Shown here in pieces: positions 1-64,000 of a stretch of 64,000 nucleotides of DNA. Each line of letters begins with the position of its first letter. Within the stretch, counting starts at the first letter, position 1. The notes under the pieces are model-generated. The model was not told the DNA's origin, searched no databases, and was given only the letters and a program-made list of their open reading frames with translations. Source of the stretch: Hymenoscyphus infarciens. Its lineage: Eukaryota > Ascomycota > Leotiomycetes > Helotiales > Helotiaceae. The stretch lies in contig LLCB01000148.1 in NCBI GenBank assembly GCA_001414345.1, forward strand, positions 124,001 to 188,000. The letters are read 5' to 3'. The position numbers and the translations under genes were made by a program.

Positions 1-1036
1 TAGTAGCGGGTTTCGTAAGAACGCATCCCCAACTGCTGTACTGACTAGAAAGCCTCTCCGAAACAGGCAGTTACAGTTCAAAGATCTCGAGCCGCTTTAA
101 TTTGGAGGGTATTCAGTTGTTTCCACTCCTCCTCAGCTCCTGGCACCCCGCATGGTAAGATTGGACCAGCCTTAAGGGCCGCATTGAAAAGCAATTAAGA
201 CATTTCAATTGCAGAACCATGTATCAAAGTAAATATTCGACGAAAGGATCATGTACTTGAAGTCCTAGAACAACCTTATCAAGTAAGTTATAAGGCTTAG
301 AATACTAAGGAGCAACGAAATCTTAGTATCCCAAACCTTCCGCGTGATCAATTCAATTACTCTTGGTATATCTTTTTACATGCGCACCGTGCAACAATGA
401 GAGACTGTTCCACATCTACTTCTTGGGTTTGCTTGGTTCAAGTAAAAATGACAAACAACGAGGGGAAAGAAGTGGAAAGCCCTTCAGCGAATTGAGGTCA
501 AAAACCAGCACGCGCGGGTGCAGGTGGTCTCTTCCCAAAAAGAAATCTTGGCGCTGAAGAGCTCCCCGAGAAACCCCGTACCGCAACCCACTTATGAAGG
601 TTGGCACCTTGCATCCGTACATCTACAGTAGAGAAGTGAGAATATTCCCATCCACTTTGGTCTTATCAGATCATCTCTTTGGCTTAAATGATTCGGAACA
701 CTTGTCCTAATAGCGCGACAAGAGCTCAAAAACCATCCCACTCGGTACTTGGCGCAGGGAACAACTCTTCCTCGTTCCATATCACCTCCCTCACTTGAGG
801 AATCCGAGGTCGGGTAAATTTTGGCAAAGCTAGAATGCCCAATAAACTTGAGCAAAACGTGGGTTGAAGGATGTCCACGAGAAACGGGTAGGAATCCAGC
901 GGCAACCTACCCTCAAAAGCATGTCTTCAACACCACACCACCCTTTTCCGAAAAGGATTAAGCGACAATCCAATCGACAGACACCCCACCATCCACACAA
1001 GGAAAGCCATCGAACGACTCGAAAACCAATTTCAAA
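1..1036. other. intergenic, no gene seen
   Basis: Base composition is normal. The short ORFs on both strands have no recognisable protein content and no convincing exon structure. The last 150 bases may be the 5' leader of the decayed transporter that follows. Confidence 0.5.
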
Positions 1037-1794
1037 ATGGACGAAGAAGCTGTTGCTGGGGAAAGTCCGAACCCACCTTCCGATGCCGTCAAAATACCTT
1101 GGTCTTATAAGATATTTGCCCTCGTTTGCATCGTCGGTTTCTCCATAGGAACAAAATGGACGCCAGCGTCACTTGAACCACTCAAAAGTACGCTTCGAAA
1201 GTACCTCGGTATTACGAACCCACAATTTGGACTTATTTCTTCCGCTGATACAGTCGTTAACTCAATATGGCCAATTGTTGGAGGCCTTTGTCTTGATTGG
1301 TTTGGGTGTCATCGTACTCTGCTGTACATCAGTCATTCTTGTTGGAACGGTGCTCGCAGCTCTGGGAATTACATTGGGAACATGGCGATTGTTGGTTGCC
1401 GGACACGTTATTAAGATTACGGTCCCGACGCAGACGATGGCTTAGCTCGCCGCCATCCGCCTACGCCGTTCCAAGTATATATTTTATGCAAGATGGAACC
1501 GAAGGAGGTGGTTATGGTCCTGTTTTTAAGCTTGCGATGGGTCTGAAGGGTTGGGCTTTCGTTCTCGGCCTGACGTATATCTTCGTGGATTGGAGGTTTC
1601 TTGGAAGCGGTATGACTTTGACGAGGACTAAGAGGCGGGAGGAGGAGGATGGAATTGCTGCTAGTGGAACGCAGAGCGAAGAGAATCTGACAAAGCGGGA
1701 GGTCAAGCCGTGGGTGACCCGTGTTGGTTCGGCTTTATTGGGAGCTATGTTGGTCACAGCCTGGGTTTTATTGTTCAAGTATCTTGCCACATGA
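1037..1794 (+). pseudogene. MFS transporter remnant, internally deleted and frameshifted
   Basis: The first part (1037 to about 1305) reads as the N-terminus of a fungal major facilitator superfamily transporter: a short hydrophilic leader, TM1, then the motif ASLEPLKSTLRKYLGIT followed by QFGLISSADTVVNSIWP. Near 1305-1312 the homologous reading moves to another frame (hydrophobic stretch ending WRLLVAGHV near 1410). From about 1512 to 1794 a third frame gives a typical C-terminus (GLKGWAFVLGLTYIFVDWRFLG, in shorter matching pieces, then a last TM helix). Roughly 250 codons remain, where the family usually has 450-550, and TM5-TM10 are absent. I infer a frameshift plus an internal deletion, so no working transporter. 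Introns cannot explain the missing middle because the DNA between the two halves is too short to hold it. Confidence 0.7.
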
Positions 1795-2401
1795 AGGAGT
1801 GTACCAGATGTTTGTTAGAATATATTCTGATTGAATAGAATAATGCTGAGTGTATTGATGTAAAATAGACGGCGTCCTTACCAGCTGAGTCGTACGGTTT
1901 TGTGAACTTGTTTCCCAAAATCCAATGATACCCCGCCATACCAGAACGTCTCCTTCCGCTCCTCGTCCTATCCTTTGAATACGCAAGATATTGCCACCAT
2001 AGCTTGTCCATTCAATGATGATTGCAATCCCAATTGTCATCGGCGACTGTAGTCGAAGTTAGAGGGAATAATAACGCAGGTGTGTTTGCGAAGCGTATGC
2101 GACGGACGTTGAGACGCGAGATTGAGGTCGCAATCATAAGATTTGGGTCGTATTCGTGCGCAATCATCAACAGAGCGTAACGAGATGCCGTGCTTTTTCC
2201 ATTCTGTTGCGCCATGTTTTCCCGTGAAAAATTGGCACTCAAGTAGGTGGTTGCCGTTGCAAAGTGACGGAGCTGGTTACCGCTGGTTGTACTCCGTATC
2301 TCGGCCGCCAAGCCTCTTTCAGCCCCACACAGGAGTTGAATCATCTTTTACACTATTAAGCACTATCCGGCCATCCAAAGCATCGGCTTTAGAAACCCAC
2401 G
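1795..2401. other. intergenic between MFS remnant and tRNA
   Basis: No protein gene is seen. The ORFs here overlap on both strands and look random. The DNA just upstream of the tRNA shows no obvious TATA box. Confidence 0.45.
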
Positions 2402-2437
2402 GGTGTTGTGGTCTAGCGGTATGATTCTCGCTTAGGG

Positions 2438-2456
2438 CTAACCCTATGTTACAACT
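2438..2456 (+). other. canonical tRNA intron (position 37/38)
   Basis: The 19-nt insert lies one base 3' of the anticodon, the standard eukaryotic nuclear tRNA intron site. It includes CCCT, complementary to AGGG of the anticodon loop. The exact ends could shift by one base. Confidence 0.8.
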
Positions 2457-2472
2457 TGCGAGAGGTCCCCGG

Positions 2473-2523
2473 GTAAGTTACATTGACTTTCCCTTTCACC
2501 ACCCAATTCTAATAAACTTTCAG
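2473..2523 (+). other. GT-AG spliceosomal-type intron inside the tRNA T arm
   Basis: The 51-nt segment begins GTAAGT, has CTAATAAAC as a candidate branch site near 2509-2517, and ends TTTCAG. These are the signals of a short Pezizomycotina pre-mRNA intron, and the length is typical of one. Exact GT-AG excision restores a perfect 5-bp T stem and a 7-nt T loop, so the boundaries are supported both by splice signals and by tRNA structure. The segment separates GG from TTCAATCCC and so breaks the B box. It has no similarity to a bulge-helix-bulge tRNA intron that I can see. Confidence 0.75.
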
Positions 2524-2559
2524 TTCAATCCCGGGCAACGCCCAATCATTATGATTCTC

Positions 2560-2573
2560 TTTTTGCCCTTTTT
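2560..2573 (+). terminator. candidate RNA polymerase III terminator
   Basis: Two T5 runs (2560-2564 and 2569-2573) start 17 bases after the mature 3' end of the tRNA, and a T7 run follows. This is the usual Pol III stop signal and distance. Confidence 0.65.
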
Positions 2574-2932
2574 GGTGTTTTTTTGGAAGGTTGTGGAGCT
2601 GGAAGTTTATGTCTGGTAACACTATTTCCTTTACCTACCTCTCGCCTCTCATACTTCTTCGTTGATTTCAAAGACGACAAGCTTCTAATCAAGACTCTTT
2701 CTATTTCCAACACTATTCTGTGAGGGTTTTCTTCTTTTGTAGCCGCCATAAGTTTTTATACCACTCTACTCAACAGCTTATTGCCAACTACCAGTTGAGG
2801 TAGTGGGTAAATGAATTGTATCAGTTCACGGTGGTTATACGACTTTTTCTTTTGACCTTCTTCACCCCAAAACCCTACAATAGGAGAGACGATTTGTAAG
2901 CTTCTGGTCCCGGTGAATAATCCTCCGATGAA
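2574..2932. other. intergenic between tRNA and hAT element
   Basis: I see no gene. The only ORFs are short, and one runs into the transposon end at 2941. Confidence 0.45.
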
Positions 2933-2940
2933 ATTATTCA

Positions 2941-3832
2941 CAGTGTTTTGGGTTTCCCCGCCTAATCTGTTATCCTATCCTTCCTTAACGATCCTTCTCC
3001 TTCCTACCTCTATTTTAAGGCTATCCCGCCTAATCCTATCCTAATATATCACTTCTCCTAGCCACTCTGATCCTATTCCAAAATTTATTCCGCCTATCCT
3101 TTCCTATCCAAGGTATCAGGGTAGCCTTTCCTAGCCTATAGGGGAGGCTAGGCAGAGTATATACCAGCCTCAAATATATTATTTGTAGTATTATTAGTGG
3201 ATTTAGTGCCACTTAAGAAAAGCATGTAATATTAGTCTCCAATCGGTACCTAAAAACAGGGGTTTTACCATAGTACTTAGTCCCAGGCGTAACAGTCCAT
3301 AACGGGGCCTTCTAAATAAACCCTGCTTTACTAGGTCCCGCTATAGACTAATTCGCCTAGGACGAAGTAAATCAAGTACCTAGTAGAGCACTTAATTTAG
3401 TACCGTTTACTCCTATAAGCCCTCGTATTTAAGCCTCAACCAGTTCCTAATATAATAGAAGCAACTCAGTGCCTCTAAGCATAGATTATTATAGACCGAA
3501 AGTTATAAGGGAAGTAGAGATTTAATAATATTATTATTTTTAATACTTCTTAAATTAATCTATAATATTAGTACTTTTTATTACTTTTTGCTTATTTTAA
3601 TATTTTTTACTTATATACTTCCTATTCTATCCTATCCTCCCTAGCACCTCTCCTTACCTAGCCCCCTCTTTTAGTCTTCCTTACCTCTCCTATCTAAATT
3701 TAGTATCTCTCCTACCTAATTCAGCCTAGCCTATAAGTGAAATTAGCCTATCCTCTCCTTTCCTAATAGAGAGGGGTAGCCTATCCTCTCCGGAGTGCTA
3801 GGCTGACCAAGGCGGGGAAAGCCAAAACACTG
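2941..3832. mobile_element. non-autonomous hAT element with 8-bp target duplication
   Basis: The ends are inverted repeats of about 23 bp starting CAGTGTTTTGG, followed by one mismatch and then TTTCCCCGCC. They flank 892 bp with no long ORF. The identical 8-mer ATTATTCA lies immediately outside both ends (2933-2940 and 3833-3840). An 8-bp duplication together with a CAGTG terminus is the signature of the hAT superfamily. The interior is rich in CCTATCC- and TAGCC-like short repeats, as in subterminal transposase-binding arrays. With no transposase it would depend on a source elsewhere. The intact duplication and similar ends suggest a fairly recent insertion with little RIP. Confidence 0.9.
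3272..3370. mobile_element. palindromic MITE-like repeat, copy A (nested in hAT element)
   Basis: About 100 bp whose two ends are inverted repeats of the form TACTTAGTCCCAGGCG / CGCCTAGGACGAAGTA. The whole unit is closely similar to the reverse complement of 18442-18542, so it is a dispersed repeat. It lies inside the hAT element and was therefore either inserted into it or captured by an ancestor of it. No coding capacity. Confidence 0.75.
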
Positions 3833-3840
3833 ATTATTCA

Positions 3841-4328
3841 AAAGCCATCGGTGTAAACTTGTCTGACTCGAATTTTGAGGTGAATTGATTTACAATAGAC
3901 AATATCATAAAAGAGGTGGCTCTAGATGGATAACAAAGAGGCAGTGAATAGCTCGTTATTCCAATTTTGTAGTACTTGCGAGATTTTGATTTTTCTCCAA
4001 AAAAGGGTTCATAATGTTAATTGTCCTAGTCCTAGAGAGTTGGAATAGCGAGAGAGGTAGAAACCAGAGTGTTTGATGTCGCTTCTACCCGCCATTTGGA
4101 ATACGGTGAATGGCCATACCACCCAAGATAGCCCTCGCTTAATCTTGAGACCTCTAGATACATTCAACGAAAACTGGCGCGTAAAGATCGGCTAAATAAT
4201 TTATGACACTAACGTCATATTGATAGCGTGATAGTATTAGGGCACGCTCGGCCGTTTTCTTCGACGCAAGTATCAACAACAACCACCGCCGCGCCACGGC
4301 CCAAAGCCTCATCTGCTGCTTTGCAACC
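3841..4328. other. intergenic, probable promoter of the next gene
   Basis: No ORF of interest. It is the only space upstream of the gene starting at 4329 and would include its promoter and 5' leader. Confidence 0.45.
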
Positions 4329-5443
4329 ATGCCTCCCAAATCAGGAAAGCCAGAAAAGGCAGAAAGATTTTCGCGCGGCATCATCAAGAACACGGCCAAG
4401 AAGATCTCCAAGATCACACCCAGGCATACTCCAAAGAGCACTCCTAGGAACACACCGATAAACACCCCCAAGAGCGCTTCGGCCGAAATTGCCAACAACA
4501 CTCCGGGACCTGACGGAAAGGGTCAATGGCCTTTATTCGAGGGTTTGAAGACAGTGCAAATTGACAACGATCCATACGCACAACATAACATGCAGGATCT
4601 AAATCAACGCCCAACGAGAGTCTACCAAAGTTACGGACCTTCTTTCAGGCCTACTCATCCATACGCTCAACCATACGCCCGACCATACCCTCAACAATAT
4701 ATTCCATATATTCCAGTTGTAAGTCTCAGCATACTCTCCAAACTAGCTCGAGTTGAGGTGTAACCATTCTATAGCGACAAGCCCCCAAATTGGAGCCATA
4801 TACGATGTCCTCTCTCGCGCAACCAATCCCATCTGATCCCAGAAACGGCCCGATCGACATGATGTACAACGTCTATCAAGCGAAGATTCGAAACTTGGAG
4901 GAGGAGGTAATGAAGTTGCAACGCGAAAAAGAAGAGATCCAGAAGTCCAAAGACGAGGTTTGTTATACTGCATTGATGGTTTATGGAGCTGTGCTAATTT
5001 GAAATAGCTCATCGAGGAATTCCAAAAGGTTTCAGCTTTGGTTGATGTCGCGCTGGGAGCCAAGGTGGGTAATCTCTATGTTCTTTTTCCCTCTTTCAGG
5101 TTGTTCCGGGAGGATTAAGACACCCCCTTTTCCTCAAACCCCTCACTTCCTCTTCTCATACCTCTCTTTTTGGTTCATTTTCCTCAAAGATACTTCTAGA
5201 AAGGGCAATACTGACTCCGCGATCGTCCACAGGTTGAACGACGAATCGGACGAAAGTGAACATGCGAATCTAGGTAATGGGTTGGGAGGATTGGGTACTA
5301 TACAGACGACATCTTTTAGACTACCAACTGCACCAAGAGTACTCGACATCCGTTTCGTGGTCGCCGCTTCGCCGACATATTTGTTCTTTTGCGCATGTAC
5401 TTTTGTCTGCCTGCAACGACAATCACGTCGAAGTTCTCAGTGA
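4329..5443 (+). CDS. hypothetical protein with TP-rich repeats and a coiled coil
   Basis: Four exons are proposed: 4329-4718, 4775-4957, 5008-5064 and 5204-5443. All are joined in phase 0 with GT-AG introns, giving 289 aa. The N-terminus is basic and carries a degenerate TPxxTPxx repeat (ITPRHTPKSTPRNTPINTPKS, in pieces, residues about 29-50) resembling phosphorylation-site-rich linkers. Residues about 95-130 are rich in Pro/Tyr (YAQPYARPYPQQY). Exons 2-3 encode a Leu/Glu/Lys coiled coil (NLEEEVMKLQREKEEIQKSKDE). The first three exons are the better-supported part. The last exon and its splice acceptor are less certain, and the hydrophobic C-terminal tail may be misread. I do not recognise the family, and no function is proposed. 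Confidence 0.55.
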
Positions 5444-6655
5444 ATATGGCATTCCCAATATAGACTTGAAAGCAGATACTTCACTCAAAAATCGCTCTTT
5501 ATTTCTCCGTACTTGTGTCACCCCTCCCAAAAACCTTCAAGCATCATTTTTCCAACATCATCACTCTATGAATTACGCCACCAGAGTGTAATTAACTCGC
5601 GTCGTCGGCTCGTGAAAGCGGAACACAACTTGGTATTCTCTTTAAAGTAGTTTTGCTTTGTACAATTAAGCTATAGCAGTCTTTAAATGTTGTCGCTCGC
5701 TGATATGATGATATCAGAAGCAACACGGTCCCCTTTTGGAGAGTAAAGCTGAAGTTGGGGAAGTTGAAAGTCCTTTTCAAGGCAACGACGCAAGAGTTTA
5801 ACTGATCCCTATAAGTCCTCATGGGTGTTGTGATCTTGAATCGGAGGATTTTTGTGAGCAAGACATGTTCCCCAAGAGCTTCCACTGTTTTCAAATCTCA
5901 AAATTTCACCATATTCTTTGATATGATCCCTCATGCCATCTCGTGTAACCCTTATGGATGGTTCTCCCCAGGCAGGAAAGGGTTCTTCCCAGTGTGGTTT
6001 CAATGCCCATTCATTGATCCATGGCAGATATTTCCATCCCTGTTATGCACATGCGCGACAGAGAAACACCTCCTCCCACGAACCTGTTGAGTAGTCAGAG
6101 TAAGGAGTTCGGATGACTACTGTATATAGGAATTGACGCGGGTAATTGGTGATTGCGGGCTCTTCCCAAACGGGGGGGGGTTACGCAGAGCAAATAGAAC
6201 ATCACTGCACAAAAATCAAGTAATCACTCGCAGCGGTAGGCTTCGCAAGCGCCAATCAAACACCTCGCCTCTATAACAATACAATACGAGATAACAGCCA
6301 TTAGAAACGAAATCCCGTATTGTTATACAATATTGGATATTGTGCCGCAAACGATAACTAACCCCACTAAGAATATGACTCACACACGAAAACACCTTCC
6401 TCATCGGGACAAATAGCAAGAGACGAGCAGCACCATACTTGGCTCAATCGCAAAAGGCATATACCTGCACCATAAACGTGCTTGAAATACGTGAAACGGT
6501 GGGATCTTTGGAAGTCTCTCATTGCTATCCCTCATTGGTGACATCCCGAATACAGACTTATAAACACCAAGACTTCCAGACATGAACCAAAAGTCAAGTA
6601 AAGAAGAAGAAAAGAGAAAGTAGATCCGATCACCAGTTTGCAAACACTTGCAAGT
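5444..6655. other. intergenic, no gene seen
   Basis: Short overlapping ORFs only. A G9 run lies near 6172-6180. The last few hundred bases should contain the promoter and 5' leader of the O-methyltransferase at 6656. Confidence 0.45.
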
Positions 6656-8154
6656 ATGGCTTCGTCCAGAATCCTCGAACTCTCGAAAATAATCTCCGCA
6701 AATACCGAGAAAATCAACACATACTTACACGAAAAAGAACTACCACAACCTTCATTTGAAGAAAATGCCCCCCTCAAAGTCCTCCCTGACGGATCTCCCG
6801 CCGAACTTGAACAAGCTCGTATTGAAGCAGTAGAAGCAAGCACAGAACTCCAACAATTATTGCAAGGCCCAGACTCGCTTCTTACGCCCACGGTACTCCC
6901 TTCCCCCCCCCCAAGCAAGATATTTTCAAGACATGGGGACTAACCATAACTCAACGGGAAAAAAGATAAACCCCACAGCCCTAACAGCAATTTCTCAACT
7001 CAAAATTGCCACCAAAGTTCCTCTCAATGGCGAAATCTCATTCCTAGATCTCGCTGAAAAATGTGGCATCAACGAGCATGATTTGAGACGTATCATTCGA
7101 TATGCGATTTCCCACCATAGGATCTTTCAAGAACCCAGGAAAGGAATTGTTTCACATTCCACAGCTTCGAGAAGGTTGGCGGAGAGTCAGATTTTGCAGA
7201 TGATTGTGGGGTTGAGTGTTGACGAGGTTTGGCCTGCTCAGGCTAGGGTTAGTTTTCCACTCTTAAAAATGAGAAATTATGGCTGATGAGGAGCAGACTG
7301 TTGATGCGTTGAGGAAGTTTGAGAAGAGCCAGGAACCTAATGCTTCTGTGAGTCCCACTGAGAACGAGAAAGAAGGCTCAAAATTCTGAGCTAAGGAGTA
7401 TCAAAGGGTTTTGCACTTGCAAATAATACAGATCTCCCATTTTATGAGTTCCTAGGACAATACCCCGAACGCGCAAAGAGATTTGGAGGTGCCATGTCCT
7501 CCTCGAGCACAGCTGGACTTCAAGCACTTGTAGATAAGTTTCCATGGTCATCCCTACCAGAACACGGAGTGGTAGTTGACCTCGGCGGATCACAGGGTCA
7601 CGTCAGCGCATTTGTAGCTGAGGCAATCCCTTCTTTGAAATTCGTCGTCCAAGATTTGCCAGAGGTCATTTCAGATACTGATTCCACGTATCGAATTCCG
7701 GATTCCCTCGCTGAAAGAGTAACACTCATGAGCCACAGCTTCTTCACGCCACAGCCAGTGAGAGATGTAGATGCTGTTCTCATTCGATATATATTCCACA
7801 ACTGGTCAGATGAATACTGCACCCGGATATTGAGGAACCTGATACCAGGTCTCAAACCCGGTGCGAAGATTGTGATTCAGGATCATTTGATGCCAGAACC
7901 TAAGACACTATCATTGGCAAAAGAGAAAGATCTCAGGTATGGACCAAGCTTCAATATTTCTTTGTAATGAAATTCTGACAGAGCTTAGGGCTATGGATAT
8001 GATCATGCTCTCATTGTTCAATTCTCGGGAAAGAGAAGGAGATCATTGGAAAGAATTAGTTCAGAAAGCTGATCCAAGATTTAAGTTTGAGAGTGCTGTG
8101 AGGCAAGCTGAAGATTCTCCATCAGGTGTTATCGTTGTAACCTGGCGAGGATGA
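6656..8154 (+). CDS. COMT-type O-methyltransferase
   Basis: SAM-dependent O-methyltransferase of the plant-COMT-like fungal family (PF00891), whose members methylate hydroxyls on polyketide, phenolic or other secondary-metabolite substrates. Proposed exons are 6656-6892, 6966-7247, 7297-7347, 7407-7936 and 7989-8154. Their total is exactly 422 codons (421 aa), the family's usual length. The N-terminal part is the helical dimerisation/winged-helix region (ALTAISQLKIATKVPL, then CGINEHDLRRIIRYAISH). The SAM-binding glycine motif VVDLGGSQGHVSAFVAEA is at about 7571-7624, followed by VVQDLPEV. The motif FHNWSDEYC (near 7795-7820) carries the expected catalytic-base histidine, followed by LKPGAKIVIQDHLMPE. 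The first intron has a weak donor (GTACTC) and a C10 run but restores the frame. No polyketide or peptide synthase is seen nearby, so the substrate is unknown. Confidence 0.88.
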
Positions 8155-9994
8155 ACCGACGATGTATGCTGTGAACTCAACCTTTTAAGCGAATACGTTG
8201 GCGAGGTTGCTAGATGTGTTTGAGGGAAAGACCAGAATGTTTTGCTGAATATGACACTTTATGGGTTATTTTCAATTTGTAGTTAGCAAAACATGATTTT
8301 ATATCTTTTTTTACCAGAACACTACATTCTCTAATGTTGTTGGATGTATAATTCACGCGTAGTCCAAACAGTAGGAGAATTTATTAGATGAGCTGTCAAT
8401 CTCCCCCGGAATCGTTGGAGTCAACATTGGGGTTGGGACCTGAATCTCCTGGTTCAACCCTGCAACATTGAGGAGTCGAACTTGGCCAAATCTTCTGAGA
8501 TCCTATGGGCTGGCGTTCCTGTTGGGTCCGGATTAGGAAGTCAGCGCCATTCGCTACCGTGAGGTCGGGATCCAGGAAACCTCTTCGAAGTTACCCCCAA
8601 GAATGGTGACAGATTGAGGTCAATATTGCGGTGGCTGAAGGCTGCAACTTTTCAACCTTACGAGTAAAACATGGCGTTGGTCGAGATCAAGAAATCGATA
8701 GAAATACGAGGGTTCGAGGTGCTCGTCTCGTTTTCGTTGGTGTTGCCCCTTCCCGATACCTCACCATCCCGAGGATCGCGGTTCATCTCACGGGCCGTAG
8801 GACGGGAGGCATTGGACGGTTTTCGGGAGGTCTGACAATTTTTCCCTGTTGTTGCCCGTGTCTTGAACATAGAAAAAGCAGCCTCCCATTGAAATCTCCA
8901 GGTCAATGTTCTTCCTGTGATGTGTGTGATGGCAAGATGGCATCTTGACAAGGTGATCCGCGGCGATTTCCATATGACAGAATCCCAAGGGTGTGGTTTT
9001 GGGAACTGGTTCCACCACCAACACTTCCCCCCTTCTGCTCTGACTATCACCCCGAAATGGAGAGACTGTTCTTTTTGCATCTTGCAGATTCGTATCCTGC
9101 ACCATGCAAGTATGCATGATGTGACAACATCCGAAATAAAGTAGAAGACCAGCCCCGGGGACACAACCCGTTCGAGGGGAACTGCTGCCGGTAGCACGGA
9201 ATTGAAAGAAAGGATGAAGGCGTATAAAAACAAACTGGCGATTCCTCAGCCGCTCACGCCTTGTCGGCGAGCCGCATTGAAGCCCAATCACACGCCAACT
9301 GGGGTTTTTGTTCCTTTCACGGCCAACCGCGTACGTCTCGACACAACGGGGGTACGAGATGTTGGGATTTTGTGAGAGATCGAAGGTACGTACTGCGTGT
9401 TTCGGACCACGTTGTGTGGATACTTTCAATGTGATTTGAAGAATCAGGTCAGGAAAGAGGTGGTTGACGCACGTCATCGTCAGAGGCTGCACGGCCCACG
9501 AAAACGTAAGGACAATAATATTCAAAATAATATTAAATAAGTAAATAAAACAAAATAAAAATAAAGAATAACAACAAATGCGTTGGAAAGGGGTATCAAT
9601 TTGCCCTTGAACACAGGCAAATATGAAGCTGAATCATCTTCATACTGGTTAGAAGTGCGGAGAAGTCTGGAGAAGGGTGACTCAGCCAAAGACTCGGCGA
9701 AAATGAGTCGCATCGACTCATTCTGAGAATTGCCGCCAATTGCCACTGATATCAAAACTCAACTACATCTCGTGAGAATTAATTGCCCTCATTTGGGATT
9801 TATGATTTATATCAGGTTTCTCTGTCCTCCTCAGCAATTACCAATCCTTTCATATCGATTGTATCAAGATCCAGGCCCTCTCGTCGACCGCCATTGACAG
9901 GCATCTCTCACGCACACCTACCCACCTACCCACCAGACCAGGGACCCCATCACCACAACACCTCAACCACAACAAACTCTCCACTATCACAATC
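8155..9994. other. intergenic, no gene seen
   Basis: The longest ORF (minus strand, 8788-9525) has no recognisable domain or realistic composition. A short A/T-rich patch lies at 9520-9575. The 5' leader of the zinc-finger gene probably occupies the final 200 bases, which are C/A-rich. Confidence 0.45.
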
Positions 9995-12700
9995 ATGGTC
10001 TCCTCCTCAACACAAATATCCCCTCCAGGTCAGCAGTCATAATCTCCCTTCACCGCCTTCTCATCCCCCTCTATATCCTCGTTTGATGCATGGCACAAGG
10101 TTGCAATGCAGACTATCTTGAGAACATGTTGGGGGTCATCTGCTTGACTGATGCGTTGGCAGGAGTTGCAATCGGACCCCATTCCGCCTCACCCGCTGCT
10201 GAGCAGTCGCCGCAGAGCAGCAGGGTTTGTCGTTATTTCCGCAAGACAGGTATTTGTTTTTTATTTTCCGCTTAATATTTTTATTCGTTGGGGTTAGCCC
10301 TTTATGCAGACTACTGTCTGCAGACAGGCGTGCTTTGCCAATCCCATGATTTAGCTTGAACCAAGCATGAAAGCGGTGCACAATCGTGGAAATGACTGTT
10401 GATGGTGGCTTTTGTCATGAGCAGGCGGTGCTACTCAACCTAAAGTTACACCTCGTGAGGAGTGGGAGGCACAAGAAGCCTCGAGGCCAACAGCGGTCAT
10501 ACGAGATACTATTGCTGATACATTTCAAGGAACGTGTCGAACGGGCGACAACTGTTCATATCTGCATACCAGTGGAGTTCTTGGAGGGATTTCGGAATCA
10601 TCGGGTTCATCCAATCCTTCCAAAGTTGACTTGGTATCAGATAGACGTCAAGCAGTGACTCAGCCCATTGCCTCACGTATTGTACCAAAGCCGGTTCCAC
10701 AAGTCCAAACTCAAGATCCCCGGGAATATCAAGTTGAACAAATACGAAGACGATTCTCTCCCAGGGAGTCTAGGCAACCAGATGGAACGATGATGCTGGA
10801 ATTCAGCCTCACACCTTCTGATCCAGATTTTCCTTTTGAGATGTCAGCATTAGAATGCACTTTATTTGTACCAAAGGAATACCCGAAAGATGCTGCATCC
10901 TTGAAAGTTGGCAATAAAGACATACCAAGAGGGTTTGCTTTGAACATTGAATTTGGTTTCAGTAATCTGATCGAAGAGTCGCCTACCAAAACACTTCTAG
11001 AGCTGGTAAAAGCACTTGACAAAAATCTGGAAATATTTTTGTCTGCACCAAAGGCAGATACGATTAAATTGGTGCCCAATAAAGATACTCGCCATCTTTC
11101 CACGACACCCGCACGATTGGTTGAGCCAGCCACTGGACCGAGCAAGGCTGATAGCGTACAGCCTATGCAGTCAGCAACCGTATACAACAAACCAATTGAA
11201 GCTGCAGCAAAACCCATTGTATCATACACTGCGCAACAGAAAGCCGAAGCATCAAAGAGAAGAGAGAATGAAGTTAGACAACTCGAAGCGAGAATGGGTC
11301 GCCTCCCCCTTTATCGAAAGTCAAGTGATGGAATCGCTTACACCCTTCCTATTGAACCTCGAAGACGTTCAGAACTTCCGACAGCTATACAAGCTGTAAA
11401 GTCTGTGCGGTTATTTGTTCCATTGCTCTACCCATTGCAGCCATGTCGCCTTCAGCTTGATGGAGTCGAGTCTAAAGCTGTGGAAAGGGGGTTTGAGGTA
11501 AGGGCAAGCGAGCAGAAAGAGACGACCTTGATGGGACATGTGAATCACCTTGCACAAAACATGCATATATTTGCGAAGACGGTTTTGCAATCGAAACCCA
11601 CCGTTCCAATCATGGTCCCACAGCCATTGAAGCCAGAAACAATGCCAGCCGACAAAGGAAAAGGAGTCGACACCCAGCAAGACACCAAACGAAGCCATAT
11701 TCAATACATTACGCGACCCCCTGAATGGGCAACACTGCATCACGAAGAACACTCTCACTCCGAGTCTGACTTTTATGATTCTTATGACTCGGGAGACGAT
11801 GACACAGACGAGGCGGGTGGCACTGAAGTTCAAGCAGAAAATGGGGAGCCATCCGCTCTTCAGCGAAAGTCACACAATGACCAGCAACGTGGAACGGCGA
11901 TATCGTTCCCCTTCATTGAACTCTATGGTATTGAGTTGATGGAGGTCGTGACACTCAATGTTACTGTCAAATGCGAGAGATGCAAAGATGTCCTGGAAAT
12001 AAAAGGGCTCAAAAATGGTGTATCAAAAACAGATAGTTGCAGGAAATGTGCTAGCACTCTCAGTGTCAACTTCCGTCGAGATTTCATTCACGCACATGCA
12101 GTAAGAGCTGGATTTCTGGATTTGGAAGGGTGTGCTGCAATGGACATGCTACCCAGTACATTTCTCCCCACCTGTTCTGGATGTTCTACTAGCTATCCAC
12201 TGCCAGGAATCATCTCCGTTCAAGGGGAAACAACAAGCAATATCTGTCGAGAATGCCACCAAAAGTTTACATTCAAAATCCCTCAAACAAAGTTTCTTCG
12301 AATTTCTCAAACCGACCATCTCCCACCTTCTGGACCGCGCAAGAAGAAAGAGGTCCTCGGGCTAGTTGCTGGTACTGAACTACCTAAGCGAGGTCGATGC
12401 CGACATTACACGAAATCCTTTCGATGGTTTCGCTTTTCTTGTTGTCAGAAGGTTTATGCTTGTGACAAATGCCATGATGAGGGAGAGGAGCATCCTAATG
12501 AGTGGGCGAACAGGATGATTTGTGGATGGTGTAGCAGAGAGGGGAATTATCGACCGGAAGATTGTGGCTTTTGTCACGCGGTGCTAATTGGGAAGAGGGG
12601 CGGAGGCTTTTGGGAGGGCGGAAAGGGAACTAGAGATAAAGTCAAGATGAGCAGGAAGGATAAGAGGAAGTATCGGAGAGTTGGTGGTGCGAAGAGTTGA
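9995..12700 (+). CDS. CCCH + CHY zinc-finger protein, in-frame TGA in exon 3
   Basis: Proposed exons are 9995-10028, 10163-10249, 10310-10375 and 10425-12700, with phases agreeing at every junction. Exons 2-3 encode a CCCH-like finger (CRYFRKTG then CLQTGVLCQSHD). Exon 4 opens with a second finger, CRTGDNCSYLH, spaced C-x5-C-x3-H. Next comes an RWD-like segment (about 10720-11030), low-complexity acidic linkers (DSYDSGDDDTDEAGG near 11770), and paired CxxC zinc ribbons (CERCKD, CRKCAS, CSGC, CREC; 11970-12260). The C-terminal CHY-type zinc finger (PF05495) is at about 12390-12590 with CRHYTKSFRWFRFSCC, CDKCHD, CGWC and CGFCH, ending in a basic tail. CHY proteins bind zinc in mitochondrial-import or ubiquitin-related roles, but this larger fungal form is uncharacterised. 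TGA at 10357-10359 stops the model after 56 codons. The first downstream in-frame ATG is 10790. Either the allele is broken, exon 3 is mis-modelled, or initiation is internal. Confidence 0.75.
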
Positions 12701-15700
12701 GAGTTGGAAGGTAGCACCATCTGATGGTATCTTCACTCCAGGCGAAGACATTGATTGCATTTGGCGGTAAATATCAAGATACCATTCCACCAGGTTTGGA
12801 GACCAGTATCAGATGTGATTCCCGAATTTCTTTAATCTTGATATTTCCCATATCTGGGAAACTTCCTTTATATCAGTGTTAGAACTACTGGTATTTCAAT
12901 CACTCTATTTGACTCCGATGCAAAACATCACCAAACCACATTTCTCCTCACTTACTAACCAACCCTCCCTCCCCCGCATCCGAAAAATCGAGATCTCTAC
13001 CTCCACATAATCTCCACGATTTCGTCACATCTCATATCTCACTCAGGTCTTACAAAAAACAAACACCAATCCAGTAAAAATATTCACAACATCCCTCCAT
13101 TCCACCAATCCCTTCCCCAGCATTCCAGATCCCCAACATTCAGCTGCCAGCCACCTCCGGAACCATCCCGGACCCTCTTCCAACATTTCGCGACCAATAA
13201 TGTGTCCCTCCCTTCTCTCGGCATCCCGAAATCTCGGATCGTTTAAAAAAGGTTGAGAAGCCGACCGAGGAACACACTGATGGCTCATATCTCGAGACCA
13301 AATAAGCAAACAACACCCCCCCCATAGGATAAAATAACCGAGAGGAGTCCCCAAACCAGGTTTTCGATTGAGAGTGAAAGATCTGGCGATCTTCTGATCG
13401 GAAGGTACGCCGCCAATCCGAGGAAAAGGGTGTGAGTCGCATGCGGGCAAAAAAGACCAACATCGAACAAAAAACAAAAACAAGAAACGCCCCGACCGAG
13501 GAGTCAAACAAATTAAATTAAATTAAAATTGAATAATTAATTCAAAGGGGAAATAGACAAGACAAATTGAGTAACAAAACCCCCCCCTCCGGCAATCATA
13601 GGTCCGGACTTCGCTTCCACTATACTGCAAACAACGAGAGGTACTTGACGTGTGATATCTAAGATTCATATGTGTGAGTGAGTGACATCCACCCGATCTC
13701 TTTTCTTTGTGGGATTGAGAGGGGTGGGATGCGGATGGGGGTACTTCCGGTCGTAAAGTTATATCTTTTTTTTCCTGGTTTTTGTTGCCTTCACCTTGTG
13801 TCTTTTCCTTTGTTCGTGCCTTGACGCGTTCATTGTGCTTTAAGGGTTGACACGTGAAAACTCTAAAGGGGAACGAACGGGCTGGCGGTTTAGCCATGTG
13901 GTATGTATTTTGGGTGCATTGTTGGAACTCCTTTGTTACTTGGAAAGGTGCGGCTTTTCGACGTGTGTGGATTGATTTTGGGGTTAGAGAACGAGGAGGG
14001 TCTAGACTTTTTTCCTTTTGAGCCTTTCGTATTGGCTGGAAATTCTCTCTTAGGAATACTAACTGTTCCGGGTTTTTCGAATAACCCACCCAGATTTCTG
14101 AATAATCGACATTCACAATTCTAAGCATTTAGAAAACTTTGGGTTAATCTAGAGACCTAGAAAAACTAACTTCAACTGTCTGAGATTACATGAGAAGGTT
14201 ATCAATTTGGGTTACTTGAAGCATCTTTCTTCGAGCTAATGATTCAATCTCGAGGAACCTCTTTCACCGCTTCAATAGCACAACAATGACTACACATCTA
14301 CACCACTGTCCTAACCTCGTTTTACCTGGTGAAGTGATCGCTCAACTCTTCCTCTTCTGTAAATTCTCCAATCTAAGAAACTCAACGTCATAGAAATATA
14401 AAGATAAATTCCACGCAAGCCATGCAGTCACAACCGAAAGCAGAAAAGGAGAGAAGGGAGCCCACTTTATCCCAACCTCCCTCGTCCACGAGGCTAGCCC
14501 GCTTCACTCCACGAGGCAACCTATGAAATGCACAAGTGGATACACACCTGCCAACCCATCTTACAAACCCAAAACTTCGGATTCCCACGAGAGAAGCTTG
14601 CAGATGTCGATGTACCCCGTAACCCCCAAAGCACTGACTTTTCCTTAGTCGGGACAATGGGAGTTGAAGTCATAGCTTTTTTGAAACTTTCTGTTGATGA
14701 GATAGAATAGAGGTTGAATTCGAATGTCCCAATTCTTGAAAACATACAAGGAAATGGGAACGAGACGGAAGAAACAGAAGCATCTCGGCTACCCCGAGAC
14801 TAAGTATCCAGCTTAGAAATCCCCTCAAATAGAAGACAGAGTAGAATGCTCCTCTCGTGTCCCCTCCATCCTCCGGCATCAACAGCGTAAATAAACGGTC
14901 CGTACCGTCCTACCTACCCGTATCCGTATCACCTTATCGGAGGACCCCTAAAGCCTCTTTCCTCAAGAACCATTCATCGAACCAAAATCGAAAGAAATAA
15001 TAAATAATAAATAATAAATAATAGAATAATGAAAAGAACTCAAATAGGAAGATGAATAAACAATTCGAGCGGCACATACAAAAGAAATGCCTGTCTTCGC
15101 ATAACTTAGCTATCTCCAGTACATGCAAGTCGATGAAAACAGAATTCCCCCGTTTTAGAAGAAACCCGTCACTTGTACCTTCCCTTCTCGAGAAATACAA
15201 GGAAAGACAATGATCTCCAAGCTTCCACTCCAAAGAGAACCTTGACGGCATCGCATACTCCCTCGTGCGTGCCTAACAAACCATGTGGATTCAATCCCCC
15301 ACGTGGAACGTGGGGTGCGTAGTATTCTTCACCGACCCGGTATCTTTGACAGCTTTGCAGGCTTGTTTTGCCTTGAAGGATCGATGGATGATGGATGGCT
15401 TTGATTACAAGCAGGTCTGTGTTTTAACACTGGCTTGCATTGCATTGTAACATTATATTTCCCAATCATGGAGAGAAGAACACCATGTGCGTGGAATGCT
15501 TGTATTACCATTAAGGACGGACCAGTCTGCGTTTTCCGAGAAACGAGGAAGGATTCCCATTGCCTGTGGTCGCCGAGGTTCGTGGGGTGAGGATGAGGGT
15601 GTATGGGAAGATGAGAGATGAATGGGATGGGAGTTGATGGATATCTACATCATTTTTACTGCCAGTTGAACACCGAAACAAACACCCGACTTTCTATTTC

Positions 15701-17920
15701 AAGTTTGCTGATATTTTGGTGGTGTAGGGGATCGATACTCAATCAGTCTCTACACATCATCTCTCGAACCCTACGAGTTTCCATAGCCGTCGTAGGTTGT
15801 ACTTAAGCCATATGACGATGTTGTACTACAACATCAAACTAGACACAACTCATCAAAAGATCACCATGCAGAGATCCCAAAACAGGTATCTTTCAGGGCC
15901 AACCACACTTTGAATCCCAAATACACTCAAAGAAGATCTCCAGTGCTTCGAGGGGAACCCACCTTCCCTAACCTGCAACTCGGAATTCAGGAACTGAATG
16001 GGGAATACCTCACCCCTCTAGGAACATCTCGTGGGGGTACAACGTACGTACGGTGAGGAGAGCTACGGAGGTACCCCCATCCCCAAATAAAAGAAACGGA
16101 TTTTGGTTCTTCCATTTATTATTTTAAGAATAAAAAGAATCCAAGAAGAGGTCCCTTCTCGAAGGATTCCATTAATCTCCAGGGTACCATCATGTGTTTC
16201 CAGGGTTGATAGCAAGCATTGTCTCGAAAACCGTTGGCTGTAATTTTGCCATGCGTTTTTGACCTTCCACTTCTGGCGAGAAGGCGAGATGGAGGACCCC
16301 GAGAATGAGATTAGAATGGAAAAAAATGTCAGGGTGCCATTTTGGGATTGTCACTTGTCCTGCGTTGCGATAAGGAAACCTCCCAGGGCCATCACCGCTG
16401 AAGTGGTAGGCGGGTTCGTGGGACAGCTTAAGGAGCGTGACTGAAGAAGATCTTTGGGTGTATTTTTCCATTTCCCCTACCCCACCTCGGCCAATTGATG
16501 AGGGAGGGGGTGACGAAAAAGGGACGCTGCTCGTCTGCCTAGCTGGTGTCGCGTGTTTGACTATGGAGAGTTAGTTTGGTAAAGACGGAACCAGAACAGA
16601 GTTACGGTACACAATTATCATGTGCATTGAAGAAAAGGAAGAAAGAGGCAAATGGACGAACAACCGGAGGCGTAGTAGTCACGGGCTGGATGAGCGGTCC
16701 ATGTACCCGAGGCTTAGCAGAGCGCAGAGGTCATCTGGGAGCGAACACTCTTTGATAGCGTGTAACACAAACACCTCTTCACGAGCAATTGGATATGCTT
16801 TTAGCTTCTGCTTCTGTTGTGTTCAACCATCTCCCCTCGTTTTTTACCGCATCCGGCTTCGTGCTGAGCTTCTTGTACGCCCTGAAGCGACAGTTCAGGA
16901 CATACGAGAGTTAGTTTCACAACCTCCATCCTCGTGACAGAATGGCAATTTTGCAGGTGCCATGCTTGCGTTGCGGTAGTAGCGGTACTTGCCTGAACGC
17001 CGCCGGGAATTCCAACTTCCACAAGAGGAGGAAGTTCAAAAGAGAAAATAAAATGGCCGTTTCGGTCCATTTCGGCCATTCAATCCAACGGAATCACAAG
17101 TCAAGGCCGGAAAAACTCTTTCCTGAGAGCTCCTGAACCCCCGAGGCAAGCGAGTTGGGCACCGGCAGAGAAGTCGTGGGCTTCTACGCCTCTTTTCTCT
17201 GCGTCTAGAACTTCCCCTCACTTGTCTAGACGCCACCAACCTCCTTCTCCTCCATTCCGACTCTTCTCCGGGTCAGCGATGCACTTTTCCATTGCTGATT
17301 GGTGGATGGCTCTTGACATCGGCCCTCCCTCGGAGGCCTGGTTGGGTTTGTTGACGAGCGGGGAACAAGGGGTGTCTTCCAAGGTTACAACTCCCACGCC
17401 CACAACCCCACGAGGCGTAGGGATGTGGACTTCAGGCTATACTGGCAAAAGACGAATCATGCATGGAAGCCCTAGAATATGTGGCTGAGGAACCTGACGT
17501 GTGGCTGCGGGGAGGACAAATCAGAATGCCAATTAAGGGGGAAGAGGGTGTGTGGAAAATCCTTGCGGTACCTGCATTTCGCGTGGTTTGGAGACGCTCG
17601 TGAGGGTGTGGTTGATTTGAAGCGGCTTGATTCGTGAGCAGCGATATTGCACACGAGGTATGCTGGTTGCTATTTCTTGCTGAAATGGCTTGCGTTCTGT
17701 CTCCTTGCGAGCGCGAGGCGACCCATGAAGAAAGGTGTGTCTAAGCGCGGGGAAGAAGACTGCATATCACCACCATTATTATTTATTATTTATTAGCGTC
17801 AGGGTTCTGAATATTTTCGCACAGGCGGGTACTCAGACGAGTCAAGAAAGCGTGATGAAAACCCCAGCCGAAGAGACGAGACCTTTCCGCACCGGCACTT
17901 CAACCTTGCAATTCTCCACC
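12701..17920. other. 5.2-kb gene-poor stretch
   Basis: No gene is supported. ORFs up to 201 codons (minus strand 13523-14128) lack recognisable domains and overlap others on both strands. Present are AT-rich microsatellite-like patches (13510-13550; AATAAT repeats at 14995-15030), a short perfect hairpin around CACGTG at 15297-15315, and many homopolymer runs. It could hold untranslated or long noncoding transcripts, which cannot be decided by reading. Confidence 0.5.
15297..15315. repeat. perfect 8-bp hairpin overlapping an E-box
   Basis: CCCCACGT and ACGTGGGG are separated by three bases. The left arm with its loop contains CACGTG, the core site of fungal bHLH factors. It may be a chance palindrome. 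Confidence 0.3.
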
Positions 17921-18205
17921 ATGGCACCAAAAAACCGACCGAACGCCTCATCGCCAACCCCTGGTTCTCCAAGGTCGGGTCGCAAAGTCAGCTTCCGCGC
18001 GCAGTCAGACGTCTCGATTCGCGCACGGATTCAAGGGTTCGGGAGTGGAAAGCGTTCCGGTAAGCCAGATTCGGAAGATTATCTACGTCAACCCTTGTTG
18101 GAATTTGGAAAGGAGAAAATAAACAGGGTCGATGCAGAGCTGGCCGTTGAGGCGAGCAAGCCGTTTTATGATGATTTCAGGGGTTCGCTTGTTGGTAACG
18201 ATTGA
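17921..18205 (+). CDS. small hypothetical basic protein (94 aa)
   Basis: The ATG at 17921 is in an ideal fungal context (CCACCATGGC) and opens a 94-codon ORF. The same frame is open back to 17735, but that extension is less protein-like. The N-terminal half is basic and Pro/Ser-rich (SSPTPGSPRSGRKVSFRAQS), a linker-like region with SP sites. The second half is mixed-charge (DYLRQPLLEFGKEKINRVDAEL in pieces) and could be helical. No signal peptide or TM helix is seen and I recognise no family. It stands alone in gene-poor DNA, so it may be a small real gene or a chance ORF. A possible GTAAGC donor at 18060 leaves room for a spliced form. Confidence 0.38.
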   Translation: MAPKNRPNASSPTPGSPRSGRKVSFRAQSDVSIRARIQGFGSGKRSGKPDSEDYLRQPLLEFGKEKINRVDAELAVEASKPFYDDFRGSLVGND

Positions 18206-18441
18206 GGAGATTCTTGGGCCCTGATCACGAAAAGCCCTAGTTTTTTTCGTCGGCTGTTAATCTCGGGTTGCCTTTCCGGTGTGGGGATGAGGTATTTTAT
18301 TTCTGGATGGAGATGAAGGTTACTTTGGTAACCTTAATGTGCTAAGTATATTATTGTTCTACTGGGATTTCTGGAAGATGGGCACGAAGGCGTTGGAGGG
18401 ATCGCAAAGACCTTTGCGATGCTCGAGCTTTCAGGTTTGCG

Positions 18442-18542
18442 AATACTTCGTCCCAGGCGAATCAGTCTATAGCGGGACCTAGCAAAGCAGGGTTTATTTA
18501 GGAGGCCCTGTTATGGACTGTTACGCCTGGGACTAAGTATTT
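18442..18542. mobile_element. palindromic MITE-like repeat, copy B
   Basis: A 101-bp unit that is nearly self-complementary: the left arm starts AATACTTCGTCCCAGGCG and the right arm is its near inverse ending CGCCTGGGACTAAGTATT. The centre AGCAAAGCAGGGTTTATTTA is shared with copy A at 3272-3370 in the opposite orientation. The arms total about 36 bp each, so the transcript would fold into one long stem-loop. The target duplication is unclear and no coding capacity exists. Confidence 0.78.
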
Positions 18543-20063
18543 GTTTCTTATTTTTTATTTAATTCTTCGAGACAAACCTCAGGGGTTGGATTGAATGTGA
18601 TCGACCTCTTCCCAACAAGTTGCAACATCAAAGACAGCAAACAAGCATTGAACCCAGTTCAACTCTCATGTAAATTTGCTTGTTGTCGGGTCTACGGATC
18701 CCAAGGATTTCAGTCTTGTAAATTAATCCCTTTAGCATCACAAGCCCAAAAAAGGAATCATGCGAACGGAAATCGCGTCGCGTCATCTTGTCTGTCACAT
18801 AGCGACCCCCAAGCCATGATGAATAAAGTTCATCGAAAAGAGAACTGAACCTGCATTCGTGGTTTCGTTTCAGCTTCTGACTCGGAGTCTACGAAACGGG
18901 ATTGTGGAACGAGAAAGGGGTTCGCATCGCCATGTTACTTACCGACCGGGGAAGAAGGAAGAGGTCGGGGTTTCGTACCCTTAGGTTCGGCGCGCTCCCG
19001 AGAATAGATGGAAGGGGTCTTTTCAAAACCGGAAAGGTGATTGTGATTGTGATGAGATGGGCTGATCCAGGACGGATTTGCTCTTTGTTGAAGTCATGAT
19101 ATTTCCCTTATGCCCAACAGGTTTGCTGATTGATGTGTGGATTCCGTCGTTTTGGACTCATGTTATTCCACGTGGATGAGACTTGTATACGCGGGGTATT
19201 ACAATCTCTAATTTAGAGCGAGCGCCCCAATTGGGCCTGTTGAAAATCGACCTGACGTTCTGTTTATTAGCTGAAGATTTATATATAGTATTCAATCCAT
19301 GGTTTTATGTCAATCTTCCCATCCCAAATCATACTCGGTATCTCCCTACACATATGCATGCCCATGTACCCCGTCTCCCCATTCCCCAATACTTACGAAC
19401 CAACCACTCTCTCCAACAACAATCTCAAATGGAGAAAGAAGTTGTCCGAAGCGCGAATCCCAAAAGGACTACCGACGAACATGTCAAACCGGTACTTGTA
19501 CCTCCTGCAAGCCACCTTTCGTCCTCGCCGCGCGGAGAATGCATCCGCCGTAAGCTTTGGGAATATCTGGCAATCTGAGTGGTTATATCGTACGGGGATT
19601 TCTTTCGATGGTTGGTCCGCGGCAAGTCGGGTGGGATGGGAGAAGCCGTAGGGCGTTCGAGACTTTACGAAAATAAGTTGGTGATCTTTGCTTTTTCTTC
19701 GGAGGCGTTGAGAGTGTGGGGGAAGATATAAGGACGAGATTGATTGATAATGCTTAGGTAAGACAACGAGATACCTAGGTACTTGATACAAACATGAGAT
19801 ACGTGAAACGAATAAGAAATATAAGAAAAATAAATTATAATAAAGTTAAATAGAAATATAACCCAATGCGACAATTTCGCGTTCCCCTCGCTACCAAATA
19901 TTACGACAGCCTGGATACGACGAGATACCCCGCCTCCCAGAGGATTCAGGCTCTACGGAGAACCTCCCCATTTGCGACTGACGGAAGCAATAGAAATCCT
20001 CATTCAGCAAAGAATGTAACAAGATGGTTTCTTACCTAGAGCTTAGGAATCTAGGCCACCAGA

Positions 20064-20281
20064 CGGTGCACTCGTTCGTAAGGATATGCTTCGTGCTCGT
20101 CAATAGCAAAACTCGGAAAACAACTTTGTAAAATGAGTTAAGATAGGTTGTATAAAAGCGTAGGAAATTTCAATATATCATATACCTACGTGGACACGTT
20201 TTTTAGGAAGGGAATAAAGCTTTTGTTTTCAAGGTTTGGTGTTCCTAAGCACCAAGCAGATTCTCACGAACGAGTGCACCG
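20064..20281. mobile_element. 218-bp element with ~33-bp terminal inverted repeats
   Basis: The left end CGGTGCACTCGTTCGTAAG and the right end (reverse complement CGGTGCACTCGTTCGTGAG) match, and the match continues imperfectly through TGCTTSGTGCT for about 33 bp. The 150-bp centre is AT-rich and non-coding. This is the structure of a MITE. No convincing target duplication was found, and no second copy exists in the window. Confidence 0.65.
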
Positions 20282-20529
20282 CCTCTGATGGAAAGGATTT
20301 GGGGACTCGCAGGACTAGTGTATTGTTACTGCAGCCCTGTGGCTACGCGTGTGGGGGTATATTAGTTTACCTAGGTAAATTAACAGACTTATAATAGAAT
20401 GACTAGACGACAGCTGGGAGGAAAACAAATATCAAACCCAAGAAATCTATATAATACCCTGCTCTATCAAAGAAACTTTAGCAGAACAATAACAAACAAG
20501 ATTGTATTCGTCAACCTCACCTCAGCAAC

Positions 20530-20577
20530 ACACACACACATCAACACACACATCAACACACACATCAACACACACAT
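20530..20577. repeat. 12-bp tandem repeat, about four copies
   Basis: Unit ACACACATCAAC, nearly perfect. Simple satellite with no coding role seen. Confidence 0.85.
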
Positions 20578-21770
20578 CGGGAACCACCCCGAGGACCAAA
20601 GAAAAAGAGGGGCCACGTAACAGTGACAAAAAGGAAATTTTTGCGCATGATGCCACCATCACATGATTGAAATCCATCCCTATCGCAACCTTCCCGGCGC
20701 CCACAAGAATCTCAAACCGTGATGAGATGAACCCTTCCTGCCTTTGCGTCTCAAAGGAGAGTACTAGTACCGTAGCAAATAATAGCAAAACCTCCACTCC
20801 TCCACATCCTCCACCTTTCTTACTTTTCGCACCTGCCTACAGCATGCCAACCAACTAACTACAAAATCCAAACCAAGAAAAAAAAATAAGAACTTCCAGG
20901 TTCCAACCTTCTTCCCAAAACGTGGGAAGTGCGTTTCGTTTCGTTACTATTCATGAACCTGTCACTCGACCCCTAACTCACGAGTCAAAAAACCCCCCCA
21001 GAAGGAAGGCGCGACCAAAACTCTATGCTAGCCTGGCATGAAGGGTGACAGGAAAGAAAACCTTCAAAGGAACTTAATCTCCAAGGTCTCTCCTCTACTT
21101 AGGTAAGTTTCGCTCCAGCAATCGTGATCGAGATCTTGACACGTGAGCCAGCACGTATAGTACGAGTACACCTCAGTAAACACCAAAAAATAAGGGTAGG
21201 CGCGTCTCAGATGTGCGATCACCTTTGTGACACGAAAACCACACGACACAAACCACACGACTAGCGGAAAGCGTTAACCGTTAACCCCATCCATGCGCTT
21301 TACTCTTTACTCTTTCCTTCCCCTCTTCAACTCCCGCGTTTTTAATCCCGACCCGCATATTCAAGAGAAACAAGATAAACAAGAGAAACAACAAACCAAA
21401 AGGGTAATTAAACTATTCGCTCATAGAGTCGAGTCGGGTCGGTCAGCTCTGCGCCAATGGAATTCGAAAAATGAAAGACGTCATTGAACGAAGCAGATGC
21501 CGCAAAACCAAGAAAAAAAATCAACACTGCAATCCCCCGCCCCGCCTCCCACTCGGCCGGGACTTTGTTTCCCCAGCCCAGCATCCTTTTCTCGCTTTCT
21601 AGCTGGTGTCTCGGCGCCTGAGTCTTTTCCTTGGCTTGGTCCTTGGTATGAATGGAAGGAAGGTCCAAGGAAGGAAAGAAAAGTGAAGTACGAGTAAAAG
21701 TGGACGAAAGGAGAAAATTATATACCTATATGATCACTAGACGACGAGGGATAAAAGAAGCAAGGTAATT

Positions 21771-21840
21771 TCCCAGTATTTTCCAGTATTTCCCAGTATT
21801 TTCCAGTATTTTCCAGTATTTTCCAGTATTTTCCAGTATT
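21771..21840. repeat. 10-bp tandem repeat, seven copies
   Basis: Unit TTCCAGTATT repeated with only two C/T variants. Minisatellite in intergenic DNA. Confidence 0.9.
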
Positions 21841-24800
21841 TTCTCCTTTCAACCTAGAGAATCACATCAGGGCCTTCCTCGTTGTGAGAGGGAAAAGTCC
21901 GGGAGGCAGGCAGGGCAGGAAAAAAAAGAAAAACAAAACATGGAGAGCCATGGAATTCAGGGGTCCTGGAGCCCCCGTGCATTGCCCTGTAGGCTTTGAT
22001 GTAGGTTTGTAGGGAGACTAACCGCGTGGCTAGCTTAAGCTGGGGAAATTAAAATAATTCAAATATCGAGTCACAAACCGAAGATATTAGGTTGAGCGGT
22101 TAAGGGTTGCAGTGCTACGGAAAGTCGGTGGCGGAGCGAGGCGAGGCTGAGTGTGCGTAAACCTCGGCGACCGAAGAGGCCTCCCGATATCCTCGTGATG
22201 GCATCTGTAACACTCCTCCTGAGCTTAAGATAGACGGGCAGGAAGTTGGGGTAACCAACAGGAGTTCCTGGGGCGAGGTGGCGACGTTGGAAAGCCTGAA
22301 GGAGGGTGCGAACTTTCAATTTCGGCTTATGAGTTCAGTTGGTAGTAGAATCCTTCGTAAATAAGCCTTGAAAAGTCGGGGGAAACGAGGCTACGTGGAG
22401 GGGTTGAATGCGGGGTGAAAGGCCCGAGGCGAGTGCTAATGTGATGTTGGCTGACTGTTTGTATTTTCATATACTCTGTTGGTACGAGATGGAATTTGAA
22501 GAAGTATGGTAAAGGAGGCAGAAGAAACTGTGGTGAGCTGAGTTGGAAGAATAGAGTAACTTCTCACCCTTCTCTTACGCACTCTTTTTACTCGGAGAAG
22601 TTGTACTCGAGTGGACCTGCGGAATATCAAGGGGTTAACTTCGTCAAACCATCGTATCCCCATCCAACCACTCCTCGTCTTGCACCTCATAGGTATCTCC
22701 GGTACGAAGGACAACAAAACACCAGACGAGGCAACAGTCTGACATCCATCACGAGGACCAACCCATCGTGAATCTCTCCCACGTTCCCCAGCTTCCAAAC
22801 TCGGTCGCTATCTCTTCAGCTCCTGCACGCTCTCTATTTCATTGACGGAGAAACTCTCAGCACCGCAAATACCTCGTAAGAAACCATCGCGGTACCGGAT
22901 TTCATTTCTCACTCGATATTTGTAGCCCCCGGCTGTCAAGAGACGATCAGCGCTTCCTAAACGCCCACCCGAAGAGAAATCGGGTCATCTGATGAGATTC
23001 GATGCGTTGTCATACCATGAGATCAGCAGCGGCATCAGCAGCGCCTTTCTTCTCCAGAGTCGATCGACCCCAACACAAGAACCGCGAACCGAACCAAAGC
23101 AAAGGCCTCATTATCGCATCGCCTCATCTTACCCCGTACTTACTTACCCCAACCATGAGAGTCCGACATCCGTCCGTATCTCCAGAGTCGTCAGTCAGCC
23201 AGCCCAGGCAGCAGGAGAGAGTCATCCGTGAACGAAACAAACAAACCCGACGATCAACCATGAGACCCGCAAGGGTCACCAAAAGATGGGGTTGATTGAA
23301 TAAAAGAAAACCCCCAAAAACGGCGATAAAAAAATCTCCGATGATAAGGAGATGGTATTATTATTGATGTTGGAATTTGATGACAAGACAACGCACAATG
23401 TCTCAAGGCTAAGTAAGTATCCAACGTTCCCCCCTCAAAAAAGGGTGCGCCTGATGAGACAGACCCTCACACCCCTAAAAAAAAAACAGGGCTGAAGAAA
23501 GTACCCACGTATCATATTGAGGTCCAGTACAGGACGGGACTTTCAATATCTGGTGTCAGCCCCTGGATACGAGAGACTCGATCGCATCACGATATCTGCC
23601 AGCGAACAAGTCCATGTCTTTTGTTCCTGGCACCGGTGATGGGGGAACGTGTGGTGTGTGTGTGTGAGTGTGTGTTGAAGCTACCTACCTACCTACCTTA
23701 GCAATTGGGAATCGATCGAGTAGGCAAGCAACATCATCCCACCACGAACAAGAACCCAACAATGACGATATGTTTCATGAGTTGTCCCAACACCCCAGAA
23801 ACCACCCCTCTCTTTCTTCACACCCTCTTGAACTCCTCACACCCTCTTGATTTCCTCACACCACCCTCGAGACCAATTCAGAAAAGAAGAATCCCCCGCG
23901 CAACCATCAGACACCAAAATCACCAAAATCAAACAGTGCGCATGACCACCCCTCGCGCCCGTTCCTGAGCCTCAAAACTCCCGTCAGTATTGAGCCCCAC
24001 TCCCCTCCCCTCCCCTCCCACCCAATAAGAAAAATCCAAATCAAAACATCGAAGAAGAACCGGGAATAAAGAAAGAAAGAAATAAAACAGAACCCTATAT
24101 ATCAAAAAAGATCTAGCTATTTTTTTTTAATAAAAAAAGAGGGGGAAATCACAACGTGCCAGCAACAGCCTCTACCCGCGCACCCCCTGATTCGCCGTGA
24201 AAGAAACCGTTTCTGCCCTATCGAAGGGCGCACGCGGACGAACTCTCATATAGCATTTGGAAAGGTATTGCTCAGGTTTTTGCTCATTGGTCTATTTCAG
24301 GTTATTTCATGGGTCTTTTAGCGCCATGCTATTTATTTCTCCTATCACTTATAAATCACTCTTCGAAATCACAACCACTTATTTCCATCACACTCCTCTA
24401 AAAAATAAAAAAAATGAAAAATAAAAAAATAAAAAGAGGGGAGAGCAGCAGAAAAGAGGAACGGTACGCGTCGTTACGTTCCCTCCCTTTCAAAAAGATA
24501 AAAAAAATAAAAAAAAAATAAGCCCCAACTCAAACTCAACTCACGTAAATCGAGTAAGATGTATGTATTAAAGATTCCTTCTTCGGCATTACCTTGGAAG
24601 GAAGAAAGGTCAGGTGCTCAGGCGGGTGCTCCTTCTCAATCCAGCCCAGAGCCCGCCCAGCCCAGAGCCCAGAGCCCAGCCCAGCCCCTAGCTGGGAAAG
24701 GCTTAAAAACGTCGTAGGTAGGTACCTAGGGTTCGGCGTTCGTGGGGGTTTCGTCGGGCCTTCAAGGAGGTTATTTATAAAAAGTACTTACCTTAGTTAC

Positions 24801-25451
24801 ATACAGTACGGAGGATTGAGAGTAGCGTCAGGACTCAGGACTCAGGAGTCAGGACAAAGAAGAAGGGAAATATGAGAGGAACGAAGGAATACTTAAGGAA
24901 GACCAAGTGTCGCGACTCGCGAGTGAAACACCGATACTGCATGCAAGGCTGCAAGCTCCGTAAGGAGAATTTAGATCTTGCCTGCTTTTGCTTTTTTTTT
25001 GCTTTTGCCTTGGCCTTGTCTACCTTGCCTTGCATTCCACCACCCAAGAATTCACCCCTCCGTTCCCATCCATCATCCATCATAAAGATTCACCCCTCAC
25101 ATCCATCATATTATCCCTTCAAACGCCTCTATTTTTAATACTCATGCAAAGACCCTTAAAACAGAACCCGACGACGACGACAGGTCAGTCACCAGACCGC
25201 CGCAAAAAGCAAACAGGCGCCCATGGATGGAGCCGATGGACCCCTTATCTAGACTCATCACCAGCCATGATCGACGGCAGCAGTAAGCCGGTCGGGAACG
25301 GGGAATCGAATTCCTGACATCCGGTATCCGCTCATCATATGGAACATGGGCTGGTGCGCCCAAAAAAATAAAAAAGGATCATTTTGCGACGAGTAGAATT
25401 TGAGGGAAATGGCTGCATGAGGGAATTATGAAGCCTGCGAATAAACACGAG

Positions 25452-25741
25452 TTTTGCTAAATCCCCTGACCCTTTTGACTAAATCGCCTGATCTAACCAA
25501 ACTAGGACATTTTCCGGTCGCGAACACTACTAAAGTACAAAATCATATATCACTAACCCTTATCCCTAGCCCTAACCCACACCCGATCCCTAACCCTAAC
25601 TAACCCTAACTAACCCTAACCTCAAAAACTAGGTTACTATCCCTTAGAATAGTGAATTAGTGTTATACGGGCGTGATAAGAGTGCCTAATCGGGTTAGAG
25701 TCAGGCGATTTAGTCAAAAGGGTCAGGCGATTTAGCCAAAG
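25452..25741. mobile_element. 290-bp foldback element enclosing telomere-like repeats
   Basis: The ends (25452-25498 and 25693-25741) are inverted repeats of about 48 bp. Each arm contains two direct copies of CTAAATCGCCTGA separated by CCCTTTTGA. The enclosed centre carries the CCCTAA-type array at 25551-25622. No ORF and no clear target duplication. It is a foldback/MITE-like unit, or a palindromic scar left at a telomere-repeat insertion. Confidence 0.7.
25551..25622. repeat. interstitial telomere-like repeats
   Basis: Degenerate CCCTAA / CCCTAACTAA units (for example CCCTAACTAACCCTAAC twice). The common filamentous-fungal telomere unit is TTAGGG, so this is an internal telomere-like tract, decayed and mixed with variant units. 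Confidence 0.75.
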
Positions 25742-27794
25742 CCATAAACACCCGTCTGCCATCTTTCTTGTGAAAGTTGGAATATGGATATTCTGCGATG
25801 ATGAGTGAGGAGTTCGTTTTGTAAGGTGTACTAGTACTTGCACGAGGTGTTGTATCATTTTCATGCTTGTATGAGAACGACGACTTGTTATTACCTCTTG
25901 TCTGGAGAAAGGTACTGGGAAAAGGAAGAAATGACCTCAATGCGCCGCAATGCGACTGCCCGCACGTTGTTGAAGTGCTCCTGTTGATTTCGAGGCGCGA
26001 GCAAGAGTAAGGCTCTTTTAGGCAAGCGGAAAGCCATGCTCCACACCCATCAAAATGGTGTGTGTGGGGGTGAGACCTTCCCACGAACTTGGTGCAGAGA
26101 ATTGGAAGGGGGGGGGTGTGAAATGGGGGTGGCTCTCCCACTCGGGAACCTCCCCTGAGAGAGGAAGCGAGGGAAGCGAGTGGCCTTCCAGAAAAAAGGA
26201 GACTTGACAAGGCACCCTTTCTCACTCACACTCACCTGCCCACCCCCCGGAAGTCAGATGTTCGGAATCGGTTGGCCCCTCGCCCATCATCTTTGTGCGA
26301 CTGATGCGAGTTGGGACCCTCCCGATGGCACGGCGCTCCGGGGAAGGCAGTCCGGTCGGCCAAAGAGGTTGCTCGTCCACACGGTATCTTGCACATGTTT
26401 ACAGATTCCCTTTTCTGCGACGAAGATACTCCGTACGCCGTGGTGACTTGAAATCTAGCCCGAGTTTATCAGTAAAAGGAAGGTCTTTTTTTACGTACGG
26501 GATACGTCGCTTCGGCATTTCTTCTCCTTCGGCTTTGATGTGAAGCCAAAAAGAAGAGGCTTCGACCCCCACGTTTCAATCCCTCATGGACCTTCCAAAC
26601 TTGAATAGCACGTTGTATCACAAACTCCCCCATGCCTGGTAAGTACAATTCGGTTCCTCAACCTCGGCATCACTTCTTTGGGAAACGGGTTGAAGTCTTT
26701 CCAAAACAGTCACATGTGGAGTATTCGTAACCTCACTCGAGTAATCTCCAGGTGAACCAAAGGCTTGGGATCGGGACTCCAGGAAGGTCCCAGTGATGGA
26801 TGATGGATCAGCACCCAATTCGAGCCATCGGGTTTCCTTCGTTTCCGCAACAACGGCATCAGAGAGAGCGCATTGCGGATCGGTAATGAAAAGGACGAGA
26901 TAGCGAGCGGAGAAGAAGTGGTGGGTTTCCTCTTCTCTCTTCTGACGATCCAGCCTCCTCTCCCAAGTCCAAAGAACAAACGTAATTCCGGCTCTCCACA
27001 CCATGTCTCCCGGTCTGAACTCTTGCTTGTCCAGGCCCTCGGGTTATCCGCTGCCCATATTTCTTCTCCGGAGTAACTGAGACAAGGACGTTGACATGTT
27101 GCTGCCCGATCAGGACAGCGTCCTCTTTTTGAGAAAGATGTCGCTATTCAGGCGTGATGGTGTTGAGATTGGTAGGTATATTTGCTAATTGCTCTCGTAA
27201 AAAGGAGCACGAGGTACAAGAATCAGTAATTTTTGCCGACCCCTTGACCTGTTGATGTCCAGAAACTTTATCCATCCCCCCCCCCAAGATCTCGGCGTCT
27301 ATTAAGCCCAAGTGGGTTTATCGCGGAAACCCAGAAAGAAGAGGGGGAATGAATGATGGGGGTTTTCTTGGAGGAAGGTGTTCTCTTGGCATCGACGGCG
27401 AGGGGAGAGGCAGAGCAAGGCAAACCAAATTTCCGGGTTGACTAGTCACTCTTCGTGTTCAGTTGGAAGTGGGTTCGGTGGAGTGGTCAAGTAAGGTGAT
27501 TTACGCAACGACGGTGAATTTAGCGGTGACAGACAAAAATCTTCCTCGCGACCTCCTCTTTTTTTTAGAGGGTCAAACAGCATTTGGCCGAATTGCCCCA
27601 TTCAGTGAAGTCTGGCCCAAGTGGGTATAGATCGCGTAGGTAGTCTAGACTCTAGACTCTAGAGCGAGGCTGGGATGAGGACTTTGCGTCTCAGTTCTCA
27701 AGTGCTTCTTTTTTTTCAGGGCTCTTGTCCAGGTCTGGCAGGCTGCGGAGAAGTTGTGGAGAACCTGACGATTGGGAGACGAGAAGGCTGAGAG

Positions 27795-27840
<46 letters not shown>

Positions 27841-27843
27841 TTA
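27795..27843. repeat. (TTGCTG)n hexanucleotide repeat
   Basis: About eight perfect units. The ORFs crossing it (poly-Cys or poly-Leu in different frames) are artefacts of the repeat. Confidence 0.9.
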
Positions 27844-28220
27844 CAGGCTATTGCACCATGTTTTGGCGCACATCAGCTGGTACTGCACGGGGTATCTTGG
27901 TGGGGAGGGATCATTTCCTCTCCTCTCCTCAATATCGCTCGCCCTTGCGCAGGCGCCTTGCTTTGGGCCTCGACGCAAATCATGGTCGAATTCAGTGAGT
28001 CAAAGTCACTCGACTCCGGCTGCCGTTCTGATGAGCCGATGGCGATGGTGAAGCAGCGCAGCGCAGCGCAGCGCAGCTCGTGAGAGACATGATCAATTGA
28101 CTGCTTTCGTGGCCGCATTGATGGCCACAGCTATCGAGCACGTTCCATTCATCTACACCGACAATCCATCATTGATCCGAGGACCATCAATCATCCTTCT
28201 GTCAGAGTCAGGAGAAGGGG

Positions 28221-28273
28221 GAAGGTGGAAGGTGGAAGGTGGAAGGTGGAAGGTGGAAGGTGGAAGGTGGAAG
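28221..28273. repeat. (GGTGGAA)n heptanucleotide repeat
   Basis: About seven units, nearly perfect, on a purine-rich strand. Confidence 0.9.
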
Positions 28274-28933
28274 GCGAAGTGGAAGTGGAAGTGAAAGGCA
28301 AAGAGGACCCTTTAGTCACCTCAGCCTCAGCCCTTAATACGTCTTTTCGTCTTTAGTCCCCGGGAGGAATACCGCGGTACATAGATGACGCCGTCGTCAA
28401 ACTCCGCTACCCCTCAAAATGCTCCAACAGCTCCCTCTATTGTAGCTTCCACTAACGAACGCCTGGCCAAAAACTCTGCGGTCCACCATCGGACCGTATA
28501 CTGTACGTCTACTAGTAGACGAAGCAAAAGTAGGAGGGGAAGATATTAGTAAGTATTCTCACGCGAATGGGATCTGGATGGCAAAATACGAGTACTATGT
28601 ATAGTAAATAGTTGGAGTAAATAGTTTGAGGCAATTAATTGATCGGTTGAACCACCGGGGAATCGTGGCAAGACTGAGTCAAAATACCGCCGGCTTCTCT
28701 TCCGTAACAACTGAACAACACCCCCCTCGCCCTTTGCCCCGTGGGAGAGAACTGGAAACCGACCGGAACCTGAGTCGTGCACGCAGTTTTTCATCCATTG
28801 TCGTGGGCAACAAGGTACTCGTACAGCGACAATTTCTCCATCTCTCCATCTCTCCATCCCCCATCCCCAACTCCTTGTTGTTATTCTTCTAGGGACTTCT
28901 TGTTGGCCGAGGGTCTAGTCCCCTCAACCAGTG

Positions 28934-28984
28934 ATCACTCTGGTCGCTCTAGTCACTCTGGTCACTCTGGTCACTCTGGTCACT
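28934..28984. repeat. 9-bp tandem repeat (TCACTCTGG)
   Basis: Five to six copies, the first two slightly diverged. A (CCAG)n tract follows at 29075-29099. Confidence 0.85.
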
Positions 28985-30131
28985 GAGGTGGTCACTCCCT
29001 CCCTTGGGCCTTGGGTCCGGCGCATCCCACTTGCCCCCATCCACTCACTCTGCCACTAGTACTATAACATAACTGCCAGCCAGCCAGCCAGCCAGCCAGG
29101 CGCAGAACCGCCCGAATAGGCCATTCTTAGGCCATTCTCTGTACAGTAGACCCGCGCGTAAAGAAGGGAGAATTGATTCAATTAATGGCAATCTCACCGG
29201 GGAAGATAGGAGACAATACCGCCATCGCAAGTCGTGAGAAAGCAGTAAGAGTGAGCACACCAAAGCGTAATCACTCACTCACTGCTGGCGGGTGAGCTCT
29301 TACTGACACTTGAGGTGTCGGGCACCGTTGATAGGGACGGCAGTAAGCTGGCGGCAGATCAAGCGGATCAAGTACGGTATAGTACAATACAGTACAGTCT
29401 GTACCATGGCCCCCATGCCCAAAGCCAACCCCTTGGAGCTTGTACTGTGCAGTAAATGTTCAGGCATCCAGAAACCCCATGAATGTTTTCTGCTTGCCCA
29501 GCCGATTCACCGTGCGCTTGTCCCAAAGGGGTGCCTTTTTAGATACTGCCTCATTCGGCATAGCGCATCCCCACTAGTCGACTAGTCTCGCGCTAAGGCC
29601 ACCGCTCCCAGCGCAGAGACAAGCACCCCTGCAACCCTGCCTTGCAAAGGCAGGCCAGCCAAATAAGGACCTGGAGTTCCCACACATCTTCCCACTGTAC
29701 AATCACTGCGTCTTGGACTGCGAACTCTTCAACTTCGAAAAGGAACAACTCACAACTTCCACCGCCCAATACTACCAAAGCACAATACTACAAGCAATCC
29801 CCTCTCCACTTCGCCAAAACTATCTGCCAAAGATTCGCACCGACTCCCCGCACTTTACAATCACCGCCCGTCTCGTCTCCCCTTCATCCGTCATCGATTC
29901 CATTCACTCGCATATCAACAATACTCCCACCACCACGAACCAACAATTTATGTGACTCGTCTTCCTCCCCGACTCCCACAATACGCGATCGATTCGAATA
30001 GTCCTCCTTAATTTGGACGAACCTCTTCAAATCCCACGAATTCGACCCATCTCGCGATATCCCGCGAGCACCCCACTTCAGTCCTGTCTCCCCCATCATA
30101 GCAGCTCGTGCAATCGAGCAGACCGCCAACC

Positions 30132-31978
30132 ATGCCTGCTAGATTAACTGCGCCGGTCTTGACCGTCGACGCCGGGCTAATACATAAACTCGACACTCGA
30201 AACCCCGAAAATCTCTTCAGCATGTGGACAGGTGAGCTTCACCTTGATGTGTGGCATCTCGCTACCAATTACTAATTACCCCTGTAGTTCTTTCAAGGTG
30301 TTCTGGCTCGATAGACGGAGGACCAAGATATGAGAATTTGAGCTGGAGACTATGGAGTAGAGAGGTGTTCTGCTGCGATCCTAAATCAGAGATTGCAGTT
30401 GCGACCCCCGCCATTTCCGCCTCCGCACGAAGTTCAGAAGCACAATCTCCAAACGAACTACCAAGCTTGTCAGGAAGCGTCGACTCTCTGGTATACCAAG
30501 AGGAGGCAATCGATTTCGAATCCGACAGCAGCTCCGACGCTACCTGCGCCCCCCTCGACACGCACAGCTCAAGAACCGATTCTATGAGCAGTCGACTGAG
30601 TCGAGGCCGCGAGAGACATATCACACCCCAAGATCTCGAGAAGATGGTATTTACCATCAAAGAGAAGAAGGTTTTGGAACCACTCTCGCCCACCAATGCT
30701 TCTCCCGTCATTGAGTCAGTATTGGTACCATTGGCTGAAGACTCAAAAACTCCAAAGATAATTACCGAACTCACATCAAGTCCCTCCACACCCGTCGAAT
30801 GCTCAATCACCTCAGACTGCCCTTCCGAACACTCCTCCCAAACGACCTCGGATGGAGGAAGTGGCGTCTCGGAACGAAGTACCACCAGCATCGTGAGAGG
30901 CTTTTCACCATCACATGTCAGCTCCTCATTTAGAACTGTCCCTCTGGTCACCGCCCCATCTAGTGAAGAGATCGCCGTCACAAAAACAAAAAAGCATGCC
31001 ATGTTTGCTCTTGGTGGATCTTCCGGTGAGGATTCCTTGAGCGAGCACACCAATGCCATCGAACAACACAACTTACAGCCAATGCGGCCCAAGAAGAAGA
31101 ATGCCATGTTTTCCTTCGGTGGATCATCCAACGAAGATGAAAGCTCATTACCCAATAACATGACGAACGGCGTCCCAAACGGCTTGACGCGTCCTCCCGT
31201 CGTCAGAAAGCAAACTTCATTCAAGGAAGAGCTCGCGTCGCGTACCATTCAAGAGGAATCATCAGCTCTTAGCGATGATGTCTTCGAGACTGACGAAGAG
31301 GACGAGATTGACGAGAGCGCGATTGACGATGATGACGACTCATCAGACTGGGAGGACTCGGTTGAAGATAGTGGAAACCCCAGCATTGATGAGAAGACAT
31401 TCTTCCAGCGCGTCGACTCGAGACCTGTCCTGACCTCGCGTCGGTCACTCATCACCACTATGCTTCACCAAAATGACCGAGCGACTGCCCTCGCCCAAGC
31501 AGCTGCCAACACATCCCGATCAACTCCAGCATTATTGCGATCAAGAACCACCTCACCAAATGGTCCATCTCTCGCCGCCTCTCCCGACTCGGACGATGCC
31601 GGTCCTCTAATGATGAAGAGAAATAACCAGGCATTGAAACCTATCGCCGAGATTCCTCGCTCTTCAGCACAACCTATTATTCCAGTCCCAACCAGTGGAC
31701 CGCAACAACTCGCACTCTCTCCTCGAACAACACGCAGGAAGATGATCAACGATGAGCTCACTGTCAGCCTACGCCAACATCTTGTTCATGAACACCGACA
31801 AAAATCACAAACCGCCAACGCTGTTCTGCAGCGACGTCACACCACCCAGGATGTCGTGAACCTTAAACAATACCCGGAAAAGATGCACATGAACAGCAAA
31901 GAGGGAGATTTGGTGAACGCCAGCTGGAACCAATACTTCGGCCAAGGCTTGGGCGAGTATCACTCCAAGGGGTGGTAG
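30132..31978 (+). CDS. GATA_AreA-like (PF08550) / DUF3295 regulatory protein
   Basis: Two exons, 30132-30231 and 30288-31978, with a 56-nt GT-AG intron split inside a Val codon, give 596 aa. Residues about 25-63 (NPENLFSMWTVLSRCSGS, then YENLSWRLWSREVFCC) match the conserved fungal domain formerly called DUF1752 and now named for its similarity to part of AreA. No GATA zinc finger is present. The middle is Ser/Thr/Pro-rich and disordered, with two copies of a short KK(H/N)AMF(A/S)(L/F)GGSS motif (30985-31035 and 31090-31140) and an acidic run (DETDEEDEIDESAIDDDDDSS in pieces, 31285-31345). The C-terminus (NLKQYPEKMHMNSKEGDL then YFGQGLGEYHSKGW) resembles DUF3295. Relatives are inferred nutrient-response regulators, but the molecular role is unknown. 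It sits alone between very long intergenic regions. Confidence 0.9.
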
Positions 31979-34900
31979 ACATGGGATGTCTTCTCACATA
32001 ATCATAATTCGAAATGAAAATCCAGCGGTCGCGCATGGATTTTGACACCAACCAACCAATTATACATATACGTTTTGGCATACAGTACATTCAACATACA
32101 CGAATCGGAGTACATTTAAAGCCTAACACCGGCTTCGCAGCCAATCTGCATTCATCGTCTTTGGTCTTCTGGGCACAGAAATCTGACGTGAGGTTTACTT
32201 TACTCGGAGTGAAAGGACATTTCTGGTAATGTCTATTTGTGCTTGAAGCGACAGCATATTTTTTTTCTTTTTTGCTTTTCAGCGGGGTTCCCTGTCTTGT
32301 GTGAACATAGCATGCGCGGGTCAGCCTATACATTGGCGGCGTTTTTCTTTTAATTATGGCCTTTCTTCGCCCTCGACATATCTATGTAGTTGGCAAGGCC
32401 CAGGCGGGAAAAGAATCCTCTTTTTTCCAAGTTAGTTTTTTTGCTTTTACGATACCTTGGCTTGTGCCTTTTTTGGCCGGTCACGAATATTGGCGTTACG
32501 GATGATACCAGGCTTGGAATTTGGGGATTTTTTCTTATCTTAGTTTTTTTCTGTTTTCGTTTTGTGGTTGTGTGAGGGAGGAACGTGGGGCCTTTTAGGG
32601 CTACCTACCTTGCCTTGTTGTACAGAGTTGGCGTGTCACGATTAGTTGGTTGAAAGGGAAAGGGGGTTTGAATGGTCTCATTGGTGAACAAGCAAATTTG
32701 TGCTATATCACTTTTGGGGTGGGGTGGAAGTTGGATGGAGAGGTGATCAGGGGGCCAAGGGGTATAGTGAGTGGAAGGAAAGGAAGGCGGAAGCTATAGT
32801 TTGATAGCATAGCGCGCTGCTTGCGAAGTTCTAGTTTCTCTTCTCTCGTCTTTTTGGGGATGAGAAGATTGCTTTACTACCTTAAAAAAAATCATAAAAG
32901 CGTACTTTACAACCCTCGCACAACTGGCTTTACTATGATGGTGGCATTTTGATTTCCTTGTCTCGCTGTGACTTTCCAAATTTGTGGTGACTTGTTTACA
33001 GAGTTGGACAATGGGACTTGGCCATTTGTGCGGTGACCGATGGCCGGAGGTAACTCCGATGGGTGATGATGGGAAATCAAGTAGAGGGACGGGATTCCAA
33101 AAGGGGGGGCGGTTTCACAGTATGGGGCGATGGTGGTTTGTGGTTTGTGGTGCAGTTGGTGGGGGGGGAAGATAGGGAAGGGAATGGGGGAGCGTGACCT
33201 TGATCTTGTGTTGTGCTTGCTCGTTGTTGTACAGAGGAGTGAAAATTCATCAAGAGGATATTGGTGTTACGAGGGGTTGGTTGGGTGTGGGTTGATGGGA
33301 GAGGGGATGGAGGACGTTTGATGAGGTGTGAGATGGAGGGATTGGGTTCATTTTTTCCCCTTTTGGATGGATGGGTGAGGATATGGGGTGTTTGTGAGAG
33401 GAAGGGAGGGATGCATGAGGGTTTGTGGTTTACTCTTTGGGGCTCGTTGTGCGAGTTGGTTTGTTCGGGTTTTGAGGTGTATAGGTTAGGTAGGTAGGTG
33501 GGTGGGTGAGATTGGGCCTCGAGATACTTTGGATTTTGGGGCGTTTTCGAGGTAGCTGGGTCTGTCACTGTCTTGTTTACTTTACTTTACTTGACTACTT
33601 CCTTTCTTCCCTTCTCGGTCTTCTCCCCTTGGCCGCGGGAATCATCTCGCCTGCCACACTACACCTCTTTTCTGCATGTACTAGTACTTGGTACCTTTCT
33701 CCACCCCCGACCTTGAATTTTGAATGACGACGGAAGGACGGCCATATCCCATTTCGGGGAAACAAGGCTGTTCAGATACCGAGGGAGGGTGTGTGGAATG
33801 ATGTCAGCGTTCCTATTCACCTCACCCTCTTTTTTCCTCCCCTTTCCGTGCGTTCCTTTTCGTTTCGGGTTGTTGATTATGATGAGAAAAAGGGGGGGGT
33901 AAGCACCTAATTAGGTAAGAAGCGAAGTGCAAGAAGTGGTGCGTGAGAGTTGGGTTGTTTGTAAGTTGTTGCAAAGAATTCCAAGGCGCTTGGAGGCTGG
34001 AGATGATGCTTGAGATTTGGGAGATGGATGGTTTTGTTATTCCCTTAGTACCTATAGGAAGGGCTGGCTCTTCTCGTTCCGTCTCGTTGTCTCGTTGTCA
34101 CTCTGTTCTTCAAATTCAAAGTCAAATTCAAGTAAGCAGCCCACTTCAAAACGTTCCTTCCGCCATTCAAAGGTGAGATGCGTGTTTTTGAGATGGGCCT
34201 TGGGTTTACCGCTTGGAGGGAGAATAAGCGTTGTTGTCGTACTGTGAGGTGTATGTATGTATGTATGTATGTATGTATGTAGGTGCGTGATGCAGGACAA
34301 TATATGCGTGTGGAGGTGATCGGACGGGAAGGGGTTCGGGGAAGGGGAGAGCGTACTTCCGATGTGGTGGCTGGTGGTATGTTCGTACTGTATATGTGAT
34401 GGGTTATGCGTTTGTGGTGTACACGGTGTGCTGGGGTTGGACCTTGTGGTACGGTGGGGGAGGGGTGTGGAGTGTGGAGTGTGGGGGTTTTTGGGGAATT
34501 TAGGGAAAGTGGGGAATTTGAGGAGAGGGAGCAATGGAGAAATAACTTCTTGATTTTGGGCATGGATTGGATATTTGGGGGTTTGAGAAAGCTGGAAGAG
34601 GTTGCTTCTCTTTTGGAGTTCTTCTCCATTGTTGCTCCTGAAAATCCATACTTCACTCCTCGGAGAGAGCATATCTCTTGAGAGTGAGTGACAATATGAA
34701 CACCCATCTCTACATTACCCCACAAGTATCACTAACCTTTTCGATGCTCACTCGTCCGCTAACTCACTTCCACAGCCTCTCTCTCTCTCCTAATTCTCCC
34801 AACAAAACAAAATCTCAATCATCTCCCCACACCCGATCCCTCGGAATGCTCACCCCAAAAAGACCAGATTTCCAACCCAATATCTCCTTACATACTGCAT

Positions 34901-37900
34901 CGCCAACGTCGTACATGAACGAAGGAGAACTGTACATGTATGCACACGCGGAGAAAAACACACGCCCACGACGCCCAAAGTACCACCGCTCGCTTGGAGG
35001 AAAAAGAGGGGTGTATTGTGACGGGTGTCGTGCGAGGTCAAGGACCCTGGTTCTTGGGGTTTCGTGCTCCCACACTTCCCCTTTGGGGCTTTTGTGAGAC
35101 GGGGACGGGGGAGGATATAGATGAAGATTGTCGGGATTAAGGGGGATAGGCGAATGGAGGGAGGGGGCTTGTGGTGGGAGTGGATATGGCTGTCATGTGA
35201 TGGCTCAATGGGTAAGTTTACTCCAGGTGGGTTGCAGTGTTAGGGTTTGCTTTGGTTCTAGGTGAGGGGCTGGGAGAGGGGGAGGGTGAGTTGATGAGGT
35301 GAGGTTTGTAAGCGAGGTTTTTGAGGGGGAGGGGGAGATAATGTCTTAGAATTGATTTGTTGTCCCTGAGATGATGAAGGAATTTTTCTACCACTTCCCA
35401 AATAAAAATGTGTGTATATGTGTGGTGATGTCTTTTTGCTAAGGGTAGTAATACAGAGCGATCGAAATCCGACCCTGTTTCGTTATTCTCGTTCGGTCGT
35501 GAGTTACTCGATTCGGATGACCGAGTAATTCTCAAACAGAATGCGTGCGGGTGTTTCCTTCGGCAGATTCAATCCAAGGTATTATTTTCTTTATTGTTTG
35601 AATTTTATGATTGGCTGATTGGTTTTCGATACAGGAGCTTTTTCTAAATGATACTATGATGGGAGAACCCGAAACCATGTGGTAGGTAGATCGGAATCCT
35701 CTTCTATACTTACACTTTCACGCAGGGACACAGCGACGCACGGCACCTGCAGAAAATATATATGCACTTACAGATCAGCCTCTAATCATCCTGTCAGTAT
35801 CATCCCCTCTCCCTTTCCAATAGGAGGAACAACTTTGATATCCCAAAGAATTTCAGGCGAGTGGTCAGCCTCCCTACTTTTTACCATAAGCTGTGCCGTA
35901 TGCTTATAGGTTCATTCAGCGAGTACTTTTGGAAGGCGGAAGCCCATCCGGCGTCAGCAAGATGCACACTTCGCCGCGTGGTTGAACCAACCGAATCGCA
36001 CATATCGGGTTCGGGGAAAATGACCCTTTTGACAAACTAACTTGGTAGGAGTTTGGTAATGGGGGAGAGGAATCTATCTCTGACTTGCATCGGCACCCGT
36101 GCCGGGCAGCGGGATGGGACGCAGCGCGCCGGACCGTTGAAGAAATGGAAACATTCTGTAGACTTTGCTTGTCATCTGGGCTTATTTCGTAAACTTCACC
36201 AACTCGATTTCGGGGTTGGTAGATTGTAGATCCCATCTCACCACCAACCGGGTAAAGAGATGGAAGTGTTGGGTTGTTTGGTGTTGGATGGTTAGTTGCC
36301 TGCCCTTGCGCCATTGAGTTGGTTGAAGATTTACAAATAAATGGGGTATCACCATTTATGATCAGGTGAGGACTTTCAAATCTTCGAGTCTCACCCTCCT
36401 ACCTCTCTCCTGAAAGTAAGGAAGCGGCGTAGGAAGTGAAGATGTTTGGATTTAGAATTTGGGATGAGGTTTGGGAGGTAGGGAGTTGGGGTCTAGAATC
36501 CAGAATCCAGAATAGCTCACAACCAGACTAGAAGGGGCAAATGATTCGAGATGATGGGGTGAGATGAGACAGGATTAAGGGGGGGTATCATATGAATTGA
36601 GGGTTGAATCTGGGGGGGGGGATTCGTTCGTTCGTCATCTCAACGGGGTAAACGTGGCCTTGCTAGGTACCGGATCCCAAATTCGGTTTGACGCACATAG
36701 AAGGCACGCTCACCTACACATACGAGATGGTCCCCAGATAACACTTGCAGATTATCTTTCTTTACGAAAGCGGCAGTTGTAGCGCTGCCGTACCCATGTG
36801 AGCTGAGGTGAGAATTATTGACCGCCGCCGCACCGCTGCACGACATGATGGACTTTCGTCATTTGGAGGGTGTTGTGTTTCGCGTGGGAGTGAGATGGAG
36901 TATGAGGGAGGGATGAGGAGTGAGGAGATGGGAGATGGAGGAGGGTAGAAGGTGGCTACGAGTGGTGAGACGAGACGAGTGGGATAGACCGCCAAAAGGG
37001 GAAGTAAGACTCTGAGGAATTGATGGAGTAAGATGACGCGGGATGTTCGAGTTACAGGATTATGTGCTGCCTGCCATACCATACAAATCAAAAGAATATT
37101 CAGATGGTGGTGTTGTTGTAAGAGAGAAACGCCGACCAACTCAGGATACCAGGTATTGCATAACTTTAATGAGCGCGTGAAGGGGAGATGTGCTGTGCTT
37201 GCATAAACGCGGTGAGAAAGCTATTTTCCGGACACATGATTGGTGCGCCAGACTGACCAGGCGGAGTCATTTTCGGGTCTCTTCCCCCATCCTCCTTGCT
37301 CGTTCCTCCTCTTCCTTCAACCCTGAAAAATAATCAGAACGAAAATCATTATTATTTTCATTTTATATTTTAATTCATTTACTCGATTGGGATGATACTC
37401 TCAACCCCCCAATTTCTTCCGTCTGAAACGCCCTACTCACCCCCAACCGTTAAGGAATTATTCCGGCATTGCCCTATTTTCTTCTATCTCTTATCCACAT
37501 ACATGTCCGCTTCCTCCCGCCTCCTCCTCTACCTCCCCTTTTCCAACGTCTGGACCGACCGACTACGACCCTTCACTCTCCACAAGGCTAGGAATTCGGA
37601 ATGGTGGATACACTTCACATGTCATGACAAGGCTGTGGCACATTCAACTTATCGTAGGCACTTCTATGCATCTCTTGTACGAAGGTATTCTAAGAATACC
37701 CCCATCCGGCCCTTTTCAAGCTTCGCAATCCGGGCCTTCAATTCATCCATCTTATGTTTTTCAACCCCGAAACACACTCTGCTCTCCGAGACTTCCTTTC
37801 TCGTCATCTAGCTCCACAACTCCAACATCTATAATAAAATTCTCTATTTATACAATCGGAACCAGGTGATGGGGAAGTAGTCAAGGGGATATCTCATAAG

Positions 37901-40334
37901 GCTGTCAGTTAGTTTAGCTGGACTGCCACCTGTTTAGCCTAGAGGTCGCGTGGGCAGTACAGTGCATCTCAATATCGAGGTCCTTGATTTGGACATACCC
38001 ACATCCACGGATTGGAGGTGAAGGAAAAGGTGTGGTGGGCCACCTGCTTAATGTATTCAGCTACCGAGTTTTGGGTATTTAGCCTGATATCGTGGATGAG
38101 GAAGGCTGAAGTCCTTTTTCTGGTCACTTTTACGATAGTGTGAGAGGGTACCTAAGTTTGTACCTGAAGACCCTGGATAGGTCCTGTTTGGGGGTCAAGC
38201 GGTTTGTGTCAATTGTTGTTCCTATTTTCTTCTCTTCATTCATCTCTGAAGTTTTTCAGGTTCGTATTTTTGAAGATCCCGTGATACTGCAAAAATACAG
38301 AGCAGAGTTTTTCGGCCGAGTTTTTCACATGGCCATGAAAACCTACCCCGCCATGTCAATAAACTCTCCACCAGATCGGGCAATCACGGTCAAATCATCA
38401 CAAGCTTGATGAACACTCCACCTTATCTCACTTATCACCATGGTAGCAGGGTCCATTGACCGCCTCTTAACCCCTCCCGTTTATCCAATGCAAAACACAC
38501 ATGCCAAGTCGCGCGAATTTCACAACGGGAACTCTGCAAGTGCCATTACTTCTCTACATCCTGCTCCACTACAGTCTATCCATTATTCAAAGATCAAATC
38601 AAAATATTCGAGGAAATAAAAGATGGTGGGAGTGCTGGAGGAAAAATCTCCACTTTTGTACTTCCGTTTTTTTTACCCCTCCCCCCACTTACCCCTCCAA
38701 GGTTGGAGAGAAAAATCTTCACGCTCTCAAACAGTAAAGCTTAGCTGTTTACGAGTCATAATACTTACCCCTCACTTGGTTACCTAGACCGGTGCAGCTT
38801 CGGAAAGAAATGGGGGGTTTTAGTTGAAACGTATTATGACTACATGAAATGGATTTCCCTTTTGCTGCCTAGAGGGATGCGTTACTGCCCAAGTGTAGGA
38901 AACTAGGCCTCTCGGAACGGGTAGAGGGAGCAAGATTTGAAGATTTGTGCTGGTATGATTGAGATATCCACTTTCTAGAAGCAGTTACAATATTTTTATT
39001 TTAAAAAATGTCAGATGCAGGGAAGTGGGGTTATCTTCTTGTTTCCTTTTTTCCAAAGGCTTGAATTGTGGGAACTTCTGCAAGGTGTTTAGAGTTCAAA
39101 GATTGAAGAGAGTATTACCTAGAGTAGTTAGACTTGATTCGGTTTGAGATAATATTTTTGAAATTGGAGTAGGGATCTTGGTTGGGGTTCGTACTTGGGA
39201 AGTTGGGAACGGTCTCGTGGGATTTCGAGAATAGAGTGTCGAGATAGAGTTTTGAGATAGAGTTTAGGGGATTTATAACGTGAACATGTTTGCGAATCCG
39301 AATTTAATCAAGAGTGTATTCTCTGAGGGAGAGGAAGAGAGGGTAGGGTGGAGGGTAATGGGGGGGGGGGGTGGGATTGAGAGCAAATCCGAAAAAGAGA
39401 CACGGAGAGGTTGTTATGTTTTGGTAGAGGTACACGAGGACATTTTTGGAGGGGTTTCCTGGAGCTTGAGCGGTGTTGCGCCTTCTCGTGCCGTCTGGTG
39501 GGATGGTAAAAAAAGGGGGGAAGCATTTTAAGCGAGAAGGATGTTGATACTTGGTTACTTCACTCTCCACCCCCTTCTTATATCTAGCCATCAATATAGA
39601 TGAATGCAATCCAAATACAAGCTACCCAGTACTGGTCTTCGAGAATATCGACCTCTTTGTGAACTCACCAGTTTCCCGATGGTATGACACGAATTTCTAC
39701 TACTTGAGTGAAATTATCAACTTGACGAATAATCTCGAATATAATTCATGCAAACACCATTTTGACGATAATCTCTACTTGGGTATCAAGTAACTGTAAT
39801 TTATGTAGAGTTGAATACATCTCCCCCCCCGGCCAGTCGTTAAATTAATATTGGAAGATATGGATTACTTGTGCTAAATGTCTTGGTTAATTAGTTGCTT
39901 GGTTCTTCTGGATTTGCAAATAGGATTTTGAAAGGGATGTAAATTGCAGTCGTGCTCACACTCACAAAACACAACCACCTTGGAAAGTTTCTTGACACGG
40001 AAAATCATTGAAGTTCACGTAACTGACTCCTAAAGAGAAGGCATGTCGTATTATGCAAAGCCAATAGAGAATGACATGTTTCCAAAGCAGCAAAGTAAAA
40101 GAAACTCGGAACCTCAAAGCGAAACCCATTAAGCATCAACTCAAACCCAAATCCAACCTAGAAAAGACCATACTAATGAGAAGTAGTTAGCAAGACTAGA
40201 ACCAGAAACCCGCATAGGAGAAGACTTATAACAGTAAAAGAGTCCCGTCTAAAGAAACAAGTCCTCGAGATTCAAAGCCACCCAAGGAGAGAACTCCGTC
40301 AATTCGAGTATAGAAACTCACTCAATTCCATTTC
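31979..40334. other. 8.4-kb gene-poor stretch
   Basis: It begins with the 3' UTR of the GATA_AreA-like gene. ORFs such as 34045-34725 (minus) and 33077-33568 (minus) are low-complexity readings of simple-sequence DNA, and 37392-37811 (plus) has no recognisable domain. A (GTAT)n tract is at 34247-34282, G/T-rich tracts at 33110-33500, and homopolymers at 36613 and 39360. I see no gene. Confidence 0.5.
34247..34282. repeat. (GTAT)n microsatellite
   Basis: About eight perfect tetranucleotide units. It gives artefactual IHTY repeats in a minus-strand ORF. Confidence 0.9.
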
Positions 40335-41210
40335 TCAATTGCCATTCTTCTCCAAGAACTTCAAAATGTATCCCGCAATCTCCTCCGTATGACTGAGAAC
40401 AGCAAAATGCCCAGCATCAAGCAGATGTAACTCAAATTTCTTAACATCCCTCGCAAAAGCTTCCGCGCCAGAGGGAATGAAAATGATATCGTGTTTTCCC
40501 CAAACCGCCAACACAGGAACATTCGAAGTACGAAAGTATTCCTGAAACTTTGGATACAAAGTCAAATTTGTTCTGTAATCATAAAGAAGTTGAAGTTGGA
40601 TATCCTTGTTGCCAGGACGATCTGTCAACGCATAATCCAAGTACCAAGACTCCGGAGCAACCTTGGATGGGTCTGGTGTTCCAAGAAGATATTGGGTTTT
40701 GTATCCTTCGAGTGTGAGTGCAGAATCCCGAATGACGGTCTTATCTTCTTCGCTTCCTGATGCCCAGAGAGCACGAATGGGAGCCCAGAATTCAGCTCCG
40801 AAACCTTCGTCGTAGGCGTTTCCATTTTGTGTGATGATTGCTTGGATGGATTCTGGTCTTCTCAATGCAAGACGGAAGCCGGTTGGTGCGCCGTAGTCGA
40901 AGACGTAGACGCTGTATTTTGTGATTTTGAGAGTATCCAGGAAGGCTTCGATGCTTATGGCGATGCTTTCGAAAGTGTATGAGTAGTTTCGATTCGAAGG
41001 AACTTCCGTGAAGCCATAACCTGGGAGGTCTGGAGCGATGACTCGGTATTTGGCACTAAGGAGGGGAATAAGGTTACGGAATTGATGAGAGGAGGCTGGG
41101 AAGCCATGAAGGAGGAGGATGACGGGTTTGTGTGCTGAGGAGTCTCCTGAGTCTCGGTAAAATATGTTAAGACCATCGGCTGAGACGGAGAAGGTGTTGT
41201 ATGGAGCCAT
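40335..41210 (-). CDS. alpha/beta hydrolase, haloalkane dehalogenase / epoxide hydrolase-like
   Basis: A single-exon 291-aa protein with the alpha/beta-hydrolase fold. It has an oxyanion-hole motif HGFP (residues 35-38), then APDLPGYGFTE (59-69), and a nucleophile elbow in which aspartate replaces the usual serine (VFDYGAPTGF, Asp105). The acid candidate is Asp241 (WGKHD) and the catalytic histidine is His268 (DAGHFAV). An Asp nucleophile followed by aromatic-Gly is the pattern of haloalkane dehalogenases and epoxide hydrolases, which form an alkyl-enzyme ester cleaved by water. A helical cap fits residues about 135-220. No signal peptide or TM helix, so it is probably cytosolic. It is the last intact gene before the RIP block. 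Substrate not predictable: the second halide-stabilising or epoxide-activating residues were not identified. Confidence 0.9.
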   Translation of the reverse strand: MAPYNTFSVSADGLNIFYRDSGDSSAHKPVILLLHGFPASSHQFRNLIPLLSAKYRVIAPDLPGYGFTEVPSNRNYSYTFESIAISIEAFLDTLKITKYSVYVFDYGAPTGFRLALRRPESIQAIITQNGNAYDEGFGAEFWAPIRALWASGSEEDKTVIRDSALTLEGYKTQYLLGTPDPSKVAPESWYLDYALTDRPGNKDIQLQLLYDYRTNLTLYPKFQEYFRTSNVPVLAVWGKHDIIFIPSGAEAFARDVKKFELHLLDAGHFAVLSHTEEIAGYILKFLEKNGN

Positions 41211-41737
41211 TGCGGGATTTAAAAAGGTAGTCTTGGTTTGAAGTCGAGGCTTTATTGATTTGGAAAACAGAGTATTCAGTTCCAGGAAGCTGATTGATGC
41301 GTTATTGGTTTGTAGTATGATCTGATGGTATTCTCCTCTGGAGAAAAGAGGTGAATTATATACTTTTCATTTTTCAAAAAGTGGACCAAGAAAACTTCAC
41401 ATCATTCGACGGGACTCGATACTGGTAAAGCTTTATGATGTAATACATGTTTTCTAATCAACTTGCAGTTCCTATTTCCATGGCATAGGATACACCACCA
41501 CTCCCCTGCAAGGCGCACACGCCTGGCCACTCGGGGAGCTTCGAGGGCGCCTCAACAGCAACCTCCAGCTTCACGCAACTATGTGCATTTGATCGTCCAT
41601 TGTCCTCTTCTGTCACCCATTCTTACTTTCGAATTCTGGCCGAAGATATTTGCCGCATAAATTGACGCGAAGGGCGTGGTGACTCTGGCGCAATCGGAGC
41701 TTTCCGCGGAGATGCCACTGGCCCATATTTGTAACTA
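41211..41737. other. hydrolase promoter and edge of the AT-rich block
   Basis: Upstream region of the minus-strand hydrolase, GC-balanced up to the transposon end at 41738. The 65-codon plus-strand ORF here has no recognisable content. Confidence 0.45.
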
Positions 41738-42279
41738 CAGCGATGTGCACGTCCTGCTTTAACCAATCCGCCCTATCAAAAAAAGGTTGCGAACACCTCT
41801 TTTATAACTAACTCTCTTATATTACTCTACAACCACGCCTCTAGGGCTTAAACCCTACAAGGCAATTAAACTTTTTTTTTATTTTTTTTATTATTTATAT
41901 TCAAATAGTCTTTTTAGCTGCCTAAAGCCGGCGCTATATAGACGTACTATTTATAGAGTTTTATCTAAAAGTAGCTTATATACTTCTTAGAGTACCTATT
42001 ACTAGGCCTACTATATATATATACCTCTACGCTCCTAGCTTTATATCCTAGTAATAGCTTAGTCTCTTCTTCTATTCCTTCTATTCTAATTCGAATTTAA
42101 TATTTTTAGTTATTCTTATAAATAACTAAATTAGTACTTTATAATAGCTCTTATAAAAAGAGCTTAGTTAGCTCTCCTCTATATAGGACTAATAATAATC
42201 GTCTTCTAGTATACTATCTTATATAGAACTATTCTCTAGTATATCTCTAATCTAAGTTTCCTAGTTCTATCTTCTATTC

Positions 42280-42520
42280 TCTCTACTTTATAGTCTTATA
42301 TCTTCTAAGAGGTATTTTACTACTTTATCTAAGAGCTACTAAACGTACTTTGAATATTTACTAATATAAATAGTAAAGAATTAGTTCTCTATAACTACTA
42401 GAGAATCAGTTCTCTACTCTATAGTTCTATATCTCTTAAGAAGTATCTTACTACTTTATTAAAGTACTATTAAATATACTTTGAATATCTACTAATATAA
42501 ATAGTAGAGGATCTATTATC
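42280..42520. repeat. internal direct duplication in the DNA transposon
   Basis: Two diverged copies of about 125 bp follow each other (starting near 42280 and 42411). They share ACTACTTTAT, TACTTTGAATAT and TACTAATATAAATAGTA in the same order and spacing. Confidence 0.55.
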
Positions 42521-42835
42521 TAGTTATAAAAACCTCTTTATATCTATACTCTTATTTATACTACCTAGGCCTCTTCTAATTACTCTATTACTATTATTAG
42601 AGATTCTTTACCTCTTTTAGTAATTCTCTTAACTTAAATATAGTATATACTAACTATATAGAATAACTACTATAGATATTACCTCTAATCTTAGGTTAGT
42701 ATATAGCCCTTGCCTTCTTAGAGTTATATATAATTCTATAATATATCTAGAGTAGAAGTTCTCTAGTATCGGCGGATATATAGAATCGACTTTAGAGGCT
42801 TTCTTAATTAGTTCGTTTTAGTAGTCTATAGATAC

Positions 42836-43216
42836 TATAACGGCACGAAATACACACTATAGAAGAAGAGGTATATAGGAGTGCGTTTAAGACTAAATAA
42901 CGTAAGTAGATACTAGGCTCTAATATAGAAGAAAAGGAAAAACTATTCTTCTTCCGTACTAAGTATAAACATCTATATATAAGAGGTCGAAGACTACTAA
43001 GTCCTAATAAGAATAATATCTAAGTCCTTTCTAATATAGCTACTAAAACAACAAAGGCTTTAAAGCTAAATATATAAGACCTTAAAGCGAAACATATAAT
43101 ATCTGATCCTTACTCTCTTCAGCCCCTTCTATCTTATAAGTCGTAGAAGTATTAGTAGTTATAGAGGTATCAGCAGTTTTATAAATGCCGACAATTTAGA
43201 ATAGCGTACTATTACA
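42836..43216 (-). repeat. 3' LTR of the chromovirus (left copy)
   Basis: 381 bp, same length as the copy at 50296-50676. Differences between the two are nearly all transitions of the RIP type (for example CGGCACG versus TAGTACG at the outer end). Confidence 0.92.
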
Positions 43217-46200
43217 TTCTCTCTCCTTTAAAAAGACTCGTTCTAAGTCTTTAGTTATTAATCGACATAGTATTAGGTTAACTAGAGTATTATTTATATA
43301 ATTATTATAAAGAATATAACTTATCTACTATTATAGTATCTAGTAGTTAAGGTAGGGTTAGTAGCTAGTAGTATTATTATTTTAAGAGATAATCGTTCTT
43401 TATTTACTATTATATACTATATAATAATAGATATAAATAAAAGAGAGGCTGATTATTAGCTATTAGGTAGAAAGCGGTATACTACTATAGAGTTGTTATA
43501 TTCTTACTATTATTATATATTATAATAGTAATTATTAAGTAATAAATAATAATTATAAAGTAATAGCTATTATTATAAGTAATATATTAGTAGGCGACTT
43601 TTCCTTGATTCTAACTTCTCTTCTTCTTTTCTTTTTATCTAAAACAACATATAGTAAGAATACCTTCTAATTAGGTATATTCTTATATACTAACTTTTAT
43701 CTTAGAATATATATATATATTATATATATATATATAAAAGTAAGTCTTTCCCTCTTTTATTAGGCCTAGTTTAAGGCTAATCTAATATAGTAAAATACCT
43801 CTCTTATATCCTCCTAGTACGCTTCTAACTACCTACCGAGTCTACTATATTTAGTACCTTTGAATAAAATCTTAGAACAGAGATTACGTATATGCTTTTA
43901 AGAAGCTAAAGTCGAAGAAGTATAAGTACTATATAGAGTAGAATACTATATATATTCTAGTAAGTTTAATCTTAAATATATATTAAATTCGTTCTAACTT
44001 AGGTAGTTGCCGTAGTTTATAAAGAAGGAGTTTAGTAAGCTTAAGCTTAAGAAGGAGAAGGAGGCTATTAAGAAGGCTACTAAGGCCTTAGATAAAGTAT
44101 TAGTTATTACTAGTATAGAGACACTAAAGAATAGTTTAGAGATATAGTTCGCCCTTCTAGAGAAGACTTAGACGCTTCGCGCTAAGGTTACTATAAGTAC
44201 CTCTTACTTATTAGAGGGGTTTTAGTTACTAATATTTAACAGTCCTTACGCTATACTATAAAGGGTAGGACCTCTGTCTAAACCTAGTTCAGGTCCTCTT
44301 TAAGGCCTACTTAAAAAGTTTATAGACGTCCCCTTCTAAGCCGGTTATAAGAGGTCGTTAAGGTAAGAAGCGTGCTTATAAAGAGGAGATAGAGGAAGAG
44401 CTAGTTTAGGCTTCTTATACTTAAGAGAGTAAGAAGGAGAATAATAAGTTAGAGGAAGGAGAGGCTTTAGCCTAGAGAGAGTTAGTAGGCTCTATTTCAG
44501 TAGTAACTCGGTCTTAGTTCTTTACTTTATTAATTTTAAACATTCCTACTAGTTAGTGTTTTATCTTAGGTTTTTATTATAAGTTCCTTATTAAGAGTAA
44601 CTAGAATTAGAGGGTATTAATAGAGTTTTATAAATTAACTCTTTTACTTAATTCTTATCTAATTCCTATATATTAATCTATTTAAAAAGGAGTTAAGGTA
44701 GTCTTAGCTATTCTAGATATTTAGTATAAAAGTCTCTTAGATAATATAGTAAACCTTAAAAATTATTTATAAGATACTAAGTAGAATCTAAATTATATCT
44801 AACCTATTTTACCTAATATTATAGCTATCTTTTAAAAAGTCTATTACTAAGTATTTCTTAAACCTTCTATTCTTATATATCTTAAATAATATCTAGTAAA
44901 GGCTTTAGAGTCTCTTATCCTAGTAAAGAGGTATTTAGATCCTTTAAAAGTATATTAGAGACAAAAACATTATAAATTAATAATCCTTCTAGAAGTTTTA
45001 GTCTATAAAAGTATCTTATATAATCTAGTATTTTAAAAGGTTCTATCTACTATTTAGTAAGCTTTTAGCTAGGATAATTTATCTTAAGATTCTTAGTAGA
45101 TAAGTAGACTTTGTCTCTAACGTCCTAGTTAATAGCTCTTTAGTATTAATTTATACTATCCTCTATTCTTTTTTAGGCCTTACTTATATTATCTTTTACT
45201 ATCTTTTAAGTAGAGTATATATATTAAACTACTTTTACTATCTTATTATAGTTAAGACGTTTCTAGGGAATAGACGTCTTTAGTATATTCTAGTCTTATA
45301 AAGTCCTTAGGTTAAGTCTAAACTTAAGCTAATAAGAGGTTATACTAATAGATAAGTATAGAAGTGTTATTTATACTCTATCTATTAGAGAGATTAATTC
45401 GCTCTAGTTATCTTAGTAGTAGCTTATAAAGGGCCTTAGTCTTTAATTAATATATTAGTTTATTATCTCTATCTATCTATCTATTTATTTATAGTAAGTA
45501 GTACTAAGCTTAAGCTTAATACTAATTATTTAATAAAATTTAGTCTAAAATAATAATATAAATTAAGGTCCTTAATTAGACGTAATTGATTTAGAGTAGT
45601 AACTAAAATAGTAAATCTATTAAATAAAGAGTTTAGCTAAGCCTTTAACGTCTATAGTTAAGTAATAGAGTATTAATACTAAATCCTTTCTAAGTTAGTT
45701 AATAAATACTAGTATAGTGTTAAATCTATGTTTATCTTTTAGAAATAATTTAAAATCTATATATAAATATTATATAAGATAGTTAGATACTAGAAGAGAG
45801 TAAAGAAAGCCTTACTACTTAGTCTATTAAGAATAAGAGTATTTATAGGCTTAATAATTTACTATATACCTCTTATAGTTTAAACCTAGTCTAACTTAGT
45901 AGTAGTATTATATTAATAACTAGTATATCTTTTTCGTACTTAAGTAAGTACTAGATACTTAGTTATAGACTTCTTAGATTAGCTTTATATATAGTTTAGT
46001 ATTCCTTTAAACGTAAAGTCGATTCTTAAAAAGAAGTAAATTATCTAGTAAGATAGAGTATCTATCTAGAAGTTTATAACGTTCTTTTTAAAAAGAGTAT
46101 AGGTTATCTTCTTTTAACTTCTAAATTATATTTAAACTTAACTCTAGAATAATATCTATTATATTAAGAGATATAAACTATTCTTATAAAAAGATCTAAG

Positions 46201-49200
46201 CAAGTTTAGTATTAATTTAGAGGTCTAACTAATTAGGTTCTAAGAGAGTATATAAGTAGCTGTCTAATTTAGCTTAATTATAGGTTTTTAAGTCTTATTT
46301 ATATTAAGTTAATATATCTACTTTTTAATTACTCTTCTTAAACGTAAATTAGATTTAAAAGTTAAAGTCTAATAAAAACTCTATCTATTAGACTTACTTA
46401 ACTATAAGTAGCTTAGTTATTATAAAGTATTCTAATAATCTATAGTCTAAATATACGTTAATACGCTTCTAATATAATATAAGTTTAGAGTACTATTTCT
46501 TAAAAGCTTCTATAATAATAGATAGTTCTTTATTATAGATCTCTTAGTTTAATTCGTAGTTAACTAAGACGTGTAAGTAGAACCTAATAAGGTACTAAAA
46601 GCTATTATATTATTATAAGAAAACACCTACTATTACTCCTTCTAAAGAGTCTATTTCTACCTTTATATTATAATTAAGGTTAAAGTAGTATAAGGTTTAT
46701 ATAGTAAGTAGCCTAGTCCTTAGCGCTTTAAAAGCTTTATTATATTTAGATATTTATAGAAAAGGCTCTAAAGAGCGTATTATTATAGTTAGAGGTTTAG
46801 CGATTTTAGTATAACTTTTAATAAATTATTTATAAAATCCTATAAACTCTAGATAAGACTTTATACTTATTATAGTAGTAGATTAGACCTAGTTCTATAA
46901 AGGTTCTACTTTTTTAAGGTTAACTTTAAGTCTTTTTATAGTTAAGATAAATCCTAAGTATTTAACTCTAGTAATACTAAATTTGCTTTTCTTAATATCT
47001 ACTTAGAGTTCTACTTCTCGAAGCCGACTTAGAACCTTCTTAACTTATTCCTTATATTCTTTAATAGTATTTAAATAAATTAAAATATTATTTAAGTAAG
47101 TAATATAGAAGTTATCTAGATAATTAATTAAGACGTTATTTATATAACGTTAATAGGTAGTAGAGCTATTATAGAGTCTAAAAGGAAGAACCTTATATTT
47201 ATATATACTATATCTTATTCTAAATATAGTTATCTCTTCTAAGATAGAGTCTATCTAGATATAATAGAAAGCTTATCTTATATCTAACTTAGTAAAGATT
47301 TTAGCTATTTTTATTCTTAAAAGAAGCTTATTAATTTAAGAGATTAGATAAGGATTATTTTAAGTTAGAGTATTAAGCTTCCTATAATTAATATAGAACC
47401 GTAGCTTATTACTATTAGCTTTTTTAACAAAGAGTACTAGAGAGGTAAAAGAGCTATTACTATTAATAATAAACCTCTTATCTAGGTTCTTTATAAGATA
47501 CTCCTTTATAGCTTTAAGCTCTATAGTTAACTATTAATATAGAGGTAAAAAGGAGTTAGAAAGTAGTTTATTTAAAGTAATCTTATAGTTATATTTATAG
47601 TAAGAAAGGAGCTTATTAAAAGCTACTTTTAAGAACATGTCTTTATAAGAAGAATAATATTTTAGAAGTTAGGCTTATATTAGAGCTCTTATATTATCAT
47701 CGTCTTAAAGAGAGGCTAACTTTTTATTAATAATCTAATCTAGCTTATAAATACTAGTTATATAAAATTCTAAGTTAGGTTATTTTATATTAAAGTATAT
47801 AGTATTAGCACTTATTTTACTAATAAAAGAGTATAAAGTCTAGTTTTTTAAAACTATACTAGTAGTTTAAAAGGGCTTTAAACTAGAGTTAGAGGTTAAA
47901 ATTTTAAGAGGAGTTATTATTATAAATAGAAGTAATAACTTAGCTATATTTATAAGTCTACTCTTTTTATATCTTTCTTATTACTAGATAGCATACTCTC
48001 TCTAATTCGTATCTAACTAGTGATTTAAAAAGGGTTTCTAGTTCTAGCTAGAAAGTAGAAGTAAGATCTTCTTACTAAAGTAGAGAGTTAGGGGGTAATT
48101 AGCTAGCTAAGTAATCTAGCTCTTTAAGAGGTTAAGAAGGATTTTAAAGTAGTTTAACTACTTATTACTAATAATTAGGTCTTACTATCTAAGATCTAGA
48201 ATAATAAAAAGATAGTTAAGAATATAACGTTTATTAATATTTAGATATAGTTATATATACTATATTATCTAGCTTTTAGTACTATTATTATATCTATAAA
48301 CAAATACTATATATAGTAATCTCTAAATCTTTAAACCTATTATCTTAGATAAATATAGAGCTAGAGGCTGATTTAGAAACAGGTACCCGTTTACTTCTAT
48401 ATCTACTAAAGCTTATAATTTAATACTATATCCCTATATACTAAGAGTAGTATTTATAAAGAACTGTTTTCCTCTTATAAGCTTAGAAAGATTAAGTCTA
48501 GTTAGATTATAATTATATAAGCCTAGGAAGGAATTTTTACCTAAGCCTTTTTATTTTCCTCCTAACTTAGCTTAGAGTTAGAGTACTTTTTAAAAGGTTA
48601 TTCTTCTTTATATTAATTATCTATCTTATTAATACTAAGAAGATTAGAGTAATTAGATTTAAAATACCTAGGCTTACTATAATAGTAATACTTTATACTA
48701 GTAGAGACTTAGTCTATTAACATAGTCTTTAATTTTTTACTAATAGAAAATAGTCTAGGAGTTTATAAAATCTTCTAAGATATAGGATTAAGTCTATATA
48801 AGAGTAGAGAGGGTTTTAGAGTTAAGCTAAGTAAAGATTAAAAAGTACTTATCTTTTTAAATAATAAGGTTATACTAATTAGTTTAGTTATAGTACTAGT
48901 TATAGATAATTCTATATTTTAGCGCTTCTCCTTATCTAAGGCTAAAAGATATACTACTATCTTATTAAAATTATAATTCTAATCTCTCTTAGCTATAGTA
49001 GAGCTACCTTAGAGCTATAGTATAATCTTATTCTATATCTAGTAGAATCTTTCTAACTCTAGTATTCTCTTAAGTATAGTTATACTTAAGAAGCGTGCTC
49101 TAAAATCTAAAAAGGTTTCTTCTATATAACCCTTTTCACCTATTTATAAGGCTTAAAATTTATTCTAAGTATCCTCCTTCTTATAACTAGTTAAGAAGTA

Positions 49201-50295
49201 GGAATTAAGAAGTTTAATTATATCTTATTAATCTTTAAAGGCTATATTACTTATATCTAACTTATATTAGAGCTCTAAGTAGTTCTTAGCAAGTTTTATA
49301 GTTATCCTTTAAATAAGAGCTTTATAAGTTTTAAGTATATAGTAATAGTTAACGTTTACTTAGAGTCTATTATATATAGATATCTTCTATTACTTATAAG
49401 TAGGTAAAGTGTTATTATTTAAAGGTTTAATTTTCTCTATAATTTTACTTTTAGTAGGTTATTAGACTCTTAGTAAGGTTTTAGCTTATAATTATAGAGT
49501 AGATCGTTATAAAGGAAGAATATTAAAAGTTAAGTTTTATATCTAAAGATAGTCTAGTATAATAGAAGAGTATAAAGAAGAAGTCTGATTATTTCCTAAT
49601 AAGTGTCTACTAATTTATTATACTAAATCTACTAATTAAGTAATTTAGTTATCTTACTACTAAATTCTTTTATCTTTTTCTTAGTTCTTAGCTTTTATAG
49701 TCTAAATTACTTCTTATATCTTATCTATATTAGAGAAGTCTTAGTTATCTCTTTAGCTTTTAGAAGTAACTTCTTTACCTTTATTACTCTAGGACTTTTT
49801 ATTCTTTAATAAGTAGTATTAAGTTAAAGACCTTTCTATAAGTACTTGACTTTATTCTCTAAGAAGAGGCTCTATACTTTAAAGTAGAGCTTAGAAGAGA
49901 CTTAGAGTTACTCTTAAGTCTAATATATTAAATATTAAAAAAGAGAGGTTAAAAAGAAGATAATTTAGAAGTTTTCTAAATAACTATTTATATTATTAAC
50001 TATCTAAATCATATATAGTAATCTCTATACTAAGAGGGTTATTAGGATTCTTAGGAACACTTAGTATATTCTAATCTCTTAACGTATAAGATACGATTTT
50101 TACTAGCTATCTATATAGATACTAAACCCTAGTATTACTAGCTATCTAGGAGATCTCTAGAATCCTAGCTATTTAAGGATATATTATTATAGTCTAATTC
50201 TAGGCTAAATCGAAATTAAAATAAATAGAGTAATAATAAGCTTAAAAGAGATATTATAAAGGCTATTACTAGTAAAGAAGAGTTTTTCCTTTTTA
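43217..50295 (-). pseudogene. gag-pol remnant of the chromovirus
   Basis: No frame is open, but decayed motifs are readable on the minus strand. They are a zinc-knuckle-like CCHC remnant near 48650-48690; a reverse-transcriptase block near 46900-47210 where the YLDD-type motif is seen mutated as YLNNILIY (about 47075-47103); an RNase H-like segment near 46480-46680; and a chromodomain-like C-terminus near 44700-44820 (pattern YNLDST, then YYLRDFYTKYLE). This order and the terminal chromodomain identify a Ty3/gypsy chromovirus. Many codons are turned into TAA or TAG. It cannot encode working proteins. Confidence 0.82.
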
Positions 50296-50676
50296 TATAA
50301 TAGTACGAAATATATACTATAGGAGAAGAGGTATATAGGAGTACGTTTAAGACTAAATAATATAAGTAGATACTAGGCTCTAATATAGAAGAAAAGGAAA
50401 AACTATCCTTCTTCTATACTAAGTATAAACATCTATATATAAGAGGTTAGAGACTACTAAGTCCTAATAAGAATAATATCTAAGTCCTTTCTAATATAGC
50501 TACTAAAATAATAAGAGCTTTAAAGCTAAATATATAAGACCTTAAAGTAAAACATATAACATTTAATCCTTACTCTCTTCAGCTCCTTCTATCTTATAAG
50601 TCGTAGAAGTATTAGTAGTTGTAGAAGTATCAGCAGTTTTACGAATGCCGACAATTCAGAATAGCGTACTATCATA
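50296..50676 (-). repeat. 5' LTR of the chromovirus (right copy)
   Basis: 381 bp, followed directly by the target duplication GATAC at 50677-50681. Its outer termini are more altered than those of the left copy, as expected after RIP. Confidence 0.92.
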
Positions 50677-51275
50677 GATACTACTATTAAGTAAATAAGC
50701 TATATAGGTCTTTTTCGTCGATATCTAGTATATTACTATATATAATATAGCTTCTTCTTCTTTATAGAAAGTTAAGAGGCTTAAAACTCTAATAGTTATA
50801 AAAAAAAGAGATATTACTATATTATCTTTTAACTTAAACTTAGCTCTATAGATAGTTCTAGAGATAAGATAGAACTACTAGAGGTTTGTAGAATATACCG
50901 CGTATAGATATTAAGTCTTCGTATTCTAGGTAATTAAACTTAAGCACTTTCTTAGTAGCTTTGTATACTTTTTATATACTCTAGAAGCGTTGTTCTTTAA
51001 TAGTCTTAAGAGAGACAAAAGAGTAAAAGCTGCGAACAGAGGTCTTAGCGCGCGACTAAGTCTAAGCCTTATAAAATCGAGGTTTTACCTCTCTTAATAA
51101 TTTTCTTTAACTAGGTCTATATAGATATACTTAGTTAGAAACTACTAAAGCTTAATTAACTCGTAGAGTTTAAGCCCTAGAGGCGTGGTTATAGAGTAAT
51201 AAAAGAGGTGTTCGTAACTTTTTTTATATTCCTAGAAAATCACGTTTTTTAAAGTAGAACGTGTATATCGCTATA

Positions 51276-51987
51276 GTATTCTCTATCTCGTATTTTCCAT
51301 AAATACTAAAAAGATATCCTTATAACCACGCTTCTAAATTATACGCCTCTTAAGTAGCTTAATTATTATACTATATATATTCTAACTCTTAGAGGAATTC
51401 GCTTTAAAGTCCGTAGTTATAGAGTAAGATAGTAGTATATAAAAGTTGATTTTATAAGATTCTTAGCTACTAGGCTACTAAAAGAACGCTAAAACTACTC
51501 TGTCTCTTATTTATAAAATTGACTTTTTAATTCTTTTTAGAATTACTTAATACTTATAAGCCTAGAAGCTATAAAGCTTTAATAAAGTTCTTTAGAAAGT
51601 ATTAAATTATAAAGCTCTAATAGAGCTTAAGCTTAAAAGATATAGTTAAAAAGATATATAAAGATTTCTTAAAAACATATAGAATTACTATATACCTTTC
51701 ACCTCTAGTAAGTTTATAAGACTACTACACTTCCTTGAATTAATTCTTTGAAGAATAATTAATAAACCTCTTAAAAGGTATATAATTTAGAAGCGTAGTT
51801 ATTATAACATAATAGAGCGCGTAACTTGATTTTCTAGTATTAAGCACTTTTTAGTGTTCCTAGCAAAAAGTGGGCTAGGAACACTAGTTACTAATATAGG
51901 TGTAGAACACACTCTAGGTAACGACCCTCAGGGTTGAGAATCCAGGCAGCATAAAAATCGCAGTCAGATATCACTATAGCCACGGAA
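51276..51987. other. AT-rich transposon debris at the block edge
   Basis: Contains an inverted repeat of about 30 bp (51321-51352 against 51768-51806; shared core ACGCTTCTAAATTATA), suggesting another decayed inverted-repeat element of about 500 bp. The hairpin at 51852-51886 lies at the junction with GC-balanced DNA. Confidence 0.5.
51852..51886. repeat. perfect 13-bp hairpin at the edge of the RIP block
   Basis: TAGTGTTCCTAGC and GCTAGGAACACTA surround a 9-nt loop. If the outer T/A are RIP-changed C/G, each arm would start CAGTG like a hAT terminus, so it may be two transposon ends left together after an almost complete internal deletion. Confidence 0.6.
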
Positions 51988-52641
51988 GTGTGCGTAACAA
52001 CTACGAGTATTCACACGAGGGAGATGCCAAGCCCACAAAAGGTAACCTTCGGTACTTTTATTCTTTGGATACAAGTAACACCAAACCAGTACTTTACCAT
52101 TGAAAAAAATACTCTGTCAAGGAACGAAACTGTACTAGACTCGTGCCTAGCCCCGGTAAGCATCGCCGATTTTAAATTGCTTGCATCATATAACGAGATA
52201 AACAGAGCGAAACTCGGGATATATGTCCCCGGGAAGTCTTCGATGGAACCCCCCGAAACTTCCATATAAAATTCACAAGAGGTTTAATACGATCGTACCA
52301 AGTCCCGTCTCCTCTATGAGAAGGTGTTTCACGCGCTGCTATATGTGCGGCCAGGGTATGACAGATCACCAATTGATATTATAACGACGCCAAGGGCAGT
52401 CCAGAAGCTTTTCGCTTTTGTAGAGCAATTTCAACCAAGAAAGAATCCACAATGTTGGAGAAGAGTCGACCTTATCGACAACACCATGTTCATCTCCATA
52501 CTTTCGAGTGGATCGGATGTCCGGTACATAGATGCTAATCATCCAAGAGCCCATGCCAACGTGCTGGAAGAAGAGCTCACGGAGTATGATCACGATTTTG
52601 TAGATATCGGGGCTTGTTTTCAGACTACAAGTTATAGTTGA
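51988..52641 (+). pseudogene. fungal orphan gene (GGPP-synthetase-annotated family), two RIP-type stops
   Basis: One frame runs the full length, broken only by TAA at 52267-52269 and TAA at 52285-52287. Both would be CAA (Gln) before a CpA-to-TpA change, the preferred RIP context. The first half has the pattern ADFKLLASYNE, then IYVPGKSSMEPP. The second has LYEKVFHALLYV, then PIDIITTPRAVQKLFAFVEQF. This resembles a widespread fungal family often labelled geranylgeranyl pyrophosphate synthetase in databases without prenyltransferase motifs; none (DDxxD) is seen here. The real start and end are uncertain and the C-terminal part of the family seems missing. It adjoins the RIP block, so leakage of RIP into flanking single-copy DNA is the likely cause. 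Confidence 0.62.
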
Positions 52642-53996
52642 TTTTCACACAGCAGGCTGATGCGTACTCAGGGTCCGAGGCACAGAGACCAAAGAACGGG
52701 CTCCTTCTCACCGAAAGCAAGCGTTGTCTTGCCATTCCTTGCAACTAGCCCTTCATCCTTGGATATCATCGAATGTGTCTTAGACTGAACTTGTAGAGAT
52801 CAAAGGTCAAAAAAGTAATATTTGCAAAGTATAAATACGGCGTAACAGATAACTGAGTTCTCGCTTGACCCAGGGGAAGTAGAAACAATGATTTGTCTTG
52901 TTTCTTTGAAGAGGACTTGACACTTGATTTAATCGCCTTCGCCTACTTATTTTTTTTAGGCCTACCTAGATTCACGGACTTGCAATCTTTACGAGGAGAG
53001 TAGAGAAAGCCTCCAGTTGAAAACTTGTCCTGTTGTTACTCACACTAAGGTGCATCACCAAGGACAAAAAGCATGTTCCTCCAAAATCTTTGGAGCTTCT
53101 TCTTACAAAGAAATAATGAGACCGGTGCTGTATGATTTCTGAAAAAAGGGCCTCGGCTCTTCAAACTTGGGTTTTCGTTCAGGGATGCACTTCGCGCCGT
53201 TTGCAAAATTCCGAGGTCTTGGGGTTTAGTGTCATGTTCGTGAAGGACATACTGGAGGTTTGAGAGATGAGGCGAAGGAGGAACATTGCTTTTTTACGCC
53301 TGTCTCATGGTAAACCCCCACAATGCGTTTCCGACGACGATAAATCATAGCATACTTTAGGATTGCCTCGATCAGGCCGCGGTCCAGGCGGGTCTACCTA
53401 GGTCTAGGCTAGGTACCGAGAATGCCCGTGGGCACTGCACTGCTCCCAGAACCGCATCGCGACTGCCTCATGCACTCTCAGGCGCAACACCCTTTCGAGT
53501 CGTGAAGGACCTCGACTCGACCTCAACCCCAAGACAAATGAACAAACAATGGAGGCTGAACGGTGGCTGAGTACAACCTATAAACTGATACTATGTGACT
53601 GATTTGAGTCCTATTTATGGGACACGCGGTTTTATAAGTAGAGTTTAGCAGCCATTAATGGGTTTTTGTGCCCGAGAAATATTTTGGGCCTTGCGGGGGG
53701 TCTCACTTTCATATCATAACCCGGCAGGCTGCGGTGTCCACATCTGAACAACGACCATAACTTTCTATAATCCAGTCTCAAAACTGGTCAACTGCTACAG
53801 AGTATTTCTTGTATATGTATTCATCAACAAATCCCGCGCCGGAGATGTCAGTACCTACTGATTGCCTGCTCTACGAAGAGGTATTTACCTTATGAACCTG
53901 TTTCTCCTTCTCACAGTATAGCTAACAGGTGCATAGTCAGATGGCACAGAGCAGCATGCTAATCGTAGCATATGGAAACACATTGTTGGAAAGCCG
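52642..53996. other. intergenic, no gene seen
   Basis: GC-balanced DNA without a supportable ORF. It should contain the remains of the upstream pseudogene's 3' end and the promoter of the membrane-protein gene. Confidence 0.45.
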
Positions 53997-55565
53997 ATGC
54001 TCCTCGTCGCCTTTGCTAGTGGACTCTCTTTAGTCCTGGCGTGCTTCAGTTTCACATATTGGCTTAGCCTCCAAGCCCTTTCATGGGCCCTTTATTGCAA
54101 ACCAACCTCCCTGGGAGGATTCAAAGATCCCCGATTCGCCCTCCCCATAATACAAGGAACCGTGGGTTTCATTCATGGGCTTGGACTTACTTGCCTGTTT
54201 TTTGTTGCTACCGATTTGGCTGAACCTACTTTGTGGCCGCTTCTCCGTCGAAAATCTTACAATTTGGAGACTATCGACATTTATCTACAAGGAACGCGTG
54301 GATCACTTGTCTCGATTCTTCAGTCCCTCTTCCGCTCCCAGGACAAGTTTGCTAGCATGGTCCTTTTGTGTGTGGCTCTCACCGCTGCATTGAACCAACT
54401 GGATCGGATCGTCATCGGTGAAGTCTACTCCCTACAAAATACTACTCATACATACCATTTGAGTGGTGGCGGAATTGGCATCGACATTCCAGATTCTAAC
54501 TCAGACGGGCCGCTCGCTGATCCGGCCATCAATGGCTTTGCATTTTACACTTCATGGTCCAAATCCCTTACCAACGAGCCGCTGCCAGATATGAGGGAGT
54601 TCATTGTTGACCGTTATAATCTCTCAGGGCTGCAAAGCTTCACTGTGTCATCGCTGAAAGCTCAAAAAACCATCACCTGCTCTTCCCGACCACTTGCCAT
54701 ATCCAATATTACAGGTAGCCTTCTTGGAGTGACCGCGGAGAACAGCCGTACGAAGGTCTTGATACGGACTGAGCCACGACTTTCATGCTGGATTGACTCC
54801 AGCCGAACAGTTTCCCCAACGGTCCGCATCACAACTCTCATGTTTGCGGCAATGGATGGCTTTATCGAAGGTGGAGCAGTGCTCAAACAATCGGGTTTCA
54901 ATATCACATCACTTCAGTGTGAGGTGAAGACGGAGCTCCTCCAAGCTACATACTCTTCCGGATCTGGTGGTCCACAAACCACTGAAATATCATCAAACAG
55001 AACAGTCAAAGGCTCATCAAATGCTTTACTGAACGTTGATAGTTGGATGGGAGGCGCAGTTACTGCATTGGGTGTAAAGGTTTACAACGCACGTCCTATG
55101 TTTGGAGTAGGCCTTTTGGATGGAAAACTCAACCCTGCGGTTTTGCCACAAGCTTATGCCACAACCTACTCCCCAGATGGAAAGGGCTGGGATCTGAATT
55201 ACTGGACACAACCGGCTCTCAAGAACTTCATAAATGTCACTGCTGGTGCCATTGCTATTGCAATGTCACAGCAGATGAACGAGGCTTCGGTAACAATTCA
55301 CTCCAACTCCAACGTTCTAAAAATAAGCACAACAAGGTCCTTCCTGCTACTTTTACCCTCCGGTCTTATCCTACTTGTTATTGCTACGTTATTTACTATC
55401 AGTACTTTGGATCACAGAGCTACAAAAACACACCACATTCGGTTAGCAACGATTCCGGAATGGACTAAAAGTATCTGTGCAACACAGTCAGTGGTGGACG
55501 GGGGGCCTGTCCGTTATAAACTGCAGAAGAATAGCTCTAACAGGTGGGGCTTAGATGTCAGCTAG
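53997..55565 (+). CDS. multi-pass membrane protein with large glycosylated ectodomain
   Basis: 522 aa in one exon. Hydrophobic segments at about residues 3-30, 50-73 and 118-135 are followed by a 310-residue hydrophilic domain and a strong C-terminal TM helix (about 448-471, LLLLPSGLILLVIATLF), then a 51-residue tail. The central domain has many N-glycosylation sequons (NTT, NLS, NIT, NRT, NVT), which places it outside the cell or in the secretory lumen. It resembles uncharacterised Pezizomycotina membrane proteins of the DUF3176/DUF3433 type in layout only, and I cannot name the family. The ATG at 53997 opens almost directly into a TM helix, so an upstream exon may be missing. Normal codon use and no RIP-type stops despite the AT-rich neighbours. 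Confidence 0.72.
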   Translation: MLLVAFASGLSLVLACFSFTYWLSLQALSWALYCKPTSLGGFKDPRFALPIIQGTVGFIHGLGLTCLFFVATDLAEPTLWPLLRRKSYNLETIDIYLQGTRGSLVSILQSLFRSQDKFASMVLLCVALTAALNQLDRIVIGEVYSLQNTTHTYHLSGGGIGIDIPDSNSDGPLADPAINGFAFYTSWSKSLTNEPLPDMREFIVDRYNLSGLQSFTVSSLKAQKTITCSSRPLAISNITGSLLGVTAENSRTKVLIRTEPRLSCWIDSSRTVSPTVRITTLMFAAMDGFIEGGAVLKQSGFNITSLQCEVKTELLQATYSSGSGGPQTTEISSNRTVKGSSNALLNVDSWMGGAVTALGVKVYNARPMFGVGLLDGKLNPAVLPQAYATTYSPDGKGWDLNYWTQPALKNFINVTAGAIAIAMSQQMNEASVTIHSNSNVLKISTTRSFLLLLPSGLILLVIATLFTISTLDHRATKTHHIRLATIPEWTKSICATQSVVDGGPVRYKLQKNSSNRWGLDVS

Positions 55566-56287
55566 GTGGTTCTTTACATGCGAATGTAACTTCATGGTTA
55601 TTTATATCTTTTTTAATGGTATTTCGCTCCCAGTATGGTGAGTGTAAATCCTACTCACAATGAAGTGGTATTCAGGACATTCCCAACCTCCTCTGTGCCT
55701 TCGATTTTTGGTTATCTGTTAGGGTGTGATCTTGCTAGCTCATCTTCTCCTGATGTTATATCGGTGTATGATTTCCCCAACATCAAAAGTAAGGAGCTAC
55801 TACCAACGTTGAGATCGCATGACTGCTATTTGTATTTAATATTAGTAGAATATTCGATGTTTCATTCCATCAACTTAGCAAGAACACTCAAAAACGTTCA
55901 ACTCCAACCTCCAACCTCTATTCAACTTTAAATGTTTCCACCTACAAAGAATTAAAGTTTTTATATTATCTAAACGCAGTTATCTTGACTTCCCACGCCT
56001 GTTTATTTTTAATATGCTTCTCATTAAATAATTAAATTCTACCAATACGACCTGATGGTCCTTTTCCCCTCCCGGCAACGTCTCAAGCCCCTAAAACCGA
56101 AGGAGTCTATGAAACTTCCGAAATCCTGTTCATTCCTTGAACACCGGTAAAAAGAATAACAGAACAGTGGAAAACAACATATGTGTCATGGAAAATACAT
56201 AAAAACAGTATCATACTAGAAGCATATATTCTTTTGTCGAAATTGTAGACTTTTTCCTAATTCAACATTCTTACAATCCACGCAAAC
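55566..56287. other. intergenic between island genes
   Basis: Somewhat AT-rich. The 98-codon ORF at 55635 has no recognisable content. The final part should be the promoter and leader of the 2EXR gene. Confidence 0.45.
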
Positions 56288-56908
56288 ATGGCACACAATA
56301 CCAGTCTATCCAGTTTTTCTAACCTACCAATTGAGGTTCGGTTAATGATTTGGGAACATGCTTACGCTAACACCCCTCCTCGCACTATCAAGGTCATCAT
56401 CTACCATGGTCTCGACCCTATATCTGTTGAAATTCAAGCCGACCGATTACCTGGTCTCCTAGAAGTTAATAGAGAAGCTCGACAATTGCTAAGAGGTCGG
56501 TTCATTAACCCATTCTCACCTAGCTTAATTGGCGCAGTCAATCCCACCCAATATCGTTCTTTCGCAAACCTCTGTATTGATCCTAGAAGAGATCTGCTAT
56601 ACCTTTGCAACGAAGAGAATCTCCATATTGGGAGCCAAACTCCAGTCTTGTTTCTATTCCGTTACCTCTTTCAAGAGCAGGCGGATATGATGGGACAAAA
56701 CTTAGTCCGTTTGGGCCTTCATTGTTCTCTTGCGTGGGTAGTGGAGGAGCATCAGAATGTTGCTTTGATGCAGACTCGTTTGCCCGGTCTGCGGGAGCTT
56801 ATTATTCACTGCACAGGCCATTGTGATGGTGATGACATACCATGCTACTGGCTCAGCTTACTTAGAGGATTCGGCGGTCTTACAGTACGTCTTCAGTACT
56901 GTTGCTGA
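56288..56908 (+). CDS. 2EXR domain protein
   Basis: 206 aa beginning with the 2EXR signature (FSNLPIEVRLMIWEHAYAN, residues about 10-28, then PRTIKV, and later LLEVNREARQLL). The family is an F-box-like, strongly expanded fungal group usually found in gene-sparse, variable regions, with unknown biochemical role. Most members are longer (roughly 250-400 aa). The reading ends at TGA 56906-56908 just after GGLTV. A GT at about 56886 (GTACGT) could instead be a donor site leading to a missing exon, or the 3' end may have been lost with the nearby transposon. The N-terminal half is intact. Confidence 0.75.
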   Translation: MAHNTSLSSFSNLPIEVRLMIWEHAYANTPPRTIKVIIYHGLDPISVEIQADRLPGLLEVNREARQLLRGRFINPFSPSLIGAVNPTQYRSFANLCIDPRRDLLYLCNEENLHIGSQTPVLFLFRYLFQEQADMMGQNLVRLGLHCSLAWVVEEHQNVALMQTRLPGLRELIIHCTGHCDGDDIPCYWLSLLRGFGGLTVRLQYCC

Positions 56909-57140
56909 ATTTCTCTAGAGTTTGTAGGGAACAATGATCTTTGATACAAAAATTGTATCAAAGCATTGTTATCCCACATTGCCTTTGTTAACCTTAACCC
57001 TCTTTGAAAATAATAATGCTATTTAAGAACAATTAAAACTAGTTTAAAGCAAATATCTATCGCGTATAAACAGAACCTATTAATTGAAATGCCTGTTGTG
57101 TTATATGTTTAAGTAGATCCAACTAGTGTAATATATCGTA

Positions 57141-57330
57141 TAGCGATATACACGTTCTGCTTTAACTAATCCGCTCTATTAAAAAAAGGTTACGAACACC
57201 TCTTTTATAACTAACTCTCTTATATTACTCTATAACCACGCCTCTATTATTCTTTAATAGTCTTAAGAGAGGTAAAAGAGTTATTTTTTAAAAGGCTACG
57301 AATAGAGGTCTTAGCGTACGACTAGTATAG
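57141..57330. mobile_element. truncated copy of the TIR DNA transposon
   Basis: Starts TAGCGATATACACGTTCTG after a TA, matching the left end at 41738, and runs about 100 bp through CCACGCCTCTA. It then jumps to sequence that matches 50990-51060 (TTCTTTAATAGTCTTAAGAGAG), so the middle is deleted. Its right end was not located. Confidence 0.6.
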
Positions 57331-58771
57331 TCGATAGTATTATCGTAATAAAATACTATAGTATTTTAGATTAATATATTATTATAATATCCTAGTAGTA
57401 CGTATCTAAATATACTATAATACTATCGTAATATTATAATATTATATAGTATATCTTTTAATAACTTATAAGCGCTAAAACCTACTTTTTCTTAAAATAA
57501 GACTATTTATACTTTTTTATATACTCTTCTATTACTTTAAAACTATATAATACTAATAATAGATATTAATAAAATAATTAGTAGAAGTTGTTTATTATAT
57601 ACTAAATAGTCTAAACCGAGCGTATTAGGCGATTTTATAAGAAGCTAGTAGTTTAATTAAGTATATAGTTAAAAGTCGCTTTTTAGTATATAAATTAATA
57701 GATATTTAAAGTATATATTATATATATACTATGCTAAGACCTAGGTCTTAGTATATCTTATTAAATATTTTATATAAAGATTATAGTATATAATTAATTA
57801 TAATACTTTAAATTTAATAGAAAGTTTAGTAGTAACTAATTAGTATTTGATTAAATTTTTAGTATTTAGAGCTTCTTTTTAGAAGACGTGGTTATTAAGA
57901 ACGACTAACTTACTAGATATAATGTTTTTAAAATAATTAGCTTAGTAATAATACTCTAATAACTAAGCCTTCTTATAACTCTTTATTTAATAATTAATTA
58001 ATAATATATTATAAAATTCTTTAAATAAAAGGAAATAATTATCTAAGTACTTAAAATATAAGAATAAATATATACTACTAGAAAAAATAACGAAAATAAG
58101 TTTAGTTTATAAATCTCTTAAAACTTAAACTAAAACTAGACCTACTATTTATTTTATAAGTAAAAGTACTCTTATCTAAGCTATTCTAAAGTACTTTCTA
58201 TATATTAAACACTTTCTCTTTACTTTAGAATTAGCTAATAAGATTAAAAGATATAACCTTATACTAAGACTTTAAATATTTAAGTATCTCTATAGTATAT
58301 GTCTTAAAGTAATTACGTTAATCTATAACTACTAATTTAGCTAAAGACTAGAGGCGTTCTACTAAGACACTTAAATATAAGATAGAAAGTATATCTATTA
58401 CTATCTTATAAAGATTAGAATAGGCCTTCTTTTAAGTAGATTATTTAATTATACTTTTACTTATATCTTAAAGTAGAAGAGTATAATATTAAGTGTATTT
58501 ATTATTTATAAGAGAGAGAAGCTTAGATTAAAGCGTATTAGCTAAAAAGAGGTAAAGTTAAAATAAGAGTTAAAGCTTACTTCTTACTTCTCTTTTAAAA
58601 TAAAAACTAGGTAAATAAATTAAGTACTTAGATAGATACTAAGGAGTAATAAAGTAGGCTAAACAACGTAATCTAAGAGTTAATATTAGTATCGTTTATA
58701 TAGCTAGATACTATCTTAAAGTAATAATCGTTATTTTATAGTTTTTCTACTATAGTCTAAGTAGAGGTTAT
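57331..58771. other. RIP-decayed AT-rich DNA, unassigned
   Basis: Very AT-rich with stops in every frame, typical of RIP-decayed repeat DNA. I could not assign it to an element class. Confidence 0.5.
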
Positions 58772-59091
58772 TATAACAGCACGAAATACACACTACAGAA
58801 GAAGAGGCATATAAGAGTGCGTTCGAGACTGAATAACGTGAGTAGATACTAGGCTCTGATATAGAAGAAAAGGAAAAACTATCCCTCTCTACTCTAGAAG
58901 TAGGCTACTATATATAAGAGGTTCAGACAGTACAAAAGGGTCCGAAACCGAACAACCTCGGCTAATATAAAAGCTTAAACCTACGTAACCTTCCTAAAAC
59001 AGACTATATAAGACAACAACTACTGAAACCCTATATATGGCAGGTACTCCTAGCTATCTAGGATGACGGCATGCCGTTACATCCCCCTCCC
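58772..59091 (-). repeat. 3' LTR (left copy), lightly RIPped
   Basis: 320 bp ending at GCCGTTACA. It retains many C and G positions (for example GTGCGTTCGAGACTGAATAACGTG in pieces) that are T or A in the right copy. Confidence 0.82.
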
Positions 59092-61173
59092 TTAAAAAAG
59101 ACTTGTCCTCGAGTCTATCTATCTCTTATCGTTCAGGGTCGAATCAGGATAGTGTAAGTGTTGTAACATTTATCGTATTTGTTGGTTTTGTCGGTTCAAA
59201 GATGTTGAACTTTGTCGTAAGCCGAGATGTCGTCTTTGGGTCCGAATCGTAACCGAACCAATTCGTAGATGCTTGTAAAAGAGAGATTTCGTTTCTAATC
59301 CTTCAATATCAAAGCAAGCATTCGCTAAAAGAGTGTGGTCCGATCCTGTCCGGCAGGTCGGAAAAGTTCAAAGTTCAAAAAGTTCAAAACGGAAAAAGTT
59401 TAAAGCAGAGTTAGAGGCGAACATCGAGAGGTAACGTTATAGATAACAGTGATAACTCAGTTAAGAGCTTACTTTGAGAGCGTACTGATTCGCATCTAAT
59501 TCGAATTCGAATGAAACTTCTGGCCTAGCTAGAACTAAAAGAAAGTAAGACTCTGGTTAGAGTTGGTAGGGTTTCAGGTAGTTAAAGGCAAAGTTGTTTC
59601 TAAAGTTGTTAAGTAGTTCTGGCTGGTTAAAAGAGTTTGATGCCGAAGTTATTGTATTACCTTGTTCCCTCCTAAATCAGGGTACTTAAGGACTTATTTG
59701 TTATCTTCTGATTCTGATTCTACTTTAGAAGTGGTAGAAGATTCGCTGTTAGATTATAGAGAGTTCCGAGAGAGGGTATTTTAGACCGAAGTACTAATAT
59801 TACGTAACTTAGCATTTTAACGTGTCTCCTTATCTAAAGCTAAAAGATTAGCTACTATTTTAATAAGGTTATAGTTCTATTATCTCTTTTTTAAAGTAGC
59901 TAAGTTTTAGAGCTATAGTATAATCTTATTCTATATTTAAAAGAACTATTCCGATTCTAGTATACCTCTAAGTATAGCTATACTTGAAAAGCGACCTTTA
60001 AAATTAGTAAAAGTTTCTTTAGTATCTTCTTATCCTATTTATAAGGATCTAAAAGCGTTCTAAGTATCCTCTATTTTATAACCGGTTAAAAAGTAGGTAT
60101 TTAAAAGAGTAACTATATCTTCTTAATTTTTAAAAGTAAGGTCTAACTCTAACTTATATCTAGGCTCTAGGTAGTTCCTAGCTAGTCTAGTTGTCGTACT
60201 CTAAATAAGGGCTTTTCGAGTTAGAGAGGAGTCGTAATGATTAGCATTTATAGAGAGTCTATTATATACTAATATCTTCCATTGTCGGTATGTAGGTGAA
60301 ATGCCGTCATCTAAAGGTTCGATCTTTTCGGTTATCTTGCTTTTTCGTCGAGGTCGGAGAGTATTCGAAGAGGCTTCGGTGCCGTGTCGGGTGGGGATGG
60401 AATGTTAGAAGGCATCAGAGGCAGCTGCGTCCCTTTGCCGAAAGGGGTATGAATTCGGGCTTAGAAGCAGAAGAGGGTTCGATCGAAGGTTCGAAAGAGG
60501 GTCGGATCAGGGAGGGTTAGAAGGTGAAGCGATTTGTTGAATTATAAGTTCGCTTACTCTCTTTTCCAGCTCGGCTAACTAATCCTTTGTTTCTTGATTT
60601 TCTGCTTCTAAAGTATATATAACCAACTGTATCTAATCTATATTTAAGAAGTCCTGCTTGTCTTTGTTTTATTAGGATCTTCTCGATCTTGGTGTGTGAA
60701 TGCTATTCAGGCGGCTTTCGGAGAGGTGTCTTTCGGCAAGAGGGGTGGCCCTAGAAGGTCGTTCAACGCCTCGTGGTAGAACTAGGTTCGACATTTTAAA
60801 GATGTCGGTAGGAGAGGGGGGGTAAGAGTAGATTTAGAAGCCTTCGCGATAACTTTTGGTAATAGTCGACTTATTCACCGAACCTATGTATAGTAGTCCC
60901 TATACAGAGAGGGTTATTAGAAGCCTTTAGAGCACTTAGCGTATTCCTACTTCTTTAATATATAAAACACGCTTTTTACTAGCTATCTAAAACCGATACT
61001 AAACCCTAATATTACTAGTTGTCTAGATAGTCTCTGATTACCTAGCTATTTAAGAATATTATCGTCCTAGTTTAAATCTAGGCTAAGTTATATTTAAAAT
61101 AAAAGGAGTAATAATAAGCTTGAAAGAGATATTATAAATGCTATTACTAGTAAAGTAGAGTTTTTCCTTTTTA
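59092..61173 (-). pseudogene. gag remnant of the LTR element
   Basis: Minus-strand reading near 60180-60440 gives a recognisable fungal gag segment (PSPPDTAPKPLRILSDLDEKA near 60360-60420 in pieces, then ISPTYRQWKILVYNRLSINA). The stretch 59826-60240 is homologous to 48925-49330 of the full-length element. Stops and frame breaks prevent expression. The GC content is patchy: 59100-59700 and 60340-60860 are much less decayed than the rest. Confidence 0.68.
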
Positions 61174-61493
61174 TATAATAGTATAAAATATATACTATAA
61201 GAGAAGAGGTATATAAGAGTACGTTTAAGACTAAATAACGTAAGTAGATACTAGGCTCTAATATAGAAGAAAAGGAAAAACTATCTCTCTCTACTCTAGG
61301 AGTAGGCTATTATATATAAGAGGTTTAGATAGTATAAAAGAGTCTAAAACTAAACAACCTTAGCTAATATAAAAGCTTAAACCTATATAACCTTTCTAAA
61401 ATAGACTATATAAGATAATAACTACTGAAACCCTATATATAGCAGGTACTCCCAGCTATTATAATAGTATACTATCCTGGATTATCATATGAT
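61174..61493 (-). repeat. 5' LTR (right copy), heavily RIPped
   Basis: Aligns with 58772-59091. Nearly every difference is C-to-T or G-to-A relative to the left copy. The last 10-15 bases do not align well, so the end coordinate is approximate. Confidence 0.72.
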
Positions 61494-61508
61494 AGCTGGA
61501 TTATTATA

Positions 61509-61923
61509 TGACAGCACTATCTAGAATTGTTGGTATTCGCGAAACTGCTAATACCTCTAAGTAGTGCTAATACCTCTAATACCCCTTTAGCCGAGATTAC
61601 AAAATAACCGATACTTATATAAGCGAAGTATCGAAGGTATTAATGTCTGTTATTTATATATAAAAGGGATTAAGGTCTAGATATTATATATTTAGCTTTT
61701 CAGCTTTTATTATTTAGTATTAGCTATATTAGATAGAGCTTAGTTATTATTATTATTAGAACTTAGAAGCTTCTAACCTTCTTATATATAAACGTTTATA
61801 TTCGGTATAGTAGAGGGATAGTTATTATTTTCTTCTATATTAGAGCCTAGTATCTATACACGTCATTCTGTTATATATACTCCTATATATCTCTACTATA
61901 GTTGTATATATTTCGTGCTATTA
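61509..61923 (+). repeat. 5' LTR of the plus-strand element
   Basis: The last 130 bp carry the same TTCTATATTAGAGCCTAGTATCTA block (in pieces) as the other LTRs read in reverse. The first 250 bp are different, so it belongs to a separate subfamily. Confidence 0.7.
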
Positions 61924-62249
61924 TATAAAAACAATAACTCTTCTTCGCCGGTAACGGCTTTAATAATATCTCTTTTTAAGCTTATTACTACTCCTTATTT
62001 AGAAGTCGATTTATACTCGATTTAGAATATTACAACGACATCCTTATATAGCCAGGTAATTAGAGACTACCTAGATAGCTAGTAATAGCAGGGTTTATTA
62101 TCTATATAGATAGCTAGTATAAATTATGTTTTAGTACACGTTAAGGGATTAGAATACGCTAAGTATTTCCTAAGAGTCCTAATAACCCTAGATTTAGTAA
62201 ATAAGCTAACTTATAATAGTTATCTAGAAGGCTTCCGAATCTAATCCTA

Positions 62250-64000
62250 CCTCTCCTCTATTTAACATTTAATATATCAGAATCTAGAGCGACCCCTAGT
62301 CTCTCTTAAGCTCCGCTCCTAAGCGTAGAGCGCTCTCTCAAGGAATAAAGTTAAGCCTCTACCGAAAGGTCCCCGACTCGGTACCGTATACCTAAGAACG
62401 GTAAGAAACCTAAGAATAATAAAGGCAAAGGCCTAGCGCCTAGAAGCTAGAGAGATTAACAGGACTTCTCTAATATAGACGAGATATAGAGTATAATCTA
62501 AGCTATAAAGGCTAAGGATTAAGAAAAAGAATAGAGAATTTTAGAGTAAGATAATCAGATTACCTAATTATTAGACCTAGTATAATAAATTAGTTAATAA
62601 CTACTAAATAACAACTAAAGTCCGAGTCTAATCTAACTTATAAGAACACCTTCTTCTATCTCTTTAAACTATTATCGTAGACAAGACTCTACCTCTAATA
62701 TTCATCTCTTACTATAACCTACTCTACGCCTATAACCTAAAAGTACTCTAAAAGCTCTTCGACCTATTAAAAGTAAGATTATAGAAAAAATTAAACTTTT
62801 AGATAACGACGTTTCACCTACGTATAAGTAATAGAGAATATCGATATATAATTAACTCTATATAAACGCCGACTATTATTAGACACCTTTAACTCGTAAA
62901 GCCCTTATTTAGAAGACAATAACAAAACTCGCCTAGAATTACTTAGAGCTCTGATATAAGTCTAATATAAGTAAAACAGTATTTAAAGACTATAAAGAGA
63001 TAATCGAGCTTCTTAATACCTACTATCTAATAGGTTATAAGAAGGAGAATGCCTAGAACGCTTTTTAGTCTCTTTAAATAGGATAGAAGGGTTATATAAG
63101 AGAAAGTTTTATAGAATTCAAAAGTTACTTTTTAAGTATAGTAATACTTAGAGAAGTATCTAAGTAAGACAAGTTCTACTATATATAGGATAAACTCACG
63201 CCTTAGCTCTAAACCTAATCAGTTAATAGTAAGAGATACTAGAATACTAACTTTAATAAGATAGTAAGAGACCTATTATTTATAGATAAGAAACGGCGCT
63301 ATAATACTAAGTTATATATAACTAGTATAATAAGTACTAAAAAACCCGTTATAATAAGCTTATTATACTAAAAGCCTAACGCTAACCGAACCTTATCTAG
63401 TTCCTCGATAAAACCCTTACTACTCTTATATAGACTTTATACTACTTCTTAAAAAACTTCTTAATCTCCTAAACCCTCTTCCACTAGCGAAAGATCAAAG
63501 ACTTCGTCTATAGACCGACTCTCTACTAGTATAAAGTGCTATAATTATAGGAAACCTAGGCATATTAAGCCCGACTATTCTAATCTACCTAGTATCAACG
63601 AAGTTGAAGGAAGACAACCTATGCTCCTTTTAGAAAGAACGTTATCAACTTCTAGACAGATACTACTTCTTATTAGACAATTTACTACTCTTTAAGAATC
63701 GACTTTATATTCAAAAGAATACTAAACTCTATATAAAACTAATCTAAGAAGTCTACAACTAAGTATCTAGTGCTTACCTAAGTGTAAAAAAGATATACTA
63801 GTTATTAGTATAATATTACTACTAGACTAGAATGTTTTTAAACTATAGAAGGTATATAAGGAATTATCGAGCTTATAAATACTTCTATCTTTAATAAACT
63901 AAGTAATAAGGCTTTCTTTACCCCTTACTTATACCTGACTATTCTATATAATATTTATATATAAACTTTAAATTATTTCTAAAAGATAAATACAGATTTA
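62250..64000 (+). pseudogene. gag (and start of pol) remnant, plus strand
   Basis: Decayed gag is readable: VSPTYK followed by a WRISIYN-like segment near 62805-62860, and INADYY, then TRKALI. A CCHC zinc knuckle mutated to CYNYRKPRHIKPDY lies at 63537-63578. Pol should begin after about 63650 and continue past the window. All frames contain many stops. Confidence 0.68.

Follow-up and report, generated by a model that had tools for sequence, protein, structure and literature searches.

Can an intron of the pre-mRNA type reside in a nuclear tRNA gene? This question is raised by a tRNA-Pro(AGG) gene at 2402..2543 of the window (the whole 64,000-nucleotide stretch of Hymenoscyphus infarciens DNA analysed here); all features of this gene described below are on the plus strand. 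The 5' part of the gene (2402..2437) corresponds to tRNA positions 1-37, with the anticodon AGG at 2434-2436 and G37 at 2437. It is followed by an ordinary anticodon-loop intron of 19 nt between positions 37 and 38 (2438..2456). Positions 38-53 (2457..2472) comprise the 3' strand of the anticodon stem, the variable loop, and the 5' strand of the T stem, CCCGG. The gene is interrupted again between positions 53 and 54 by a 51-nt GT-AG intron-like sequence (2473..2523). This insert starts with a 5' splice-site-like GTAAGT (2473..2478), contains a branch-site-like CTAAT (2509..2513), whose presumed branch A at 2512 precedes the final base of the insert by 11 nt, and ends with a 3' splice-site-like CAG (2521..2523). 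Positions 54-73 (2524..2543) supply the T loop, the rest of the T stem, the acceptor strand, and the discriminator C73 at 2543. The coordinates and the two-intron anatomy given in the initial annotation were right.

Upon removal of 2473-2523, the acceptor stem is formed by GGTGTTG/CAACGCC and the T stem by CCCGG/CCGGG, closing the T loop TTCAATC, as had been proposed. ARAGORN, run with introns allowed, made no call on the full window sequence and called tRNA-Pro(agg) i(38,19) on the insert-free sequence; in other words, the insert hides the gene from this program, and its removal reveals the gene. With the Rfam tRNA model, a stretch of 191 bases containing the window copy gave no tRNA match at E<=10, and a stretch of 161 bases containing an insert-free copy from another contig (C208, see below) scored 43.7 bits. 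These two verdicts are comparable for such short stretches only, because a run on a longer stretch missed the insert-free copy as well. A cloverleaf with the correct anticodon was thus obtained after intron removal from both programs, in the case of Rfam through the identical sequence of the C208 copy. The minimum obtained by RNA folding of the spliced tRNA was not the full cloverleaf, whereas ARAGORN gave one.

It should be mentioned that the splice register is less strictly fixed by the product than the initial annotation had stated, namely that a shift of the boundary by one base spoils the T arm. A rightward shift does so. A leftward shift leaves the product unchanged, because bases 2472 and 2523 are both G. 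Of these two registers giving the same product, the original one and that one base to the left, GT-AG holds in only one. ARAGORN is uninformative on this point, since tRNA-Pro(agg) was called at every boundary shift tried, from -3 to +3.

The elements expected for transcription by RNA polymerase III are present around and across the insert. Box A, TGGTCTAGCGG, at 2409..2419 matches the consensus TRGYNNARBGG at 11/11 positions, and box B, AGTTCAATCCC, at 2522..2532 extends across the 3' end of the insert and matches GGTTCRANYCY at 10/11 (both consensus sequences are those in the consulted part of PMC7279448). The same scores were found in a second insert-bearing copy, C494. Box B survives because the insert ends in AG directly before TTCAATCC: the terminal AG occupies the place of G52 and G53, and the box still reads AGTTCAATCCC. 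When the insertion was moved in silico by 1-6 bases deeper into box B, the best match fell to 9/11 and was located elsewhere in the gene. Insertion 7-8 bases deeper gave 10/11, and 9-11 bases deeper gave 11/11; insertion one to three bases leftward left box B at 11/11. The gap between the A and B boxes is 102-105 nt in the insert copies versus 51 nt in C208. A T5 run, the presumed Pol III terminator, lies at 2560..2564, 17 nt after the gene; a T7 run begins 17 nt after C494, and a T5 run begins 24 nt after C208. Neither insert contains TTTT, which is present in four of five actin-family introns of the host genome. This absence carries little weight, because TTTT is also absent in 13% of the shuffles of the window insert and in 92% of those of the C494 insert.

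When the complete gene was used as the query against the host genome, five segments matched, and these fall into three loci: the window copy (hereafter C55) and the copies on contigs C494 and C208. Two looser patterns of the D arm and anticodon arm led to the same three tRNA-Pro(AGG) loci and nothing further, so that among the proline isoacceptors AGG genes alone were matched and no Pro(TGG) or Pro(CGG) gene was found. The C494 copy (C494:4896-5040, minus strand) has a 54-nt insert, GTAAGTTA...CTCAT...TTTAG, located exactly at 53/54. The C208 copy (C208:53981-54071, plus strand) has no T-arm insert. The 51- and 54-nt inserts therefore share the form GTAAGTTA...CTNAY...YAG and the exact 53/54 position. 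Outside the inserts, all 91 bases, including the 19-nt anticodon intron, are identical in the three copies. An assembly error, suggested in the initial annotation as one possible refutation, was rejected: inserts of different sequence occur at two loci on different contigs.

The two inserts themselves are much less alike. Their first 8 bases agree, as do 10 of the first 11, and the alignment is lost after about 11 nt. The alignment score of the whole inserts was reached by 0.009 of 3,000 shuffles; for the end-trimmed interiors, the score was reached by 0.60 or 0.78 of 3,000 shuffles, depending on the trim. The 60-nt upstream flanks show no likeness among the copies. Among the downstream flanks, only those of C55 and C208 are alike (score reached by 0.003 of 2,000 shuffles, as the best of six flank comparisons).

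Some other features of the window may be described here. At 1037-1793, transporter-like coding pieces, seemingly broken, were seen by eye. At about 2940-3800, CCTATCC-like repeats were seen by eye in an A+T-rich stretch with related motifs at both ends; this could be a mobile element or else a repeat that has mutated. At 40335-41210 (minus strand), an alpha/beta-hydrolase is encoded that shares 87% identity with HYALB_00000769 of Hymenoscyphus albidus, whereas identity is 69% or below for the other 119 matches listed; this puts the genome close to Hymenoscyphus.

The splice-like signals of the inserts were compared with chance and with introns of the same genome. In 20,000 base shuffles per insert, a GTAAGT start was obtained in none for C55 and in a fraction of 0.0008 for C494, and a YAG end in 0.016 and 0.039, respectively. 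The branch motif CTNAY is not rare in such shuffles (0.31 for C55 and 0.058 for C494). In the window, 5 of 34 GTAAGT sequences on both strands, including that of the insert itself, have CTNAY and YAG downstream at the spacing of an intron. A chance origin of these signals was nevertheless rejected as very unlikely, because the form and the site of the insert recur in a second gene. The extended GT...AG signals, GTAAGT and YAG, are present in both inserts. As for the branch site, CTAAT of C55 fits CTRAY, whereas CTCAT of C494 fits only CTNAY.

For comparison, boundaries of actin-family introns were set by hand, and the sample was restricted to the five introns that separate matched exons; introns lying within a match (on C603, C721, C133, and C98) are undelimited and were excluded. 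The five introns are 50, 50, 54, 58, and 61 nt long, so that the insert lengths lie within the 50-61 nt range of this small sample. They start with GTAAGT, GTATGT, GTGAGT, GTACGT, and GTATGT and end with CAG or TAG, and the CTAAT pentamer is found in two of them. In the predicted fold of the window precursor, GTAAGT is in a hairpin, with an unpaired probability of 0.01-0.02 at four of its six bases; the remaining two have 0.35 and 1.0. In the predicted fold of C494, the 5' splice site is mostly open, with its first G paired.

Taken together, the sequence comparison indicates that the tRNA parts and the splice signals have been kept, while the insert interiors and upstream flanks have drifted. 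This pattern disfavors a dead pseudogene or an assembly error and favors a spliceosomal-type intron in a working gene. If the insert copies were dead, the tRNA parts would be expected to drift like the interiors; the drift observed in them is zero. The Lys(CTT) family (L044-L047) serves as a yardstick: the four genes read have one exon set around four different anticodon introns, 14-18 nt long as delimited. This means that identical exons around diverged introns, the pattern seen in the Pro(AGG) genes, also occur in that family.

The main rival explanation is that C55 and C494 are non-functional, disrupted copies from which the insert is never removed, and that the remainder stays identical through conversion with intact C208 as the donor. 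Intergenic conversion has been documented to equalize isodecoder tRNA genes (PMC4090602, in the part available), and exon identity alone is therefore no proof of selection on each copy. The identity of the anticodon intron in all three copies hints at recent gene conversion, and the likeness of the C55 and C208 downstream flanks points in the same direction. The initial annotation had named several intact tRNA-Pro(AGG) genes elsewhere as part of the case for a pseudogene; one of the three copies found is intact, which approaches this situation without reaching it, and because of this copy the insert-bearing ones may be dispensable. However, for conversion to be the cause, the 71 nt before and the 20 nt after the insert must have been restored in two genes while the insert itself was never deleted. 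Disruption would also leave unexplained why GTAAGT, CTNAY, and YAG are kept in two inserts with unrelated interiors, and why the terminators and box B are kept. This explanation is considered unlikely. A Pol II origin is still less probable, to a degree that makes it hardly credible: a long Pol II transcript running through the tRNA would be the only RNA from which the insert is spliced, and the tRNA would not be made from that transcript. The pre-mRNA-type signals are present and the sequence is compatible with such an origin, but two loci on separate contigs have the insert exactly at 53/54, which, together with Pol III boxes and T runs, speaks against it.

Alternatively, the insert might be a non-canonical tRNA intron cut by the tRNA splicing endonuclease. 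A nuclear tRNA gene of Cyanidioschyzon merolae, tRNA-Ile(UAU), has an intron at the same 53/54 position in addition to one at 37/38, both with bulge-helix-bulge motifs (PMC9602550, as far as its text was available). In the present inserts, the strict form of this motif (a 4-bp helix between two 3-nt bulges, placed at the exon-intron boundaries) was not found: only 2 of 4 central pairs are formed, and there is no outer helix, in either register or either copy. With relaxed bulges, 3 of 4 central pairs are formed at the T-arm insert. Since the strict form is not found at the 19-nt anticodon intron of this gene either, its absence at the insert excludes the endonuclease only weakly. The yeast endonuclease is reported to be strict and to cut only at 37/38 (PMC4033280, consulted in part), and the presence of GTAAGT, CTNAY, and YAG would be left unexplained. 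Cleavage of the insert by the endonuclease thus seems improbable. A further alternative concerns origin only and is compatible with a spliceosomal-type intron: two independent insertions, introner-like or reverse-spliced, might have occurred at the same site of recently copied tRNA genes, instead of one old intron having diverged. The interiors and most flanks are unrelated while the exons are identical, and the 3' flank shared in part by C55 and C208 means that presence of the insert may not reflect how the copies are related. On the other hand, the agreement of the inserts at their starts extends beyond the six bases of the splice site, which favors a common origin. In addition, the many near-identical copies typical of introners were not seen: the window insert had no match outside these genes in the genome search with the window gene, which skips very common words. 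Two insertions are possible, and a single old intron is somewhat more likely.

Inserts of this kind were also looked for genome-wide, with patterns that allowed a GT-AG insert of 34-64 nt between positions 53 and 54, beginning with GTAAGT, GTATGT, GTGAGT, or GTANGN. The first three gave 3, 0, and 0 matches, and their reversed-pattern controls 1, 0, and 3. GTANGN gave 10 matches, including the 3 with GTAAGT, versus 25 in its reversed control. The two Pro genes are among these 10; no tRNA was recognized by eye in the flanks of the remaining eight. The insert pattern alone is therefore not rare, and what is rare is its placement inside a tRNA. The pattern combining a tRNA with splice sites gave 6 actinobacterial matches in the prokaryote collection and none in the viral collection. 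In an incomplete tRNA census, 63 of 3,357 candidates were scored and 55 were listed. It missed all three Pro(AGG) genes, including the insert-free C208 copy. The 36 matches outside contig C340 were read, and the 19 on this contig, which is putatively mitochondrial from its dense tRNA matches, were left out. The 36 matches say nothing on T-arm inserts, because a tRNA with such an insert would not score.

Several other genes were noted during this reading. L019 (G000:C224:5724-5884) is a single-copy Leu/Ser-like tRNA of 161 nt, in which the anticodon region contains GTAAGT...ACTAAT...TTAAG (54 nt). Excision of exactly these 54 nt gives a Leu-like loop TTCAGG and a 28-nt anticodon intron. The gene can be read in two other ways, with a CGA anticodon and a 19-nt intron or with one intron and the anticodon CGT. 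Its discriminator is G, unlike those of the four other Leu-like genes read, there is no TTTT in the 25 nt downstream, and the patterns found no relative with the same body. L019 may be degenerate, or it may be a second tRNA gene with a GT-AG insert. L017 (G000:C145:40351-40526) resembles a tRNA; the match spans 176 nt and includes a very long insert that seems to be in the anticodon loop. L020 and L021 are Leu(CAA)-like, and their anticodon stem is paired by eye with one T-T mismatch in both copies.

Some known systems resemble the window gene in part. U6 snRNA genes of Schizosaccharomyces pombe and other fungi carry mRNA-type introns, and U6 is a Pol III transcript. As in the window gene, a short GT-AG intron is located inside a gene for a small structured Pol III RNA; U6 in fission yeast is thus a precedent for a spliced Pol III transcript. 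The host RNA of the window gene differs in being a tRNA with an added endonuclease-type intron, whereas U6 is itself a part of the spliceosome. Splicing of U6 in fission yeast has reportedly been tested in pre-mRNA splicing mutants, whereas that of the window gene is read from its sequence. Ascomycete rRNA genes also carry spliceosomal introns, and for nuclear 18S rDNA, a messenger RNA intron is said to have been described in a 1993 study. These introns are likewise of the pre-mRNA type and interrupt a gene for a non-coding structural RNA, but rRNA is a Pol I product and the window gene is a Pol III tRNA gene.

Among tRNA genes, the window gene has one canonical eukaryotic intron at 37/38 (2438-2456); the T-arm insert is at another position, carries other signals, and would presumably be removed by another enzyme. 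A similar arrangement is that of C. merolae, the one eukaryote for which the table of PMC4033280 lists multiple-intron tRNAs. Its introns occupy the same two positions as those of the window gene. They carry the bulge-helix-bulge, whereas the window insert lacks the strict motif and has GT-AG, branch-like, and 3' splice-site-like motifs. The 53/54 site therefore has a precedent, and GT-AG signals at 53/54 have none as far as found in the texts available. In the literature covered, which was mostly that outside subscription journals, no description of a nuclear tRNA gene with a spliceosomal intron was found, judging by titles and the opening lines of abstracts; this is not proof of novelty.

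The explanation preferred here is that 2473-2523 is probably a U2-type GT-AG intron in a working nuclear tRNA-Pro(AGG) gene, and that both the spliceosome and the endonuclease are needed for maturation. RNA polymerase III, acting via box A and the surviving box B, would make a precursor with two introns. Excision of the T-arm intron by the spliceosome would restore the T stem and its loop, and the 19-nt anticodon intron would be the substrate of the tRNA endonuclease and ligase. The proposal in the initial annotation that a pre-mRNA-type intron entered a tRNA gene remains the best reading, strengthened by the second gene with a diverged insert at 53/54; transcription, removal by the spliceosome, the order of the steps, and function are inferred from the sequence. 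It seems somewhat easier to accept than to doubt that one precursor needs two unrelated splicing machines, one for a spliceosomal intron bordering box B in the T arm and one for an anticodon-loop intron of the endonuclease type, and that this arrangement has been kept in two of three genes until the insert interiors diverged completely.

The introns of tRNAs and those of pre-mRNAs are treated as separate worlds, with different enzymes, different signals, and different places of action. If the preferred explanation is true, standard tRNA searches overlook such genes, since both ARAGORN with introns allowed and the Rfam tRNA model on a short stretch missed the window copy. Box B would then restrict where an intron is tolerated in a tRNA gene. 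Spliceosomal introns would be able to settle even in tRNA genes, and the nuclear spliceosome would be able to act on a tRNA precursor made by RNA polymerase III.
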